A DNA stretch of 64,000 bases from Streptomyces sp. NBC_01233. GTDB taxonomy: Bacteria > Actinomycetota > Actinomycetes > Streptomycetales > Streptomycetaceae. The notes under the pieces are model-generated. The model searched no databases and was not told the origin of the DNA. It saw nothing but the letters and a program-made list of their open reading frames with translations. Shown here one piece after another: positions 1 to 64,000 of this stretch. A program made the translations under genes and the position numbers. The stretch spans positions 620,001-684,000 of the forward strand of contig NZ_CP108514.1 in assembly GCF_035989305.1 (NCBI RefSeq), read 5' to 3'. Position 1 is the first letter of the stretch, and each line of letters opens with the position of its first letter.

Positions 1-2784
1 TTGCGGGCGGCTCCGCTGGGTACCCTGCTCGCCGCCGCGCTGGCGTTCGTCGCCGTCCTGCTGGCCGCCGCGCTGCCGCGGGCCCAGGACCGGGGCGCCG
101 ACCAGGCCCTGAGGTCCTTCCTGGAAGGCAGCGGGCAGAGCGACACCAGTCTGCAGGTGACCGCGCCGGCCCCCATGTCCGGGCAGAGCGCCGAAGCCCT
201 GGACGGCACCCTGAAGAGCCTGCTGTCCCATACCGGAAACACCTTCCGCGTCGACCCGGACGCGGTGGTCCACGGCACGCGGACCACCAAGCGGCAACCG
301 CTGCTGAATCCGGAACTGTCCCGCCCGCACCGCCTCCCGCCCGAGATGTCCCTGCTGTACTTCAAGCAGGCGCAGGAGCACGTGAAGCTGGTGGAGGGGC
401 GCTGGCCGAGCGACACCCCCCGGCCCGCCGGAGCCGCCGCGTACGATCCGCCGCTCCAGGTCGCCCTGTCGCAGCAGGCCGCCGACACCATCAACGCCCG
501 CGTCGGGTCCGTCCTCAAGAGCACGCCCCTGATCGACGGCACGCCGTCCGTGGAGGTCGTGGGCCTCTACTCGGTCACGGACGAGACCGAGGACTTCTGG
601 GTGAACCAGGACTGCCTCCCGCGCGCCTGCAAGAAGTTCGTCGGGGAGAGCTACCTGTGGGAGGCCGACGCCCTGATCGGGGCCGGCGACCTCAACCGGA
701 TGGACCTCTGGGGCCACAACGCCGAGGACTTCTGGCGCCTCCCGGTGGAGGTCGGCCGGCTGCGGGCCGACCGGCTGGACGCCACGAAGGAGGAAATCGC
801 CTCGTACGTGGCCGGTCCCACCGCCGCCGCCATCGCCATCGAGACCCGCCGCGAGCGGATACGGACCACCTCGTGGCTGCCCGAACTGTTCAAGCAGGCC
901 CACGACCGCCGGCAGGCCGCGGCGCCGCTCGCCCTGATCGGACCCGCCGGGGTCGGCGGGGTCGCCTTCGTCGTCCTGTGCCTGGCCGGCGCGCTCGCCG
1001 CGGACCGCCGCGACGCCGAGCTACGGCTGCTGCTGGCCCGGGGCGGCTCACGCGCCGGCATCGTCGGCCGGCTCCTCGGGGAGGGCGCCGTCACGGTGCT
1101 GCCGGCGGCCGCGGCCGCCACCGCGCTCGCCGTACTGCTGCTGCCCACGCCCCGGCTCGCCCCCGCGCTGCTCTCGGCCGCGGTGGTCGCACTGCTCGCG
1201 CTGCTGGCCTTCCCCGTACGGGCGGCCGTACTGCTGACCCCGCCGCGCCCGGCCGGGCGGTGGCGCCGGCCCGTGGCCGAACTGCTCGTCGTCATCGCCA
1301 CGGCCGCCGCCGTAGTGGAGGTCCGCCGCCGCGGGGTCGCCCCGGCCGGCAGCGACCCCGACCCGCTGCTGATCGCGGCTCCGCTGCTGCTGGCGCTGTG
1401 CGGTGGGCTGCTGCTGGCCCGGCTCCAGCCGGTCGTGACCGGCTGGCTCGCACGGGCGGCCGGCCGGCGCTCCGGGCTGGTCGGCTTCCTCGGACTGGCC
1501 CGGGCCGCGCGTGGCTCGGGGGCGGGCGGGACCAACGCGCGTGGCCGGACCGGTCCCTCAGTCCTGCCGATGGTGGCACTGCTCCTCGCCATCACCACCG
1601 GGGGGTTCGGGGCCGCCGTCCTGGACTCGGTGGACGCGAACCGGCTGGGGGTGGCCCGGCTGGCGGTCGGCGCAGACGCGGCGATCTCCGCGTTCGGGAA
1701 GGCCTCGCTGCCGGACGGACTCGCGAAGGCCGCCGGCGAGCTGCCGGGCGTACGCACCTCCGTGCCGCTGTGGATCGACCACGACTCCTCGGTCCTCGGC
1801 ACGACCCAGCGCTCCACCCAGATCTCCGTGATCATCGCGGAGCCGGCCGCGTACGCGGAGCTGTCCCGCGTCCTCGGCTGCGGCTCCTTCGACCCCGCCC
1901 TGCTGGCCGCGGGCGGCTCGCAGTCCGCCGACGCGCCCGTGCCCGCGCTGTTCAGCGCCGGGCTGGCACGGCTGGCGGGCCCGGGCACGTACACCTTGCA
2001 GCCCGGCAACGGCCGTGAGCTGAAGGTACGGGTCGCGGGCGTGATCGACTGCACGCCGGCCCGGCCCGCCCGGGACGCCGCGACCGTCATCCTCCCGGCG
2101 GGCCCGGCGACGGCGCTCATCGGCGCCGACCGCCCGAACCAGTGGCTGGGCCTGGGTTCCGTCGACGGTGACCGGCTGCGCGCGCTGGTCCGGGCCGCGC
2201 TCCCGCCGGCGCCCTCGACGAACCAGGCCCAGGCTCCGGCTCCGGCACCCGCCGCGGGCCAGGGTCCGGCCGCCGGGACGCAACCCGCCGACGAGGTGTA
2301 TCCCGTGCGCACCAGCGCGGAGGCCGTCGCCGAGCTGGGCGCCGATCCGCTGCAGCGGTCGGCCCAGCGCCTCTTCTGGGCCTCCGTGGCCGGAGCGGCC
2401 GGCTTCGCACTGCTGGCCGTACTGCTGACGCTGATGCGGACCGTCCCCGAACGGGCGGCCCTGCTCGCCTGGCTGCGCACCATGGGGCTGCGCCGCCGCC
2501 AGGGCGTGGCGCTGATCCTCGCCGAGAGCCTGCCGCAGACCCTGGCCGCGACCCTGGGCGGGGCCCTGGTGGCGGCCGCCGCGGTGGGGTTGCTGGGCCC
2601 GGCAATGGACCTGTCCACGCTGGTCGGAGCGGGTGTGCCGACCGGTGTACGGCTCACGGCGGGCCCCGTACTGACCCAGGCCCTGGGCCTGGCCGCCCTG
2701 GTCGCCGCGGCCGTGCTCGTCGAGGCGGCGACATCCGGGCGACGGCAGATCACCACCGAGTTGAGAGCGGGAGACCAGCGTTGA
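1..2784 (+). CDS. FtsX-like ABC transporter permease (5' end at window edge)
   Basis: Membrane subunit of an ABC exporter of the FtsX/MacB permease type. The visible protein is 927 residues. A first hydrophobic segment lies at about residues 5-27, followed by a large extracytoplasmic domain to about residue 310. A cluster of membrane helices follows (about 310-550), then a second soluble domain, and a C-terminal helix group at about 790-915, the usual FtsX-like pattern with two MacB-type periplasmic parts. The reading frame is open at base 1 with TTG there, and the first helix begins almost at once, so a few N-terminal residues may lie outside the window. The stop overlaps the TTG start of the ATPase gene, so the two are translationally coupled. 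The substrate is unknown; lipids, peptides or antibiotics are usual for the family. Confidence 0.88.
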   Translation: MRAAPLGTLLAAALAFVAVLLAAALPRAQDRGADQALRSFLEGSGQSDTSLQVTAPAPMSGQSAEALDGTLKSLLSHTGNTFRVDPDAVVHGTRTTKRQPLLNPELSRPHRLPPEMSLLYFKQAQEHVKLVEGRWPSDTPRPAGAAAYDPPLQVALSQQAADTINARVGSVLKSTPLIDGTPSVEVVGLYSVTDETEDFWVNQDCLPRACKKFVGESYLWEADALIGAGDLNRMDLWGHNAEDFWRLPVEVGRLRADRLDATKEEIASYVAGPTAAAIAIETRRERIRTTSWLPELFKQAHDRRQAAAPLALIGPAGVGGVAFVVLCLAGALAADRRDAELRLLLARGGSRAGIVGRLLGEGAVTVLPAAAAATALAVLLLPTPRLAPALLSAAVVALLALLAFPVRAAVLLTPPRPAGRWRRPVAELLVVIATAAAVVEVRRRGVAPAGSDPDPLLIAAPLLLALCGGLLLARLQPVVTGWLARAAGRRSGLVGFLGLARAARGSGAGGTNARGRTGPSVLPMVALLLAITTGGFGAAVLDSVDANRLGVARLAVGADAAISAFGKASLPDGLAKAAGELPGVRTSVPLWIDHDSSVLGTTQRSTQISVIIAEPAAYAELSRVLGCGSFDPALLAAGGSQSADAPVPALFSAGLARLAGPGTYTLQPGNGRELKVRVAGVIDCTPARPARDAATVILPAGPATALIGADRPNQWLGLGSVDGDRLRALVRAALPPAPSTNQAQAPAPAPAAGQGPAAGTQPADEVYPVRTSAEAVAELGADPLQRSAQRLFWASVAGAAGFALLAVLLTLMRTVPERAALLAWLRTMGLRRRQGVALILAESLPQTLAATLGGALVAAAAVGLLGPAMDLSTLVGAGVPTGVRLTAGPVLTQALGLAALVAAAVLVEAATSGRRQITTELRAGDQR

Positions 2785-3758
2785 ACACCGACCAGCCGAC
2801 GTACGAGGAGCTGCGCCGCCGGGCGACGGCCGCCGCGGAGCCGCGCACCCCGGCGGCGGACACCGCGATCGCCTGCGACCGTCTGGTCCGGATCTTCAGC
2901 ACGGACGGCATCGAGGTACAGGCCCTCCAGGGACTGGAGCTGACGGTCGCCCAGGGCGACCTGGTGGCCCTCGTGGGCGCCTCGGGCAGCGGCAAGTCCA
3001 CCCTCCTGAACATCCTGGCGGGCCTGGACGTCCCGACGGCGGGCAGCGCGGCGGTCGCCGGTTACGACCTGCTGGACCTGTCGGCGCGGGACCGGCTGCG
3101 CTACCGGCGCGAAGCGGTCGGCTTCGTCTTCCAGCAGACGGCCCGCAACCTGCTGCCGTTCCTGACGGCCGCGCAGAACGTGGCCCTGCCGATGCAGTTG
3201 AGGGGTGGCGGCGGCCGCGGCGGCGCGCGTCAAGGGGCCGCGGGGGCGCGCCGGTCCGCCCGGGTCGCGGAGATCCTGGACGCCCTCGGGATCGGCGAAC
3301 TGGCGCACCGGCGCCCGGCGGAACTGTCCGGCGGCCAGCAGCAGCGCGTCGCGATAGCCGTGGCGATGGCCAACGACCCCAGGGTCCTGCTGGCCGACGA
3401 ACCCACGGGCGAACTGGACTCCGAGACGGCCGCTGCGGTCTTCGAGACGTTCCGTACGGTGAACAAGGAGCTCGGCGTCACGGTGGTCATCGTGACGCAC
3501 GACCCCATGGTGGCGGGCGAGGTCCGCCGCACCGTGGCGATCCGCGACGGCCGCACCAGCAGCGAGGTCCTGCGCCGCCTGGTCACCGACGAGCACGGCG
3601 AGGAATCGATCAGCGAACGCGAGTACGTCGTCCTGGACCGCTCCGGGCGCGTCCAGCTCCCCCCGAAGTTCCTGGAGGCCCTGGGCATGGAGCACCGCTT
3701 GGCGGTCGACCTGGCCGCGGACCACATCGAGCTGCGCCCGGACCGGAGCCACGGCTGA
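2781..3758 (+). CDS. ABC transporter ATP-binding protein with C-terminal AbrB-like tail
   Basis: ATPase partner of the upstream FtsX-like permease, starting with TTG in a four-base overlap with its stop. Visible motifs are Walker A GASGSGKST (about residues 71-79), Q-loop FQQT, signature LSGGQQQR, Walker B VLLADEP and the switch histidine in VTHD. This is the MacB/LolD subgroup. After the ATPase core (about residue 270) comes a tail of about 45 residues around LDRSGRVQLP..FLEALG, which looks like a swapped-hairpin AbrB/SpoVT-type fold often seen in DNA-binding antitoxins. Its role here is unknown. The N-terminus has about 30 charged residues ahead of the first strand. ATPase role certain; tail assignment is inference. 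Confidence 0.93.
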   Translation: MNTDQPTYEELRRRATAAAEPRTPAADTAIACDRLVRIFSTDGIEVQALQGLELTVAQGDLVALVGASGSGKSTLLNILAGLDVPTAGSAAVAGYDLLDLSARDRLRYRREAVGFVFQQTARNLLPFLTAAQNVALPMQLRGGGGRGGARQGAAGARRSARVAEILDALGIGELAHRRPAELSGGQQQRVAIAVAMANDPRVLLADEPTGELDSETAAAVFETFRTVNKELGVTVVIVTHDPMVAGEVRRTVAIRDGRTSSEVLRRLVTDEHGEESISEREYVVLDRSGRVQLPPKFLEALGMEHRLAVDLAADHIELRPDRSHG

Positions 3759-3760
3759 AC

Positions 3761-3800
3761 CGCGCACGGCCCGGCCCCCAAGGGTGCCGGGCCGTGCGCG
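3761..3800. terminator. Bidirectional hairpin terminator
   Basis: A perfect 15-bp stem (3761-3775 with 3786-3800) around a 10-nt loop lies between the convergent ABC ATPase and YbaK-like genes. There is no long T tract, which is usual for Streptomyces terminators. Confidence 0.8.
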
Positions 3801-3842
3801 CGTTCACGTGCCGCTCCGTGCGATCCCTCAGAGCGAGGAACG

Positions 3843-5353
<1,511 letters not shown>

Positions 5354-5357
<4 letters not shown>

Positions 5358-6682
5358 CGCAGGGGCTCCCGGTGGTCGTTCCCGCGCAGGGTCAGCAGCG
5401 CGAGTGGGCTGATGGCGCAGGCGCCCGCGGCGTAGTGGGCGGGGATGGCGGTGTCTCCCGTCCTGGCGGTCCATGCGGTGATGACGAGGCCGGCGCAGCC
5501 GGAGAACACCGCGTTGGCCAGGGAGTAGGCCAGTCCGAGCCCGGTGCAGCGCACGCGCCGCGGGAACATCTCGGCCAGCATGGCCGGCCCCGGTCCGGCC
5601 AGCAGGCCGACGAGCGCGCCCGCGGCCAGCACGGCAACTGCCCGCGCCTGCACGGATGTTCCGGGGGACTGGAGGAGGCGCAGGAGGGGGTGGGCGAGTA
5701 CGACGATCCCGAGCGCGCCGCCGAGCATGACCGGGCGCCGCCCGAACCGGTCGCTGAGCAGCCCTGCGGGCAGGATCGAGGCGGCGAACCCGAGGTTGAC
5801 GAGCGTGGTGGCCAGCAGGGCGTCCCGGAAGGAGGCTCCCAGCGTGGACTGGAGGTGGGACGGCAAGACCACGAGGAACGTGTAGCCGGCCGCCGACCAG
5901 CCCGTGATCCGCCCGATGCCGAGTACGACGGCACGGGCCTGCAACCGGCCGCCGGGCGGCACTTCGCCGCCGCGGGCCCCGGAACCGGCCTTGGCCGGGG
6001 GCGCCCCCGGCGGCTCCTCCAGCGCCGTGCGCAGCCACAGCGCGACCATTCCGAGGGGCAGGGCCAGCAGGAACGGGATCCGCCACCCCCACGCGTACAG
6101 GGCTTGGGCGGGCAGGACCACCGCCAGGCCGGCAGCCGTAGCGGCGCCGGCCAGCAGGCCGAGGGCGACGGTGAAGGACTGCCACGCGCCGTAGAGACCT
6201 CGCCGGCCCGGCGGCGCGTACTCCGTCATCAGGGACACGGCGCCACCGAACTCCCCGCCCGCGGAGAGGCCTTGGAGTACGCGCAGGAGCGTGAGGAGCC
6301 AGGGGGCCGCCGCGCCGACGGTGTCCCGCGTGGGGAGGAGCCCGATCAGGGTGGTGGCGAGCGTCATGAGGCCGATGACGAGGACGAGGGTGGGGCGGCG
6401 GCCGAGACGGTCGCCGAGACGCCCGAAGAGCAGGGCGCCGACGGGGCGGAAGAAGAAGGCGAGTGCGAACGAGGCGTACGTGGCGATCAGCGCCTCGGCA
6501 CCGCCCGCGGCCCCCGCTCCTGCGCCCGCGTGCGGGGTGAAGAAGTTGGCCGCGATGACGGTGGCGAAGCAGCCGTAGACGCCGAACTCGTACCACTCGA
6601 CGAGGTTGCCGGCCGAACCGGCGAGCAGGGCCCGGCGGGCGGCGGGGCGGGGCGGCGCCGGGATCAGGTCGGTCGAGGTCAC
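5354..6682 (-). CDS. MHS-family MFS transporter (proline/betaine/dicarboxylate-type symporter)
   Basis: Twelve-helix major facilitator of the metabolite:H+ symporter group. Diagnostic features are the N-terminal AGSAGNLVEWYEFGVYG, the loop RPVGALLFGRLGDRLGRR between helices 2 and 3, and the second-half repeat DRFGRRP. The GTG at 6682 is preferred because the 16 residues before it in the longer frame (start 6730) are low complexity; no clear ribosome site decides. The stop overlaps the start of the deleted anmK gene, so the pair was once an operon. An Ala/Gly/Pro-rich insert lies in the central loop. Substrate not predictable. Confidence 0.88.
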
Positions 6683-6779
6683 CCGTGCTGGGTGCCCGCT
6701 CCGCGCGGACCCGATACCTCGCGGCGGCACGGTTCAGCACATCGGCGGCAGCAACGGAGTTCCGAAAGCCCCGGATATC

Positions 6780-6900
6780 AAACGGATTTGATCGGGATCA
6801 CCGCCGGCCTCCGCATGAATGCTCCCGGCTGTCAGACGTGAATTCGAGCAAGTCATGCATAACTATTATCTCGAATCGAATGAAAATTCGAGACAAATAG
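6780..6900. promoter_or_regulatory. AT-rich regulatory island with AATTCGAG repeats
   Basis: Base composition drops sharply compared with the flanks. AATTCGAG occurs at 6841 and 6885, and TCTCGAAT (6869-6876) pairs with ATTCGAGA (6886-6893). This is the intergenic region between the divergent MHS transporter and the C40 peptidase, so it probably holds both promoters. The regulator is unknown. The remaining leader to 7042 has no gene I can support. Confidence 0.45.
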
Positions 6901-7042
6901 CTCCGTGTCCGATGCCGTTGGGCGCAGGACGTCGGAGAAAACTGGTCCGCCGTCAGAGCCGAGCCACGACACATGCCACCGAGAACGGGACCAGACCACT
7001 GATCTGAACTGTCGACTGCCAACCGATTGCGGAGGTGTCACG

Positions 7043-7540
7043 ATGTCCTGCTCCAGGACCGACTCCCGAAAGGCCCCCAAGGGCCTTCTCCTCACGGGCT
7101 GTTGCCCCAGAGCAAGTGCCGTCTTCTTCATACTGCTCCTCACGGCCGGCGCCTTGACCGGTCACGCGGACCCGGCCAACGCGGCCGCACCGTACGGCGT
7201 CAGAGCCGTCGAGGTGGCGGCCTCCAAACAGGGCTCGCCGTACGCCTACGGCGCCACCGGGCCCAAACGCTTCGACTGCTCAGGGTTGACCCTCTACGCC
7301 TTCAAGAAGGCCGGCAAACGTCTTCCACGCACAGCCGACCAGCAGTACGAGCACACCCGCCACATCCCCAAGTCCGACCGCGCGACCGGCGACCTGGTCT
7401 TCTTCCCCCGCGGCGCGACCATGGCCCACGTCGGCATCTACGCAGGCCAGGACAGGATCTGGCACGCTCCACGCCCCGGCACCTTCGTGCGTCTGGAGCG
7501 GATCTGGAGCACAGAGGTCCGTTATGGACGCGCCACCTGA
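7043..7540 (+). CDS. Secreted C40 (NlpC/P60) peptidoglycan endopeptidase
   Basis: A cell-wall hydrolase cleaving stem peptides outside the cell. ATG at 7043 is chosen because GGAGG lies at 7031; the frame is open further upstream but without a ribosome site. About 165 residues: a signal peptide ending near ANAAA, then the NlpC/P60 core. The catalytic Cys is in RFDCSGLTLYAF, the His in MAHVGIYAG, and the third polar residue is the His of IWHAPRPG. There are no LysM, SH3 or coiled-coil domains, so it is a minimal form. The long AT-rich leader may carry regulation. Confidence 0.9.
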   Translation: MSCSRTDSRKAPKGLLLTGCCPRASAVFFILLLTAGALTGHADPANAAAPYGVRAVEVAASKQGSPYAYGATGPKRFDCSGLTLYAFKKAGKRLPRTADQQYEHTRHIPKSDRATGDLVFFPRGATMAHVGIYAGQDRIWHAPRPGTFVRLERIWSTEVRYGRAT

Positions 7541-7566
7541 ACCGGCACCCGGCGGGGGCGGAACAC

Positions 7567-7803
7567 CTAGTGCAGGCGCCAGTGGAATTTCCCGCCGCCC
7601 ACCCAACGGACCGCGTCCGGATCGTCGAGGTCGTGGATGGTGATCCCCTCGGCCGCGGCCGCCAGGACCACATCGGTCATGGACTCCGCCATACGGACCA
7701 TCTCCCCGTCGATCTCAACGATCCTGAAAGGCGGATCGCCGGGCTGCACCGCCCCCACCGTGACCCGCGGTGTGGCGATGTACGGGCTCGAGCTTTCTGT
7801 CAT
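7567..7803 (-). CDS. Small conserved hypothetical protein (78 aa)
   Basis: Convergent with the C40 peptidase gene, 26 bp away. The protein has no signal or membrane segment and an acidic middle (HDLDDPDAVRWVGGGKFHWR at the C-terminus). Codon usage looks like a real Streptomyces gene. It resembles small uncharacterised actinomycete proteins as far as I recall, but I assign no function. Confidence 0.6.
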   Translation of the reverse strand: MTESSSPYIATPRVTVGAVQPGDPPFRIVEIDGEMVRMAESMTDVVLAAAAEGITIHDLDDPDAVRWVGGGKFHWRLH

Positions 7804-8001
7804 GCGGAGATCGTTCCATGCCGACGCCCCCTTGGCGCCGATTCGCCGGCGCGCCTACCGCCGAGTGGACGCAGGCGGAATCCCACCGCTTCCCGATGTG
7901 ACTCGGCCGGTGTGTCGGCACACCAGAGAATCGATTCGGCCAGGCGGGTGGTGCTTAGGGTGATCGCAATGTTTCCAGTATCCGGATTCCGAGGAGTTCC
8001 T

Positions 8002-8277
8002 GTGCATATTCGCCGCCTCGCCACCGCCCTGTTGTCCGCCGGCCTGATGCTCGCAGGCGGGCTGGTCGCCGCCACGCCGGCCACCGCCGATCCGTGCGGG
8101 TACTTCGCCACGGGCTCCGATTCGTACTACAACCACTGCACGAACGACGGCTCCCGGGTCATCATCGAGGTCGAGGTGTTCGGACCCAATTACGAGAAGT
8201 GCGTGGCCCCCGGCAAGACGTGGCTCGGATCGCGCAGCAAGGTGAGCAACGCCCGGTACGCCGGACGCACCTGCTGA
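8002..8277 (+). CDS. Small secreted protein, DUF6355-like
   Basis: A 91-residue secreted protein. GTG at 8002 is chosen for the GAGGAG ribosome site at 7991. The signal peptide runs to about residue 29 (ATPATA, then DPCGYF). The mature part of about 62 residues has four Cys, in CGYFATGSDSYYNHC, EKCVAP and the C-terminal RTC, suggesting two disulfides. The pattern fits the DUF6355 family of small exported actinobacterial proteins, by recall rather than search. Role unknown. Confidence 0.72.
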   Translation: MHIRRLATALLSAGLMLAGGLVAATPATADPCGYFATGSDSYYNHCTNDGSRVIIEVEVFGPNYEKCVAPGKTWLGSRSKVSNARYAGRTC

Positions 8278-8370
8278 ACCGGGCGGGCGCTGCGCCGACG
8301 TACGCGGGGGCACACGGGTCCGGTGGGACCGCGCCCGGTACAGGCGCAGCGCCGGGCCGCCACGGCCACT

Positions 8371-8436
<66 letters not shown>

Positions 8437-8964
8437 ATGCTCGCCCCGGGCCTGCGCCTGGCGCACGCCGGTGACGGAGCGGCGGCGGGGCGCCTCGGCG
8501 GGCTGCCGGAGCTGCCCGTCGACACGCCGTGGCCGGTATGGGAGGGCAACGGTCCGCTCTCGCACATCGCGTCCCTCGACTGCCCGGTCCTCGCGGCGGC
8601 CGGCGAGGCCGGCCTCGGCCTGCCCGCCTCCGGAACCCTCCTCTTCTTCCTCTTCGACGGCCGCCTCGACGGCGACGACCCTCTCGTCCATCCCGAGGAC
8701 CCCGAGAGCCGACCGGGCGCCCGGGTCATGTACCTCCCCACCGGCACCGCCACCCGCCCGCGCCCTGCTCGGCTCCGGTGCCCCCCGGCAGGACCCCCGG
8801 CTGGACGACGAGGCCGCCAAGTGGGTGCTGCTCGCGCAGTTCGACACCGACTGCGCGGCGGACCTGATGTGGGGCGACGCAGGCACCCTGTACCGGCTGA
8901 TCCGCCCCGCCGACTGGCGGCGGGCCGCTTCGAGGAGGCCCTCTTCACCCGGCAGTGCTGCTGA
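8437..8964 (+). pseudogene. DUF1963 (YwqG-like) gene, broken by frameshifts
   Basis: The remains of a DUF1963 protein spread over two frames. The first segment reads LGGLPELPVDTPWPVWEG then GTLLFFLFDGRLDG, typical of the family N-terminal half. From about 8790 homology moves to the next frame (KWVLLAQFDTDC.ADLMWGDAGTLYRLIRP). It then returns to the first frame for the last residues (RFEEALFTRQCC, stop at 8964). At least two frameshifts, and probably loss of some central sequence, rule out a functional product. The 5' end merges with the GTCGGT repeat, so slippage may have played a part. Confidence 0.75.
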
Positions 8965-9047
8965 CAGGCCTCGGGGGTGCGGGACGCGATGCATGCCTCC
9001 AGGTGGTTGCAGGTGCCGGGCTCGCCCGGCCGCGGTACGGGTACTGC

Positions 9048-9617
9048 ATGACGCAGAAGAAGGACAAGGCCGGCAACGTGAGCGCCGAGCGGCCGAGGCA
9101 GCGGGGAACCACCTTCGCCGCGCTCGCGGGAGCACTCATCGGCGCCCTGGCCGGCCTCACGGGCAGCACGCTCGCCTACTTCGAGGCCAAGGACACGCAC
9201 CGCGAGGAGACCGGGGCACGACGGGCTGACATCCGGCGGGCCGCCTACGTGGAGCTCGCGGGGAGCACGAACAAGTTCGTGCAGCAGGCCACCCAGCTGC
9301 TGAGCGTGAGCCTCGACCCCGCCAAGACACCGGAGGAGAGGCGGCGTCAGTTCGAGGACAAATACGCACCGGCCAACACGGACCTCGCGCGTGCCCTCAC
9401 GACGGTGCGCCTCGTGACGACACCGGAGGGCAGGCGCGACCTGGAAGAGATCAGCGCCCGCTCCACTCGCGTAGGAGAGTTGGCGACCGCCGAGTACGTC
9501 GGCGGCCCCGAAGGCGTCGACCTGAAGAAGACCGGCGCCGCCTTCGCGCAGGCGGTGCACCAGCAACTGGCGGCGCTGCAAACCTTCATGGACAGAGCTG
9601 CCGACGAGGCGCTGTGA
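9048..9617 (+). CDS. Membrane-anchored hypothetical protein
   Basis: About 189 residues from ATG 9048, which starts MTQKKDKAGN and is preferred over the upstream open frame. One hydrophobic segment (about residues 24-45, AALAGALIGALAGLTGSTLAYF) is followed by a charged helical domain rich in Arg, Glu and Lys, with no Cys or catalytic motif. It looks like a single-pass protein with one soluble helical domain. I do not recognise a family. Confidence 0.6.
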   Translation: MTQKKDKAGNVSAERPRQRGTTFAALAGALIGALAGLTGSTLAYFEAKDTHREETGARRADIRRAAYVELAGSTNKFVQQATQLLSVSLDPAKTPEERRRQFEDKYAPANTDLARALTTVRLVTTPEGRRDLEEISARSTRVGELATAEYVGGPEGVDLKKTGAAFAQAVHQQLAALQTFMDRAADEAL

Positions 9618-9963
9618 CGGCCCGCGCCGCCCCGCCCTCACTCCGGCCGTGGGGCTCGCCAGCGTGAAGTCCACGCCCGTGGGGTACTTGTCCTTCACGG
9701 TGAGCACCACACGGCCCGGCTCGACTCGACACTCCGCCGCCGGCTGATGCTCCCCGGGGCTCGGCCTCGTCGGCAAGAACGGCGGCGCCGCGCACGATCG
9801 TTGCCCGAAGGCGGTTCATGGTGGCTCTCGCAGATGTATCGTCATCCCTCGGCGCGCATACACACAGCGACGACAGGAACACACGGTGCGACGGGGCGAG
9901 TTCTCCCGTGCCTCCGCCAGCGGCTGTCGCTGCCCCCTCCCCTCTCCCACCCGAGGAGTACTC
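9618..9963. other. Gene-poor stretch, possible decayed reverse-strand ORF
   Basis: No convincing gene. On the reverse strand, around 9660-9776, a short frame contains VVLTVKDKYPTGVDFTLASP, which reads like protein rather than noise but has no recognisable start or family. A run of CT-rich sequence precedes the ribosome site at 9953. Confidence 0.35.
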
Positions 9964-10206
9964 GTGGCCGTCCTCACCACGATCGCCGTGATCCTCGGCG
10001 CCTGGTGCGCCGCCGCCGTCGCCACCGCCGCGCTGTACGCCGTCTTGCGGGCACGCCACGTGCGGCGGCAGCGTGCACGGGCGGCCAAGACCGACTGCGC
10101 CGTCGACCGGTGCGCCCCGACGGCCGGGCCCGGCGTCCGGAGCAGCTGTGCGCAGGCGCAGGCCGCTCCTGTCGTCGCGAGGAGGACGGCGCCTGACGCG
10201 GTGTGA
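9964..10206 (+). CDS. Small single-helix membrane protein
   Basis: Eighty residues from GTG 9964, chosen for GAGGAG at 9953. One hydrophobic helix (about residues 2-28) is followed by a basic stretch and a Cys/Ala/Pro-rich tail. No family is recognised; codon use supports translation of the first half. Confidence 0.45.
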   Translation: MAVLTTIAVILGAWCAAAVATAALYAVLRARHVRRQRARAAKTDCAVDRCAPTAGPGVRSSCAQAQAAPVVARRTAPDAV

Positions 10207-10430
10207 TCGGGCCGCGGATGCACGCCGTCCTCACGGTCCTTTCCGCCGCCGCTCCGGCCACGCCGACCAGAGTCCTTCCGCCCGAGGTGCGAGCCGGCAC
10301 CCCCAGACAGGTCGGTGTGGCCTCGATCGGGTCAAGGCCACGCCCCGCGTTCGTCACCGGAACGGACGGGGCTGATGGAATGCCCTCCTCGTCGGGCTCC
10401 CTGGGGCGGATCAGGGGTTATGGAGGCATC

Positions 10431-11621
10431 GTGCCGGAATCGGATGGCTTGGAGGCACGCCTGCGCGCGATGGAAGAGGCACTCGAACAGGTCGGCACGT
10501 CCTTCGTCGAGCGGGAGACCTGGCGGGAGCTCGCGGGGTTCGTGTTCCGGACCCCGTGCGACGCCGCGGCTGTGGAGCTGATCGGCCACGGCGCCAGGAA
10601 CGAACGCGTGGCCGCGGCCGGCGCCACGGATCTCCTGGACGGCCCCGCCACCGAGATCAGCCCCGCGGTCCGGGCACTGGACGAGGGGCATCCCGTACAC
10701 GCGTACACCGGCCGGGGCACGGAAGGGCCCGTGCAGCTCATCTCCGTGCCGCTGATCGGCCGGGGCGAGCTCTACGGACGGCTCCTCGCGGCCCGGGCAC
10801 ACGGCGGCTTCAGCGACCACGAGACGGCGACGCTGCACTTCGCGGCACGGCTCGCGTGCATGCACGTCGGCCACGCCCGGCGCCAGGCGGCGACCGAGAA
10901 GATCGCACTCGATCTCCAGCGCGCCCTGGTGGCCGAACCGGGCCGGCCGCACCCGAACCTGGAGGTCGCCAGCCGCTACCTGCCGGTCGGAGCGAGCGCC
11001 CTCGTCGGCGGCGACTGGTTCGAGACCGTGCGGCTGCACTTCGGCCGGACCCTGCTGGTGGTAGGAGACGTCATGGGCCACGGCCTGGAAGCCGCCGTCG
11101 ACATGAACGCCTACCGCTCGCTGCTGCGCGACGTGGCCTCCACCGATCTCGCCCCGCACCGCGTCCTGCGCCAGCTGGACGCGCTGTCCGCCGCGGACGA
11201 CAGCCGCCGCCCCGCGACCTGCCTCCTCGTCCGCGTCGATCCTGCCCGCGGTACGGCCGTGTACGCGAGCGCCGGGCATCTGCCGCCGGCCGTCTTCACG
11301 GGTGACGGCCCGGGCGGGCTGCTGAAGGTCCCCGTCGGCCCTCCGCTGGGCACGGGCATCGGCGGATACGAGGCCGTTGCCCTGCCCATCACGGCCGATC
11401 AGACGATCGTTCTCTACACGGACGGCCTGGTCGAGCGCCGCGGCGAGGACATCGACACCTCCCTGGCCCGGCTCGCCGCGCTCCGCATGACCGCCGGAGC
11501 GGGAGTCTCGGACGTGGTGGACGCGGTCTGCAGCGGACTCGACGCCCAGCAGGCCGAAGACGACGTCGCCGTTCTCGCCGCCCGCCTCCGCCCCCGGACG
11601 TCCCACGGGGCCACCGGCTAG
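10431..11621 (+). CDS. GAF domain-containing SpoIIE-type PP2C phosphatase
   Basis: A 396-residue cytoplasmic phosphatase. GTG at 10431 is chosen for the GGAGG at 10424; the frame is open to 10203. A GAF-like sensor region covers about residues 30-165, followed by a PPM/SpoIIE domain (about 180-390). Metal-binding signatures are visible: GGDWFETV, VVGDVMGHGLEAA, and the C-terminal EDDVAVLAARL. In Streptomyces such proteins act in partner-switching networks by dephosphorylating anti-anti-sigma factors or in stress signalling. No anti-sigma kinase or STAS gene is next to it. Converges with the type III PKS remnant, with a four-base overlap. Confidence 0.85.
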   Translation: MPESDGLEARLRAMEEALEQVGTSFVERETWRELAGFVFRTPCDAAAVELIGHGARNERVAAAGATDLLDGPATEISPAVRALDEGHPVHAYTGRGTEGPVQLISVPLIGRGELYGRLLAARAHGGFSDHETATLHFAARLACMHVGHARRQAATEKIALDLQRALVAEPGRPHPNLEVASRYLPVGASALVGGDWFETVRLHFGRTLLVVGDVMGHGLEAAVDMNAYRSLLRDVASTDLAPHRVLRQLDALSAADDSRRPATCLLVRVDPARGTAVYASAGHLPPAVFTGDGPGGLLKVPVGPPLGTGIGGYEAVALPITADQTIVLYTDGLVERRGEDIDTSLARLAALRMTAGAGVSDVVDAVCSGLDAQQAEDDVAVLAARLRPRTSHGATG

Positions 11622-12130
11622 GTTCGCCGCAGGCGTGCCGCCTCGACGGTGACACCGGGGCCGATGGCGAGCATGAGCCCCTCCTCGCCGGGGCGCGGTC
11701 CGTCGGGGTCGTCGAGGGTCCGCGCCAGGACGTCGAGGACGGAGACGGAGGTCATGTTGCCCTGGCTGCGCAGGGAGTCCCAGGAGTGGCGCAACTGCCG
11801 GTGGTCGCAGCCGAGGACGCTCGCGGTGCGTTCGAGGATCGCGGGGCCTCCGTGGTGGGCCACGACGAACGCGGGGTCGGGAATCGTCTGCTTGCGCCGG
11901 GCGCCGAGGTAGGGGTCCGCTTTGAGGATCGCGTACGGTGCCTCGGTGGTGGAGGTGAACCCGAGGTGTCCGGTGTCGGGGTCGACCGTCAGCCGGTAGT
12001 CGTCCTCGGTGTCGGGGACGAGGAGTTCCAGGGGGTCGTGGAGCTCGACTGCCGGGCCCGGCCGCGCGTCACCGGCAGCGGTCACGACGGTGGCCGCGGC
12101 GCCGTCACCGCCCAGTGCCTTGTAGATCAT
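11618..12130 (-). pseudogene. Type III polyketide synthase, C-terminal half only
   Basis: A 170-residue fragment matching the C-terminal thiolase half of chalcone-synthase-like enzymes. KALGGDGAAATVV corresponds to the loop after the Cys half. The catalytic His is present in FVVAHHGGP and the catalytic Asn in QGNMTSVSVL, and it ends with the family's glycine loop IGPGVTVEAA. The N-terminal half (about 190 residues), with the nucleophilic Cys, is absent upstream. A normal enzyme is about 350-390 residues, so this cannot form a starter thioester. An ATG with a weak AAAGG site is present, so a stable half-protein might still be made. Confidence 0.75.
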
Positions 12131-12279
12131 GGCGGGTGCCTTTCTGACGACGGAGAGAACGATTCCTGAGCGTCGCGGGCAGACCTGGTCAGGTCAACGG
12201 TTGGTGTGGAGGGGCCGTTTGCCCCTCACCCGATCAGCCTCGCCCCGCGAAGGTCCCCGATCCCGCCTTCAGGCCGTTC

Positions 12280-12972
12280 TCAGACGGCGGTCAGGCGTAC
12301 GGCGGCGATGCGGTCCGCGTGATCGAACTCGATCTCCGCCACACGGCCACCGGGAAGATCGGCGAGAATCCGGTCGCCGTCCTCTCTCAGGGGCAGGCCG
12401 TGGTATTCCAGGTAGCCGGTGACCACCCGTCGGGCCGAACGGCCGATCAGGCCCGCCCCGGTCAGGAGTTCCCGCGGCAGCGCGACCGCGTCGAGGCCGG
12501 CCCTCGGAACCTGCGGGTCGTCCGGCAGGAAGTAGACCAGGCTGTCCGGTCCCGCCGGGAGGCCCAGGTACCCGGGCGCCTCGGCCACACCCATGCCCGC
12601 GAAGGCCAGCGTCTCCGCCGCCCGCCGGGGATCCTCGAAACCGGACAGGTCGAGGGTCTCCTCGGTGAACTCGGCGATCCCGTGCTTCCTTCCGTAGCGC
12701 TCGATCGCGCCGGTCAAAGCCACCACGTCGCCGCCGCGCAGTCCTGGGTTGGCCCAGCCCCACATCCAGGACCGGTCCTGCACGTCGTACGTGCCCAGCA
12801 CGGCGACCCGCAGCTCAAGACCGCCCTGCCGGTAGCGACAGGCCTCGAGGTCCGCCGTCCAGGGCCCCTGCGGCATGTACGCGGTGAGCGCCTGGAGTTG
12901 GGCGGCGCCCCAGGCCGCATGACGTTCTGCCTCCAGGAGGAACGCGTCACTGAACCGATTCATCATGATCAT
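12280..12972 (-). CDS. DUF6882-like family protein
   Basis: About 230 residues, cytoplasmic, no signal. The stretch WMWGWANPGL and a C-terminal region on tolerance of ligand (PDSLVYFLPDD, LVTGAGLIG-like) fit the DUF6882 family as I recall it; function unknown. The start is chosen at 12972 because AGGG lies at a proper distance; ATG codons at 12966 and 12963 are alternatives. Its 5' end lies only 17 bp from the lone IS end at 12989, so its promoter may have been replaced. Confidence 0.6.
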   Translation of the reverse strand: MIMMNRFSDAFLLEAERHAAWGAAQLQALTAYMPQGPWTADLEACRYRQGGLELRVAVLGTYDVQDRSWMWGWANPGLRGGDVVALTGAIERYGRKHGIAEFTEETLDLSGFEDPRRAAETLAFAGMGVAEAPGYLGLPAGPDSLVYFLPDDPQVPRAGLDAVALPRELLTGAGLIGRSARRVVTGYLEYHGLPLREDGDRILADLPGGRVAEIEFDHADRIAAVRLTAV

Positions 12973-12988
12973 GCCCACGACCCTAAGC

Positions 12989-13045
12989 GGTTGTCTCACG
13001 TGGCAAGTTTCGCGAGCTTCTTGTAGCAGGTCAGGGCGGCGGCCA
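12989..13045. mobile_element. Solitary IS5-family right end
   Basis: From 12992 to 13045 the sequence is identical to the reverse complement of 14527-14580, the right end of the IS at 13714-14585. It includes the terminal GTCTCACGTGGCAAG. No transposase is attached. It faces the complete copy, so the DinB gene sits between two ends of the same element. Confidence 0.88.
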
Positions 13046-13129
13046 TGGCCAGGCCTCGGCTCGGACAGCCGTTGCGGACCACGTACGGGATCTTGAGGCC
13101 ACAAGCAGCCCATGGCAGACTCATGCCGC

Positions 13130-13714
13130 ATGATCGATGAATTCGCGAAAGACAACCTGTACGGGAGACTGCGGCGGGACCGCGAGGCGCTGCTCTGGAA
13201 ACTCGACGGCTTGTCCGAATACGACGCCCGCCGGCCTTTGACAGCGACCGGAACCAACCTCCTCGGCCTGGTCAAACACGTGGCCACCGTCGAGGCCAGG
13301 TACTTCGGCGAGGTCTTCGACCGCCCTTCCCCGGAACCGCTGCCCCGGTGGCAGGACTCCGACGGCAGCGATCTGTGGGCGGCCGAGGACGAGACCCGCG
13401 ATCAGATCATCGGGTTCTACCGGCGCACGTGGGAACACTCGGACGCGACGATCAACGAGCTTCCCCTCGACGCCCCCGGCCACGTGCCGTGGTGGCCGGA
13501 GCCTTATACCGACACGAACCTGTTCGCCGTCATGGTCCATGTCCTCGGCGAGTCCATCCGCCATGCCGGGCACGCCGATATCCTGCGCGAGGGCCTCGAC
13601 GGCCGGACCGGGTTGCGCGCCGAACACGAGAAGCAGATCGACGAGGAAGCCCGTGCGGCCTACTGCGCGAAGATCGAGCAGGCCGCCAGGTCGGCCGCAC
13701 CGATCAAGGCTTAG
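13130..13714 (+). CDS. DinB family protein (DUF664-type)
   Basis: A 194-residue four-helix DinB/YfiT-like protein. The metal-binding histidines expected in the family are present: LVKHVATVEARYFG (first), and the pair in ESIRHAGHADILRE near the C-terminus. Actinobacterial members are thought to be mycothiol-dependent transferases or metal-binding proteins. ATG 13130 is preferred because it gives the family-like MIDEFAKDN; ATG 13112 is in frame. The stop TAG abuts the left end of the IS at 13714, so a few C-terminal residues may derive from the insertion. Two other DinB genes occur in this window. Confidence 0.85.
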   Translation: MIDEFAKDNLYGRLRRDREALLWKLDGLSEYDARRPLTATGTNLLGLVKHVATVEARYFGEVFDRPSPEPLPRWQDSDGSDLWAAEDETRDQIIGFYRRTWEHSDATINELPLDAPGHVPWWPEPYTDTNLFAVMVHVLGESIRHAGHADILREGLDGRTGLRAEHEKQIDEEARAAYCAKIEQAARSAAPIKA

Positions 13715-14585
13715 AGGTCGTCTCACGTGACTTGATGTTCGTGCGGCATGATGCCGGTCGTGGGTGCTGATCTATCGAAGCGTCTGGTTCCTGATGAACT
13801 CTGGGAGCCGGCCGCCCCGTTGCTGCCGTCGTGCGCTGCTCGTCCGCAAGGTGGTGGGACCGCTCCGTGTGACGGGCGGGCCGTGTCACGGCAGTGGTGT
13901 ACGCGCTGACCAGCGGCTGTTCCTGGCTGCATCTGCCGCCGACGTTCGGCACGTCGCCCGCCACCGCGCATCGCCGCTTCACGGTATGGACCGAGGCCGG
14001 CCTGTGGCGTCGGCTGCACCGGGCGGTGCTGGACGAACTCGGGGCCCGGGGCGAGGTGGACTGGACCTCGGCGATCGTCGACGCGGCCTCCGTTCGCGCC
14101 GAAAGGGGGGATCGCCGACCGGGCCGAACCAGGTCGATCGCGGCAAGAAGGGCAGCAAGCTGCACGTGCTGTCCGATGCCCAGGGCATCCCGCTCGCCGT
14201 CGCCGTATCCGGCGCGAACATGCACGACAGCCTCGCCCTCAAGCCGCTCATCCGCGGCATACCCGCCGTCCGGTCCCGCCGGGGACCACGGCGGCGCCGA
14301 CCCGTCAAACTCCGCGCGGACAAGGCGTACTTCTCCGCCGAACACCTGGCCTGGCTGCGCGAGCGCGGGCTCGTCGCGCGCATCGCGCGGCCCGGCATCG
14401 AGTCCGGCGAACGCCTCGGTCGGCACCGCTGGAAGATCGAACGGTCGATCGCCTGACTCTTCGGCTACCGCCACCTCACCGTCCGATACGAACGAAAGGG
14501 CTCGCACTTCCTCGCCTTCCTCGGCCTGGCCGCCGCCCTGACCTGCTACAAGAAGCTCGCGAAACTTGCCACGTGAGACACCCTC
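13714..14585. mobile_element. IS5-family insertion sequence (degenerate)
   Basis: About 870 bp bounded by imperfect inverted repeats: left GGTCGTCTCACGTGACTTG (13716-13734), right GGGTGTCTCACGTGGCAAG on the reverse strand (14583-14565). No clean target duplication is seen. The element begins at the stop codon of the DinB gene. Its right end is duplicated in inverted orientation at 12989-13045. Confidence 0.85.
13748..14576 (+). pseudogene. IS5-family transposase, inactivated
   Basis: DDE transposase spread over three frames. The N-terminal part (LVPDELWEPAAPLLP) is in the frame of ATG 13751. One base seems lost near 13873, where VYALTSGCSWLHLP continues in the next frame. At 14101-14110 a run AAAGGGGGG shifts to the frame carrying SKLHVLSDAQGIPLAV and RADKAYFS. 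This second shift may be natural programmed slippage between orfA and orfB. Then TGA at 14454 interrupts HRWKIERSIA/LFGYRHLTV where Trp is expected. The element could not move without help. Confidence 0.85.
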
Positions 14586-14704
14586 CAAGTCCTTTCCGGC
14601 GCGGCCTCGGGGGCAGGTGGGTGATTGTCCGTCACGCTCCATTGTCAGTGCCTCCCCATAGTGTGGAGACATCACTCGGGGAGCCTCGGAGGGGGAGCGG
14701 AAGC

Positions 14705-15763
14705 ATGTCTGCCAATAAGATCCAGCACAAGGTGAATCACGTCGCGCTGGTAGTGGACTGTTCAGGTTCCATGCATCAGCACCAGAGTCAACTCATCCGT
14801 GTCGTGGACGAGTTCGTAGCAGGCCTGAAAGCCGAGTCGGACAGCCTCGGCCATGAGACCCGGATCAGCCTCTACTCCTTCGACCACAGGGTGGAGAACC
14901 TGGTCTGGGACATGGACGTGAAGCACCTGCCGTCCATGCAGGGCCTGTACAAGGTGAACAATGGCGCTACGGCCCTCATCGAAGCCTCTCTGAAGTCCCT
15001 GGACGACCTGGGTCACATCTGGGAGGAATACGGGGAGCACAGTTTCCTCCAGATCGTGGTGACGGACGGCGAGGAGAACGCCTCCGGCGGCGACAGGCGG
15101 CACGACGGGGACATGGCCATCCTCGGCCCCTGGCTCGACAAGATCGCGGCGAAGATGGGTGCGCTCCCGGGCCACTGGACTTCCGCGATCCTCGTTCCGA
15201 ACTCGCTGGCCAAGCGGACCGCCCAGAACTACGGCTTCCCGGCCGGAAACATCGCCATCTGGGACGCGGACTCCCAGGAGGGTGTCGAGGAGGCGATAGG
15301 CACCGTGCGCGCTGCCGCCACCAGCTTCCTGCGGGGCCGCGAGAAGGGCGTGCGCGGTACCAAGAACCTCTTCGCGGTCGGCCAGGACATATCGGTCGAC
15401 GATGTGCGGGCGAACCTCGAACCGGTCCCGGCCGACAAGTACCGGCTCCTGAAGGTCGATACGGAGGTCGGAATTCGGGCCTTTGTCGATTCTCATCCCG
15501 GCGTGGCGTACGAACGCGGGTCGTGCTACTACCAGCTGGGCACCCGGGTTCAGGTTCAGCCCGACAAGGAAGTCATCGTGGTCGAGAAGGACACCGACCG
15601 CGCATATACCGGGAATGCGGCACGCAGCCTGCTATTCGGCACGGGCATTCAGGGGACCGTCTCCGTGAAGTCGGGGCACAATCCCCAGTTGGAGGTGTAC
15701 GTGCAGAGTCGTTCGGTGAACCGGAAGCTCAAGCCGAAGACGCGCCTGCTCATCATGCTCTGA
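14705..15763 (+). CDS. VWA domain-containing protein
   Basis: A 352-residue cytoplasmic protein. ATG 14705 is preceded by GGAGGGGGAGCGG. A von Willebrand A domain occupies about residues 10-215, with the MIDAS motif DCSGSM at 18-23 and the second metal-site stretch VVTDGEENASGG near 120. The C-terminal ~130 residues (SRSVNRKLKPKTRLLIML at the end) form a separate domain I do not recognise. GC content and codon bias are lower than neighbours, which with the flanking IS suggests acquisition. Similar proteins occur with phage or stress loci. It stands alone here. Confidence 0.8.
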   Translation: MSANKIQHKVNHVALVVDCSGSMHQHQSQLIRVVDEFVAGLKAESDSLGHETRISLYSFDHRVENLVWDMDVKHLPSMQGLYKVNNGATALIEASLKSLDDLGHIWEEYGEHSFLQIVVTDGEENASGGDRRHDGDMAILGPWLDKIAAKMGALPGHWTSAILVPNSLAKRTAQNYGFPAGNIAIWDADSQEGVEEAIGTVRAAATSFLRGREKGVRGTKNLFAVGQDISVDDVRANLEPVPADKYRLLKVDTEVGIRAFVDSHPGVAYERGSCYYQLGTRVQVQPDKEVIVVEKDTDRAYTGNAARSLLFGTGIQGTVSVKSGHNPQLEVYVQSRSVNRKLKPKTRLLIML

Positions 15764-15800
15764 ATTCCCATCGGAGCCGGTGAACAACCCAAGGATGATC

Positions 15801-16736
15801 TCAGCGGCGCCGCGCCCTCGACGTCGTGCCCTCATGCGCTTCGAGGGCGCGTTGGGCCTTCCGGGCTGCTGCTCGCGCAGCCTTCGCTTCCTGGGCGGCC
15901 TGCTGGTGGCGGTGGTCGGCGGCCTCCGCGGCATCGCCAAGGCGGTCGCGCTCCTGCTGGGCCCGCTCCAGCTGCTCCTGGAGGTTCGCGATCTGCTCGT
16001 CGAGCCCGCCGAGCCCGGCGCGGGCCTGCTCCCGATCAGCCTCCGCCCGGGCGAGCGCCTCCTCGGCCCGCTCCGCCTCCCGGTCCGTCCGCTCGGCCTC
16101 GACGCGCGCCCGCTCTTGCGCCTCCGCGACCCGCGCATCGGCCTTCTCGGCTTTCCGTCGCCCCGGTGACGACGGCTGTGGCTGTGGCGCTACCGCTCCG
16201 GGTACGCGTACGGGTGCCAGCTCGTCGAAGCCCACGACCTGGGGCGGGGCCTTCGCCAGCACGCCCCGTGCCCAGGTTTCGGCGGCGTCGGGGTCGGCGA
16301 GGACGGTGCGGAGGATCTGCTCGACCTCGCGCTGGACCGCCTCGGAGACCGCCTGCCCCGCGTCGCCGGCCAGGCGCCGTGCTTCGTGGGCCATCGCCGC
16401 GATCACCACGTGCTGCTGGTGCGACAGCTTGCGCAGGTCCTCCCCCGCCAGGGTCCGGTGTGCCTCGCGCAGCTCCTGGCCCAGCTCCAGCAGGCGCCGG
16501 GCCTGGTCGGCGTCGGAGCGGGCGAGCAGATTCGCGGCCCAGACGGCGAGCGTGGGCTTGCGCAGGGCAGCGATGCGCTTCGCCTCGGCCCGCTCCCCCG
16601 CCGTGCGCGCCTCGGCCACGTGTGCGTCCCGGGCGGCCGTGAACTCCTCCGGCCTGAGCCCGTACAGCTCGGCTGCCACCGCGTCTACGTCGACCACAGC
16701 ACCACTGTCCCCCACCAGCGGCGTTTCGGCACGCAC
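15801..16736 (-). CDS. Coiled-coil protein of unknown function
   Basis: A 311-residue protein. Residues 1-190 are helical with conserved-looking RIAALRKPTLAVWAANLLAR and LRKLSHQQHVVIAAMAHEARRL. From about 200 to the end it is a long, highly charged coiled coil rich in Ala, Glu and Arg. No signal peptide. Similar proteins are common in actinomycetes and annotated only as hypothetical. The start could also be a GTG about 12 codons inside. Confidence 0.7.
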   Translation of the reverse strand: MRAETPLVGDSGAVVDVDAVAAELYGLRPEEFTAARDAHVAEARTAGERAEAKRIAALRKPTLAVWAANLLARSDADQARRLLELGQELREAHRTLAGEDLRKLSHQQHVVIAAMAHEARRLAGDAGQAVSEAVQREVEQILRTVLADPDAAETWARGVLAKAPPQVVGFDELAPVRVPGAVAPQPQPSSPGRRKAEKADARVAEAQERARVEAERTDREAERAEEALARAEADREQARAGLGGLDEQIANLQEQLERAQQERDRLGDAAEAADHRHQQAAQEAKAARAAARKAQRALEAHEGTTSRARRR

Positions 16737-16868
16737 CGGCCGGTCACGTGGCAGAGCGGCACATCCGGGGGATGTCTTTGCCGCTCCCGCCCCATACCCA
16801 GTGAAAACTCATGGAACATCCCGGTCTGGGCGGTTCTGGCCGACGATCACTGGAAGCTGGATTCGACC

Positions 16869-17366
16869 GTGCAGCCGAACGAGATCAGCGAGATTCTGAA
16901 CCATCCGATCAGCCGGGAACTCCTGGCCCGCGATCTGACCCGCCTGGCCTACGTCGCCAAGGACGGCACACCCCGGGCCGTTCCGATCGCCTTCGCGTGG
17001 AACGGCCCGGAAATCGTGATGTGCACACCGAAGAACGCCCCGAAGCTGCCGGCCCTGCGCCACAACCCTGCGGTCGCCCTGACGATCGACACGTAGGTGC
17101 ACCCGCCGAAGATCCTGCTCATCCGCGGACGGGCCGAGCTGGACGTCGTCGAGGGCATCCCGGACGAGTTCTTCCAGGCGAACGGCACGTACACGATGAC
17201 GCCCGAGCAGCGGGTCGTGTGGGAGGCCGAGGTCCGCTCGCTCTACGACGGCATGGTCCGGATCGCCGTGACCCCGACGTGGGCGAAGCCGATCGACTTC
17301 GAGACGACCCTCCCGAGCGCGGTCGAGGAGCTCGTCCGCCGGCGCGACGAGCGCACGCGCTCCTGA
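16869..17366 (+). pseudogene. Pyridoxamine 5'-phosphate oxidase-family gene with in-frame TAG
   Basis: A split-barrel flavin-binding protein, normally about 165 residues. The N-terminal half (LLARDLTRLAYVAKDGTPRAVPIAFAWNG) and the C-terminal half (VHPPKILLIRGRAELDVVEG) are in one frame, interrupted only by TAG at 17094-17096 in TIDT/VHPP, where Glu would be natural. Everything else looks intact, so this is either a recent nonsense mutation, a sequencing error, or readthrough. Confidence 0.8.
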
Positions 17367-17388
17367 GGCGCGGCACCGGCGGAAGGAC

Positions 17389-17619
17389 TCAGGCCGGGTC
17401 CGCCACCACCTGGGTGTTCTGGCAGGCGGTCAGCAGCCAGCGTCCGATCTCCTCGAAACCGATGAGGACCTTCCCGTGCGCCGTCGTCCACAGCGCATCC
17501 GGACGGAACAGGGCCGGGAAGCCCTCGGCATCCTTGGCCCGCTGCGTGCGCTCGACCATGGCGACGACCTCTTCGATCGCCAGGATGGAAGCGGCTCCGG
17601 CCGCCTGTTCGATGCCCAT
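17389..17619 (-). pseudogene. SgcJ/EcaC-type SnoaL-like protein, internally deleted
   Basis: The first ~60 residues (EEVVAMVERTQRAKDAEGF then ALFRPDALWTTAHGKVLIGFEEI) match the start of SgcJ/EcaC (DUF4440, NTF2 fold) proteins. The family's last strand RWLLTACQNTQV follows at once. About 60 residues in between, including most of the fold's sheet, are missing without loss of frame. Usual length is about 130-140 residues; only 76 remain. Divergent from the flavoprotein gene. An annotation pipeline would call a short intact ORF. Confidence 0.78.
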
Positions 17620-17646
17620 GGGCCTGATCGCGCTCCCTCAACCATA

Positions 17647-17671
17647 CTTGAGGTCAAGCATATGATCATAT
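17647..17671. promoter_or_regulatory. Adjacent palindromes in divergent intergenic region
   Basis: CTTGAGGTCAAG (17647-17658) and ATATGATCATAT (17660-17671) lie side by side between the divergent SgcJ remnant and the flavoprotein gene, just before the latter's start at 17678. The first resembles half of a MerR-family operator. The regulator is not identifiable here. Confidence 0.5.
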
Positions 17672-17677
17672 TGCCCC

Positions 17678-18226
17678 ATGACCACGAAGACCCTCTACCT
17701 GCTCTGTTCAGCCGCCCCGCCCGTCTTCGACGTCGCCCACGTCATCGAAGACGCCCAGACCCGCGGCTGGGACGTATGCCTGGGACTGACCCCCACCGCC
17801 GCACACTGGGTCTCGGAAAGCCTGGACGGACTCGCCGCGCTCACCGGCCACCCGGTGCGCTGGCAGTACAAGTTCCCGGGCGAGGCCGACGTATGGCCCT
17901 CCGCCGACGCCCTCCTCTTCGCCCCGGCCACGTTCAACACCATCAACGCCTGGGCCCTGGGCCTCACCGACCGCTTCGTCGTCGGCGTCGCCGCCGAAGC
18001 CATGGGCAAGAACACCCCCACGGTCGCCATGCCCTGCACCAACACCGCACTCGCCGCCCACCCCCAGTTCGACACCTCCCTGGCCACCCTGCGCAGCGCC
18101 GGAGTCGAACTCCTCTACGGGGAGAACGGCTTCGTCCCCGGTCCGGCCGGCCCCGACGCCCCGCCCCACTTCCCCTGGCCGGCGGCCCTGGACGCGGTGG
18201 ACCGCATCGCCACCGTCCGGCCCTAG
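17678..18226 (+). CDS. Flavoprotein family (HFCD-fold) protein
   Basis: A 182-residue homo-oligomeric flavin-containing Cys decarboxylase-fold protein, related to phosphopantothenoylcysteine decarboxylase and EpiD. The family signature is visible: N-terminal LYLLCSAAPP, the FAPATFNTINAWALG segment for FMN binding, and VAMPCTNTALAAHPQF corresponding to the PAMN loop. Substrate unknown. Start ATG with short leader, immediately downstream of two palindromes. Confidence 0.85.
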   Translation: MTTKTLYLLCSAAPPVFDVAHVIEDAQTRGWDVCLGLTPTAAHWVSESLDGLAALTGHPVRWQYKFPGEADVWPSADALLFAPATFNTINAWALGLTDRFVVGVAAEAMGKNTPTVAMPCTNTALAAHPQFDTSLATLRSAGVELLYGENGFVPGPAGPDAPPHFPWPAALDAVDRIATVRP

Positions 18227-18333
18227 CCGGGCGGACGCGGCCACCCGGCCGCAGCGGCGTGGGGTTGTGGGGGCATGCCGGCATTTCGGCGCGTCGGGAC
18301 GCCGGGACGGCGGCCGGGCAGGGATCGGGGCGG

Positions 18334-18840
18334 CTACTCCCCCGTCGTCCCGTCGATCGCCTCGCGCAGCAGGTCCGCATGCCCGTTGTGGCGGGCGTAC
18401 TCCTCGATCATGTGGGTCAGGATGTAGTGCAGCGAGTAGGCCTGGTCGCCGAAGTGCCCCGTCACATCCAGGGACTCGGCGGCGTCCACGATCGCCCGCG
18501 ACCGCTCGCAGGTCTCTTCCCAGATCCTGAACGACCGGGCCACGTCCGCGTCCTCGACGTGGAACTCCGTCCGTTCCCCGGCCTCGTTCTTCGGGAAGTA
18601 GCCGCGTACGTCCTCACCACCGAGGACGTTGCGGAACCAGCCGCGCTCGACCTCCGCGAGGTGACGCACCAGCCCCAGCAGGCTCAGCCCCGACGGGGCC
18701 ACCGCCTTCGCCCTCAGTTGCTCCTCGCTCAGGCCGGCGCACTTCATCATCAGGGTGTCCCGCTGCCACTGCAGGACGCTGGTCAGGGTGGCGCGTTCGT
18801 CGCCCGCCAGTACGGGCCGTGTCCTCTGCTCGTCGATCAC
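18334..18840 (-). CDS. DinB family protein (DUF664-type)
   Basis: A 168-residue DinB-fold protein with GTG start at 18840. The metal histidines are seen in LVRHLAEVERGWF, and in EEYARHNGHADLLREAIDG near the C-terminus. Mycothiol-dependent transfer or detoxification is the family suggestion. Separated from the epoxide hydrolase upstream by about 75 bp on the same strand, so the two could be co-transcribed. Confidence 0.85.
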   Translation of the reverse strand: MIDEQRTRPVLAGDERATLTSVLQWQRDTLMMKCAGLSEEQLRAKAVAPSGLSLLGLVRHLAEVERGWFRNVLGGEDVRGYFPKNEAGERTEFHVEDADVARSFRIWEETCERSRAIVDAAESLDVTGHFGDQAYSLHYILTHMIEEYARHNGHADLLREAIDGTTGE

Positions 18841-18914
18841 CGGGTGATCATCACAGTCGGCCCGGGCGCGGCCCACCGCTATTCCACATGCCGGACGCCG
18901 GTCCGGCTCTCCGG

Positions 18915-20114
18915 TCAGCCGTCCTGCCGGAGTTGTCGGAGTTGTCGGAGTTGCTGGAAGAAGGCGCGTACATCTCCCACCAGCAGCTCGGGTACCTCCA
19001 TCGCGGGGAAGTGGCCGCCCCGGTCGTACGAGGTCCAGCGCACGATGGTGTCGGTGCGCGCGGCGACGTGCCGCAGCGGGATGAAGTTGTCCCGGGGGAA
19101 GTCGGCGAGTGCGGTCGGGGTGTGCGACACCTCGGGCGGCTGCCCGGCATAGTCGGCGTGGGCCCGCTCGTAGTAGATCCGGGCAGCGCTGCCGGCCGTA
19201 CCGGTCAGCCAGTACAGCATCACGTTGGTGAGCAGCTGGTCCCGGTCGACCGGGCAGCCGGGATCGCTCCACTCGTCGAACTTCTCGGCGATCCAGGCGA
19301 GCAGCCCGACCGGTGAATCGTTCAGCGCGTACGCGAGGGTCTGCGGCCGGGTCGCCTGGATGTCGGCGTACCCCTGCCGCTCACGCGCCCAGGTCTGGTA
19401 CCGCTCCCAGGAAGCCATGGTCCGCTCCCGCTCGGCGGCAGGAAGCGCGGCCAGCTCTTCGGGCCGAGGCTCGGCGGTGGCGCCGCCCCCGGGCAGCAGG
19501 TTCAGGTGCACCCCGATCACACGGTCCGGATGGATGCGCCCGAGCTCCCGCGAGATCGCGGCTCCCCAGTCGCCGCCCTGCACCCCGTAGGACCCGTACC
19601 CCAGCCGTTCCATCAGCACGCCGAAGGCCCGCGCCACCCGCTTGAACTCCCAGCCCGCCTCGGTCGTCGGCCCCGAGAGGCCGAACCCGGGGATGCTCGG
19701 CAGCACGAGGTGGAAGGCGTCGGCCGGGTCCCCGCCGTGCGCCCGCGGATCGGTCAACGGACCGGCCACCCGCTGGAACTCGACGAACGACCCCGGCCAG
19801 CCGTGGGTCATCAGCAACGGCGTCGCGTCCGGCTCGGGCGAGCGCAGGTGCGCGCAATGCACCCGTGCCCCGTCGATGACCGTGGTGAACTGCGGCCACT
19901 CGTTCAGCCGCGCCTGCGCCGCCCGCCAGTCGTACCCGTCGCGCCAGTACGCGACGAGCTCCCGCACCCGCTCGAGCGGAATCCCGTACGCCCACCCCGC
20001 CCCGGGCAGCTCGTCCGGCCACCGCACCCGCCCCAGCCGCTCGCCGAGGTCGTCCAGCTCTCCCTGTCCCACATCGAGTCGGAACCCGCGCAGCCCTTCG
20101 CCAAGATCACTCAT
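18915..20114 (-). CDS. Epoxide hydrolase (EHN-type alpha/beta hydrolase), intact
   Basis: A 399-residue soluble epoxide hydrolase that opens epoxides to diols via an ester intermediate. The N-terminal EHN region covers about residues 8-115. Catalytic features are complete: HGWP oxyanion loop (104-107), nucleophile Asp182 in VQGGDWG, and base His368 in GGHFPAME. ATG 20114 (MSDLGEG) is preferred; 20123 is three codons longer. The C-terminus ends in QLRQLRQLRQ, encoded by a nine-base tandem repeat (18928-18953). Neighbouring DinB gene may be co-transcribed. Confidence 0.9.
   Translation of the reverse strand: MSDLGEGLRGFRLDVGQGELDDLGERLGRVRWPDELPGAGWAYGIPLERVRELVAYWRDGYDWRAAQARLNEWPQFTTVIDGARVHCAHLRSPEPDATPLLMTHGWPGSFVEFQRVAGPLTDPRAHGGDPADAFHLVLPSIPGFGLSGPTTEAGWEFKRVARAFGVLMERLGYGSYGVQGGDWGAAISRELGRIHPDRVIGVHLNLLPGGGATAEPRPEELAALPAAERERTMASWERYQTWARERQGYADIQATRPQTLAYALNDSPVGLLAWIAEKFDEWSDPGCPVDRDQLLTNVMLYWLTGTAGSAARIYYERAHADYAGQPPEVSHTPTALADFPRDNFIPLRHVAARTDTIVRWTSYDRGGHFPAMEVPELLVGDVRAFFQQLRQLRQLRQDG
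18928..18953. repeat. Nine-base tandem repeat in epoxide hydrolase 3' end
   Basis: Nearly three copies of CGGAGTTGT. They add a Gln-Leu-Arg repeat to the C-terminus of the protein without disrupting the frame. Confidence 0.85.
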
Positions 20115-20287
20115 GGTCCGCATGCTAGACAGCCGGCCCTCTGGCGGTGAGGGCGGTGGCACGGAGGGCGATGCCTGTGGCGTCAACACACCTGCAGTGG
20201 ACGACCGTTGCACCCACATCCCTCTCGTCCGGCAAGAAGCGACAACGCAAAAACCTCACAACTCCCCGAACCGCTCCCCCGCCTCGC

Positions 20288-20336
20288 GAAACAAGTACCT
20301 GTCGACTGGTTTTCTTTCGGGCGGCCCGCTTACATT
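20288..20336 (+). promoter_or_regulatory. Candidate promoter with ARE-like operator
   Basis: Imperfect dyad GAAACAAGT ... ACTGGTTTTC (20288-20315) resembles autoregulatory elements bound by butyrolactone receptors. It is followed by TACATT (20331-20336), a fair -10 box. It lies upstream of the ScbR-like gene and suggests autoregulation. Confidence 0.4.
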
Positions 20337-20390
20337 GACGACACACCGCAGCGAAAACCGTTCAAAAACAGCGACCTGGGGGACGAGCAC

Positions 20391-21050
20391 GTGGCGAGGG
20401 CCAGACAGGAACGGGCCGAGATCACCCGCCAAGCCATTCTCGACGGCGCGGCCACGGCCTTCGACCTCGGCGGCTTCGAAGGCACCAGCCTCAGTGACGT
20501 CGTCAAGCACGCCGGAGTCACCAAAGGCGCCCTGTACTTCCACTTCCCGTCCAAGGAAGCCCTCGCCCGCACCCTGATGAACGAGCAGTTCCAGGTCGCC
20601 GAGCACGTCCCCACCATCGAGAACCCGGGCCTGCAGACCGTCATCGACCTCACCCACCAGATGGCGCACGGGTTGCGCACCAACGTCCGCATCCGCGCCG
20701 CCATCCGCCTGGTCGTCGAGTTCGGCTCCTTCACCCACCCCGACCCCACCCCCTACGACACCTGGATCGCCACCTGCCGCGGGTGCCTGACACCGGCTCA
20801 GCAAAGCGGCGACATACACGCCGCGCTCGACGTCCGGGCCCTCTCCGCCCTCCTCGTCGCATCCTTCACCGGCATCCAGGTCACCTCGTACGTCCGCACC
20901 CGCCGCGAAGACCTGCACGCGCGCGTCACCGATCTGTGGAATTTCCTCCTCCCCACCATCGTCCCCCCACAACGCATCGCCCGCTTCCACCCCACCGGCA
21001 CTCCCCGGCCCGGCACTTCCCTGCCCGCCTCACCGCCCCCCACCGACTGA
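20391..21050 (+). CDS. TetR-family gamma-butyrolactone receptor homologue (ScbR/ArpA-like)
   Basis: A 219-residue TetR repressor. The N-terminal helix-turn-helix covers about residues 10-55 (TSLSDVVKHAGVTKGALYFHF), and the ligand domain shows the ScbR-type LRTNVRIRAAIRLV and LVASFTGIQVTSYV. The Trp expected near the ligand pocket is present in YDTWIATC. These receptors bind gamma-butyrolactone-type signals and repress antibiotic pathways. No AfsA/ScbA synthase gene is nearby, so it is an orphan or pseudo-receptor. GTG 20391 follows a GGGGGAC site. A proline-rich tail of about 25 residues extends past the usual end. Confidence 0.85.
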   Translation: MARARQERAEITRQAILDGAATAFDLGGFEGTSLSDVVKHAGVTKGALYFHFPSKEALARTLMNEQFQVAEHVPTIENPGLQTVIDLTHQMAHGLRTNVRIRAAIRLVVEFGSFTHPDPTPYDTWIATCRGCLTPAQQSGDIHAALDVRALSALLVASFTGIQVTSYVRTRREDLHARVTDLWNFLLPTIVPPQRIARFHPTGTPRPGTSLPASPPPTD

Positions 21051-21060
21051 CCCAGTAGGA

Positions 21061-21119
21061 CGGCCTCGCACACGCCGTGGCGAACCACGGGGGTGCTCGC
21101 CACGGCGTGGCCGAGGCCG
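21061..21119. terminator. Long hairpin terminator
   Basis: An 8-bp plus 13-bp perfect stem (21061-21068/21112-21119 and 21071-21083/21097-21109), separated by a 2x2 internal loop, lies just after the TetR-family gene. Confidence 0.82.
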
Positions 21120-21266
21120 CCCTGCCCGCAGCTGTCACCCAGGTGGTCCCGCCACTCGAACCCCGAAGCGGTTCCGCGGGGGGCCCGACCGCCGCTGCGA
21201 GACCCGGCCGCTTCGTTGGGTAGGGTGCCGGTCGTCAGGAGAGATCTGCGTGGGAGACATGAGTTG

Positions 21267-23063
21267 ATGAGTGGTCAGCAGCCGGGCCGGGACGGATCCC
21301 CCCAGGTCTTCCAGCCACTGGCGGGAGACGACCCGACCACCATCGCCGGATACCGGCTGGCCGCCAAGCTCGGAGCGGGCGGCATGGGCAAGGTGTACCT
21401 GTCGTACACCCCCGGCGGGCGGCCGGTCGCCATCAAGGTGATCCGCCCCGAGTTCGGCGAGGACGCCGAGTTCCGCCGTCGGTTCACCCAGGAAGTGCAG
21501 TCCGCGCAGCGGGTGCAGGGCCTGTTCACCGCTCCCGTCATCGACGCGGACACCAACGCCGCGCAGCCCTGGCTGGCCACCGCGTACGTGCCGGGCCCCT
21601 CGCTCGCCGACGCGGTGGTCGAACACGGGGCACTGCCCGTCGACGCCGTGCTGCTGCTGATCGCCGGCATGGCCGAGGCCCTGCACGTCATCCACGGCGC
21701 GGGCATCGTGCACCGCGACCTCAAGCCGTCCAACGTGCTGCTCGCCGCCGACGGGCCCCGCGTCATCGACTTCGGCATCGCCTACGCCGCCGACGCGACC
21801 TCGCTCACCGGCAGCGGGGTGACCATCGGCACGCCTTCGTTCATGGCTCCGGAACAGGCCGCAGGACGCAGGGTGACCCCGGCCACCGACATCTTCGCCC
21901 TCGGCCAGGTCGCCGCGTACGCGTGCACCGGAGCCCCGGCGTTCGGCGAGGGCACCTCGCACGGCGTGCTCTACAGGATCGTCCACGAGGAGCCTGACCT
22001 CAGCGGGATCCCGGAGCGGCTGACCGAACTGGTCACGCGCTGCCTGGCCAAGGACCCCGAGGCCCGTCCGTCCGTCGCCGAGGTCATCGCGCTCTGCCAG
22101 GCGGCGAACGCGGAGACCGTACTGCGCCGCCCCGAGGACTGGCTGCCCGCCCCGGTCGCCGCCGACATCACCGTACGCGCGGCCGCGCCCGCCCCGGTTC
22201 AGACCCCGCCGCCGCCGCCGTCGTCGGCCCCGACCGTGGCGGCGTACTCGCCCACCGCCCCGGTGGCCCCGGCCACCCCGCCCCCGGGGTACGGGCCGCC
22301 GCAGCCCCAGCAGCCGTATCCGACGCCCCCACCTGCGGCCACACCCTCGCCTGCGCACGCGCAGGCCCACCACTACGCCCCGACCCAGTTCCCGGCGCAG
22401 CCGCCGCGGGTCCCGCAGCCACAGGGTCCGCAGCAGCCGTACCCGGGATGGCCCGGGCACCCGGCGGCCCAGCCCCCGAGGAGCCAGAGCCGGCGGGGCG
22501 CGATCGCCGTCGTGGCCGCAGTGGTGGTCGCGGTCGGTGGCGTCGTGGCGTACTCCGCGCTCAAGGAGAACCAGCAGCAGACGCAGGGCAGCGGATCGTC
22601 TCAGGGCAAGGACAAGAGCGGCGGAGGCGCGTCGGGCGACGCCAAGCCGGGCGCCAAGGCCGATCCGACGCCCACGGAGCACAAGGGCATCAACCTCACG
22701 GCCGGCTACCACCTGACCCTCGGTGACGACGACGTCCGGCCCCAGCAGGGCGAGGACGGCGGGTACGAACTCTCCTACGACACCGGCGCATACCTCGACG
22801 CGGAGACCTCGGACGGGAACATGGTCCTGCTGGACCCCGGCCAGGAGGGGTCCCTCGCCACCTGCCGCGCCGAAACGCGGTTCGCCAAGAACATCTACCT
22901 GAACAAGATCTCGAAGGGACGCCAGATCTGCGTCACCACGGGCACCGGACACATGGGGCTCGTGACGGTGCAGGGCTTCTCGCCGGAGGGATCGCCCAGC
23001 AAGTACTTGACCCTGGACGTGACGGTCTGGCGCAACGCGATCGGCTCCCGCTCGGGCAGCTGA
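21267..23063 (+). CDS. Membrane Ser/Thr protein kinase (PknB-like)
   Basis: A 598-residue Hanks-type kinase. ATG 21267 has GGGAG about ten bases upstream. The kinase domain covers residues 28-285: glycine loop GAGGMGKVYL, Lys in VAIKVI, catalytic HRDLKPSN, DFG (VIDFGIAY) and APEQ. A Pro/Gln-rich linker (about 310-405) leads to a transmembrane helix near 410-430 and an extracellular domain of about 150 residues with two Cys. There are no PASTA repeats, so the sensed ligand is unlikely to be muropeptide. Typical of the many Streptomyces STPKs; signalling partner unknown. Confidence 0.92.
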   Translation: MSGQQPGRDGSPQVFQPLAGDDPTTIAGYRLAAKLGAGGMGKVYLSYTPGGRPVAIKVIRPEFGEDAEFRRRFTQEVQSAQRVQGLFTAPVIDADTNAAQPWLATAYVPGPSLADAVVEHGALPVDAVLLLIAGMAEALHVIHGAGIVHRDLKPSNVLLAADGPRVIDFGIAYAADATSLTGSGVTIGTPSFMAPEQAAGRRVTPATDIFALGQVAAYACTGAPAFGEGTSHGVLYRIVHEEPDLSGIPERLTELVTRCLAKDPEARPSVAEVIALCQAANAETVLRRPEDWLPAPVAADITVRAAAPAPVQTPPPPPSSAPTVAAYSPTAPVAPATPPPGYGPPQPQQPYPTPPPAATPSPAHAQAHHYAPTQFPAQPPRVPQPQGPQQPYPGWPGHPAAQPPRSQSRRGAIAVVAAVVVAVGGVVAYSALKENQQQTQGSGSSQGKDKSGGGASGDAKPGAKADPTPTEHKGINLTAGYHLTLGDDDVRPQQGEDGGYELSYDTGAYLDAETSDGNMVLLDPGQEGSLATCRAETRFAKNIYLNKISKGRQICVTTGTGHMGLVTVQGFSPEGSPSKYLTLDVTVWRNAIGSRSGS

Positions 23064-23089
23064 CCGGGGGGAGGGACGGCGGTGTTCGG

Positions 23090-24052
23090 TTGGCCGCCGG
23101 ACAGCGGTCCTTCCCCCTTTCACTTCAGGGATCCTGCGGCGACCAGCGTTTCTGCCATGCCAGAACTGAAAGCGCGGAACGTCGGCCGTCCGGAATCGAG
23201 ATCGCCTACGAACGTTTCGGTGCGCCCGGTGCACCACCGGCCCTGCTGATCACGGGAGCCGGCGCACAGATGATCAGTTGGCCCGAGGGGTTCTGCCAGG
23301 CCCTGGTGGACCGCGGCCTGCAGGTGATCCGGTTCGACACGCGTGACACCGGACGGTCGACGCACTTCTCGGACGCACCCGTGCCGGATTTCGCGGCGGC
23401 CCTGGCCGGTGACCTGTCCACGGCGTCCTACACGCTCTTCGACATGGCCGCCGACACCGTCGGCCTGCTCGACGCGCTCGGCCTCGCCGACGCCCACCTC
23501 GTCGGCTCCTCGATGGGCGGGCTGATCGCCCAGATGGCCGCGATCGAGCATCCGGAGCGGGTGCGCTCGCTCACGTCGATGATGTCCACGACGGGTGAAC
23601 CCGGTGTGGGCGAAGCCGATTTCTCGGTCTTCGCCGAGCTGGGAGGGCCGCCCGGGGACCGGGAGGCCTTCGTCGACTGGCAGGTGCGCGCCCTGCGCCT
23701 CGCCGCGTCACCGAGGTTCGCGTTCGATGCGGCCGCTGCGGCCGAGCGGGCCGGACGCGTCTTCGACCGTGGGTACGACGCCCTGGGCATGCAGCGCCAA
23801 GGCCTCGCCGTCGTCGCGACGGGCGACCGCACCGAGCGGCTGCGGGCGTTGCGGGTCCCCACGCTGGTGATGCACGGCGACTCCGACGTCGTGTGCGATG
23901 TCAGTGGCGCGCGGGCCACGGCTGCCGCCGTCCCGGGTGCCGAGCTGGTGATCCTGGAGGGCATGGGCCACAACCTTCCGCAGCAGTTGTGGTCCGAGCT
24001 CGCCACGCACATCGCCACACTCGTCCACCGCGTCGAGCGAGGCCGGCCGTGA
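23090..24052 (+). CDS. Alpha/beta hydrolase (possible 5' frameshift)
   Basis: Soluble hydrolase with nucleophile Ser in VGSSMGGLIAQMAA, acid Asp in VMHGDSDVVC and His in LEGMGHNLP; close to EstA/3-oxoadipate-lactonase-like enzymes. The open frame starts at 23090 with about 35 residues unlike the family. A good alternative start, ATG 23157 (MPELKARNVG), is in another frame and would join to PSGIEIAYERFG by a one-base shift near 23187. The gene may thus carry a small 5' frameshift or a sequencing error. The catalytic core is intact. Confidence 0.82.
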   Translation: MAAGQRSFPLSLQGSCGDQRFCHARTESAERRPSGIEIAYERFGAPGAPPALLITGAGAQMISWPEGFCQALVDRGLQVIRFDTRDTGRSTHFSDAPVPDFAAALAGDLSTASYTLFDMAADTVGLLDALGLADAHLVGSSMGGLIAQMAAIEHPERVRSLTSMMSTTGEPGVGEADFSVFAELGGPPGDREAFVDWQVRALRLAASPRFAFDAAAAAERAGRVFDRGYDALGMQRQGLAVVATGDRTERLRALRVPTLVMHGDSDVVCDVSGARATAAAVPGAELVILEGMGHNLPQQLWSELATHIATLVHRVERGRP

Positions 24053-24096
24053 CGCGCGCCGGAGGCAAGACCTCTGCCGCGTAGGCCACGCTGCCG

Positions 24097-24537
24097 TCAG
24101 TTCCCGTGGCCCAGCTCCGTCACGGCTCGTGCTGCCCAGGCGTCCCGGTCCGAGACGTGGACGGAGACCCGCTGGTCGAACCACCCAGCGGCCTCCGGAA
24201 GATCGCGGATCAGTGCGGGCGGCGCGGGCTCGAACCTCAACACGGCCAGCGTCTTCCAGCCGTGAGGAATCACGTCCCACCCGATTCCGAACTGCTGGGT
24301 GACCGCGACGACCGTCGCGGTCACCGAAACGACATCGCTGGCGTCGGAGGCTCGGAAGCAGCAGCCGAAGCTTCTGCCAACCGGCACGTCGGCGTAGTTG
24401 TAGGAAAGGAAGAGCGCCTCCTCGTTCGTGGAGAGCCGGGGAAGCCCTTGCCCGAGGACGGCGAGAGCGGACTCGTCGGCACGGCTCTCGATGAGCAGAA
24501 CGCGGTCAGCGAGTGGGGTGTCTTCTTCAGTCCTCAT
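24097..24537 (-). CDS. Hypothetical protein (146 aa)
   Basis: Cytoplasmic, no signal or membrane segment. Contains a Cys pair (FGCCFRASD) and an even mix of strand- and helix-forming segments. Codon use fits a real gene and the start ATG 24537 has a plausible leader. No family recognised. Convergent with the alpha/beta hydrolase gene. Confidence 0.55.
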   Translation of the reverse strand: MRTEEDTPLADRVLLIESRADESALAVLGQGLPRLSTNEEALFLSYNYADVPVGRSFGCCFRASDASDVVSVTATVVAVTQQFGIGWDVIPHGWKTLAVLRFEPAPPALIRDLPEAAGWFDQRVSVHVSDRDAWAARAVTELGHGN

Positions 24538-24638
24538 GCCGCCATTCTGATGGCTCTGACATCCGGGCCCGGATACTCACGGGAGTCTGAGTAGCCGTCC
24601 CCGGGCGGTGCTGGCCGCCTCCCGCTTAGCCTGCTTCC

Positions 24639-24977
24639 ATGAGTTCCACGAAGCAGGCCGTTGAACCGGCAGACCAGGCAGGCCAGGCAGAATCGCAGTC
24701 CACAGGCACGGGATCGCTGCTCCTGGGCATCGCCGGGGTCGCGGCGATCGGCTGCCCGTTCCTGCCGGAGGCGCTCCCGCCCTTGATCCGCTTCTTCCCC
24801 CTCTACCTCATCCTCCCTCTTGGGATCTGCGCGGTCGTCTGGGGCCTTCCCGACGTGTGGCGTTCGCGGCGCGAGGGGGTACCGGGTCCGGTCCGGGCGC
24901 TCATCGGGGTCTTGCTCGGTGCGGTGGCCATCGCGGTGCCGCTGGTGTTCCTCCTCTTCTACTTCCGCGCCGGGTGA
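24639..24977 (+). CDS. Small membrane protein (three predicted helices)
   Basis: 112 residues. A polar N-terminus of about 25 residues is followed by hydrophobic segments at about 26-42, 49-67 and 86-110. No family motif. Convergent with the decayed MFS gene. Confidence 0.6.
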   Translation: MSSTKQAVEPADQAGQAESQSTGTGSLLLGIAGVAAIGCPFLPEALPPLIRFFPLYLILPLGICAVVWGLPDVWRSRREGVPGPVRALIGVLLGAVAIAVPLVFLLFYFRAG

Positions 24978-25067
24978 GCTGTCGTCGGCCGAGAGCCGGC
25001 CACCGGGAGTCGTCCGGGCAACGCCGGTTTTCGGCAACGCCAATCCCGCACAGCGGGCTCGGCCCGT

Positions 25068-26073
25068 TCAGGCGGCTTGTGCCCTTTTCATCGAGGCAGT
25101 GTGTGCCTGCTCGGCACGCTGGGTGCGTTGTACCCAGCGGACAGCGGGCGGTGCTGCCAGACCCGTCAGCGCGAACAGGGCTCCCACGACGTACCACCCG
25201 GGGCGGCCCCAGGTGATGCACAGCGAATGCCACGCCTGCTCGGCGGTAGGCGTTCCCGCCGGTCTCGGGGGAAACGACGTTGCGGCTGGCTCGTACCTGG
25301 AACGCGACGACGATGAGGATGCAGGTGAGCATGGTGCCCGAGATGAGCCAGTGCGGGGCGGTAGTGGCTCCGATCAGCCAGAGCGGGATGGCCACGGTGA
25401 GAACCTTGAACTGGATGGCCATGATCCCGTCGAGTGCGGTGAGCAGCAGGTAGGGCCGGTCCGTGAGAGCGATCCAGCGAGGGCCGCCGGTGGTGGCGAG
25501 GGGCGTGACCGGCGGCAGGGAGATGAGGAGCGCCGCGGAGACCGCGAAGGCGATCGCGTTGCCGATGACCATGAGCTGATAGGCGGTGAGCGTACCCACC
25601 TGAACGACCAAGCCCGCTCCCACGGCACCGAGGGAGATGCCGACATTGGTCACCGCACGGAGATAGGCGCGGAACTCCTGCGGCCGGTCGCCTCCGTAGT
25701 GCCTGATGAGCGGACTGCGTGCGGCTGTTCCGGCCGCCTTGGCTCCGGCAGCCGCGGTGACCGCGAGAACGAACGGCCAGAAGCCGTCCGCCAGCACGAA
25801 GCCGGCCGTGGCCAGTGCCTGGACGACAAGGGTGGCGGTGTAGACGCCGCGTGCTCCGTATCTGTCCGCGAGATGGCCGACCGCGACGCCCAGGGCCAGA
25901 GCGACGAGACCGGCGATGCCGAGTCGGAGCCCAACCTGGCCTGCCGGAAGGTGAATCGCTTCCGTGAAGTACAGCACCCCAGCGGTCAGAAACAGGCCGC
26001 TGCCCACGGTTTAGACGAAGTTCGAGGCCGCAAGGCTGCGCTGCGGCCTGGTGTCCGGCATCAGGCGGGGCAT
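25068..26073 (-). pseudogene. MFS transporter with nonsense mutation and frameshift
   Basis: The original start is probably ATG 26073 (MPRLMPDTRPQRSLAASNFV), with a GGAG site. TAA at 26013-26011 then interrupts FV/TVGSGLFLTAGVLYF where Tyr is expected. The body (six to ten helices, DRYGARGVYTATLVVQ motif-A-like loop) is fine to about 25220. Homology then moves to another frame: WGRPGWYVVGALFALTG and QRTQRAEQAHTASMKRAQAA, with stop at 25068. Two independent lesions make it a pseudogene. A pipeline would call a 368-residue protein from GTG 26007 with a wrong C-terminus. Confidence 0.85.
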
Positions 26074-26156
26074 GACAAGGCTCCACGTCACAGGCAGACG
26101 GTAAGGACCCGCCAAGCTTATTGCACATCACTCGCAAGAGCAAGAGATATGCCGCA

Positions 26157-26831
26157 TCAACCTCGGCCGGACGGGCCCCTGTCGATCTCGGGGGCTTCCG
26201 GGGGCTCTTCGCCGGACGGATGTGCAGCCGGATCGTGGGCGCGGGCCGCGCTCAGCAGGGCTGTCGTGGACGTCATGCGGGTGGGGGGTTGCCAGGTCCA
26301 GGTGCGTACGGAGGTGAAGCCGGCCGCCAGGACCGTGTGCGCGAGGGCCGGGAGCGCGGTGGGGAGCCACTTCTCGTGGGCAGCGAGGAGCATGCGGCCG
26401 CCGGGGCGCAGGATGCGATGGAGTTCGGTGAGGCCGGCGGGTACGTCGGGCCAGAGTTGGAGGTTGTTGACGGAGAGCACGACGTCGACGGAGTTGTCGG
26501 GCTCGCCGGTGCGGGCGGCGGTGCCGGCGCTGAGGCGGAGGCGGCCCCGGGCGATTGCGGGCGCGCAGCGGCGGCGGGCCATGGCGAGCATGACGTCGGA
26601 CGGGTCGACGCCGATCACGTGGGCGCAGCGGCGGGCCGCGGCGTCGAGCCCGATTCCGGGGCCGGGCCCGACGACCAGGACGACCTCCTGTTCGGTGGGC
26701 GCGGCGAGGGCGACGACATGCCGCTCGGTGGCGGCGTTGCCGTGCGCCATGAGTCGGCCGCCGAGACGGCCGAGCAGCCCGGTGGGCTGACCGAACCCCT
26801 TGGTCAAAAGTCGCTGGGTGATGCTCTGCAC
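26157..26831 (-). CDS. Class I SAM-dependent methyltransferase (Methyltransf_11-like)
   Basis: A 224-residue Rossmann-fold methyltransferase. Motif I is slightly atypical, VVLVVGPGPGIGLDAA, followed by the acidic residue in VIGVDPSDVMLAMA, motif for adenine DNSVDVVLSVNNLQLW, and the post-motif LRPGGRMLL. Substrate unknown; about 30 residues at the C-terminus are Pro/Ala-rich. Same strand as the HAD gene upstream with about 70 bp between. Confidence 0.85.
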   Translation of the reverse strand: MQSITQRLLTKGFGQPTGLLGRLGGRLMAHGNAATERHVVALAAPTEQEVVLVVGPGPGIGLDAAARRCAHVIGVDPSDVMLAMARRRCAPAIARGRLRLSAGTAARTGEPDNSVDVVLSVNNLQLWPDVPAGLTELHRILRPGGRMLLAAHEKWLPTALPALAHTVLAAGFTSVRTWTWQPPTRMTSTTALLSAARAHDPAAHPSGEEPPEAPEIDRGPSGRG

Positions 26832-26901
26832 GTCGCCATGGAAGCACGTGGAGAGCGGTCAGCCGTGTCGAGGCACGCCCGGCGGGGACCCAGATCGACG
26901 A

Positions 26902-27582
26902 TCATTCCGCCGCAGCATGAGGATGCGTACCGCAGGTGAAGGCGAGGATGTCTGCGGCAGCTTCGCTCAGACTGGCGAAGTGCCGGTGCACGCCGTCCAC
27001 CGCGGCGGGAGCGTTGACCCCCCACACCGTCATGCCGGCGCGCAGCCCGGACAGCACGCCGGTGGGGGCGTCTTCGACGACGAGGCAGTCCTGCGGCGCG
27101 GCACCCAACCGCTGGGCAGCCAGCAGATACGGGACCGGTGAGGGCTTGCCCTCCGCCACGGAGGCGGCATCGACGATGACCTCCGGGGCCGGCAGCCCGG
27201 TCCGGGCGAAGCGCCCGAGCACCCGGTGTTCGTAGTTGGACGTCACCAGCGCCCATCCGCCGGTCGGCAGCGCCTCCAGCAGCTCCGCCGCACCCTCGAA
27301 CGCCCCGTACACCCCCGAGCGGACGTCCTCGTCCTCCAGCTCGTGCAGCAGGGCGAGGCACTCCTGTGGATCACGTCCGGCAGCCACCTGCGCAAAGGTC
27401 TCCATCGGCCTCGTCCGCAACGCCACCCGGTAGACCTCATCGGGATCCAACCCGTACCGCTGCGCCCACACCCCCCACACCCCCCACACCCTGCGCTGAT
27501 TGTCCACGGCGTCGATCAGCGTGCCATCGACGTCGAACAGGACGAACTTCTTCGCACCGAGCCCATCAGAATCACCTATCAC
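26902..27582 (-). CDS. HAD-superfamily hydrolase (beta-phosphoglucomutase/phosphatase type)
   Basis: A 226-residue HAD protein with motif I FDVDGTLID, motif II Thr/Ser in LVTSNYE, Lys in EGKPSPVPYLLA and motif IV VVEDAPTGVLSGLRAGM. An alpha-helical cap lies at about 25-95. The family includes sugar-phosphate phosphatases and phosphomutases; substrate not predictable. A short tandem VWGVWGVW, from CCCCACACC repeats, lies just after motif I and is probably slippage-derived. Confidence 0.87.
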   Translation of the reverse strand: MIGDSDGLGAKKFVLFDVDGTLIDAVDNQRRVWGVWGVWAQRYGLDPDEVYRVALRTRPMETFAQVAAGRDPQECLALLHELEDEDVRSGVYGAFEGAAELLEALPTGGWALVTSNYEHRVLGRFARTGLPAPEVIVDAASVAEGKPSPVPYLLAAQRLGAAPQDCLVVEDAPTGVLSGLRAGMTVWGVNAPAAVDGVHRHFASLSEAAADILAFTCGTHPHAAAE

Positions 27583-27729
27583 AAGATGATCATGCCAGCA
27601 GGCCCCGCAGGCCCCGCAGGCCCGATCAACTCGGGGGCTACGGGCGTTTCGACGCGCCCGACCACACCCGTGTGGGCGACCGTGGACCCAGCTCGGAACT
27701 CACGACCGGACACCCCAGGAGGCGCCCCC

Positions 27730-28161
27730 ATGAACTGGACACTTGAAGTCGTCCCCGTCCCCGTCAGCGATATGGATCGCGCGAAGGCCTTCTACGCCGA
27801 AAAGATCGGCTTCAAGATCGACCTCGACGACGAAGTCGCCCCAGGAGTGCGCATCATCCAGATGACACCGCCCGGCTCGCGCTGCTCCATCGCCATGCTT
27901 CAGGGAATGCCGGCAGCTCCCGGCACCAAAGTCATGGCACCCGGCACACTGCACGGCCTTCAACTGTGCGTCGTCGACATCGAAGCAGCACACAAGGACC
28001 TGACGGACCGAGGAGTCGAGGTATCCCCCGTCCGCCACGTCGGCGCGACCGGCTGGGAAAACGGCAAGGGTGGGACCTGGAACTCCTTCCTCACCTTCAA
28101 CGACCCCGACGGGAACGGCTGGGTGGTCCAGGAAGCCCCCTCCGAACTCGCCGAACGCTGA
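27730..28161 (+). CDS. VOC family (glyoxalase/bleomycin-resistance fold) protein
   Basis: A 143-residue protein. VPVSDMDRAKAFYAEKIGF begins the first beta-alpha-beta-beta-beta module; LHGLQLCVVDIEAAHKDL and the C-terminal FNDPDGNGWVVQE complete the second. Metal residues are likely the His of LHGLQL and Glu of QEAPSE. Role could be resistance or dioxygenase/isomerase; not predictable. Confidence 0.87.
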   Translation: MNWTLEVVPVPVSDMDRAKAFYAEKIGFKIDLDDEVAPGVRIIQMTPPGSRCSIAMLQGMPAAPGTKVMAPGTLHGLQLCVVDIEAAHKDLTDRGVEVSPVRHVGATGWENGKGGTWNSFLTFNDPDGNGWVVQEAPSELAER

Positions 28162-28201
28162 CCACCGGCCGCCCTCGTCACCTGCTGCTCGTCGCGCTTC
28201 A

Positions 28202-28236
28202 CCCGCACCTGCAGGGCCTGTCCCCGCAGGTGCGGG
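28202..28236. terminator. Hairpin terminator between convergent genes
   Basis: An 11-bp perfect stem (28202-28212 with 28226-28236) around a 13-nt loop, between the VOC gene and the convergent secreted-protein gene. Confidence 0.78.
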
Positions 28237-28258
28237 GAGCAGTGCCCCGATGGATGGA

Positions 28259-29257
28259 TCACTGTGGCGCGACCGCTCCCGAGTCCGGCGACTGCTGGAG
28301 TCCGGATGCGTCGACCGCCTCGAAGTCCGATCCCTTGAATCCCTTGAGTCCGTCGAGTTGGGAGTTGTCCCAGCCGGAGTTCTCTTCACCGGTGATGTAC
28401 CAGGCCGAACCGTTGTCCGCGACGATGGCGCCGTACTTCTTGAGCGCCTCGGCCACGGCCTTGGCCTGCGGGGCCAACTGCGAGGTGTCCACCGAGTTCT
28501 TGAGCCGCAGCCGCAGCCCCATGGGAGGCAGCGACTCGTCCGCGGCGGAGCCCGCCTGGTGTCGTGCGGGCCACACGTAGCTCTGGTCGGAGCGCGGCAC
28601 GGTGACGCGGATCGCGTGGTCGATCCGCCCATTGGCCGCCTCGTCGTAGCGCACCAGGCCGGGAAGGATGGCGAGTCCGGCGGCATCGGCCGACGTCCAC
28701 CCGTCGGGCCGCAGCTTGTTGGTGCGCAGATCGAAGATCGCGCCCCCACCGGCATGCCAGGCATTGTCGCCTTGCTGCTGCGCGTTCCAGAGCTCGTAGG
28801 ACTTGCACAGGGCACGGTCCCAGACGACTACGTGGCGGTCCCCGCTGCTCGCCGGACCGTTCTCGATCTTGGCGTTCCGCGGGATCCGGTACCCGGACGT
28901 ATCGCTCTCCTCTGCGTAGTCCAAGGTCACCGTCGATTCCGGCACGATCGCGTCCGAGACGGTGATGGGTATGCCGAACGGCTCGCCCTCGACGAGCCCC
29001 GATCCGAAGTCCGGGTGCAGGGGCTCCGTGGAACCGATCGAGGCGACGTACCGGGCGGAGCTCGGGTGCACGGGCAACTGGTCCACGGGTGCACGCCAGA
29101 AACTGTCCGGCAGTGAGGTCTCACAGGAACGGTCGTCCGGGGCGGTCGCGGTCGCAGTGTACCCGGGCATCAGGCACGCGGCAGTCATGGCGGCGACGGC
29201 GACGATGGCCGGGATGCCGTTGATCGAGCGCAATTCCGCTACGCGCTTCATGGTCAT
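28259..29257 (-). CDS. Secreted or lipid-anchored hypothetical protein
   Basis: A 332-residue protein with an N-terminal hydrophobic segment (about 13-35). MTAACLMPGY gives a possible lipobox Cys at about residue 28. The mature part contains FWRAPVDQLPVHPSSARYVASIGS, CKSYELWNA and GSAWYITGEEN, and seems a single globular domain of unknown function. Similar extracytoplasmic proteins occur widely in Streptomyces. Convergent with the VOC gene. Confidence 0.7.
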   Translation of the reverse strand: MTMKRVAELRSINGIPAIVAVAAMTAACLMPGYTATATAPDDRSCETSLPDSFWRAPVDQLPVHPSSARYVASIGSTEPLHPDFGSGLVEGEPFGIPITVSDAIVPESTVTLDYAEESDTSGYRIPRNAKIENGPASSGDRHVVVWDRALCKSYELWNAQQQGDNAWHAGGGAIFDLRTNKLRPDGWTSADAAGLAILPGLVRYDEAANGRIDHAIRVTVPRSDQSYVWPARHQAGSAADESLPPMGLRLRLKNSVDTSQLAPQAKAVAEALKKYGAIVADNGSAWYITGEENSGWDNSQLDGLKGFKGSDFEAVDASGLQQSPDSGAVAPQ

Positions 29258-29382
29258 CGATCATCCTAGGTAGTCGTGCACGGACGCACGGACCGAGGAG
29301 ATGGCCTCACCTCATCTGCACGGCCTCCGGGACGGCCCCTCTTCCAGCGTAGGCACGTTCGCGCCCCGGCGCCCTGCCGTCC

Positions 29383-30261
29383 TCACGTAGCGTCGGCGCC
29401 GGCCAGGAGGGTGGACCAGTCCTGGTCCACGGCCCAGTCGGTGAAGCTGTGCCAGCCGACTTCGGGATGGTCACGGCGCAGCCCGGCCACGTCTACGTCG
29501 AGGCCAGAGGTGGTGAAGTACTCGAACATGGCGGCCAGGTCTTCGGACCGGGTCCGTACGTAGGCCAGGGGTACCTCCTGGTGGCCGATCGGGCGGCCGA
29601 TGGCATCGGCGAGGATCTTCGCCATCTCGGCAGGGGTGCGCTCGTCGGAAGCTATGTCGATGCGGCGGCCGGCGAACTCGTCGCGTCGCTGAAGGACCAG
29701 TGCGGCGAACGCGCCGATGTCGGTGGCGGGTATGAGCGTGAGCGGCCGGTCGGCCGGCATGGGCCACGCGAACGTGTCCCGGAGCAGCCCTTCCAGGATC
29801 CAGCCGCTCGCATAGTTGTCCATGAACGCGGCCGGGGCGATCACCGTCCAAGGCAATCCGGCCTCACGAAGGTGCCGCTCGACCAGATGCTTGCTCTCGT
29901 AGTGCGGGACACCGGTGCCGCGGTCGGCGTGCGCGGCAGAGGTGAGCACGACGTGGCCGAGGCCGGCGGCTGCCGCGGCGTCGACGAGGGTCTTGCCCTG
30001 CCGGGTCTCGGTGGCGATGTCGGCGCCGAAGGGAGTCGTGACCGCGAAGAGCGAATCCGCTCCTTCGAGGGCCGCGTCAAGGGACGTACGGTCGTCGAAG
30101 TCGGCGCGGCGGACATCGGCTCCGAGGCTGCGCAGGGCGTCAGCCGCGGGCGCATCGGGATCACGGGTGACGGCAAGCACCTGGTGGCCGGCGGCGAGCA
30201 GGGCGCGAGCGGTTGCCCCGCCCTGGGCCCCGGTGGCTCCGGTGACGACAACGTTGAGCAT
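29383..30261 (-). CDS. NmrA-like NAD(P)-binding protein
   Basis: A 292-residue atypical short-chain dehydrogenase. The N-terminal GATGAQGGATARALLAAG binds NAD(P); the middle has TSAAHADRG and HYESKHLVERHLREAG, and no SDR Tyr-x-x-x-Lys pair in the classical place, as in NmrA and quinone-oxidoreductase-2 relatives (redox sensor or reductase). ATG 30261 follows GGGGGAACC. Its promoter carries three TGCG-N3-CGCA palindromes, so it is probably tightly repressed by a regulator encoded elsewhere. Confidence 0.87.
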   Translation of the reverse strand: MLNVVVTGATGAQGGATARALLAAGHQVLAVTRDPDAPAADALRSLGADVRRADFDDRTSLDAALEGADSLFAVTTPFGADIATETRQGKTLVDAAAAAGLGHVVLTSAAHADRGTGVPHYESKHLVERHLREAGLPWTVIAPAAFMDNYASGWILEGLLRDTFAWPMPADRPLTLIPATDIGAFAALVLQRRDEFAGRRIDIASDERTPAEMAKILADAIGRPIGHQEVPLAYVRTRSEDLAAMFEYFTTSGLDVDVAGLRRDHPEVGWHSFTDWAVDQDWSTLLAGADAT

Positions 30262-30283
30262 GGTTCCCCCACGAACAGATTCT

Positions 30284-30345
30284 CTGCGTGGCGCACTTTC
30301 TGCGCTACGCAGAGAACTATACGGGATCACTGCGCCACGCAGCAA
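30284..30345 (-). promoter_or_regulatory. Promoter with three TGCG-N3-CGCA operators
   Basis: On the minus strand TTGCTG (30345-30340) and TATAGT (30322-30317) form -35 and -10 boxes with 17-bp spacing. TGCG-N3-CGCA occurs at 30331-30341 (inside the spacer), 30301-30311 and 30284-30294 (downstream of the start). TTCTCTGCGT/ACGCAGAGAA (30280-30289/30307-30316) frames the latter two. This is a typical repressor arrangement for the NmrA-like gene. Confidence 0.7.
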
Positions 30346-30423
30346 TAGGGAACGCCGTCCGGCTGCAGAGCCCCGGCGCCCGCGGTCGTACGAGCGGGCG
30401 CCGATGCCGACGCCGATGCCGGC

Positions 30424-31854
30424 TCAGCGAAGGGGGCCCGCCAGCAGTCCGGGAAGCGTCGCGACGGCCGGGGGCAGTGCACGGAGGGCGGAGGCCGGGC
30501 CGTCAGCCGCCGGGACGCCCATGGGCAAGGCCTCGGCGGGACGGTTCTTCGCGGCCGGGTCCGTTGCGCGCGGTGCGGTGGCACCGCAAAGGGACCGGTC
30601 CCGATAGTCCCTCAGGGCGGCGTCGGCCGGGTGCGGGACGAAGGCGGTGCCGTCCTCGTTGAGGCGCTGGTACTTCATCAGGTTGTAGCCGATGGCGAAC
30701 TGCCGGGTGCCGTCCGGGCTGGACAGTGCCCACGTACCGGCGCCCCAGACGCCCCCGTCGTGCCCCCAGGCCGGGCCGCAGGGCGTGTCCATGGTGTAGA
30801 TGCCGAGGCCGTAGCGCATGATCAAGGAACCCTTTTCGTCCCTGACGTCGACAGCGGTGCGCATCTCGTCCAGCTGGTGGCGCGGCAGCAGGTTGCCGGT
30901 CAGCAGGGTGCGGTAGAAGGCGTTGAGGTCCTGCGGTGTGGAGACGAGGGCGCCCGCGGTGCCGGCCCAGGTCATGTTGTAGACGCTGTAGTCGCGCGGC
31001 GGGTCGATTAGCCCGAAGAAGCTCTCGTACATGCGCGCATGGGCGCCGCGGATGTGCGGGTCGGTGCCGGGGAAGTAGGTGTCCCGCAAGCCGGCCCGCC
31101 GGATCACGTCCTGGGTGATCAGTCGTTCCGGGTCCTGGCCGGTCACCTTGCGGAGCACCTCGCCCAACAGCAGGTAGTTGGTGTTGGAGTAGGTCCAGTC
31201 GGTACCGGGTTCGAACAGCTGCGGCCGGGCCACCCCGTACCCGATCAGCTCGGCGGGCCGTACCGTGCGGAACCGGTGGTCGTCCAGGCTCTCCGTGGTG
31301 CCCTTCTTGAGGGAGGGGAAGGCGTCCGCGATGTAGTCGTCGATGCCGCTGGTGTGGTTGAGGAGCATGCGTACGGTCACCTTGCGGCCGCGCTCGCCGG
31401 GCAGGAGTTCGGGCACGTAGTCCGCGACCGGCCGGTCCAGGCCCACCCGGCCCTTCGCGGACTGCTGGAGCACGGCGACGGCGGTGAAGGTCTTGGTGAC
31501 GCTGCCGACGCGGTGCCGGAGGTCGGGGCGGGTCGGTATGCCGACGGAAAGGTCGGCGAGGCCGGCGGCTCCGTCGAAGCGATCGCGTCCGTCGCGGACC
31601 GCGGAGTAGACGCCGTACACGCCCGCCTCCTGGATGGCGTTCAGCCTCGCCTGCAGCTGAGCGCGGTCGGGGTGCCGGCCCGACGCCGTGGCACGAGCGG
31701 CCGGCGACTCCTCGCCGGCGGCGGTGGCCGCCGGAGCGAGGCCCGCGAGCAGGGCTGCGGCGACGGCGGTGACGGTGACGGTGACGGTGACGGTGACGGA
31801 GGCAACGCGGCGCAGGCGCGGTACGGGTCGGTCTGCAGGAGAGGTGTGGGGCAC
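30424..31854 (-). CDS. Secreted beta-lactamase-family serine hydrolase
   Basis: A 476-residue class C-like hydrolase (D-alanyl-D-alanine carboxypeptidase/esterase group). GTG 31854 is chosen for the GAGGAG site; the frame is open upstream to 31989. The signal peptide includes a VTVTVTVT stretch coded by a hexanucleotide repeat. Catalytic Ser-x-x-Lys is SVTK (in RVGSVTKTFTAVAVLQ), the Tyr motif is YSNTNY, and the HxG-like triad is HDGG. Acts outside the cell on peptides or esters. The C-terminal ~60 residues are low complexity. Confidence 0.87.
   Translation of the reverse strand: MPHTSPADRPVPRLRRVASVTVTVTVTVTAVAAALLAGLAPAATAAGEESPAARATASGRHPDRAQLQARLNAIQEAGVYGVYSAVRDGRDRFDGAAGLADLSVGIPTRPDLRHRVGSVTKTFTAVAVLQQSAKGRVGLDRPVADYVPELLPGERGRKVTVRMLLNHTSGIDDYIADAFPSLKKGTTESLDDHRFRTVRPAELIGYGVARPQLFEPGTDWTYSNTNYLLLGEVLRKVTGQDPERLITQDVIRRAGLRDTYFPGTDPHIRGAHARMYESFFGLIDPPRDYSVYNMTWAGTAGALVSTPQDLNAFYRTLLTGNLLPRHQLDEMRTAVDVRDEKGSLIMRYGLGIYTMDTPCGPAWGHDGGVWGAGTWALSSPDGTRQFAIGYNLMKYQRLNEDGTAFVPHPADAALRDYRDRSLCGATAPRATDPAAKNRPAEALPMGVPAADGPASALRALPPAVATLPGLLAGPLR
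31771..31799. repeat. Hexanucleotide tandem repeat (GACGGT)n
   Basis: About five copies. Within the reverse-strand hydrolase gene it encodes the Val-Thr run of the signal peptide, so copy-number change would lengthen or shorten the hydrophobic core without a frameshift. Confidence 0.9.
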
Positions 31855-32047
31855 GGCGACTCCTCGTCGGTGGCCCGGTGGGGCCCGGCGATCTGGGACA
31901 CCTCGATTCTTGGCCCCCTCCCCGCCGTGCGGCCTCCTCCACCAGGACGAACAAGGCATCAACCTCCAGAAGGAGATGCACCTTGACAACCCATTACATT
32001 TGTCACGCCGAGCCCCGAGCGCTGAGCCCCGACCGTCATCGCCACCG

Positions 32048-33022
32048 TCAGCGGAGCGGTCGCTCCCCTGTCGAGCGCGCGTAGCGGTCCGCGAGGCCGC
32101 GGAGGTGGGTGACCAGTTCCGGGGGTTCCGTGACGTCGAAGTCGAAGTCGAGCATGCCCAGGTAGGCGGCGAGGGTCTGCACCGTGTCGGCGCCGGTGAC
32201 CAGAACGCAGGTATCGGCGTCGAGCGCCTCGACCGTGCCGACCGCGGGATTGATCCGCTCGGCCACCGCTGCCGCCGGGGCGTGCACGGTCACGCGTGCG
32301 TGGTGGCGCCAGGCTGCGCCCGACACCCGTAGCGCGACGTACGCGGCCACGTCGCCGCCGGGCGGTTCGCGCGGGGTGAAGCGCGGTCCGGTCGGAGTGC
32401 GGGGCTGGATCCGGTCGATCCGGAAGGTCCGCCAGTCCTCCCGCTCCACGTCCCATGCCACCAGGTACCAGCGACGCCCCCAGTTCACCGCCCGGTACGG
32501 CTCCACGATGCGGCGGGTGGGCGAGCCCGCGTGGTCCAGGTAGTCGAAGCGGAGCCGCTCCTGGTCGCGGCAGGCGGATACGAGGGTGGTCAGTACGTCT
32601 GCGGACACGGCCGGAACCGGACGGTCCGCCGGCACGGCCACGGTGTACGCCATGAGGGTCCGTACTCGGCGGCGCAGCCGGGAAGGCAGTACCTGCTCCA
32701 GCTTGGTCAGCGCCCGCAGCGAGGTCTCCTCCGTTCCGGGGACGGCTCCCTGCATGGCGGTGCGCAGCGCGATCGTCACGGCGACGGCCTCCTCGTCGTC
32801 GAGCAGCAGCGGGGGCATGGCGGCGCCGGCGCCCAGCCGGTATCCGCCGGTGGTTCCGCGCGTGGCGTCCACGGGATAGCCGAGGTCGCGCAGCCGTTCG
32901 ATGTCGTTGCGGACGGTGCGGCCGCTCACCCCGAGGCGCTCGGCCAGTTCGGATCCAGGCCAGGCCCTCGGGGCCTGCAGCAGGGAGAGCAGACGCAGCA
33001 AGCGTGCGGAGGTATCGAGCAT
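32048..33022 (-). CDS. WYL-domain transcriptional regulator (YafY-like)
   Basis: A 324-residue regulator. The N-terminal DeoR-like helix-turn-helix covers about residues 5-60 (ELAERLGVSGRTVRNDIERLRDLG). The WYL domain spans about 140-215, with WGRRWYLVAWDVEREDWRTFRIDRI as the ligand-binding heart. A C-terminal WCX-type extension is present. WYL domains sense nucleic acid or small molecules. It diverges from the catalytically defective epoxide-hydrolase homologue with 63 bp between the starts, so it very probably controls that gene. Confidence 0.9.
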   Translation of the reverse strand: MLDTSARLLRLLSLLQAPRAWPGSELAERLGVSGRTVRNDIERLRDLGYPVDATRGTTGGYRLGAGAAMPPLLLDDEEAVAVTIALRTAMQGAVPGTEETSLRALTKLEQVLPSRLRRRVRTLMAYTVAVPADRPVPAVSADVLTTLVSACRDQERLRFDYLDHAGSPTRRIVEPYRAVNWGRRWYLVAWDVEREDWRTFRIDRIQPRTPTGPRFTPREPPGGDVAAYVALRVSGAAWRHHARVTVHAPAAAVAERINPAVGTVEALDADTCVLVTGADTVQTLAAYLGMLDFDFDVTEPPELVTHLRGLADRYARSTGERPLR

Positions 33023-33085
33023 GAGGACCAGCCTGTTGCGTCATTAGGAAGGCGTCGTGCCTATATCGAGAATATTGTCTTACCC

Positions 33086-34231
33086 ATGGAGAACAGCAGC
33101 AACACCGACGCCCGGATCCACCCCTTCCGCATCGAGGTCCCGCAGGTCGAGCTCGACGACCTGCGCGACCGGCTGGCACGTACCCGCTGGGGCAGCGAGA
33201 TCCCCGGCGCCGGCTGGAGCCGGGGCGTGCCCACGGACTACCTCAAGGCCCTGGCCGCGTACTGGGCCGACGGTTTCGACTGGCGCAAGGCGGAGGCGGA
33301 GCTCAACGAGTTCCCCCAGTTCACCACCGAGATCGACGGCCAGAACATCCACTTCCTGCAGGTCCGTTCGCAGCGTCCGGATGCCGTCCCGCTGCTCCTG
33401 CTGCACGACTGGCCCTGTTCCTTCGTGCAGTTCGCCGATGTCATCCGGCCGCTGACGGAGGACTTCCACGTCATCGTGACCTCGACCCCCGGCACGGGCT
33501 TCTCCGGTCCGCTGGGCGAGGCGGGGTGGAACACCGGGCGCGTCGCCGGCGCGTTCGTCGAGCTCATGAGCCGGCTCGGGTACGACTCCTACGGCGTCCA
33601 GGGGACGGGCGGTGGTGCCTGGATCGCCGCCGAGATGGGCCGGCAGGTACCCGACCGGGTCCTCGGCGTGCACGTCAACGGCCTGGTCACCTTCCCCTCC
33701 GGCGACCCGGCCGAATTCGACGGGCTGACCGCCTCCGAGCAGGAGCGGCTGGCCCGGCTGGAGAACTTCCAGCAGGACAAGATGGGCTTCAACGCCATCC
33801 AGTCCACCCGCCCCCAGACCCTCGCCTACGGGCTGCACGACTCGCCGGTCGGTCAACTCGCCTGGATCACCGAGAAGTTCAAGGAGTGGACCGACCCGGC
33901 CGCCGAGCTCCCCGAGGACGCCGTCGGGCGGGACCGCCTTCTGACTAATGTCAGCGTCTACTGGTTCAGCGGCACGGCGGGCCCCTCGGCGAACCTGTAC
34001 TACGAGTCGGGCCACGACCCGAGCGCCTGGGCCCCGAAGCCGCGCGGCACCGTCCCGACCGGTGTGGCCGTCGCCCTGCCGACCGACATCGCCATCCGCC
34101 GCTTCGCCGAGCGCGACCACAACGTCACCCACTGGACCGAGTTGGAGCGGGGCGGCAACTTCCTGTCGCTGGAGCAGCCGGAGGCGTTCGTCCTCGACGT
34201 CCGCACCTTCTTCGCCTCGCTGGACAGCTGA
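33086..34231 (+). CDS. Epoxide hydrolase homologue lacking catalytic residues
   Basis: A 381-residue EHN-type protein, full length and colinear with the intact hydrolase at 18915-20114. In ungapped comparison the nucleophile Asp is Gly175 (VQGTGGGAW in place of VQGGDWGAA), the base His is Asn358 (GGNFLSLEQ in place of GGHFPAMEV), and the oxyanion loop HGWP is HDWP (107-110). The rest of the fold, including STPGTGFSGP and the cap, is well kept and the frame is clean. That argues for selection for a non-hydrolytic role such as ligand binding. It diverges from a WYL regulator gene. Confidence 0.85.
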   Translation: MENSSNTDARIHPFRIEVPQVELDDLRDRLARTRWGSEIPGAGWSRGVPTDYLKALAAYWADGFDWRKAEAELNEFPQFTTEIDGQNIHFLQVRSQRPDAVPLLLLHDWPCSFVQFADVIRPLTEDFHVIVTSTPGTGFSGPLGEAGWNTGRVAGAFVELMSRLGYDSYGVQGTGGGAWIAAEMGRQVPDRVLGVHVNGLVTFPSGDPAEFDGLTASEQERLARLENFQQDKMGFNAIQSTRPQTLAYGLHDSPVGQLAWITEKFKEWTDPAAELPEDAVGRDRLLTNVSVYWFSGTAGPSANLYYESGHDPSAWAPKPRGTVPTGVAVALPTDIAIRRFAERDHNVTHWTELERGGNFLSLEQPEAFVLDVRTFFASLDS

Positions 34232-34356
34232 CGCCCACGGCCGGCCCTCCCGCGAGGACGCCCGGGCGGCCCACGGCGCCGAAGCGCCGACCCCACGGCC
34301 CGGGCCGGGCCGGGCCGCTCCGGGAACGGCTCAACTGCACGACACGCGCCATGAAC

Positions 34357-34375
34357 TTAGGTAGGCCTTACCTAA
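34357..34375. promoter_or_regulatory. Iron box (DmdR1/IdeR/DtxR-type operator)
   Basis: TTAGGTAGGCCTTACCTAA is a near-perfect 19-bp dyad (one mismatch between the arms) matching the actinobacterial iron-box consensus TTAGGTTAGGCTMACCTAA as I recall it. It lies 20 bp before the ATG at 34396. Confidence 0.8.
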
Positions 34376-34395
34376 AGACAACCTAGGGTGCAGGC

Positions 34396-34697
34396 ATGAA
34401 GAAGATCATCCGCGTACTGACGGCGGTGGCGGCCGGTCCGGCCCTCGCCGCGACCGCTCCGGCGGGCGCCTCCCGACTCGAACTCCCCCGGCCCACCGGC
34501 GCCTTCAGCGTGGGGCGCGACACCCTCCACCTGGTGGACCGGGAGCGCAAGGACCCCTGCGGGTAGCGGTGCGTCTCTCGGCCGCCCGGTCCCGGCAGAT
34601 CACTCGGGCGTACGTCGGCGACTTCTTCGACCTGCACCTGCGCGCGATGCCGGCGCCCCGCCTGGACGGTCCGACGACGGCCGCCCCGGAGGTCGTC
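34396..34697 (+). pseudogene. Secreted alpha/beta hydrolase (PAF-acetylhydrolase/lipase-like), gutted
   Basis: A signal peptide (MKKIIRVLTAVAA...APAGA) and the start of the mature enzyme (LELPRPTGAFSVGRDTLHL, VDRERKDP) end at TAG 34564-34566 after 56 codons. From about 34569 another frame holds the same family's C-terminus (RQITRAYVGDFFDLHLRAMP, then LDGPTTAAPEV). About 300 residues, including the catalytic triad, are missing. The gene lies directly under an iron box, so the regulatory site has outlived its target. Confidence 0.75.
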
Positions 34698-35127
34698 ACT
34701 GCTCGCCGAGCACCATCCACTTCTCCGGCTCTCCCATCGGTTCGAATCCCACCTCGGCGTAGACCGCGTGGGCGTCTGCGGTGGCCAGCAGGACACGGCG
34801 CAGCCCGTACGGGGCGAGGTGCTCCTTGACGGCACTCACCAGGGCGGTGCCCAGGCCCTTGCCGCGTACGGTGGGATCGATGTAGACGTCGCAGAGCCAG
34901 GCGAAGGTGCTCTGGTCGGTGACCACCCGGGCGTAGCCGGCCTGCACACCGGACGCGCTGTCGTAGAGGCCGAAGTTCAGGGACGCGGCAATGGCCAGGT
35001 CCTGCTTCTCCCGGGGCCGGCCGAGGGCCCAGTACGCGTCCTGCGACAGCCACTGGTGTATCAGCGCGTGATCGAGGCGCTCGGGAGCGGTGGAGATCTC
35101 ATAACCGGGCGGAAGGGCACTGTTCAT
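34696..35127 (-). CDS. GNAT family N-acetyltransferase
   Basis: A 143-residue acetyltransferase. The acetyl-CoA loop is in LCDVYIDPTVRGKGLGTALVSAVKEHL (R-G-K-G-L-G), with a final strand VLLATADAHAVYAEVGFEPM. ATG 35127 gives MNSALPPGYEIST, typical of YjgM/DUF-type GNATs. Divergent from another GNAT gene. Substrate unknown. Confidence 0.88.
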   Translation of the reverse strand: MNSALPPGYEISTAPERLDHALIHQWLSQDAYWALGRPREKQDLAIAASLNFGLYDSASGVQAGYARVVTDQSTFAWLCDVYIDPTVRGKGLGTALVSAVKEHLAPYGLRRVLLATADAHAVYAEVGFEPMGEPEKWMVLGEQ

Positions 35128-35252
35128 GCCCGCATCCAAGCAGTCCGGCCGTACGCGGGCCAACGAATACCCGCACGACGGCGGGTGATCCGTCCGGCGT
35201 GTCCGTCGACGCACGGCAGGGGCCGCCCGGTACCGCTGCCTACCGTGACCTC

Positions 35253-35939
35253 ATGAACGCACGTACAGCGCCGCCTTCCTCCGGATACGGGATCCGGTGC
35301 GCGCGGCCGGCCGAAGCGCGCGCCGTCGCCACGCTCCTGGCCGGCGCCTTCGCCGACGACCCGGTCATGACGTGGATGGTCCCCGGCCCCGCCGGGCGGG
35401 AGCGCAGGATCGCCGTCTACTTCAAGCCGGCCCAGCGGCAGCAGCGGCCACGGGCCGGCGGTGTCCGGGTGGCCGCGACCGGTGGGGGTCGGCTCCTGGC
35501 CTCCGCGCTGTGGTCGGGGCCCGGCCGCTGGAAGACCTCCGCGGTAAAGGAACTGGCCGCCATGCCGTACTACGCACGCGTGTTCGGCACACGCCGGATG
35601 CCGAGGGCGGCGGACGTCCAGAACGCCCTGCACGAGGTCCACCCGGACGCGCCGCACTGGTATCTGTCGACCTTGGGAACGGACCCCGCGCTCCAGGGAG
35701 CGGGCATCGGTTCGGCCCTGGTTCGGGAGCAACCGGCCCACTGCGACCGGCTCGGGGAGCCCGCCTACCTGGAGTCCGGCAAGGCCTCGGACGTCCCCTT
35801 CCACGAACGGTTCGGCTTCCGCGTCACGCACGAGATCCGGCTGCCGGACGACGGGCCGACCCTCTGGACGATGTGGCGCGAGCCCGGCCGCGGAACGGGT
35901 CCCGTGGCCGGTGGGCGCACCCGCCACCCGCGTCGGTGA
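35253..35939 (+). CDS. GNAT family N-acetyltransferase
   Basis: A 228-residue protein. The N-terminal half has AFADDPVMTWMVP, typical of this long GNAT group. The acetyl-CoA motif is TLGTDPALQGAGIGSALV, followed by AYLESGKASDVPFHERFGF. The C-terminal ~20 residues are Arg/Gly-rich. Distinct from the divergent GNAT at 34696. Substrate unknown. Confidence 0.85.
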   Translation: MNARTAPPSSGYGIRCARPAEARAVATLLAGAFADDPVMTWMVPGPAGRERRIAVYFKPAQRQQRPRAGGVRVAATGGGRLLASALWSGPGRWKTSAVKELAAMPYYARVFGTRRMPRAADVQNALHEVHPDAPHWYLSTLGTDPALQGAGIGSALVREQPAHCDRLGEPAYLESGKASDVPFHERFGFRVTHEIRLPDDGPTLWTMWREPGRGTGPVAGGRTRHPRR

Positions 35940-35943
35940 CGGC

Positions 35944-36570
35944 TCAGGCGGTGGCCGCCGGGGTTGCGACGGCCTCCCAGGCATACCCGTCCGGGTCCGT
36001 GAAGGCCCCGGCACCGCCACCGAGGACGAGACGGTGCGATCCGGTGCCGTCGGCGGGGACGCCGACGTCCTTGGCGAGGGCGCGGCGCCCGTACAGCGCC
36101 AGCTGGACGGGGCCCTGACCGGCGGCGAACTCGACGTACTTGCGGCCGAAGCTCTTCGCCACCACAAGGCCCTGGCCGACGTAGAACTGCCTGCTCTCGG
36201 CCACGTCGGCGGCTCCCAGCAGGAGGACGATCTTCTCGATGTCCCGGGTGGCCGGCCCGCTGTCCTTCTTCTCCGAGGTCGCGACCTTCAGGATCGTCCC
36301 GTCCGGGGCCCGTACGACGCCGCCGTAGCCCCAGAACGACTTCGAGGCGGGCTTGAGCGTCGTCGCGCCGGCGTCGAGGGCGGCGCCGACGAAGGCGTTG
36401 ACGTCGGCCGGCTGGGCCACGGTGAGCGACAGTGCGAACCCGCGGAAACCGGTCGTCGGCGCGTCCGAGGCACGCAGGCGCACCTGCGTGCCCAGACCGA
36501 AGGCGGTGTAGAAGTGGTCGGCGGCCGTGAGGTCGGCCACCTCGAGGGTGACGGATTCAATGGAAGTCAT
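35944..36570 (-). CDS. VOC family protein with two modules
   Basis: A 208-residue glyoxalase-fold protein with two tandem modules: IESVTLEVADLTAADHFYTAFGLG and the second around IEKIVLLLGAADVAESRQFYVGQGL, ending FTDPDGYAWEAVA. Each module provides half of a metal site. Convergent with a GNAT gene. Substrate not predictable. Confidence 0.87.
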   Translation of the reverse strand: MTSIESVTLEVADLTAADHFYTAFGLGTQVRLRASDAPTTGFRGFALSLTVAQPADVNAFVGAALDAGATTLKPASKSFWGYGGVVRAPDGTILKVATSEKKDSGPATRDIEKIVLLLGAADVAESRQFYVGQGLVVAKSFGRKYVEFAAGQGPVQLALYGRRALAKDVGVPADGTGSHRLVLGGGAGAFTDPDGYAWEAVATPAATA

Positions 36571-36614
36571 ACCCGTCACGCTAGGCGCCGCTCCCCCGCC
36601 GCCGCTTCTCGATT

Positions 36615-36633
36615 CCTGACCGATCCGGTCAGG
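36615..36633. terminator. Short hairpin between same-strand genes
   Basis: A perfect 8-bp stem with a 3-nt loop (CCTGACCG atc CGGTCAGG) at the end of the CBM48 gene and upstream of the VOC gene on the reverse strand. It may be a terminator or an operator. Confidence 0.5.
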
Positions 36634-36904
36634 TGTGCAGACGGCTGTTGGGGCCTTCCTGGTCTCCCGCGCTCTCGTCGTTGAACCAGTAGTCACCGGC
36701 AGCCAGGTAGCGGAAGCAGTGCGTGCTCTCGTTGGGCAGCTCGACGGTGACCGCACGCTTGCCGTCCTTGCGCGGCCGCAGGGTGTGGACCCCGGGCTGC
36801 CAATCGTTGAAGTCGCCCACCACACTCACCGTCCCGGCCGGGCTGTCCGCGGGGAGGACGAAGGTCACCTGGGTACGGTCCTTGCGCAGCTTGCGCTCCA
36901 GCAT
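36629..36904 (-). CDS. Isoamylase early-set (CBM48-like) small protein
   Basis: 91 residues consisting of a single immunoglobulin-like glycogen-binding early-set domain: VTFVLPADSPAGTVSVVGDF then NDWQPGVHTLRPRKDG and CFRYLAAGDYWFNDESA. Free-standing forms occur in many bacteria and may bind glycogen-like glucans. No catalytic domain is attached. Confidence 0.85.
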   Translation of the reverse strand: MLERKLRKDRTQVTFVLPADSPAGTVSVVGDFNDWQPGVHTLRPRKDGKRAVTVELPNESTHCFRYLAAGDYWFNDESAGDQEGPNSRLHT

Positions 36905-37108
36905 CAGGGGCTCCTAAGGGCACGGGGGCGGATCCCACCCATCCTGGGCACTGGAGCTGCCGCCCGCATGCCGACGCCGCCGCCGACGCCCGGGCATCAC
37001 CCTTACGCCACCATCCGTAGCCGGATGCGTGCGGAACGCTCGGTTCGCCAGCGCGAACAGCGACACCTGCGGCATTAGGCTCGGAGGAGGCCGAGAAGGA
37101 GATGTGGC

Positions 37109-37948
37109 ATGTGTCGCTGGCTCGCGTACCTGGGTTCGCCGATGCTGCTCGATGCGGTGCTCTACCGGCCGGAGCACTCGCTGATCAACCAGAGCCTCCG
37201 CTCGCGGCTGGGCGTCGAATCGACCAATGGCGACGGTTTCGGCATCGGCTGGTACAGCGGAAACGGCGACGGCACGCCGGCGGTCTTCCGTGACATCGGC
37301 CCCGCCTGGAACAACCGCAATCTGCGTGAGCTCGCCGCTCATGTGCGCTCCAGCCTGTTCTTCGCGCACGTCCGCGCCTCGACGGGCTCGGCGATCCAGC
37401 AGACCAACTGCCACCCGTTCCGTCACGGTCGCTGGCTGTGGATGCACAACGGCGCGGTCACGGACTTCCACCGGCTGCAACGGGACCTCTGCATGGCGGT
37501 CGACCCGGCGCTGTTCCCGTCCATCGAGGGCTCCACGGACTCCGAGGTGATGTTCTACCTGGCGGTCACGTTCGGCCTCGACCAGGACGTCCCGGGCGCC
37601 GTGGCCCGCATGGCGGGGCTGGTCGAGGACCTCGGAAGGCAGCACGGGGTGCCCAATCCGCTGCAGATGACGGTCGCGGTGAGCGACGGGGAGCGCGTCT
37701 GGGCGTTCAGGTACTCCAGCCAGGGCCAGTCCCGGTCGCTGTACTACAGCAGCAGGGCCGACACCGTACGACATCTCTATCCGGAACTGGACTACCTCCG
37801 CGAGGTCTCCGACGAGACGCGGATCGTGGTCTCGGAACCCCTGGGTGACCTGCCCGGCGTCTGGAACGAGCTGCCGGAGGCCAGCTATTCGGTGATCCCC
37901 TCCGCCCGGCACACGGACTACTTTCCGTTCCAGCCGAAATCGCCGTGA
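37109..37948 (+). CDS. Class II glutamine amidotransferase (YafJ/EgtC-like)
   Basis: A 279-residue N-terminal-nucleophile amidotransferase; Cys2 (MCRWLAYLG) is the nucleophile. NGDGFGIGWY, FFAHVRASTG and the MHNGAVTDF stretch form the glutamine pocket. ATG 37109 has a GAGAAGGAGA site. The TGA overlaps a GTG that begins a truncated carboxylate-amine ligase gene, suggesting the two once formed an operon for a glutamyl-compound pathway. Confidence 0.9.
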   Translation: MCRWLAYLGSPMLLDAVLYRPEHSLINQSLRSRLGVESTNGDGFGIGWYSGNGDGTPAVFRDIGPAWNNRNLRELAAHVRSSLFFAHVRASTGSAIQQTNCHPFRHGRWLWMHNGAVTDFHRLQRDLCMAVDPALFPSIEGSTDSEVMFYLAVTFGLDQDVPGAVARMAGLVEDLGRQHGVPNPLQMTVAVSDGERVWAFRYSSQGQSRSLYYSSRADTVRHLYPELDYLREVSDETRIVVSEPLGDLPGVWNELPEASYSVIPSARHTDYFPFQPKSP

Positions 37949-38060
37949 CCGCGGGTACGCAGGCCATGCGCTCGTCCGGAGCACCGTGCACCACCACCGG
38001 TCGGCTGACCATGGGGGTGGAGGAGGAGTTCATCCTCGTGGACCGCCGCAGCCGCGCCCC
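37945..38060 (+). pseudogene. Carboxylate-amine ligase (YbdK/GshA-like) N-terminal stub
   Basis: GTG 37945 overlaps the amidotransferase stop. The stub reads ...RLTMGVEEEFILVDRRSRAPVA, which is the start of the YbdK/EgtA glutamate-cysteine-ligase-like family (usually over 350 residues). The sequence then changes abruptly to a different gene remnant in another frame. Confidence 0.75.
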
Positions 38061-38522
38061 GGTGGCTACGAGAAGCTCTGGGGCCTGCCTCCGGCCCACT
38101 GGTGGGCCAGGTGGCGGCACGTCCTGTGGCTCGCCGTACTGATCGGCGTCCTCCACCTGTCGGCGATCTCCCCGCCGTGGCGCGACTCCCCTGCCCACGG
38201 CTTCGTCACGGTGGCGATCGGCACCCTGTTCTTCTGGTGGTCCCAGCGGCTGCTGCTCGCCGGCCGGATCCCCTGGACCGCCCTGCTGCCCGGAGCGGTG
38301 GCCACCATGCTCGGGCTGTTCGGGCTCCGGGTCTTCTCCCGCCTGGTCTTCTCACCGCTGATCGCGTCCAGCGCCGTCGCGTACGGGCCCTTCGGCACCG
38401 TCCTCGTCATCCAGTTCTGGCTCGTCGGCGTCGTCGTCGTCGTGTTCGGCGGCGCGCTGCTCGGCCGGCTGCTCCACGACGAACCGGCGCGCCCCGCGAC
38501 CCCTCCGGAGCAAGGTCGCTGA
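38061..38522 (+). pseudogene. YihY/BrkB-family membrane protein, C-terminal remnant
   Basis: About 150 codons beginning GYEKLWGLPPAHWWARWRHV, with three to four membrane helices (WLAVLIGVLHL, TLFFWWSQRLLL, ALLPGAVATMLGLFGLR, and FWLVGVVVVVFGGALLGRLL). This is the C-terminal half of a YihY/virulence factor BrkB-type protein. The N-terminal helices are lost at a junction with the YbdK stub. No start codon with a ribosome site is evident. Confidence 0.72.
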
Positions 38523-38529
38523 GGCGCGC

Positions 38530-38561
38530 GACGGCCCCGCCGCCGAAGCGGCGGGGCCGTC
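38530..38561. terminator. Strong hairpin terminator
   Basis: A 14-bp perfect GC-rich stem (38530-38543 with 38548-38561) with a CGAA tetraloop, between the BrkB remnant and the convergent DUF7144 gene. Confidence 0.88.
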
Positions 38562-38586
38562 CTCCGAGGTGGCGCGTGCCCGCCTG

Positions 38587-39048
38587 TCACTCCGGCGCGG
38601 TCGAGTGCGTCCAACTCGTGCACAGGGCCCAGATGATGAACACGTCGATCGCGATGATGATGATGGACCACCAGGGCTGGTACGGCAGCCACAGGAAGTT
38701 GACGATCACGCTGAGGCTGGCGAGGGCGATGCCCGCGCCCCGGGCCACGTTCGAGCCGGCGATCAGGCCCACTCCGGTGAGCACGACGATGATGCCGAGG
38801 ACGAGATGGATCCAGCCCCATGCCGTCAGGTCGAATTCGAAGACGTAGTTGCCGATGCGCGCGTAGACGTCGTCATTGGCGATGGCCGCGATGCCCTGGA
38901 AGACCGCAAGGCAACCGGTCACGAGGAGGAGGACCGCGGCGAACAGCGTGCCCGTGCTCCCCGCACCATCGCGCTGGCTGCCGGGGAGCAGCGGAGCGTT
39001 GCCCGGCGCAGGGCCGGTGTTCCCCCCGGTCGGTGTCGGCTGACCCAT
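38587..39048 (-). CDS. DUF7144-like membrane protein
   Basis: A 153-residue membrane protein. A Pro/Gly-rich N-terminus of about 28 residues is followed by four helices (about 33-55, 72-97, 100-120 and 124-147). GWIHLVLGIIVVLTGVGLI and NFLWLPYQPWWSIIIIAIDVFIIWAL are characteristic of the DUF7144 family as I recall it. Function unknown. Confidence 0.8.
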   Translation of the reverse strand: MGQPTPTGGNTGPAPGNAPLLPGSQRDGAGSTGTLFAAVLLLVTGCLAVFQGIAAIANDDVYARIGNYVFEFDLTAWGWIHLVLGIIVVLTGVGLIAGSNVARGAGIALASLSVIVNFLWLPYQPWWSIIIIAIDVFIIWALCTSWTHSTAPE

Positions 39049-39207
39049 GGAATTCACCTCACAGATGGCGGTAGGGCGCCGGACCGTCCTGCTCCGGCTC
39101 GGCCGGGTCACAGGCATCGGCGCCCATATCGCAGTGTCGTCCGGCGGACGGGTTCTTGTGATCACCCGAAGCGGGTGGTCTTCGCTCCCCCGGGAGCGCG
39201 TGCAGAG

Positions 39208-39405
39208 TCAGGCCGGCAGCTGGCGCATTTCGAGGACCCGCAGGCCCAGGGACTGGAAACGCGTGAGCAGCCCGTACAGGTGGGCCTCGTCGGCCACGCT
39301 GCCGTGCAGGAGGGTCTGCTCCCTGACGGGGATCCGGGCGAGCTCGGGAAAGTTCGCGGCGAGCGTGTCCGGCACGACGCCCGAGACGCGGAATTCGTAG
39401 CGCAT
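39208..39405 (-). CDS. Small conserved protein (65 aa)
   Basis: MRYEFRVSGVVPDTLAANFP..., ending FQSLGLRVLEMRQLPA: one beta-alpha-beta unit, cytoplasmic. Such proteins occur in Streptomyces near large LAL regulators, by recall; here it lies directly downstream of one on the same strand. Function unknown. Confidence 0.65.
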   Translation of the reverse strand: MRYEFRVSGVVPDTLAANFPELARIPVREQTLLHGSVADEAHLYGLLTRFQSLGLRVLEMRQLPA

Positions 39406-39569
39406 GAGAGCACTCACTCCTCTCGGAACGAAGGCGTCGGGGTGGGACTGGGACGGGTGCCCGGCCCGCTCCTGGCCTTCACTCCCCATCGTCGGTCCTC
39501 GCCCGGTGGCTCGGCATCGCCCGGTACGGGCGAGAAGGCCGGGTACACCTGCGGCCGCCGAGCCCTGCG

Positions 39570-42428
39570 TCACAGCATCCCGAGGTCCTGCGCCCGGTGG
39601 ACGGCCTCGCTGCGCCGGGTGACCGAGAGCTTGCGGTAGATGCTCTTCAGGTGGGTCTTCACCGTGTTGGCCGACAGGAACAGCTCGGCCGCGATCTCCT
39701 CGGTCGACAGCAGCTCGGCGGCCTTGCGCAGCACCTCGGTCTCCCGCCCGCTCAGCGGCTCCACCACGGGCGGCTGCTGCTTGCCGGCCGTCGACGCCGA
39801 CGCCGACGCACGTACCGGGGTGCGGGAGTGCAGCCAGCCGTGCAGCCGGGCCAGCTGCGGGTCCCCGCGCAGGATCCGGCGCACCCAGGGACCGCTCTCC
39901 GTGAACATCCGGCGCAGGCCCTCCGGCCGGGCGAGCCCCAGCGCCTCCCCCAGCCGCCGTCGGGCCTCGTCGGGGTCGCCGTCCGCCGCAGCGATCTCCG
40001 CCTGGAGCAGGCGCGCCCGTGCCCGTACCGGCGCCGGCACGCCCTCGTCCGCCGGCATGCCCGCGAGCACCTCCGCCGCGCGGTCCCCGCGGCCGGAGGC
40101 CAGCAGGGCGCGGGCCCCGGCCAGCACCTGCTCCGGCCGGTCGCCGTCCTCGCCCTCTGCGCCCTCCACGGCGTCCAGGACCTGGAGGGCCGCGACGGCG
40201 TCACCACGTGCCAGCTGTGCGGTCGACTCGGCCACGGCCAGCCCGGCCACCGCCCAGGAGTGCAGCCGTACCGGCGCCCCTGCCGTCCGCAGCATACGGA
40301 GGGTGGTGAGCGCGGCCTCCGCGTCGCCCTCGGCCGCCGCGATCCCGGCGCCGGTCACGGCGGCCAGGACCGCGGCCACGGGCTCCGGGCGGGGCCCCGC
40401 CTCCGAGCTCGCCAGGTCGAGGTGGCGGCGGGCGGCCGCCAGGTCGTCCTGCTCCACGGCCACGCCCGCGAGGGCGAGGTGGCCGGCACCGGTCCGGCGC
40501 CCGGTCGGCAGTGCGTACTGCTCGGCCACGGCGAGCGAGGCGCGGGCGTGCGCGGCCGCCTGCCGCAGGCGGCCGCGCATCAGCTCGGCCAGGGCCAGTG
40601 AGCCGAGCGCGTCGCAGAGCGGGTACTCCGTACCGGGCTTCCCGCACACCTCGACGGCGGAGGTGAGGACGGACACCGCGCGGTCGGGGTGTCCGGCGCC
40701 GAGCTCGGCCGCGCCGAGACCCGCCAGCACCAGGGCGCGGATCTCGGGGCGCTCGGCGAGCAGGTGCGGCGGCAGCTCCGGGAGCACACGCTCGACGTCG
40801 GCTGCCGCCCGTTCGGTGGCCGTCAGGTCGTCCGCCAGCCGCCCTGCGAGTACGCCGACGAAGGCGCGGGCCAGCCTCGCCGCCGGACCGGAGTCCGGGC
40901 CCGGGTACGCGTCCGCCCGCCACAGCCCGGCCTCGCATCCCGGGAGGTCCTGTTCGGCCAGCCGACAGGCCGCGCCGACCAGTGCGGGAGCCACACCCGT
41001 CCGATCGACCGGCATGCCGGCGAACGCCCGGCCCAGCTGATCCGCCTCCAGACCGGTGAAGAGCCGACCGATGGCCAGGTTGTCGACCACTTGCGCCGCC
41101 GCGAACTGCCAGTCACCGGCGGCCGCGCCTTGGACGACTGCCTCCGTGAGCCGGGCGGTGCGGGCCAGCCAGCGCGCCGCCCGTCCGTGCAGCCGGGGTT
41201 CGAGGCCGGGACGGCGCTGCCGAAGGTGCGCGCGCAGGACTTCGGCGAACAGCGGATGCAGCCGGTACCAGGCTGATGCGTCGATCCGTTCCAGGAACGC
41301 GTTGTCGCGGGCCAGCCCGGCGAGTGTCTGGGCGGCGTCGTCCCGGCCGGTCAGCGCGTCCGCGAGGTCCGGATGGACGCGGTCCGTGACACAGACCCGC
41401 AGCAGCAGGTCCTGCGTGAGCGGCGGCTGCGCGTCGAGCACCTCCTTGAGGAGGTAGTCGGCGATGATCGTGCGGTCGGCGGCGAACTGGCGCAGGAACT
41501 TCTCCGGGTCGGCGCTGTGCTGCATGGCCAGGGCGCACAGGCGTACCCCTGCCGCCCACCCCTCGGTCCGCTCCACCAGCAGCCGGATCCCCTCCGGGGA
41601 GACCGACAGCCCGTGCTCGCCCAGCAGCGCCTCGGCATCCTCGCGGGTGAACCGGAGGTCTGCCTGGCGGATCTCGGTGATCTCGCCGGCCGCCCGGTAG
41701 CGGTGCAGCGGAAGGAGCGAGTCCGTGCGGCCGGTGAGCACGATGCGCAGGCCCCCGGCCGCGTGCCGGAGCACGAAGTCCAGGCCCTCCGCCACCGCCG
41801 CGGACGGCTGGGCCGTGTCGAACTGGTCGAGCACGAGGACGGCGGGCTGCGCCGAGTCGGCCAGCCCCTCCGCCAGACGTGCGAGGAACGACCGGGTCAC
41901 TCCTTCGGCGCGCGTGGGACTGCCCACGCCCGCCGGCAGTGCCACCCCGCCCCGGTGGAAGGCCTCCAGGACGTACGCCCAGAGTGCGCCAGGAGCGTCG
42001 CCCGGCTCGACGGTCAGCCACACGGGTGGACGCGGCGCGAGCCCGCCGGCCGCCCAGTGGGCGGCGAGCACCGTCTTGCCCGAACCGGCCGGACCGTTGA
42101 CGAGGGTGAGCGGCCCCCGCGCCCCGGCCGCCATGCGCTTCAGCAGCTCGGGCCGGTGCACGAGGAGCTGCGGCACGGCCGGAACGGCGAACCGCGCCGA
42201 TAGCATCGGGTCACCGGACGGTGCCGGGCTCCCGTGCGGCGGACGCACGGGTGAATCGGGCCCTGCGGGGTTCTCCATGCGGTCACCGGGGTCGGGTCGG
42301 GTGGTCTGCGGGTGCGGATGCTGGTGCTGGTGTGCTGGTGTGCTGGTGTGCTGGTGTGCTGGTGCTGGTGCTGGTGCTGGTGCTGGTGCTGGTGCTGGTG
42401 CGGACTGTGGCTCGCCCGCGTTCTCCAC
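39570..42428 (-). CDS. LAL-type (MalT-like) LuxR-family transcriptional regulator
   Basis: A large ATP-binding LuxR regulator of 952 residues from GTG 42428. An inner start ATG 42278 (MENPAGPDS) would give about 902 residues and avoids the low-complexity N-terminus. Walker A is VNGPAGSGKTVLAAHW, Walker B-like VLVLDQFD, then a winged-helix/TPR-like sensor region of some 500 residues rich in Ala/Leu/Arg. The C-terminal LuxR HTH contains LSGRETEVLRKAAEL and LSANTVKTHLKSIYRKL. LAL proteins often control antibiotic clusters. The likely target is unknown; the nearest candidate cluster is 11 kb away. Confidence 0.9.
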   Translation of the reverse strand: MENAGEPQSAPAPAPAPAPAPAPAHQHTSTPAHQHQHPHPQTTRPDPGDRMENPAGPDSPVRPPHGSPAPSGDPMLSARFAVPAVPQLLVHRPELLKRMAAGARGPLTLVNGPAGSGKTVLAAHWAAGGLAPRPPVWLTVEPGDAPGALWAYVLEAFHRGGVALPAGVGSPTRAEGVTRSFLARLAEGLADSAQPAVLVLDQFDTAQPSAAVAEGLDFVLRHAAGGLRIVLTGRTDSLLPLHRYRAAGEITEIRQADLRFTREDAEALLGEHGLSVSPEGIRLLVERTEGWAAGVRLCALAMQHSADPEKFLRQFAADRTIIADYLLKEVLDAQPPLTQDLLLRVCVTDRVHPDLADALTGRDDAAQTLAGLARDNAFLERIDASAWYRLHPLFAEVLRAHLRQRRPGLEPRLHGRAARWLARTARLTEAVVQGAAAGDWQFAAAQVVDNLAIGRLFTGLEADQLGRAFAGMPVDRTGVAPALVGAACRLAEQDLPGCEAGLWRADAYPGPDSGPAARLARAFVGVLAGRLADDLTATERAAADVERVLPELPPHLLAERPEIRALVLAGLGAAELGAGHPDRAVSVLTSAVEVCGKPGTEYPLCDALGSLALAELMRGRLRQAAAHARASLAVAEQYALPTGRRTGAGHLALAGVAVEQDDLAAARRHLDLASSEAGPRPEPVAAVLAAVTGAGIAAAEGDAEAALTTLRMLRTAGAPVRLHSWAVAGLAVAESTAQLARGDAVAALQVLDAVEGAEGEDGDRPEQVLAGARALLASGRGDRAAEVLAGMPADEGVPAPVRARARLLQAEIAAADGDPDEARRRLGEALGLARPEGLRRMFTESGPWVRRILRGDPQLARLHGWLHSRTPVRASASASTAGKQQPPVVEPLSGRETEVLRKAAELLSTEEIAAELFLSANTVKTHLKSIYRKLSVTRRSEAVHRAQDLGML
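42320..42400. repeat. CTGGTG / TGTGCTGG simple repeats
   Basis: Two related short-period repeats in the 5' end of the LAL gene (reverse strand), coding for a His/Gln/Ser/Thr/Pro segment and an Ala-Pro run. Slippage would alter length in multiples of the six-base unit. Confidence 0.9.
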
Positions 42429-42768
42429 TCAAACCGTGATCAGTGGTGATCACCAGTCGTGTCACCTGGGCCGGGTGATGCGGACGCGCACACCGGTGGA
42501 TCCTCGGACTCGGTCGTTGTGATGGGTGAGGCGTCCCGTTCGGCGCAGGCTACGGCCGTGTTCACGGCTCCTCGGCCGACGACAGGGCAGCCTGGGGAGG
42601 GAGGTCCGCCCGGGAGCCCTTCGCACGTCGACCGGGCGGCCCTTCCACAGCGGCCTTCGGGTCGAGGCACACGGTGTGGGCGCCGACCTGCAGGTCGGTC
42701 CTGTAATCGGCATCTTGCAGTTCACCGTCTGGGCCGAATGCCGGTCCCGTTCGCTAGGGTCTGCGGCC
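42429..42768. promoter_or_regulatory. Divergent intergenic region with two perfect palindromes
   Basis: A 340-bp gene-free stretch between the LAL regulator and DinB gene. TGGTGATCACCA (42444-42455) lies just upstream of the regulator start and CCGACCTGCAGGTCGG (42683-42698) lies before the DinB gene. Either could be an operator. No coding sequence is convincing in between. Confidence 0.45.
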
Positions 42769-43320
42769 ATGACAGAGACGACGACCGAAGCATGGCCGGA
42801 ACCTCCACTCGCCGGCACCGAGGCGGCAGCCGTCCTCGGCGCCCTGGAACGCCAGCGGGCTACGCTGGCCTGGAAGTGCTCCGGCCTGGACGATCTTGGC
42901 CTACGCGCCACGGTCGGCGCATCCAGCATCACTCTGGGCGGCCTGCTCAAACACCTGGCGCACGTAGAGGACAGCCACTTCGCCCGTCTGTGGCTCGGCT
43001 CTGACGTCGGCGCTCCCTGGGACACCGTCGACTGGGACAGCACTCCCGACTGGGACTACCGCTCCGCTGCCGAGGACTCCCCCGGGCAACTGCTCGCTCT
43101 CTGGCGGGAATCAGTTGCCCGCTCCCGTGCCATCGTCGACAAGGCACTCAGCGCGGGCGGGCTGGAACAGCTCGGTGCCTACACCACCCCTGGCGGCGAA
43201 CGCCCGAACCTCCGCCGCATCCTCCTGGACCTTGTCGAGGAGTACGCCCGCCACGCAGGTCACGCCGACCTCATCCGTGAATCCGTCGACGGCCTTACGG
43301 GCGAGGACCCGCCGAGGTGA
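42769..43320 (+). CDS. DinB family protein (DUF664-type)
   Basis: A 183-residue DinB-fold protein, third in the window. Metal histidines are seen in LLKHLAHVEDSHFARLW and in EEYARHAGHADLIRESVDG. Residues between suggest a mycothiol-dependent enzyme. ATG 42769 follows CTAGGGTCTGCGGCC with a weak ribosome site. Confidence 0.87.
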   Translation: MTETTTEAWPEPPLAGTEAAAVLGALERQRATLAWKCSGLDDLGLRATVGASSITLGGLLKHLAHVEDSHFARLWLGSDVGAPWDTVDWDSTPDWDYRSAAEDSPGQLLALWRESVARSRAIVDKALSAGGLEQLGAYTTPGGERPNLRRILLDLVEEYARHAGHADLIRESVDGLTGEDPPR

Positions 43321-43438
43321 ACCAGGTACGCCGCGAGGCGGGGTGCGGGGCAGCGCGGGCCTGATGCGTTCCTGACGAGACCGTCCGACCCCGCGCCACC
43401 TCTCTTCGCGTCCGTGGCTCCTGACGCGGGCTTCGGGC

Positions 43439-43906
43439 TCAGGCTCCGGCCAACTCGGCGTTCGCGCGTTCCGTGACCAGGGCCAACACGCGGCCCGAGA
43501 CCGCGAGGTCCTCGGCCGGGATGCCGACGTACAGCCGGGCGGCGATCTCGGCGCTCTCGGCGGCGGTGCTCTCGTACAGCCCCCGTCCGGTGTCGGTCAG
43601 CCGCACCCGGGACGACTGCGCCGGATCCTCTTCGAGCAGCTTCCCGGCCGTCAGCTCCTCGATCACTGCGCGCACGACCGACCCGTCGGTCTTCAGCGAA
43701 CCGCTGACGTCGCCGACGAGCGCGTCGCGGCCGATGGACCCGCCCGCGGCCACGACGGCCCGGAGCGTCACGCTCTGGTGGAACGTGGCGCCGTGGCGGA
43801 CCAGCACGTCCTCCAGGAGGGCACGCCCGGCGTGGTGCGCCAGGGCTATGACACGGGCGTTGACCGCGGTGGGTGCCGTGGGTGCCGTGGGTGCCGTGAT
43901 GGTCAT
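43439..43906 (-). CDS. MarR-like winged-helix protein
   Basis: A 155-residue protein with an N-terminal Ala-Pro-Thr run from a short repeat (43860-43905), then a helical and winged-helix-like part: VTLRAVVAAGGSIGRDALVGDVSG, DGSVVRAVIEELTAGKLL then RVRLTDTGRGLYEST. It starts in a four-base overlap with the stop of the upstream MarR gene, so the two are co-translated and may form a heteromer or a sensor/regulator pair. Confidence 0.72.
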   Translation of the reverse strand: MTITAPTAPTAPTAVNARVIALAHHAGRALLEDVLVRHGATFHQSVTLRAVVAAGGSIGRDALVGDVSGSLKTDGSVVRAVIEELTAGKLLEEDPAQSSRVRLTDTGRGLYESTAAESAEIAARLYVGIPAEDLAVSGRVLALVTERANAELAGA

Positions 43907-44385
43907 GGTTGCTCCTCGTCGTTCTCGGTGTACGGATCAAGAGGTGCGTCGAGCAGGGTCGCCAGCTCGCGGGTGAACTGCCGCGTGCGCAGGCTGTCCT
44001 GGCCCCCGAGCGGCTCCAGCAACTGGTCCAGCAGGCCCTGGACCACCTTGACCGCGCGGCGTGCGACGTCGCGCCCCTGCTCGGTGAGCGACAACTGCAC
44101 GGCACGCGGGTCGTCGGGGTCCCGGGTGCGGGCGACGAGTCCGGCGGCCTCCAGGGCACGGGCGAGCTTGGACACGTACAGCGGTTCGAGCCCCGTGTGG
44201 TCGGCGAGCCGGCGCTGGCTGGGCCGCAGCCCGGAGCGCCCCATGCCGTACAGCGACGCCATCAACGCGTACTGGGCATGGGTCAGTCCCAGCGGCGCGA
44301 CCGCCCGGTCGACGGCCACCCGCCACTTCATCGACAGACGCCAGACCAGAAATCCCGCCGTGGCGCTCTCAGTTGCTGAACTCAC
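43903..44385 (-). CDS. MarR-family transcriptional regulator
   Basis: A 160-residue MarR protein with a winged helix (about 50-115): LTHAQYALMASLYG, LADHTGLEPLYVSKLARALEAAG and RAVQLSLTEQGRDVARRA. Starts with GTG at 44385 with no Shine-Dalgarno site and little leader, possibly leaderless. A perfect 15-bp tandem repeat immediately upstream is a probable operator, suggesting autoregulation. Confidence 0.88.
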   Translation of the reverse strand: MSSATESATAGFLVWRLSMKWRVAVDRAVAPLGLTHAQYALMASLYGMGRSGLRPSQRRLADHTGLEPLYVSKLARALEAAGLVARTRDPDDPRAVQLSLTEQGRDVARRAVKVVQGLLDQLLEPLGGQDSLRTRQFTRELATLLDAPLDPYTENDEEQP

Positions 44386-44396
44386 AGCAACATACA

Positions 44397-44426
44397 GTAC
44401 ATGGCTACTATGTACATGGCTACTAT
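44397..44426. promoter_or_regulatory. Tandem 15-bp repeat, probable MarR operator
   Basis: GTACATGGCTACTAT occurs twice in direct tandem (44397-44411 and 44412-44426). It includes GTACAT-N7-ATGTAC, an inverted repeat at 44397-44415. It lies 11 bp upstream of the MarR start. Confidence 0.75.
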
Positions 44427-44576
44427 TTTTCCGCGGGCAGCCACCCAGGCGAAGCCACGATCGGCCCGAGGTACCGGGCGACTGCCTCGAAGCGGCTCCT
44501 CGGCCTCGGTGCCGGTTCTAGGCTGGGCGGTGTGGCGGCAAGGGGCGAGCGTTCAAGTCCGGCTGCGCACAACGTG

Positions 44577-45034
44577 ATGCGCTGGCCGCTGAGCCTGCAC
44601 GTCGGCGTCGCGCTGCTGCTGGCCGCCTCCACGGCCTGCGTCGTCGCGGGAGCGCTCTGGTTCGTTCTGGGCACGCCCCGCCTGCACGTGGCCGGACCGC
44701 TCAAGCCCGCCGACGTCTACGACGGCATCAAGATCGCTCTGGCCGTCGTCGCCGGCATCGGCGGTGTGATGGCCCTGGTCGTCGGCTCGAAGACGCCGAG
44801 TTCTCCGGCAGCCTCGTCGATTTCACCGGCTCGGACTTCACCGGCACCGCCGTGAACGTCGGCGCGCGCCATCTCGCGACCCTGCACAGCACGGTCCCGC
44901 CCGCACGATTCGACGGTGGCACCGTCGACCTCTCCCACGCCGCGGCGTTCACCCACCCACCGCGCTTCGACCTGTCATCGGCGCCCGCAGGGCTGTTGCT
45001 GCCGCCCGGCACGAACGTCTCCGACTTGCCCTGA
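44577..45034 (+). pseudogene. Pentapeptide-repeat membrane protein, internally deleted
   Basis: ATG 44577 starts MRWPLSLHVGVALLLAA with two membrane helices (about 8-32 and 48-68: GIKIALAVVAGIGGVMALVVG), as in a Streptomyces pentapeptide-repeat protein type. Near 44795 the reading frame shifts to the C-terminal part: FSGSLVDFTGSDFTGTAVN and ARFDGGTVDLSHAAAF, ending at 45034. The charged coiled coil and most pentapeptide repeats between are lost. Confidence 0.7.
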
Positions 45035-45109
45035 GTCGGCTCCACCGCGGCGGCCGCGACCGTCACCGGCGTCCCGGCCGTCCCTCCGCCCGCGCCCAGG
45101 GAACGGGCA

Positions 45110-45559
45110 GGCTTCGGCACCTCTCCCGAGGCCGGCGCGATAGGCGAGGCCTTCGGTGACTACCTCGCCGTCGAGGTCGGCGCCCACGCGGACGCCGCGT
45201 ACGGCTGGCCGCGGCGGGCCGACCTGGCCTGCGTCGCCGACTGGGACGCGGCCTCCTACAGCGACGCCCCGCACTGCCTGCGCCGCATCGACGGGAACAA
45301 GGTGTACGCCGACCTGGAGGGCGAGGTCCACGCGGACGGGGAGATCTGGTCCCGCGCCCTCTTCGACATCCTCAACGCCCTGGGCGCCCGGACCGCCGAC
45401 CGCATCATCGTCAACGCCCAGTTCGGCTTCGCGCCGGACACGTCCTTCAAGGACGCGGCCCTGACGACGGTTTCGACCGCCCAGCGGATGTACGGCGCGA
45501 GCGCCGCGGACGCCGTGCGCGCCGCGTTCAAGGCCCGGCAGATCCCCGGCATCCAGTAA
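45110..45559 (+). pseudogene. M36 (fungalysin-like) metallopeptidase C-terminal remnant
   Basis: The start is approximate. The readable frame is FGTSPEAGAIGEAFGDYLAVEVG, then CLRRIDGNKVYADLEGEVHADGEIW and VNAQFGFAPDTSFKDAALTT, the C-terminal third of an M36 peptidase. The HExxH zinc site and signal peptide are absent, replaced by the pentapeptide-repeat remnant. Followed by a terminator. Confidence 0.75.
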
Positions 45560-45569
45560 CGGCCGGACC

Positions 45570-45605
45570 CTTCCCCGGACTCGGGGCACACCGCGTCCGG
45601 GGAAG
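45570..45605. terminator. Hairpin terminator
   Basis: An 11-bp perfect stem (45570-45580 with 45595-45605) after the M36 remnant. ATGTTC/GAACAT (45610-45615/45634-45639) a little downstream is a weak candidate operator for the M4 protease gene. Confidence 0.72.
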
Positions 45606-45755
45606 CGGAATGTTCCACTTTTGGTCGCTCAGCGAACATCGCTCCCCTCCCTCCGGACAACAGCTGGTCAAATCCTTGTTGCATACCTGTCAATCCGCCG
45701 CTCCTTCCTGGCAATCTCAACCGCCTGGCCCCCCACGGCAATTGAAGGAGCACGA

Positions 45756-47345
45756 GTGACCCTCCCCACGTCCTCATCCCGCACCCCCCGCAGCCGTACC
45801 CGAGCGCTGCGCGCCGCCGCCGTCGTCGCCTCGGCGGCGATGGTCGCGATCTCCGTCCAGAGCGGCTCCGCCAACGCCTCGGCGGAGCGCGAGGCGGGAG
45901 CCACCGCGCTCGCCCTCACCGCCGACGCGCGCGTCCAGGCGATCACCGCGGCCCAGAACACGGCGGCCGACACCGCGCGGGCCATCGGCCTCGCCGACGA
46001 CGAGCGCCTCGTGGCCCGCGATGTGATCAAGGACGCCGACGGCACGGTGCACACCCGCTACGAGCGCACCTACGCCGGACTGCCGGTCCTCGGCGGAGAT
46101 CTGGTGGTCCACCAGAAGAAGGACGGCAGCCGCAAGACCACCAAGGGCGTCGAGGCCCGAATAGCCCCGGCCACCGCCCGCTCCTCCCTCAAGGCCGCGC
46201 CCGCCGGTGCCCGCCAGGTCGTGTGGGCCGCGAGCGGCAAGCCGGTCTTCGCCTACGAGGCCGTCGTCACCGGCACCCAGCACGACGGAACCCCCAGCGA
46301 GCGCCACGTGATCACGGACGCCGCCACCGGCGCCGAGCTGTACTCCTACGAGGCCATCGACACCGGCACCGGCACGAGCCAGTACTCCGGCTCCGTCACG
46401 CTGGACACCACGCAGAGCGGGGCGTCCTACAGCCTGACCGACGGCGTCCGCGGCGGCCACAAGACCTACGACCTGAACGGCGGCACCACCGGCACCGGAA
46501 GCCTGTTCACCGACGCCGACGACAAGTGGGGCGACGGACTGCCGTCGAACCGCCAGACGGCCGCGGCCGATGCCCACTACGGCGCTGCGGTGACCTGGGA
46601 CTTCTACAAGTCCGAATTCGGCCGCAACGGCATCGCCGGGGACGGCAAGGCCGCCTACTCCCGCGTCCACTACGGCAACGCCTACGTCAACGCCTTCTGG
46701 TCCGACGCCTGCTTCTGCATGACCTACGGCGACGGCGCCGCCAACCAGAAGCCGCTCACCTCCCTGGACGTCGCCGGCCACGAGATGAGCCACGGCCTGA
46801 CCGCCGCCACGGCCAAGCTGAACTACAGCCGCGAGTCGGGCGGCCTCAACGAGGCCACCAGCGACATCTTCGGCACGTCGGTGGAGTTCTTCGCGAACAA
46901 CCCGGCCGACGTCGGCGACTACCTCATCGGCGAGAAGATCGACATCCGCGGCAACGGTACGCCGCTGCGCTACATGGACAAGCCCAGCAAGGACGGCGCC
47001 TCGGCCGACTACTGGTCCAAGACCGTGGGCCGGCTCGACGTGCACAACTCCTCGGGCGTGGCCAACCACTTCTTCTACCTGCTCTCCGAGGGCAGCGGCG
47101 CGAAGACGGTCAACGGGGTCTCGTACAACTCGCCCACCTACGACGGTTCGACGGTGACCGGGATCGGCCGGACCAAGGCCTACAAGATCTGGTACAAGGC
47201 GCTCTCGACCTACATGACGTCGACCACCAACTACGCGGGAGCACGCACCGCGACCCTGCAGGCGACGGCCGACCTGTACGGATCGACCAGCGTGGAATAC
47301 CAGCAGGTGGCGGCCGCCTGGAAGGCCGTCAACGTCAACGGCTGA
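45756..47345 (+). CDS. Secreted M4-family (thermolysin-like) metalloprotease
   Basis: A 529-residue preproprotease. GTG 45756 has a GAAGGAG site. A signal peptide runs to about residue 45, followed by an FTP/PepSY propeptide (about 60-210). The mature enzyme has zinc ligands His342 and His346 in HEMSH with Glu343 as base, third ligand Glu366 in GGLNEATSD, and His430 in LDVHNSSGVANHFF. It degrades protein outside the cell. The P-domain seen in some homologues is absent. It lies just downstream of a dead M36 gene. Confidence 0.95.
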   Translation: MTLPTSSSRTPRSRTRALRAAAVVASAAMVAISVQSGSANASAEREAGATALALTADARVQAITAAQNTAADTARAIGLADDERLVARDVIKDADGTVHTRYERTYAGLPVLGGDLVVHQKKDGSRKTTKGVEARIAPATARSSLKAAPAGARQVVWAASGKPVFAYEAVVTGTQHDGTPSERHVITDAATGAELYSYEAIDTGTGTSQYSGSVTLDTTQSGASYSLTDGVRGGHKTYDLNGGTTGTGSLFTDADDKWGDGLPSNRQTAAADAHYGAAVTWDFYKSEFGRNGIAGDGKAAYSRVHYGNAYVNAFWSDACFCMTYGDGAANQKPLTSLDVAGHEMSHGLTAATAKLNYSRESGGLNEATSDIFGTSVEFFANNPADVGDYLIGEKIDIRGNGTPLRYMDKPSKDGASADYWSKTVGRLDVHNSSGVANHFFYLLSEGSGAKTVNGVSYNSPTYDGSTVTGIGRTKAYKIWYKALSTYMTSTTNYAGARTATLQATADLYGSTSVEYQQVAAAWKAVNVNG

Positions 47346-47368
47346 GCCGGCTCCTGAGCGGTACCTCG

Positions 47369-47396
47369 CCCCGGCGGGCCTGCGGGCCCGCCGGGG
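47369..47396. terminator. Hairpin terminator
   Basis: A perfect 12-bp GC stem (47369-47380 with 47385-47396) with TGCG loop, 24 bp after the M4 protease stop. Downstream are several CTTCCG repeats. The rest of 47397-47700 has no gene I can support. Confidence 0.85.
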
Positions 47397-47700
47397 CTTC
47401 CGCCGCTTCCGGGGCTTCCGCGACTTCCGCGGCTTCCGGCGGACTGCGGGAAGCGGGAAGCCGAAGCGGGAACGCCCGGCGGTCCGCCCGATCGCAGCCA
47501 CCGGGGAGATTCCGCGGATTCTGCACGGTGAAAGCCGTTTCCCCCGGCGCAGGTACGCGCGCCCGCCGGGGCGGGCGGCCCTGCGGGCTGTAGGACCGCC
47601 GGTCCCGAGAGGCGATGGGGGTAGCCCCGCGAGGCTCGTCCGCCAGAGGTCCCACGGCGCCGGGCCGACGGCCGGAATGAGCGGAGCGGGCCCGTGCTCC

Positions 47701-47982
47701 CTATGGTGGAAGGGGAGCACGGGCCCACCCATTGGTCATTCCGCGGAGCGGTCCCGAAGGCTGGTCGTCGTCCTCGTCCTCGGGGCCGGATTCCCTGGCG
47801 AACCAGAGATCGAGGGTGTACTGCTCGGCAGCGGGGCACTGCTGCCATGATGCGCCGATCCGGTCCGGGGTCCACTGTTCCCCGGCGGCCCGCTGGAGGG
47901 ACGCGTTGTAGTAGGCGGCGGCCGCGTCGCGTCCGGTCCAAGAGGCGTGGCCTTCGTAGGCTCCGGGGCGGGGCAGGTTCAT
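47701..47982 (-). CDS. Conserved hypothetical protein, probably missing its N-terminus
   Basis: 93 residues from ATG 47982 (MNLPRPGAYEGHASWTGRDA). The frame upstream is open and protein-like (DGTIAVSLESEIGLLVVNQLTYGPAGE) to about 48090 but has no start. ATG 48099 (MPLIAGSPRQQ) lies in another frame. A one-base frameshift near 48070 would restore a protein of about 130 residues. The C-terminus is Asp/Glu-rich. No family recognised. Confidence 0.5.
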   Translation of the reverse strand: MNLPRPGAYEGHASWTGRDAAAAYYNASLQRAAGEQWTPDRIGASWQQCPAAEQYTLDLWFARESGPEDEDDDQPSGPLRGMTNGWARAPLPP

Positions 47983-48337
47983 TTCGCCTGCCGGTCCGTA
48001 GGTGAGCTGGTTGACGACGAGCAGTCCGATCTCGGATTCCAGGGATACCGCGATCGTGCCGTCGGCTGCTGCCGGGGGCTGCCTGCGATGAGCGGCATGG
48101 CCGGTCTCCGTCGTTGCTCAGGGAGTGATCTTCACGTAGAACGCGTCTCCGTCGAGGAGGCGGCTCAGGACGCGTCCCGCAACTCCTACGCGGCCGACCT
48201 CTCCCGCCGCGAGGGCTGGTGACTCCCCAAGTTCCCATAGCCGGGCCTGCCCCGACGGTGAGGTGTCCCGGGCGTGGACCGCCCGGGAGGCTGGTCCAGC
48301 GGAACAGGCAGGCCGGGTCAGACCACCTGATGTCGCG

Positions 48338-49078
48338 TCAGCCCGTGACCCCGGGCACGACCAGGCCGGTTTCGTACGCGATCACCACCGCGTGGGTCCG
48401 GTTCTGCGCGCCGAGTTTGGTCAGCACGTTCCCGACGTGCGTCTTCACCGTCTCCAGGCTCACCCTGCACGACTCCGCGATGTCCGGGTTGGACCGGCCG
48501 GTGGCCATCAGGCGCAGCACCTCCTCCTCCCGGCCCGTCAGCGACGCCTGCGGCAGCGCTTCGGCGGATCCCAGTGGGCGGGCGGTGACCATCTGGCGCA
48601 GGGCCGCCGGGAAGAGGATCGCCTCGCCCGCCGCGACCACCCGCACCGCCTCCGCGATCCTGGGGACGGGGAGCCGCTTGAGCACGAAGCCGCTGGCCCC
48701 GGCGCTGAGTGCGGCGGTGACGTAGTCGTCGTTCTCGAAGGTGGTGATCACCACGACTCTCGGCGGGTCGGCCGACCCGGCGAGGAGCTGCCGGGTGGCC
48801 TCTATACCGTTGCGGCGCGGCATCCGTACGTCCATCAGGACCACGTCCGGCCGCAACTGCCGTGCCTGCTCCACTGCTTCGATGCCGTCGACGGCCTCCC
48901 CGACGACGGCGATCCCGGGCTGCATTCCGAGCAGCGTGCGCAGACCGCTGCGGGTCACCTCGTCGTCGTCCGCGATCAGGAGGGTGGTGCGGCCGGAGGC
49001 GCCGGCGGTGTCAGTTATGACGGCTGCGCTCGCGTGGGGGCCGGTCGCGACCGCTGCGCTCGCTTGTGAGCCGATCAT
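48338..49078 (-). CDS. NarL/FixJ-family response regulator
   Basis: A 246-residue response regulator. Its receiver domain covers about residues 30-150, with phospho-acceptor Asp in VVLMDVRMPRRNG, Thr in VVITTFE and Lys in FVLKRL. The C-terminal LuxR HTH contains LTGREEEVLRLMA and VSLETVKTHVGNVLTKL. The first ~28 residues are a low-complexity extension; an inner start is possible. Overlaps the kinase gene by four bases. Confidence 0.93.
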   Translation of the reverse strand: MIGSQASAAVATGPHASAAVITDTAGASGRTTLLIADDDEVTRSGLRTLLGMQPGIAVVGEAVDGIEAVEQARQLRPDVVLMDVRMPRRNGIEATRQLLAGSADPPRVVVITTFENDDYVTAALSAGASGFVLKRLPVPRIAEAVRVVAAGEAILFPAALRQMVTARPLGSAEALPQASLTGREEEVLRLMATGRSNPDIAESCRVSLETVKTHVGNVLTKLGAQNRTHAVVIAYETGLVVPGVTG

Positions 49079-50349
49079 GCGGGCAAGCGTACCGGCAGCC
49101 GGACCGCGAGCCGCCAGTGCTCCGGTCCGTCCGGACCGGCCTCGATTTCGCCGTGCAGGAGCCGCACGCGCTCAAAGAGGCCGGGCAGGCCGTGCCCGGA
49201 CGTCGGGAAGGCCCCCGGGCTCATTGCGCTCCCGGCTCCGGTCCGGTTGACCACCTCGAGCTCCAATGAGTCCGGCGTGGCCGCCACCTTGACCCGGATC
49301 GGACCGCCCGCTCCGTGCTGCAGCGCGTTCGTCAGCCCTTCCTGCAGGATCCGGTACGCCGCCCGGGAGAGCGTCCCCTGCACCTGCGCATAGTCGCCCG
49401 ACAGCTCCGGCTCCACCACCGCGCCCGCGTGCCGCAGCCGGTCGAGCAGCCCGGGCAGGTCGGCCAGATTGCGGGCCGGCGCCGTCCCCGCTTTCTCCTC
49501 GCGCAGCATGCCCAGCACATAGTCCAGGTCCTCAAGGGCGGCCCGGGTCGACTCCTCGATGCTGCGCAGGGCGGCCCGCGCCGCCACCGGGTCGGCACAG
49601 AGCATCTCGCCCGCCACCGCAGCCTGGATCGTGGCGGCCGTCAGCGTGTGCCCGATCGAGTCGTGCAACTCGTGGGCCAGCCGGTTGCGTTCGGCCAGTA
49701 CCCGCTCCCGCTCGACCGCCAGCGCGAGCCGCTCGGCCGGCGACGGACCCAGCAGCCTGGGCGCCAGCCACCGCAGGGCGTACGTCACCGCCAGACAAAG
49801 AGCCGCCGCCAGCAGCAGGCAGCCGAGCGCCGCTGCCCAGCTCTGCCAGCCGCTCTCCGCGCGCAGCGACCAGCCGTTCACACTCACCCCGGCCTCGGCG
49901 CCGGCCCAACCGCCGGGAAGGAGCAAGCCCGCGACGAACAGCAGGACGCTCAGCTGCGCCCCCGCCCACCCCAGCACCACATGCGACAGCAGCCAGAGCG
50001 GGGTCCGCCAACGGTCGGCGCCCGATGCCGTGGAAGCAGCCGCCCCCTCACCGGGCGGGCCCGCACGCCGACGCTCGCCCACGGGATCCGGCAACGGCAC
50101 CCCCAGCATCCGCCGGGCGCAAGCGATCAGCACCCGCCGCATGGTACGAGCCAGCCCGATCACACCGATCAGTACGGACCAGACCAGCACGGTCAGAGCG
50201 AACTGCACCCCCACGGAAGCGGATGGCCACGCCACCGCCGGTAGTGCTGCGAAAGGCAGCAATGGAAGGCTCGCCAAGGCGCCGCAATAGGCGAATAGCG
50301 CACCCGAATACGTGGAGCCGCGCAGCAGCGGCCGGATTCCTCTGAACAT
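49075..50349 (-). CDS. DesK-type sensor histidine kinase
   Basis: A 424-residue kinase; ATG 50349 gives MFRGIRPLLRG. Four to six hydrophobic segments in the N-terminal ~210 residues form the sensor. The HisKA_3 phospho-acceptor is in NRLAHELHDSIGHTL, with N-box-like LQEGLTNALQHG and G-box GHGLPGLFERV. The product phosphorylates the downstream response regulator; genes overlap by four bases. The signal is unknown. In this type an envelope or membrane cue is common. Confidence 0.93.
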   Translation of the reverse strand: MFRGIRPLLRGSTYSGALFAYCGALASLPLLPFAALPAVAWPSASVGVQFALTVLVWSVLIGVIGLARTMRRVLIACARRMLGVPLPDPVGERRRAGPPGEGAAASTASGADRWRTPLWLLSHVVLGWAGAQLSVLLFVAGLLLPGGWAGAEAGVSVNGWSLRAESGWQSWAAALGCLLLAAALCLAVTYALRWLAPRLLGPSPAERLALAVERERVLAERNRLAHELHDSIGHTLTAATIQAAVAGEMLCADPVAARAALRSIEESTRAALEDLDYVLGMLREEKAGTAPARNLADLPGLLDRLRHAGAVVEPELSGDYAQVQGTLSRAAYRILQEGLTNALQHGAGGPIRVKVAATPDSLELEVVNRTGAGSAMSPGAFPTSGHGLPGLFERVRLLHGEIEAGPDGPEHWRLAVRLPVRLPA

Positions 50350-50492
50350 GGCCAGGCAAGTATGACCGGACGGCCCACCGGCGGCCTCCCCCGATCGGGG
50401 GAGAGAACTCTCCCGCCTTCCCGCGATGTGTCCGTGGGCTCCCGAAACCAGAATCGGGGTCTCACCAGTTGACGGGACGGAAGGACGGGCTG

Positions 50493-50915
50493 ATGAACGC
50501 TCAGGGAATCGAGACGCCGCCGAACCACACGGTGTCCGCCCAGGACCAGGCCGTACGGACTCGGACGGCAACGAACGGAGTGGCACCGGGCCTGACAGCA
50601 CCGAAGAACAGCCTGGCCACGGCCGCCATGACACTGGGCATCATCGGCCTGTGCACCTCGGTCGTCTTCATCGGCGGCCCGCTCGCCGTGATCGGCCTGA
50701 TCCTGGGCATCGCCGCGCTGATGGCGGCCAAGCGGACCGGTGCGGGCCGGGGCAAGGCCGTCACCGCCGTGGTGACGTCGTTCGTCGCAATCGCCGTGTC
50801 CGGGCTGGTCGCCGTCTTCATGGTCTGGTACGCGAACAAGACGCAGGAGTGCTACCAGCCCGACAGCTTCCACCAGTACACGCGGTGCGTCCGCGAGCAC
50901 CTGAACGGAAACTGA
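50493..50915 (+). CDS. DUF4190-like membrane protein
   Basis: A 140-residue protein. ATG 50493 has a GGAAGGACGGG site. A polar N-terminus of about 45 residues precedes two membrane helices with the family pattern LATAAMTLGIIGLCTSVVFIGG, ILGIAALMAAKRT and AVTSFVAIAVSGLVAVFMVWY. A short extracellular tail has two Cys. Divergent from the DesK-type kinase, so it may be its target. Confidence 0.8.
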   Translation: MNAQGIETPPNHTVSAQDQAVRTRTATNGVAPGLTAPKNSLATAAMTLGIIGLCTSVVFIGGPLAVIGLILGIAALMAAKRTGAGRGKAVTAVVTSFVAIAVSGLVAVFMVWYANKTQECYQPDSFHQYTRCVREHLNGN

Positions 50916-50981
50916 ACGGCCTTGCCTCTCCCTCACCGGTGAACCGGCCGCCCACTCTCCTCGACAAGGACGAGCACCATC

Positions 50982-52226
50982 GTGCGAAGCAGAAACACCC
51001 GCAAGGCTCCCCTACTCGCCGCCAGCCTCGCGGCGGCCACCCTTTCGGCGCTGACGCCCGCAACGGCGTTGGCCGCGTCCACGGCATCCGATGCCTCCAC
51101 CGCCAAGGACCCCCTGCGGCAGTACACGCAGCAGAAGCTCCAGTGGAAACGCTGCGACGCGAAGGGCCCCGACACCTTCCAGTGCGCGACGCTCAAGGTG
51201 CCACTGGACTACAGCGACCCCGGCGGCAAGACGATCGGCCTCGCGATATCCCGGCTGAAGGCGGGCAGCGCGAAGGCACGTCACGGCGTTCTGCTGCTCA
51301 ACCCGGGCGGCCCCGGCGCACCGGGACTGCAGCTGCCTGCCGACCCGCTCATGAAGTTCCCCGCGGAAGTGAAGCGGCGGTACGACCTCGTCGGCTTCGA
51401 CCCAAGGGGCGCCGGGCAGAGCTCTCCCGTCAGCTGCGGGCTGACCGCCGAGGAGCAGGCCGACCAGCCGTACAAGGCGGAGACCTTCACGAAGGACGTG
51501 GACCGGGCCCGTACCGTCGCCGAGAAGTGCCGGGCCAGGGCCGGTGACAAGCTGCCGCACCTCACCACCCGCAACAGCGCCCGTGACATGGACGTCATCC
51601 GCGCCGCGCTGGGCGAGGAGACGATCTCCTACCTGGGGATCTCCTACGGCACCTACCTCGGCGCTGTCTACATGCAGCTGTTCCCCCAGCGGGCCGACCG
51701 AATCGTGCTGGACAGCGCAACCAACCCAACCCGGATCTACAGGGGAATGTTCCAGGACATGGCGAAGGCGGCCGAGCAGGCTTTCACGCGCTGGACCGCA
51801 TGGACGGCCCGTCGGCACACGACCTACGGACTGGGCGACACTCCGGCCAAGGTCCGCAAGACCTACTGGGACCTGATCGCGCGGGCGAACCGCAAGCCCG
51901 TCCTTTTCGAGGGACAGACCCTCACCGGCGACGGCATCCGTGCAGACAACCGCACGTTCTTCCACGTCCAGAAGGCCGCCGAACGGATCACCGGACTGAA
52001 GAAGGGGATGCTCACCGTCGCCGGCGGCGAGGGACACGGCGTCCTCTACGCGCCGGACAGCAGTCCCTGCGCGGACAAGGCCGTCACGGTCTACCTGACC
52101 ACGGGCAGGCTCCCCGCCAAGGACCTGACCTGCCAGGCTACGGCCGGGCAGAAGGAGCAACCCCGCACGTTTCCCGTCCCCACACCTCCGAGCCGGCCGG
52201 GAACGCACGACCGTCTCTGGCCCTGA
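50982..52226 (+). CDS. Secreted S33-type (TAP-like) alpha/beta hydrolase, internally shortened
   Basis: A 414-residue exported hydrolase resembling Streptomyces tripeptidyl aminopeptidases (usually about 500-540). The signal peptide ends near TALAA. The oxyanion loop LLLNPGGPGAPG and nucleophile Ser in YLGISYGTYLGAVY are intact. After FFHVQKAAE, however, the sequence goes directly to RITGLKKGMLTVAGGEGHGVL. This skips about 100 residues that normally carry the catalytic Asp (the family's QGDxDPxTP-like motif). The His (GEGHGVL) remains. In-frame deletion makes it look complete, but it is probably inactive. Confidence 0.8.
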   Translation: MRSRNTRKAPLLAASLAAATLSALTPATALAASTASDASTAKDPLRQYTQQKLQWKRCDAKGPDTFQCATLKVPLDYSDPGGKTIGLAISRLKAGSAKARHGVLLLNPGGPGAPGLQLPADPLMKFPAEVKRRYDLVGFDPRGAGQSSPVSCGLTAEEQADQPYKAETFTKDVDRARTVAEKCRARAGDKLPHLTTRNSARDMDVIRAALGEETISYLGISYGTYLGAVYMQLFPQRADRIVLDSATNPTRIYRGMFQDMAKAAEQAFTRWTAWTARRHTTYGLGDTPAKVRKTYWDLIARANRKPVLFEGQTLTGDGIRADNRTFFHVQKAAERITGLKKGMLTVAGGEGHGVLYAPDSSPCADKAVTVYLTTGRLPAKDLTCQATAGQKEQPRTFPVPTPPSRPGTHDRLWP

Positions 52227-52785
52227 GCGGTCCCGGGCGCGGCTGCGTCCACGGACGTGGTGTACGGATTCGTTGACGAGGCCGCCGGTGGTGGTCACTC
52301 GCTCGGCTCAGTGGTCAAGGGCGGGTGACGGGCCGGGTTCGGAGGTTCCGTGATCGCGGCCGCCACCGTCGGCGGGCTCCGCCGACTCTCTCCTTGCCAC
52401 TGGGGATCCACTGCTCAACCTGAAAGCTCTCACTCGTGGTCGGGACCATCGGAGGCGCCCGACAGCGCATCGAGGAGATCAGGAACTCCGCAAGTCCCCA
52501 TAGCGGACCTACCGATATCGACAGGTGCTGCCGCTGTCCGAGGCGAGGGCTCCCGACGACACCCGACCGCGTGAGGCGATCGAGCACGCGCCGCCGCAAG
52601 TGCGCGCGCTCATGCGGCCGATGCCGGCCTGCGAGCCCGGTCGCAGCCGACTGGCCTTGCTGCGCCACCAGTTGGACTCCGCCTTGCGCCGCTGACCCGT
52701 CAGGTGCGCCCGCTCCGGTGAGCAGTGACTCACGGATAATGACGACCAGCCGAACTGGCGGCTCGTGTCGACTGGGGGAAGAGCC
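52227..52785. other. 559-bp stretch without a convincing gene
   Basis: Two short forward segments look protein-like but lie in different frames: VGTIGGARQRIEEIRNSA (about 52440-52495) and SEARAPDD then HAPPQVRALMRPMPACEPGR (about 52535-52650). They may be remains of one decayed small gene. No terminator of note. Confidence 0.4.
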
Positions 52786-53379
52786 ATGCGCATAGGTGTC
52801 TATCTCGCACATCCGCGGTCAGGAAGCTTCAATCACGCACTGTTCGACGCGGTGGTGGAGGAGCTGCGCGGGCGGGGCTGTCAGGTGGTGGCGCACGACC
52901 TGTGCGCCGAAGGGTTCGCGCCGGTGCTCTCCGCCGAGGAGACGGGGACGGTCCAGTCGGCGTCACGGGCCCACGATGCGCAGGTGGAGCTCCACCGGGC
53001 CGAGGTGGCGACGCTCGACGCCATGGTGTTCGTCCACCCGAACTGGTGGGGCATGCCGCCCGCCGTCCTCGCCGGCTGGGTGCAGCGCGTACTCGCGCCC
53101 GGCGTCGCCTACAAACTGGGCACCGCGGAGGGCGAGCCCGCGGGACTCCTGAAGGCCGGCAAGGCGCTCGTACTGAACACCTCCGACACTCCCGCCGATC
53201 GCGAGAAGACCGAGTTCGGCGATCCGCTGCACAGCATCTGGTCGGCATGCGTCCTGCCGTACGTGGGGGTTGCCGAGGTGCGCCGGATCGTCTTCCGCAC
53301 CGTCACCGACTCGGACGAAGAGCAACGCGCGGCGTGGCTCGACGAGGCACGCGGGGAGGCCGCCGCGCTGCTGACCTGA
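52786..53379 (+). CDS. NAD(P)H-dependent flavin oxidoreductase (NQO1/MdaB-like)
   Basis: A 197-residue flavodoxin-like reductase. ATG 52786 has GGGGGAAG. N-terminal HPRSGSFNHALFDAV binds FMN/FAD phosphate; VFVHPNWWGMPPAVLAGWVQRVL is the characteristic quinone-reductase loop. It reduces quinones or flavins. A 273-bp gap separates it from the LuxC/E-like operon on the same strand, so co-regulation is possible but not shown. Confidence 0.88.
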   Translation: MRIGVYLAHPRSGSFNHALFDAVVEELRGRGCQVVAHDLCAEGFAPVLSAEETGTVQSASRAHDAQVELHRAEVATLDAMVFVHPNWWGMPPAVLAGWVQRVLAPGVAYKLGTAEGEPAGLLKAGKALVLNTSDTPADREKTEFGDPLHSIWSACVLPYVGVAEVRRIVFRTVTDSDEEQRAAWLDEARGEAAALLT

Positions 53380-53652
53380 TCCGCGGCGATTCGCCGCAGG
53401 CCCTCCTGACGGGCCGGGAGGAGAAGATATTGACGGATGCAGCCACGCTGGCCGGAAAACCTCGGCCAATTTGGTGACAAGCACACTGATGTTTCATCAT
53501 TGTGACAGCACGTCAGCTCTTGGCGTGCGTCGAGGAGCCGGGGGCGCCGGGGGGGTCCCCCGTTCACACCGGTCGAAGCCGCGGGCGAGTTCTTGCTCTC
53601 GCCGTGCGCCGCCGGGGCTCCCGTCCCGTTTCCGTCACCAAGGCAAAGGCCC

Positions 53653-54921
53653 ATGTCCGCCCAGCAACTCTCGGACCTCATACGTTTCGCCCGTCACAAC
53701 TCACCCTTCTACCGGGACCTTTACGCGTCCCTGCCGCCGCACGCCGACCGCCTCACCGACCTGCCGGTGGTCGACCAGCAGGAGTTCTGGGCGGCCAACA
53801 CCCTTCACGACAGCCGTGTGCTGACCGGCCCGCTCAGCGAGGCCACGGTCTACAAGACCGGCGGCACCACCGGGTCCCCCAAGTTCTCCGTCTACACCCG
53901 CGACGAGTGGCGCACCTTCGTCACCTCCTTCGGCCAGGGCCTGGTGGACGCGGGTCTGCGCCCGGGGCACCGCGTCGCGGACCTCTTCTACGCCGGGGAG
54001 CTGTACGCCAGCTTCCTGTTCGTCCTCGACTCGCTCGCCCACGCGCCCGTGGACAACGTCCGACTGCCGATCGGCGGCGGCGCGGCGCTGGAGACGACGA
54101 TCCCCACGCTGCGCGATCTCGCCGCGCAGGTGCTGGCCGGCACGCCCACCACCCTGTGCCGGCTCGCCGAACAGGTCGTCTCCACGGGTGCCCGGCTCGA
54201 CTCCGTCGAGCTGCTGCTCTTCGGCGGCGAGGCGCTCTTCGACGACCAGCGGCGCCTGCTGGCCACCGCGTTCCCCCGTGCCGAGGCCCGTTCCGTCGGA
54301 TACGCCAGCGTCGACGCCGGCCTCCTCGGCCGCCCCGTCCCCGGCACCGACGCCCGGGTGCACCGCGCCTTCACCCCGTACTCGGTCGTCGAGATCCTCG
54401 ACGACTCCACCGATGAGCCCGTCACCGAACCGGGGCGGCCCGGCCGCGTCGTCGTCACCAGCCTCTTCCGCCGGCTCATGCCGATCATCCGCTACCCCGC
54501 CGGTGACCGGGCCGAGTGGACCGGCACCGGGCCCGGGCACTTCCGGATCCTCGGCCGCGCCGAAGAAGGCGTACGGGTGGGACCCGTCTCCCTCTACACC
54601 CAGGACGCCCAGGACGCCGTGACCGCGGCGGACACCGCAGGGCAGGTGGTCGGCATGCAGCTCGTCGTCCGCCGCTGGGACGGCCGCGACGGGCTCGTCC
54701 TGCGGCTGGCGACGGCCCCCGGCGACCCCGACCACGGCCGGGAGCAGCTGGCCGGGGCCGTCGTCGCGGAGCTGGAGACCGTACGCCCGCTGTATCCGGA
54801 GAGCGTGCGCGCCGGGTTCGTGCACCCGCTCTCGGTGGAGTGGGCACGCCACCGCGACCTCGCCGTCAACCCGCGCTCGGGCAAGCTCGTCCGGGTCCTC
54901 GACGAGAGGCCGACCGCATGA
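53653..54921 (+). CDS. PaaK/CapK-like AMP-forming adenylating enzyme
   Basis: First gene of a coupled operon. 422 residues, of the phenylacetate-CoA ligase (PaaK/CapK) branch of the ANL superfamily. The ATP P-loop is TGGTTGSPK (69-77) with the Lys present, the adenine-binding stretch is LFGGEALF, and the C-terminal catalytic Lys is in NPRSGKLVRVL (K411). It would activate a carboxylic acid as the acyl-AMP and pass it to CoA or a protein thiol. Related to the domain fused to LuxC at 58569. Start ATG 53653 follows AAGGCAAAGG. The preceding 273 bp hold only a short dyad (TGATG TTT CATCA near 53487). Confidence 0.88.
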   Translation: MSAQQLSDLIRFARHNSPFYRDLYASLPPHADRLTDLPVVDQQEFWAANTLHDSRVLTGPLSEATVYKTGGTTGSPKFSVYTRDEWRTFVTSFGQGLVDAGLRPGHRVADLFYAGELYASFLFVLDSLAHAPVDNVRLPIGGGAALETTIPTLRDLAAQVLAGTPTTLCRLAEQVVSTGARLDSVELLLFGGEALFDDQRRLLATAFPRAEARSVGYASVDAGLLGRPVPGTDARVHRAFTPYSVVEILDDSTDEPVTEPGRPGRVVVTSLFRRLMPIIRYPAGDRAEWTGTGPGHFRILGRAEEGVRVGPVSLYTQDAQDAVTAADTAGQVVGMQLVVRRWDGRDGLVLRLATAPGDPDHGREQLAGAVVAELETVRPLYPESVRAGFVHPLSVEWARHRDLAVNPRSGKLVRVLDERPTA

Positions 54922-56258
54922 CCGCCGCACCCGTGACCGAGGAGGTCACGAGCGGGGTTGCGACCGGCGGCCGACGCGCGCCGCTGATCCTGCGCAACCG
55001 CGCCTTCGGCGCCGTGTGGCTCGGCCAGGTCCTCAGCCAGGCCGCCGTCCGCATGTTCCAGGTCGGCGTGTCCTGGTGGATCGTCGCCTACGCCGTGCAC
55101 GACGCCCGCGGTCTGGCCTCCGGGCTGTTCATGGCGGCCTGCACCCTGCCCGCCGTGGCGCTGGCGCCCGTCGTGGCGGCGGCGGTCGGCCGCTTCGCCC
55201 ACCGTTCGGTTCTGCGGACCGCCGCCGCCCTGGCCGGGGCCGCCTCCGGCGCCCTCGCGCTGTGGGCGTACGGCGGCGGGCTGCCGCTCCCCGCCGTGTA
55301 CGCCGCCGCTCTCGCCCTGGCCACTTGCCAGGCCTTCTTCGATCCCTGCCTGACCACCTCGGTGCCCGAACTCGTCGACGACGCCGACATCGAGACGGCC
55401 ACCGGCTTCGAACTGTCCACCCAGTCCCTGGCCGGCCTCGGCGGAGCGCTCCTCGGCGCCCTGACCGTCGACCAAGCCGGCGTGGCCGGGCTGGCCGTCG
55501 GCTGTGCGGCCGCCTACGCCGGGGCGGCCCTGCTCGTCGCGAGCGCCCGCTTCCGCCCCATCGGAACCATCGAAACCGCCGAGACCGGCGCGGCCGGCAC
55601 GGCCGGCACGGCCGCAGCAGACGTGCCCCAGCGGCGCGCGCTCCGCCGGATCCTGGGCGAACTGCCCTACGTACGGCGGATCCTGGTCTGCTTCACCGCG
55701 GCGAACCTCTTCACCACCGCCGTCTTCGTCGTCATCCCCCTCTACACCCGCTCGGTCCTCCAGGGCGGTGGCGCCACCGTGGCACTGCTGGAGGCCTCCC
55801 TGGGCACCGGCGCGCTCATCGGCGCCTTCACCGGCACCCGCGTGCCGGGCCGGCCCACGGTCGCCGGCGCCTACTGCCTGGGTCTGATGGCCCTCGCGCT
55901 GGCGGTGCCGGGGCTGGTCGCGCACCGCCCGGTCGTGGCGGGCAGCCTGGCCGTGGCCGGATGGTGTGCCGGGGCGGTCAGCGTCCGCTTCGTGGCCCTC
56001 TTCCAGCGGCTGGTGCCGACGGCGGACAAGCCCGGCTTCTTCGCCGTGATGCAGGCCGTACTGGGCGCTTCCCTTCCGGTGGCGTCGCTCGTGTTCGGCT
56101 CCGCCGGCGATTTCCTCTCGCCCCGGACGCTGTGCCTGGTGCAGGGGGCGGGCCTGGTCCCCGCCGCCATCGCGCTGGCCCTGCTCGGGTCCCGTACGCC
56201 CGAACCGCCCGCAGCGGACGCGGACCACGGCACGGAACCCGTCGGAGGCACCCGGTGA
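54918..56258 (+). CDS. MFS exporter
   Basis: Second gene of the operon, ATGA overlap with the adenylating enzyme. A 446-residue major facilitator with about 12 helices; the type resembles the enterobactin/macrolide exporters (MFS_3): FGAVWLGQVLSQAAVRMFQVG at the first helix and ANLFTTAVFVVIPLYT at the second half. Alanine/threonine-rich loop (about 215-240). Its place suggests export of the operon's product and self-resistance. Confidence 0.88.
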   Translation: MTAAPVTEEVTSGVATGGRRAPLILRNRAFGAVWLGQVLSQAAVRMFQVGVSWWIVAYAVHDARGLASGLFMAACTLPAVALAPVVAAAVGRFAHRSVLRTAAALAGAASGALALWAYGGGLPLPAVYAAALALATCQAFFDPCLTTSVPELVDDADIETATGFELSTQSLAGLGGALLGALTVDQAGVAGLAVGCAAAYAGAALLVASARFRPIGTIETAETGAAGTAGTAAADVPQRRALRRILGELPYVRRILVCFTAANLFTTAVFVVIPLYTRSVLQGGGATVALLEASLGTGALIGAFTGTRVPGRPTVAGAYCLGLMALALAVPGLVAHRPVVAGSLAVAGWCAGAVSVRFVALFQRLVPTADKPGFFAVMQAVLGASLPVASLVFGSAGDFLSPRTLCLVQGAGLVPAAIALALLGSRTPEPPAADADHGTEPVGGTR

Positions 56259-57400
56259 ACCCCGTCATCACCGCGGCCACCCCGGCCGACATCGCCGAAC
56301 TGCGCCAGCTCTACTACGCCGTCTACGGGCCGCACTACCCGGTGGCCCTCGGCACCGACCCGGCCGAGATGGCCCGGCTCATGGAGGACCCGCACTCCCT
56401 GTGGCTCGTCGCCCGCTGCGCAGGCACCGGGGCCCTGACCGCGTCCGCCGCCATCCACGGCGAGCCGGGCAGCCGCATCGGCCGTCTGGAGGGCATCGCC
56501 GTCCACCCCGGGCACCGCTCGGGGGGCCTGGCCGCCGCCCTGACCGAGGCGCTGTGCGCCGGGATGCTGGACACGGGGCGGCTGGACTCCGTCTACGCGA
56601 CCGTACGCACCGTCGGTTCCGGACCGCAGCGCGTCGTCGCGCGCAACGGCTTCCGCCCGCTGGGCATCCTGCCCAACGCGGTGGATCTCCGCAGCCGCGA
56701 AAGCCTCGCGCTCTACGCGCGTCACTCCGAGGGTGTGCTCGACCGCCGGATGCCGGTCACCGAAGTGCCCGCTCCGCTGCTGCCGTTGCTGCGCACCGCG
56801 GAGGCCGCCCTCGGCATCCGCTACCCCGGGGTCCGCGCCTCCACCGGCCCGATCCCGGCGCCCGCGCCGCAAGGGGCCGCCGAACGGCTGGAGATGATCG
56901 AGGCTCCGGCCTTCGTACGCCGCCGTTTCCGCGAGCAGTTCCCCTGCGCCGAGGGCTGGTTCTACCCGCTGCACACCCCGAACGTGCTGCTCACCCCGGA
57001 GGACGGCCGGTTCGAGGTCTACGCCTACCTCAACCGCGCCGGCGGGTACGCCTCCCTGCTGACCGCCCACCCCGACCCGGCCGCCGCGGCCGCGTACCTC
57101 GAACCCGTCACCCGGGCCCTGGCCCGCGCGGGTGCCGGTTACGTCGAGGCCCTGGTGCCGCTCGCACACCAGGAGGCCCTTTCGGCCTTCCTCGCCCAGG
57201 GGTTCGTCGCCGGGGCCCTCTACCCGGCGATGCGCGCCGACGGCGACGGCTTCCACGACTACGCCGTCCTGTCCCGGTCCAGCGAGCGGATCGACTTCCG
57301 CGGCGTCGCCGTCGAACCGCCTCTCCAGCCCTATCTGGACTGCTACACGTCGGCCTGGGCGTCGACCCATCTGCCCACATCACCCGAGGTCGCCTCATGA
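56255..57400 (+). CDS. GNAT acetyltransferase-like protein with two domains
   Basis: Third gene, GTGA overlap. 381 residues. The N-terminal GNAT domain has the acetyl/acyl-CoA motif LEGIAVHPGHRSGGLAAALTEAL (about residues 78-100) and QRVVARNGFRPLGI. The C-terminal ~170 residues form a second GNAT-like fold around YLNRAGGYASLLT then VEALVPLAHQEALSAFLAQGF, without a clear CoA loop. Such an arrangement can transfer an acyl group from CoA to an amine. The substrate may be a product of the LuxE/LuxC enzymes. Confidence 0.82.
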   Translation: MNPVITAATPADIAELRQLYYAVYGPHYPVALGTDPAEMARLMEDPHSLWLVARCAGTGALTASAAIHGEPGSRIGRLEGIAVHPGHRSGGLAAALTEALCAGMLDTGRLDSVYATVRTVGSGPQRVVARNGFRPLGILPNAVDLRSRESLALYARHSEGVLDRRMPVTEVPAPLLPLLRTAEAALGIRYPGVRASTGPIPAPAPQGAAERLEMIEAPAFVRRRFREQFPCAEGWFYPLHTPNVLLTPEDGRFEVYAYLNRAGGYASLLTAHPDPAAAAAYLEPVTRALARAGAGYVEALVPLAHQEALSAFLAQGFVAGALYPAMRADGDGFHDYAVLSRSSERIDFRGVAVEPPLQPYLDCYTSAWASTHLPTSPEVAS

Positions 57401-58572
57401 ATCCCATGAACACCACGAACCACATGAACCCCCATCTCGCACCGGTCTCCGTACCCGATCCGGCTCTCCTGCCGCACGTACAGCAGCTGTGCGACCTCAC
57501 CGATCCGTACGCCTCCGGGCCCGCGGAGGACGCACTGTTCGCCGCCGCCATGGCGGAGACCAACGCCTGGCACGCCGAGCGCTCCCCGTTCTTCCGCTCC
57601 CTGTACGAGGCCACTGCGCCGGCCGAGCCGTACCGCACGCCACTCGTCCACGCGAACTTCTTCAAGCGCCACGAGGTGCTCTCCATCCCGCACGAGGACG
57701 TCGAGCTGCACCTGACCTCCTCCGGCACCACCGGCCAGAAGTCGCAGATGTTCTTCGACCACTGGACCATCCGCTCCGCCCAGCGCATGGTCGCCCGGAT
57801 CTTCGAGCGCAACGGCTGGATCACCCCCGACCAGGAGGTCAACTACCTCCTCTACAGCTACGAGCCGGCCCCGTCCCTGAACCTCGGTACCGCCTTCACC
57901 GACAACTACCTGTGCGACTTCGCCCCCGCGCGCAGCGTCGAGTACGCACTGCGCAACACCGGCGGCGACCACGAGTTCGACCCCTTCGGCTGCATCGCCG
58001 CGCTGCGCCGCTTCGAGCGCGAGGACGCCCCGGTCCGCATCCTCGGCTTCCCGGCCTTCCTCTTCTTCACCCTGGAGCGCATGCGCTCCAGGGGGCTGCC
58101 TCCGCTGCGCCTGCCCGAGGGCTCCCTCGTCGTCCTCGGCGGCGGCTGGAAGGGCCACGCCGACCGGCGCATCGGCAAGGAGGAGCTGTACTCCCGCGTC
58201 ACCGAGCAGCTGGGCATCCCGGGCGAGCGGATCCGGGACACCTTCGGGTCGGTGGAGCACTGCATCCCGTACATCGAGTGCGACCACCACCGGCTGCACG
58301 CCCCCGTCTGGTCCCGGGTGACGATCCGCTCCACGCGCACGCTCGAACCGCTGCCGTACGGGGAGCCGGGCTACCTCCACCTCGTGTCGCCGTACATCAC
58401 CTCGGTGCCCGCGCAGAGCGTGGTCATGGGCGACCTCGCCTCCCTCCGGCCGGGCGACGCCTGCGGGTGCGAGCTGGAAACCCCCTGGTTCACCGTCCAC
58501 GGCCGTGCCGGGGTGAGCCGCAACCGCAGCTGCGCGGTGGCCGCAGCCGAACTGATGAAGGACATGGCGTGA
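57397..58572 (+). CDS. LuxE-like acyl-protein synthetase
   Basis: Fourth gene, ATGA overlap. 391 residues. In bacterial bioluminescence LuxE activates a fatty acid as acyl-AMP, holds it on a Cys near its C-terminus, and passes it to LuxC for reduction. The ATP P-loop is LTSSGTTGQKSQ (about 106-117), with the internal FGSVEHCIPYIECDHHR and the C-terminal GRAGVSRNRSCAVAAAELM. Cys379 lies 12 residues from the end, in the same place as the acyl-accepting Cys of Vibrio LuxE. The N-terminus has repeated Met/Asn codons; other starts are possible. Confidence 0.85.
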   Translation: MNPMNTTNHMNPHLAPVSVPDPALLPHVQQLCDLTDPYASGPAEDALFAAAMAETNAWHAERSPFFRSLYEATAPAEPYRTPLVHANFFKRHEVLSIPHEDVELHLTSSGTTGQKSQMFFDHWTIRSAQRMVARIFERNGWITPDQEVNYLLYSYEPAPSLNLGTAFTDNYLCDFAPARSVEYALRNTGGDHEFDPFGCIAALRRFEREDAPVRILGFPAFLFFTLERMRSRGLPPLRLPEGSLVVLGGGWKGHADRRIGKEELYSRVTEQLGIPGERIRDTFGSVEHCIPYIECDHHRLHAPVWSRVTIRSTRTLEPLPYGEPGYLHLVSPYITSVPAQSVVMGDLASLRPGDACGCELETPWFTVHGRAGVSRNRSCAVAAAELMKDMA

Positions 58573-61121
58573 CCGTGACGGAGACCAAGGCCGCGTACGA
58601 GCAGCACGGCGACGGCGCCGCGCACCACTACTGGCAGGGCGCGTTCATCGGCGACGAGGAGGCCGGGCGCCGCCTCGCCGGTCTGCCGGCCGCCGTGGAG
58701 GCCGCGCTGGCCGAGGGGCTGGCGACCGAGACCGTCCTGGCCGCCTGCGACGCCCTCGCCGGCGCCCTGTGCGACCCGGCCCACCCCGTGCACGCCCGGC
58801 TCGCCCCCCACCTGCCCGAGGGCGAGGACCCGTCCGTCCTCGCCGAGCTCGGCGGCCTCCTCGGCCGGCGGGAGCTGACCCGCAAGCTGCGCCGGGAACT
58901 GGGCGGCGCGGCTCCCGGCCGACTGAACCGGGCCGATCCGCGCGAGACGGTCTACGAGGCCTGGGCGCCCGTCGGCCTGGTCGCCCACATCGCCCCGGGC
59001 AACGCCTCGACGGTGGCGCCGCTGAGCATCGTCGAGGGCCTGCTCGCCGGCAACGTCAACGTCCTCAAGACCAGCAGCGCCGACACCCTCCTCACCCAGC
59101 ACCTGATGGCCGAGCTCGCGGCCCTGGACCCCAGCGGCACGCTGGCCGCGCGCATCGTCGTGCTGCGCTTCCCGTCCTCCAGGCAGGAGTGGCTGCGCCT
59201 GATGTGCGCGCCCGCGGACGCCGTCGCCGTATGGGGCGGGGAGGGCGCCGTCGAAGGGGTGGCGGCCCATGTGCCGGCCGGCTGCCGGCTGGTGGAGTGG
59301 GGGCACCGGATCTCCTTCGCGTACCTGACGGGCGACGCCTGGTCGGACGCCGGGACGCTCGACGCCCTCGCGGACGACGTGTGCCTGCACGAGCAGCAGG
59401 CGTGCTCAAGCCCCCAGGTGGTCTACCTCGACACCGAGGATGAGGGCGAGGTGTTCGCGTTCGCCGAGCGCTTCGCCGCGGTGCTCGCGGCGCGGCCGCC
59501 GGCCGTGACCGCCGCTGCGGCGGGTGGGCCGGATCCCGCCGGGGAGGCCGAGCTGACCACCACCGAGCTGATGGCACGCCTGGAGGAACACCTCGGCCTC
59601 ACGCGGGTGTTCGCCGCGCCCGACGGCTCGTGGCGGGTCATGGCCGACACCCGGTCCCCGCTCACCGCCTCGCCGCTGCACCGCAGCGTGTGGGTCAAGC
59701 CGCTGCCCCGCGAGCGGCTGATCGCCACCCTGCGCCCGATGCGCCGCTACCTGCAGACCGCCGGCCTCGCGGGCAGCCGGACCGACATCGCCGAGCTGTC
59801 CCGCACCGCCCTCGCGGCGGGCGTCACCCGTGTGACGCCGGTCGGCGCCATGCTGGGCAGCTACGCGGGCGAGCCGCACGACGGCGTCTACGCCCTGCAG
59901 CGCTACAGCCGCCGCGTCGCGGTCCAGGCCGACCCGGCCCGCTTCGCCACCACCGCCTGCCTGGACGACCTGGCCCGGCCCGTCGTCCTGCCGCGGCCCG
60001 CAGGCCCGCTGCTGGGCAAGGAGGACGTGCCGGAGCTGGGCCCGCAGGTGGCGCGGGCCGATGCCGAGCTGTACTTCCGCAGCGGCGGCAGCACCGGCGC
60101 GCCCGCCCTGTCGATCTTCAGCTACGACGACTACGACACCCAGATGCACGCCGCCGCCCGCGGCCTGCTCGCCGCCGGCTACGACCCGGTCGGGGACCGC
60201 ACGGCGAACCTCTTCTACTGCGGCGCCATGTACGGCAGCTTCATCAGCTTCTTCTCCGTGCTGGAGCGGCTCGGCGGGGTGCAACTGCCGCTGTCCGCCG
60301 GACCGGACCACCGGGCGACGGCGCAGGCGCTGATCGACCTGGGGGCCGACACCCTCTTCGGGATGCCCTCCTACCTGTGGCAGCTGCTGCACGCGCAGGA
60401 GGAAGCGCTGCGCGCGTACGGAGGCCTGCGCAAGGTCTTCTACGGCGGCGAGCACTTCACCGAGGAGCAACAGCGCACGCTCAAGGAGAGGTTCGGGATC
60501 GAGACGGTCCGCTCGATCACCTACGGCAGCACCGACCTCGGCCCGCTGGGCTACCAGTGCACCGAGAGCTCCGGCGGCGTCCACCACCTGCACGCCGACC
60601 TCCACACGATGGAGGTCCTGGACCTGGCCGTGGACCGGCCGGTGGCTCCGGGCGAGACGGGCCGGCTGGTCTTCACCACGCACGCCCGGCGCGGCCAGCA
60701 CCTGGGCCGGTACGTGATCGGCGACCTCGGCCGGGAGGTCCCCGGCCGCTGCCCGTGCGGCCGGCACGCGCCCCGCTTCGAGCTGCGGGGGCGCACCGGT
60801 GACGTGATGCGGGTGGCGACGTACTTCCTCAACCACCGGCGTTTCCTGGACCTGGCCGGGGAACAGGGCGGACACCGCGGCGAATTGCAGGTCCGGCTCG
60901 ACGGTGCGGACGCGCGCGAGCTGCTGACCGTACGGGTGGAGCGGGCCGGGACGACGGATCCGGAGCGGCTGCGGGAGGTCTTCCTGACCGGCTACCCGGA
61001 GCTCCGCTCGGCGGTGACGGAGCGGCTGCTGGACCTGGTGGTCGAGGCGGTCGACGGCGCGTCGCTGGACCGGAGCCCGACCAGCGGCAAGCTCCTCGCG
61101 GTGGTGGACGCGCGCCGCTAG
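58569..61121 (+). CDS. LuxC-like acyl reductase fused to a PaaK-like adenylating domain
   Basis: Last gene of the operon, GTGA overlap. 850 residues. Residues 1-480 are a LuxC (acyl-CoA/acyl-protein reductase) domain: GLVAHIAPGNASTVAPLSIV for nucleotide and acyl binding, and the acyl-accepting Cys279 in LHEQQACSSPQ. Residues ~490-850 are a PaaK/CapK-like domain. Its P-loop reads SGGSTGAPALS (about 504-514), without the usual Lys, yet the C-terminal catalytic Lys is kept in PTSGKLLAVV. Fusion of these two activities in one chain is unusual. The TAG stop shares its first two bases (TA) with the target site of an IS630 element, so the true end may be lost. Confidence 0.87.
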   Translation: MTVTETKAAYEQHGDGAAHHYWQGAFIGDEEAGRRLAGLPAAVEAALAEGLATETVLAACDALAGALCDPAHPVHARLAPHLPEGEDPSVLAELGGLLGRRELTRKLRRELGGAAPGRLNRADPRETVYEAWAPVGLVAHIAPGNASTVAPLSIVEGLLAGNVNVLKTSSADTLLTQHLMAELAALDPSGTLAARIVVLRFPSSRQEWLRLMCAPADAVAVWGGEGAVEGVAAHVPAGCRLVEWGHRISFAYLTGDAWSDAGTLDALADDVCLHEQQACSSPQVVYLDTEDEGEVFAFAERFAAVLAARPPAVTAAAAGGPDPAGEAELTTTELMARLEEHLGLTRVFAAPDGSWRVMADTRSPLTASPLHRSVWVKPLPRERLIATLRPMRRYLQTAGLAGSRTDIAELSRTALAAGVTRVTPVGAMLGSYAGEPHDGVYALQRYSRRVAVQADPARFATTACLDDLARPVVLPRPAGPLLGKEDVPELGPQVARADAELYFRSGGSTGAPALSIFSYDDYDTQMHAAARGLLAAGYDPVGDRTANLFYCGAMYGSFISFFSVLERLGGVQLPLSAGPDHRATAQALIDLGADTLFGMPSYLWQLLHAQEEALRAYGGLRKVFYGGEHFTEEQQRTLKERFGIETVRSITYGSTDLGPLGYQCTESSGGVHHLHADLHTMEVLDLAVDRPVAPGETGRLVFTTHARRGQHLGRYVIGDLGREVPGRCPCGRHAPRFELRGRTGDVMRVATYFLNHRRFLDLAGEQGGHRGELQVRLDGADARELLTVRVERAGTTDPERLREVFLTGYPELRSAVTERLLDLVVEAVDGASLDRSPTSGKLLAVVDARR

Positions 61122-62257
61122 TGTCCTGCGCCGGAGATTCGTCGGCAGAAACGGGCTAGGGAGTCGAGGATCTCCTCGGCTGTCTTGGTCCAGATGAACG
61201 GCTTGGGGTCTTCGTTCCAGTTCTTGACCCATTTGCGGATGTCGGCTTCGAGGGCCTGGACGTTCTTGTGTGCGCCGCGGCGGATCATCTGGTCGGCCAG
61301 GAAGCCGAACCACCGCTCGACCTGGTTGATCCACGAGGAGCCGGTCGGGGTGAAGTGCAGCTGGAACCGGGGGTGTTTGGCCAGCCATGCCCTGATCGCC
61401 GGGGTCTTGTGGGTGCCGTAGTTGTCCACGATCAGGTGGACCTGGAGATGCGCGGGCACCTCTTTGTCGATCCTGATCAGGAACTTCTTGAACTCGGCAG
61501 CCCGGTGTCGGCGGTGCAGGGCACTGATGACCTCACCAGTGGCAACATCGAACGCAGCGAACAAGGTGGTCAGGCCGTTGCGGACGTAGTCATGGGTTCG
61601 TCGCTCGGGCATGCCGGGCATTATCGGCAGGACCGGCTGGGACCGGTCCAGGGCCTGGATCTGGGATTTCTCGTCCACCGAGAGCACCACCGCGCCCTCG
61701 GGCGGGTTGAAGTACAGGCCGACGACGTCGTAGACCTTCTCCACGAACAATGGGTCCGTCGACAGCTTGAACGTGTCCGTCAGGTGCGGCTTGAGCTGGA
61801 ACTTCCGCCAGATCCGGCCGACCGTCGACTTCGACAGGCCACTGCGGTCCGCCATCGACTTGCGCGACCAGTGCGTGGCGTTCTTCGGGAGTTCCTCCAG
61901 TGTCGTGACCACGACGTTCTCCACCTGGTCGACGCTGATGGTGGGCGGCCGGCCGGGCCGGGGCTCGTCGACCAGCCCGTCCAGCCGGTCGGCCAGGAAC
62001 CGTCGCCGCCACTTGCGGACCGTGTCCGCGGTCACCCGCAGATCCCGTGCGACCGCGACGATCGGCGGCACCTCCGGCCCGGCGCACGCCAGCACAATCC
62101 CAGCACGCAGGGCCAGAGCCTGGGCCGATGTCGCCCGACGAGTCCACCGCTCCAACGCCGCCCGCTCATCAGCAGAGAGCAGCAACGGCTCCAGCTTCGG
62201 GCCCCGACGAGGAACAGACGCACCAGCAGCAGAAGTCACACAACAACTAACGATCAA
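61118..62257 (-). CDS. IS630-family transposase
   Basis: A 379-residue DDE transposase. The N-terminal HTH is around VTADTVRKWRRRFLADRLDG and the catalytic residues lie in VVLSVDEKSQIQAL (D), VHLIVDNYGTHK (D) and GSSWINQVERWFG (E). The frame is intact, so the element may be active. The stop codon lies at the TA target. It is transcribed against the LuxC fusion gene. Confidence 0.93.
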   Translation of the reverse strand: MIVSCCVTSAAGASVPRRGPKLEPLLLSADERAALERWTRRATSAQALALRAGIVLACAGPEVPPIVAVARDLRVTADTVRKWRRRFLADRLDGLVDEPRPGRPPTISVDQVENVVVTTLEELPKNATHWSRKSMADRSGLSKSTVGRIWRKFQLKPHLTDTFKLSTDPLFVEKVYDVVGLYFNPPEGAVVLSVDEKSQIQALDRSQPVLPIMPGMPERRTHDYVRNGLTTLFAAFDVATGEVISALHRRHRAAEFKKFLIRIDKEVPAHLQVHLIVDNYGTHKTPAIRAWLAKHPRFQLHFTPTGSSWINQVERWFGFLADQMIRRGAHKNVQALEADIRKWVKNWNEDPKPFIWTKTAEEILDSLARFCRRISGAGH

Positions 62258-62274
62258 CTACTGGCGCAGGACAC
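61121..62274. mobile_element. IS630-family insertion sequence
   Basis: 1154 bp with inverted ends GTGTCCTGCGCC (61121-61132) and its complement (62263-62274), flanked by a TA dinucleotide on both sides (61119-61120 and 62275-62276), the target duplication of this family. Transposase intact. It separates the operon's end from the hairpin at 62311. Confidence 0.93.
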
Positions 62275-62310
62275 TAGGCGGTCGCGCGGTCCCTCACCAG
62301 GCACGCGTCG

Positions 62311-62337
62311 TCGGCCCCGGTCCTCGACCGGGGCCGA
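62311..62337. terminator. Hairpin terminator displaced by the IS
   Basis: An 11-bp perfect stem (62311-62321 with 62327-62337) and 5-nt loop. It probably ended the LuxC-like operon before the IS630 insertion. Confidence 0.8.
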
Positions 62338-62390
62338 TGACGCACAGCGGCAAGGGCCTCGAGTTCCAGGACTGTTCATCCCCACGTGAC

Positions 62391-62406
62391 AGTGGTCTAT
62401 ACCTTT
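62391..62406. promoter_or_regulatory. DasR-type dre-like operator
   Basis: AGTGGTCTATACCTTT matches the DasR consensus ACTGGTCTAGACCACT at 12 of 16 positions, including the core GGTCTA.ACC. It lies 54 bp upstream of the glycosyltransferase start. By analogy the gene would be controlled by GlcNAc-derived metabolites. Confidence 0.5.
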
Positions 62407-62459
62407 AACACTAGGCTGGGTCATCTGAAACGGGCACATGAACAGCCGTGGGAGGCTTT

Positions 62460-64000
62460 ATGACCTTTCATCATCTTCCGCAGCCACCTTCCGACGAAGA
62501 GCTCTACTGGTACTTCGGACCGCAACGCCGCTGGGTCCTGGTCGCCACCTCGCTCGCCTTCGTGTTCACGGCGGCGACCATGTTCACCTTCGCCCTGCGC
62601 ACACCGGCGCTCTGGGCCTTCCTCGCCGTCCTCGGCCTCAACCTCGTGGCCCTGGCGCTCTCTTCCGTCAACAGCCTGCGCCAGCGCCGGCTCACCCGGC
62701 AGTCGCACGAGGTGCTCGTCCACGCCTGGCAGCCCGCCGCCCTGCCCGGCGTCGATCTGTACCTGCCGACGTGCGGCGAGCCGCTCCCCGTCCTGGCCAA
62801 CGCCTACCGTGCGGTGGCGGAAGTCGACTGGCCCGGCGAGGCGTTGACCGTCTGGATCCTGGACGACGCCGACCGGCCCGAGGTCGCCGCGCTGGCCTCC
62901 TCGTACGGCTACGAGTACGTCGTGCGTCCCGACCGGGGGCACCTGAAGAAGGCCGGCAACCTCAACCACGCGCTCGCCCTGAGCGGCGCCGAGTTCATCG
63001 CGATCCTGGACGCGGACTTCGCGCCCAGGGCGGACTTCCTGCGCCATCTCGTCCCGTACCTGGCCGACCCCGCCGTCGGCATCGTGCAGAGCCCGCAGTG
63101 CTTCGACACGGACGAGTCCATGGGCTGGATCCAGCGCGCCGCCGGCTCCGCCCAGGAGTGGTTCTTCCGGTGGATCCAGCCGTCCCGGGACGCCAGCGAC
63201 GCCGCCATCTGCTGCGGTAGCAACGCCGTCTACCGGCGCAGTGCGATCGACCTGGCCGGCGGCTTCGCCCGGCTCGACCACAGCGAGGACCTCTACACCG
63301 GACTCGCCCTCCACGCGCAGGGGTTCCGCACCCTGTACGTACCGGTGCTGGTCGCCAAGGGCACCTCCCCCGACCACGTCACCGCCTTCGTCAACCAGCA
63401 GTACCGGTGGGCGATGGGCAACCTCCACCTGCTCGGCGCGCCCGTGCTGGGACGGATGCGTGCGCCCTGGCGGATGCGGCTGTGCTTCTACGAGGGGATC
63501 GTCGGTTACCTGACCACGGCGGTGAACACCTTTGCGGCGCCCCTGCCGCCGCTGGTGATGATGTTCTGGTACCCGGACCGCATCCGGCCCTGGCACGTGC
63601 TGCCGCTGCTCGCCCCGCTGTGGCTCTGGCACGTGCTGCTGCCCCGGATCAGCCGGACCCGCTGGCGTGTGGAGGTGATCCGGGCGAACGTCCTGACGAG
63701 CGTGGCCGCCGCGACGGCGTTCCTGCACACGCTGCGGGGCCGCAGCGCCGCCTGGGTCCCCACCGGCACGCGGAGCGCGGCGGCTCCGGGCGGGATGGCC
63801 CGCCGGGGGGTGGCCGTCTCACTGGTCTGGCTCGTCCTCTCCAACGGCGCGGCCGCCGCGGGACTCGCGCTGGCCGTGGCCCGCAACGGCTGGGAGCCCA
63901 ACTGGGGCCTCCTCCTCTACCTCCTGGTGCAGTGCCAGATCAACGTTCCGCTGGTCCGGGACCTGCTGGCCGAGCTGCACCCGGCGGCCGGACCGCTGCG
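62460..64000 (+). CDS. GT2 glycosyltransferase, cellulose-synthase-like (3' end outside window)
   Basis: Open from ATG 62460, with GGGAGG upstream, to the window end (over 510 residues). A membrane-bound processive GT2: N-terminal helices at about 25-70, then the catalytic domain with D1 in VWILDDADRP, D2 in IAILDADFAPRADF, D3 in LDHSEDLYTGLAL (SED in place of the usual TED) and QQYRWAMGN as QxxRW. Further helices follow from about 345 (LPPLVMMFWY and later). It makes a beta-linked polysaccharide from UDP-sugars. The end and any PilZ domain are not visible. Upstream dre-like site suggests regulation by amino-sugar status. Confidence 0.92.
   Translation, partial: MTFHHLPQPPSDEELYWYFGPQRRWVLVATSLAFVFTAATMFTFALRTPALWAFLAVLGLNLVALALSSVNSLRQRRLTRQSHEVLVHAWQPAALPGVDLYLPTCGEPLPVLANAYRAVAEVDWPGEALTVWILDDADRPEVAALASSYGYEYVVRPDRGHLKKAGNLNHALALSGAEFIAILDADFAPRADFLRHLVPYLADPAVGIVQSPQCFDTDESMGWIQRAAGSAQEWFFRWIQPSRDASDAAICCGSNAVYRRSAIDLAGGFARLDHSEDLYTGLALHAQGFRTLYVPVLVAKGTSPDHVTAFVNQQYRWAMGNLHLLGAPVLGRMRAPWRMRLCFYEGIVGYLTTAVNTFAAPLPPLVMMFWYPDRIRPWHVLPLLAPLWLWHVLLPRISRTRWRVEVIRANVLTSVAAATAFLHTLRGRSAAWVPTGTRSAAAPGGMARRGVAVSLVWLVLSNGAAAAGLALAVARNGWEPNWGLLLYLLVQCQINVPLVRDLLAELHPAAGPL

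Follow-up and report, generated by a model that had tools for sequence, protein, structure and literature searches.

What might a Streptomyces cell make with an operon that combines LuxE-type and LuxC-type proteins with an acetyltransferase, an exporter and PaaK-like ligases? The question is raised by five genes, here called A to E, in the window, which is a stretch of 64,000 nucleotides from Streptomyces sp. NBC_01233 (contig NZ_CP108514.1, positions 620,001 to 684,000). At about even chances, we consider the operon to be a carrier-protein-free route to a short peptide with an N-acyl cap and an aldehyde end, the likeliest product being a leupeptin-class acetyl-tripeptide aldehyde.

Layout and distribution of the cassette

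All five reading frames are open, each junction has a 4-base overlap, and the Pfam domains agree with the gene types given in an initial annotation of this DNA (Table 1). The start of gene A at position 53653 is backed by a AGGCAAAGGC stretch and an ATG, both of which are kept across loci. There are no TTA codons in the called genes A to E. Upstream of gene A, the sequence GATGTT(T/C)CATCAT is present in 20 of the 47 regions aligned, and TGA(C/G/T)nGn(A/G)CGTCA is present in 36 of the 47.

Table 1. Features of the operon and its upstream region, with positions counted from the first nucleotide of the window.
Feature	Position	Strand	Description
Gene A, PaaK-like adenylating ligase	53653..54921	+	422 aa; Pfam AMP-binding; proposed role in the first peptide bond
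Gene B, MFS exporter	54918..56258	+	446 aa; Pfam MFS_1
Gene C, GNAT with second alpha/beta half	56255..57400	+	381 aa; Pfam Acetyltransf_1; proposed to N-acetylate the first amino acid
Gene D, LuxE-type acyl-protein synthetase	57397..58572	+	391 aa; Pfam LuxE (8e-24); proposed loading of the peptide acid on Cys379
Gene E, LuxC-type reductase (residues about 1-455) fused to PaaK-like ligase (about 480-850)	58569..61121	+	850 aa; Pfam LuxC (9e-85) and AMP-binding
Partly conserved stretch 5' of gene A with TGATG-TTT-CATCA dyad	53467..53516	+	Putative promoter or operator, from an alignment of 47 upstream regions

The annotation had proposed a search for the same five-gene order elsewhere. There are 49 loci in the resulting set (48 fetched plus the window itself), and 44 of them carry all five genes in the same order. 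Taken singly, A is present in 47 of the 49 loci, B in 46, C in 48, and D and E in all 49. Overlaps of 4 bases recur at 44 of 45 A/B junctions, 45 of 45 B/C junctions, 48 of 48 C/D junctions and 48 of 49 D/E junctions, which, together with the full order in 44 loci, argues that the grouping of these genes is not due to chance. The commonest flanking gene family is found at 12 of the 49 loci, and a larger gene set was ruled out on this basis. Thus, the five-gene set is a self-contained cassette that is common to many Streptomyces species. Our tree was built by a quick method, and its rows for Chloroflexota, Salmonella and S. europaeiscabiei sit on long branches, so its deep placements were left unused.

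There are also incomplete copies. In L017 and L018 the MFS gene B alone is missing, and in L070, L071 and L072 genes B, C, D and E are present with no adjoining A. The genome of L070 (G247, one contig) has no match to A at E 1e-40. Two other genomes with A-less copies (G300 and G168) encode a close A elsewhere, that of G300 lying within a full second operon (L077), and A could therefore work in trans in both. Genes C, D and E stay together in relatives where B or A is missing alongside.

The encoded proteins

Cys379 of D and Cys279 of E, which we take to be the acyl-carrying residues of the LuxE and LuxC families, are each identical in 57 of 57 aligned sequences, in line with the earlier statement that both key cysteines are present. 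The LuxE and LuxC parts match chains of the LuxC-LuxE fatty acid reductase of bioluminescence (PDB 7xc6), which represents the same two families as D and E. Cys279 lines up with the QQAC motif in the reductase chain, and no mapping of Cys379 onto 7xc6 was obtained. Unlike that system, LuxC of the window is fused to a ligase, none of the 24 luciferase-family places of the genome lies in the window, and D and E score far under the equivalog cut-offs of the NCBIfam LuxE and LuxC models (67.3 against 550 bits and 65 against 750 bits, respectively). The missed cut-offs and the lack of a luciferase-family place in the window rule out membership of a bioluminescence system, and the earlier claim that the window lacks luxAB holds. 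The same is true of the claim that it lacks a carrier protein, because none of the 92 PP-binding places found genome-wide lies within C1:620001-684000; an NRPS origin was rejected for this reason. No match to the LuxD family (PF02273) was found, which says little since control genomes gave none either. There is one LuxE place in the genome, and there are two LuxC places, the second weak at 22.2 bits.

Gene C had been described as a two-domain GNAT. A second alpha/beta half is indeed visible in its structure model (mean pLDDT 84.8), but the Pfam GNAT match is confined to the first half. Its fold neighbours include phosphinothricin and histidine acetyltransferases, N-terminal acetyltransferases, RimI, NatA and ArgA, which share a fold common to many enzymes, and the matches lie mostly over the first half and barely cover the second. 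These amino-acid and N-terminal acetyltransferase neighbours, and the retention of C beside LuxE and LuxC where A is absent, make it more likely that C takes the first step, with the alpha-amine of a single amino acid as its target. The annotation had envisaged a small exported molecule that is made via an enzyme-bound acyl group and an aldehyde and is then acylated by the GNAT. This scheme is partly supported, and fits the findings except that the GNAT more likely acts at the beginning than at the end.

Gene A matches Pfam AMP-binding at 29.9 bits, barely at the cut-off. Its Lys411, presumably the catalytic lysine, is invariant in a 16-row alignment. The structure model of A (mean pLDDT 51.8) is unusable for reading either pocket or fold.

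A possible route to a peptide aldehyde

In the proposed route, C would use acetyl-CoA to acetylate the alpha-amine of an amino acid, A would adenylate this capped amino acid and join a second one to it, and a third residue would be joined by the PaaK half of E. Next, D would adenylate the peptide acid and take it on Cys379, from which the acyl group would pass to Cys279 of LuxC for reduction by NAD(P)H to the aldehyde. The product would be exported by B. An acetyl-tripeptide aldehyde fits this gene content since the three adenylating enzymes could account for the activated carboxyls, the one GNAT for the cap and the one reductase for the reduction. Also, a genome such as G247 that lacks a close A is what one would predict were the addition of a residue the sole task of A. 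Against this reading, the ability of A or E to form an amide is only predicted, and the solved relatives identified are for the most part phenylacetate-CoA ligases.

One alternative, which we regard as rather unlikely, is that the operon makes an N-acyl amino aldehyde and no tripeptide. Here, A would form an aryl- or alkyl-CoA, the GNAT would pass the acyl moiety on to an amine, a further acid would be activated by the PaaK half of E, and LuxE and LuxC would carry out the reduction. A and E do resemble CoA-forming PaaK enzymes, GNATs take acyl-CoA donors, and A weakly matches the model for the BagE/FevW bagremycin/ferroverdin synthetase (25.4 bits), whose products we take to be aromatic. However, G247 keeps C without a close A in the genome, and thus C need not depend on A. 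Furthermore, the TIGR02155 PaaK equivalog scores (48.6 bits for A and 72.5 bits for E) fall far under the cut-off of 646.3 bits and place both ligases outside that equivalog, although this does not imply that CoA ligase activity is absent.

Perhaps, instead, the peptide aldehyde of the preferred route is only an intermediate that would form a pyrazinone by cyclisation or undergo further reduction, in which case the final product would be a signal and not a protease inhibitor. A leupeptin-derived pyrazinone alters transcription in Klebsiella (PMC11480411). We consider this fate improbable. No further gene accompanies the cassette at more than 12 of the 49 loci, although cyclisation might be spontaneous or might use distant genes.

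Known systems and distant relatives

Leupeptin in Xenorhabdus is reported to arise from AMP-dependent ligases that are separate proteins, together with a reductase (PMC11212599, citing Li 2020). The leupABCD pathway consists of four genes beside a transporter, located in Klebsiella CAV1374 at CP011636.1, 315353-321183 (PMC8283571). The leupABCD genes of the gammaproteobacteria Xenorhabdus, Photorhabdus and Klebsiella share discrete adenylating ligases and a reductase with the window operon, a likeness drawn from descriptions and not from sequence. The annotation knew of no described pathway with this gene order. For the exact order this stands, as no description was found in the literature searched, which left most subscription papers out of reach, but for the chemistry it was too strong given the Xenorhabdus report.

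Judged by domain, the window has two PaaK-like ligases plus LuxE, no PP-binding domain, and a LuxC part (9e-85) with the invariant Cys279, all with predicted activities. The window order is PaaK-MFS-GNAT-LuxE-LuxC/PaaK, and the leup side is known by gene number and not by the order of its enzyme types. A Salmonella plasmid carries LuxE, LuxC-PaaK, PaaK and a GNAT together. This GNAT is 24% identical to C of the window and was not matched by tblastn with C as the query, and a near search of E. coli genomes with the Salmonella operon gave no match. The spans of leupABCD (5781 bases from the forward primer to the cluster end), the four-gene Salmonella operon (5759) and A, C, D and E of the window (6144) are weak evidence of relatedness, as is gene number. 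The best matches of the leup primers to two Salmonella operons have 6 mismatches. The leupB primer-derived peptides give scores of up to 19 with the Salmonella PaaK (17 near its start) and 15 with LuxE, and the leupA primer-derived peptides give 17 with A of the window and 13 with the Salmonella GNAT, but such peptides fit several families.

In favour of the proposed route, leupeptin is reported from several Streptomyces, including S. lavendulae (PMC8546846). Against it, the named cassette records, which come from a scan that reached only close relatives, do not include S. lavendulae, S. roseus, S. exfoliatus or S. griseus. Also against it, Streptomyces peptide aldehydes, leupeptin included, are ascribed to NRPSs (PMC10548850), and the same holds for aldehyde warheads in general (PMC11427300). 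If the peptide-aldehyde route is true, the cassette would be a candidate source of leupeptin-class inhibitors in this genus, and its five genes would offer a compact tool for making peptide aldehydes. Livipeptin, antipain and their kin, which are made by NRPS or NRPS-like systems, belong to the proposed product class, and the livipeptin cluster has an N-acyltransferase gene too (PMC10548850), but the window differs from such clusters in having no PP-binding place. The assembly of warhead peptides by standalone ligases is also known (PMC11427300). As in our proposal, the peptides of cystargolide, belactosin and E-64 come from separate ligases, some of them adenylate-forming (PMC11427300, PMC12568646), but in these systems the warhead, a beta-lactone or epoxide, is made first and the partner ligases are ATP-grasp enzymes.

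Flagellin glycosylation islands, compared here by description, combine LuxE and LuxC with AMP-dependent ligases, as does the window, and differ from it in having acyl carrier protein, fatty-acid-type and glycosyltransferase genes (PMC4875605, PMC7874193). This presence alongside acyl carrier protein and lipid genes indicates that the LuxE-LuxC pair is not peptide-specific as a family. That the pair in our operon reduces a non-peptide acid, for instance a fatty acid, by analogy with bioluminescence or these islands, with the ligases and GNAT decorating it, would accord with the domain families, the 7xc6 match and the fatty-acid-type neighbours in the islands, but is very unlikely in view of the low equivalog scores of D and E and a window free of luciferase-family and PP-binding places.

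A related LuxE protein of S. europaeiscabiei (51% identity) has YcaO and MbnB/TglH-type enzymes as neighbours in a RiPP-like cluster, where the acid handled by LuxE-LuxC is likely a peptide. This related pair, placed beside RiPP enzymes, suggests that LuxE-LuxC can act on peptides. A broader, tentative possibility is that the LuxE-LuxC subfamily seen here works as a portable reductase of peptide carboxylates that needs no carrier protein. It would serve both ligase-built peptides, as in the operon, and ribosomal ones, as in the S. europaeiscabiei YcaO/MbnB-type cluster, and peptide length would depend on how many PaaK ligases are present. Such a rule of one residue for each ligase could be tested directly on operons that have ligase A and on those that lack it. 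LuxE places are also found outside Streptomyces, in G504, G538 and other genomes.

Gene content and distribution of the operon

The operon consists of five genes, A to E, whose frames are all open and whose every junction is an overlap of four bases, as the initial annotation had described. The domain identities it gave also hold: in Pfam and NCBIfam, A is AMP-binding/PaaK-like, B is an MFS protein, C a GNAT and D a LuxE, while E joins LuxC to an AMP-binding domain. Among solved structures, A and the C-terminal half of E are related by sequence to PaaK-type enzymes. D is related to the LuxE chain of the fatty acid reductase 7xc6, and the N-terminal half of E to its LuxC chain. There is no solved relative of C by sequence at E 0.1. 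Each of the proposed key cysteines, Cys379 in D and Cys279 in E, is identical in 57 of 57 aligned rows. Cys279 aligns with the QQAC motif in the reductase chain of 7xc6, and the LuxE chain alignment ends at residue 347, short of Cys379.

There are 48 related loci from one scan of named genomes (47 Streptomyces and one Streptosporangium), whose E relatives are 75-96% identical over their best segment. Gene calls on these loci and the window (n=49) found the complete set in the same order in 44. A is present in 47 loci, B in 46, C in 48, and both D and E in all 49. The exceptions lack B (L017, L018), A (L014) or both (L031), the latter two loci lying at a contig start, or carry only a partial C (L047). 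The four-base overlap is retained at 44/45 A/B, 45/45 B/C, 48/48 C/D and 48/49 D/E junctions. The five-gene set recurs while the commonest flank family reaches just 12 of 49 loci, and the cassette is thus a self-contained unit. LuxE relatives (E 1e-20) occur in 46/392 evenly drawn Streptomyces genomes, in 4/396 genomes of the phylum draw and, when an alignment served as the query, in 12/394 genomes of the class draw; these counts include the own genome each time and represent LuxE places rather than whole cassettes.

Upstream of A lies a partly conserved stretch, possibly the operator of a regulator. Among 47 aligned rows, GATGTT(T/C)CATCAT occurs in 20 and a TGAnnGnrCGTCA-type motif further on in 36. 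Neither the protease nor the hydrolase upstream of the operon belongs to a flank family common to at least three of the 49 loci.

Features of the operon, its surroundings and its relatives
Feature	Location	Strand	Remark
A, PaaK-like ligase	window 53653-54921	+	
B, MFS exporter	window 54918-56258	+	
C, GNAT	window 56255-57400	+	
D, LuxE-type	window 57397-58572	+	
E, LuxC-PaaK fusion	window 58569-61121	+	
Putative operator	window 53467-53516		
Transposase, DDE_3 and HTH_32 domains	window 61118-62257	-	abuts stop of E; resembles an IS630-type element
Thermolysin-like protease	window 45756-47345		upstream of operon
Alpha/beta hydrolase with TAP-like domain	window 50982-52226		upstream of operon
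Additional ligase A relative	G300 C1:8657550-8658782		42% identity; distant from both LuxE copies there
Salmonella operon relative	L050 8212-14375		
RiPP-like cluster, S. europaeiscabiei plasmid	L052 4559-13017		YcaO with nitroreductase domain, metallo-beta-lactamase fold, MbnB/TglH-type enzyme, LuxE, LuxC

Proposed chemistry and product

We consider a carrier-free peptide-aldehyde pathway to be the most likely reading of the operon, and give it about an even chance. The operon can activate three carboxylates, one each through A, LuxE and the PaaK half of E. Three such activations, a cap added by the GNAT and reduction by LuxC would yield an acetyl-aa-aa-aa-aldehyde, a part count that is an argument and not a result. 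Alternatively, the PaaK domains of A and E might make CoA thioesters, in which case the product would be an N-acyl amino aldehyde.

If each PaaK ligase adds one residue, an operon without A would make a product one residue shorter. Three loci (L070, L071 and L072) carry B to E but no adjoining A. One of these copies stands alone, because G300 (L071) and G168 (L072) have a close A elsewhere in the genome (85-86% identity), which in G300 is part of the complete operon L077, while a search of G247, the one-contig genome of L070, gave no match to A at E 1e-40. The ligase-count argument is strengthened by G247 and weakened by the second A copies, and the odds of the peptide-aldehyde reading are unchanged.

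The predicted structure of C is a good model (mean pLDDT 84.8). Foldseek ranks phosphinothricin and ArsN acetyltransferases at the top, with bleomycin N-acetyltransferase and histidine acetyltransferase lower within the first 50. A second structural aligner returns RimI, NatA and ArgA (lower Z) among many GNATs, including aminoglycoside acetyltransferases. These matches, confined mostly to the first half of C, support without proving a predicted alpha-amine acetylation. The earlier observation is confirmed, and the interpretation attached to it, a small exported molecule made via an enzyme-bound acyl and aldehyde and acylated by the GNAT, is supported in part.

Xenorhabdus leupeptin is reported as the product of separate AMP-dependent ligases plus a reductase (PMC11212599), leupABCD is described with a transporter in K. 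michiganensis (PMC8283571), and NRPSs are credited with Streptomyces peptide aldehydes (PMC10548850) and aldehyde warheads (PMC11427300). By its published description, with separate ligases and a reductase, leupABCD resembles this operon, which may belong to that family; leupeptin is one candidate product. No paper on the gene order A-E was found in a search of mainly open-access literature.

More distant relatives

LuxE and LuxC genes are also carried by flagellin glycosylation islands (PMC4875605, PMC7874193). Two loci (L073, L074) encode LuxE and a LuxC lacking the fused ligase but none of A, B and C, and a Chloroflexota plasmid has the LuxE-LuxC pair alone. There are four Salmonella records matching D, two of these over 35% only. 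One record, L050, encodes a LuxE (53% to D), a LuxC-PaaK (37% to E) and a PaaK (39% to A). Its GNAT has 24% identity to C in alignment and gave no match in tblastn from C. A short frame preceding this operon looked like part of a transporter and has no Pfam match. L050 and L051 lie on conjugative IncF plasmids, close to genes for recombinase, transposase and toxin-antitoxin functions.

In the S. europaeiscabiei cluster, the metallo-beta-lactamase-fold and MbnB/TglH-type genes are followed by LuxE and LuxC, and the YcaO gene is adjoining and divergent. The cluster also includes a 51-amino-acid open frame, which may be a precursor. Judging from these gene neighbours, the substrate met by this LuxE and LuxC is likely a ribosomal peptide.
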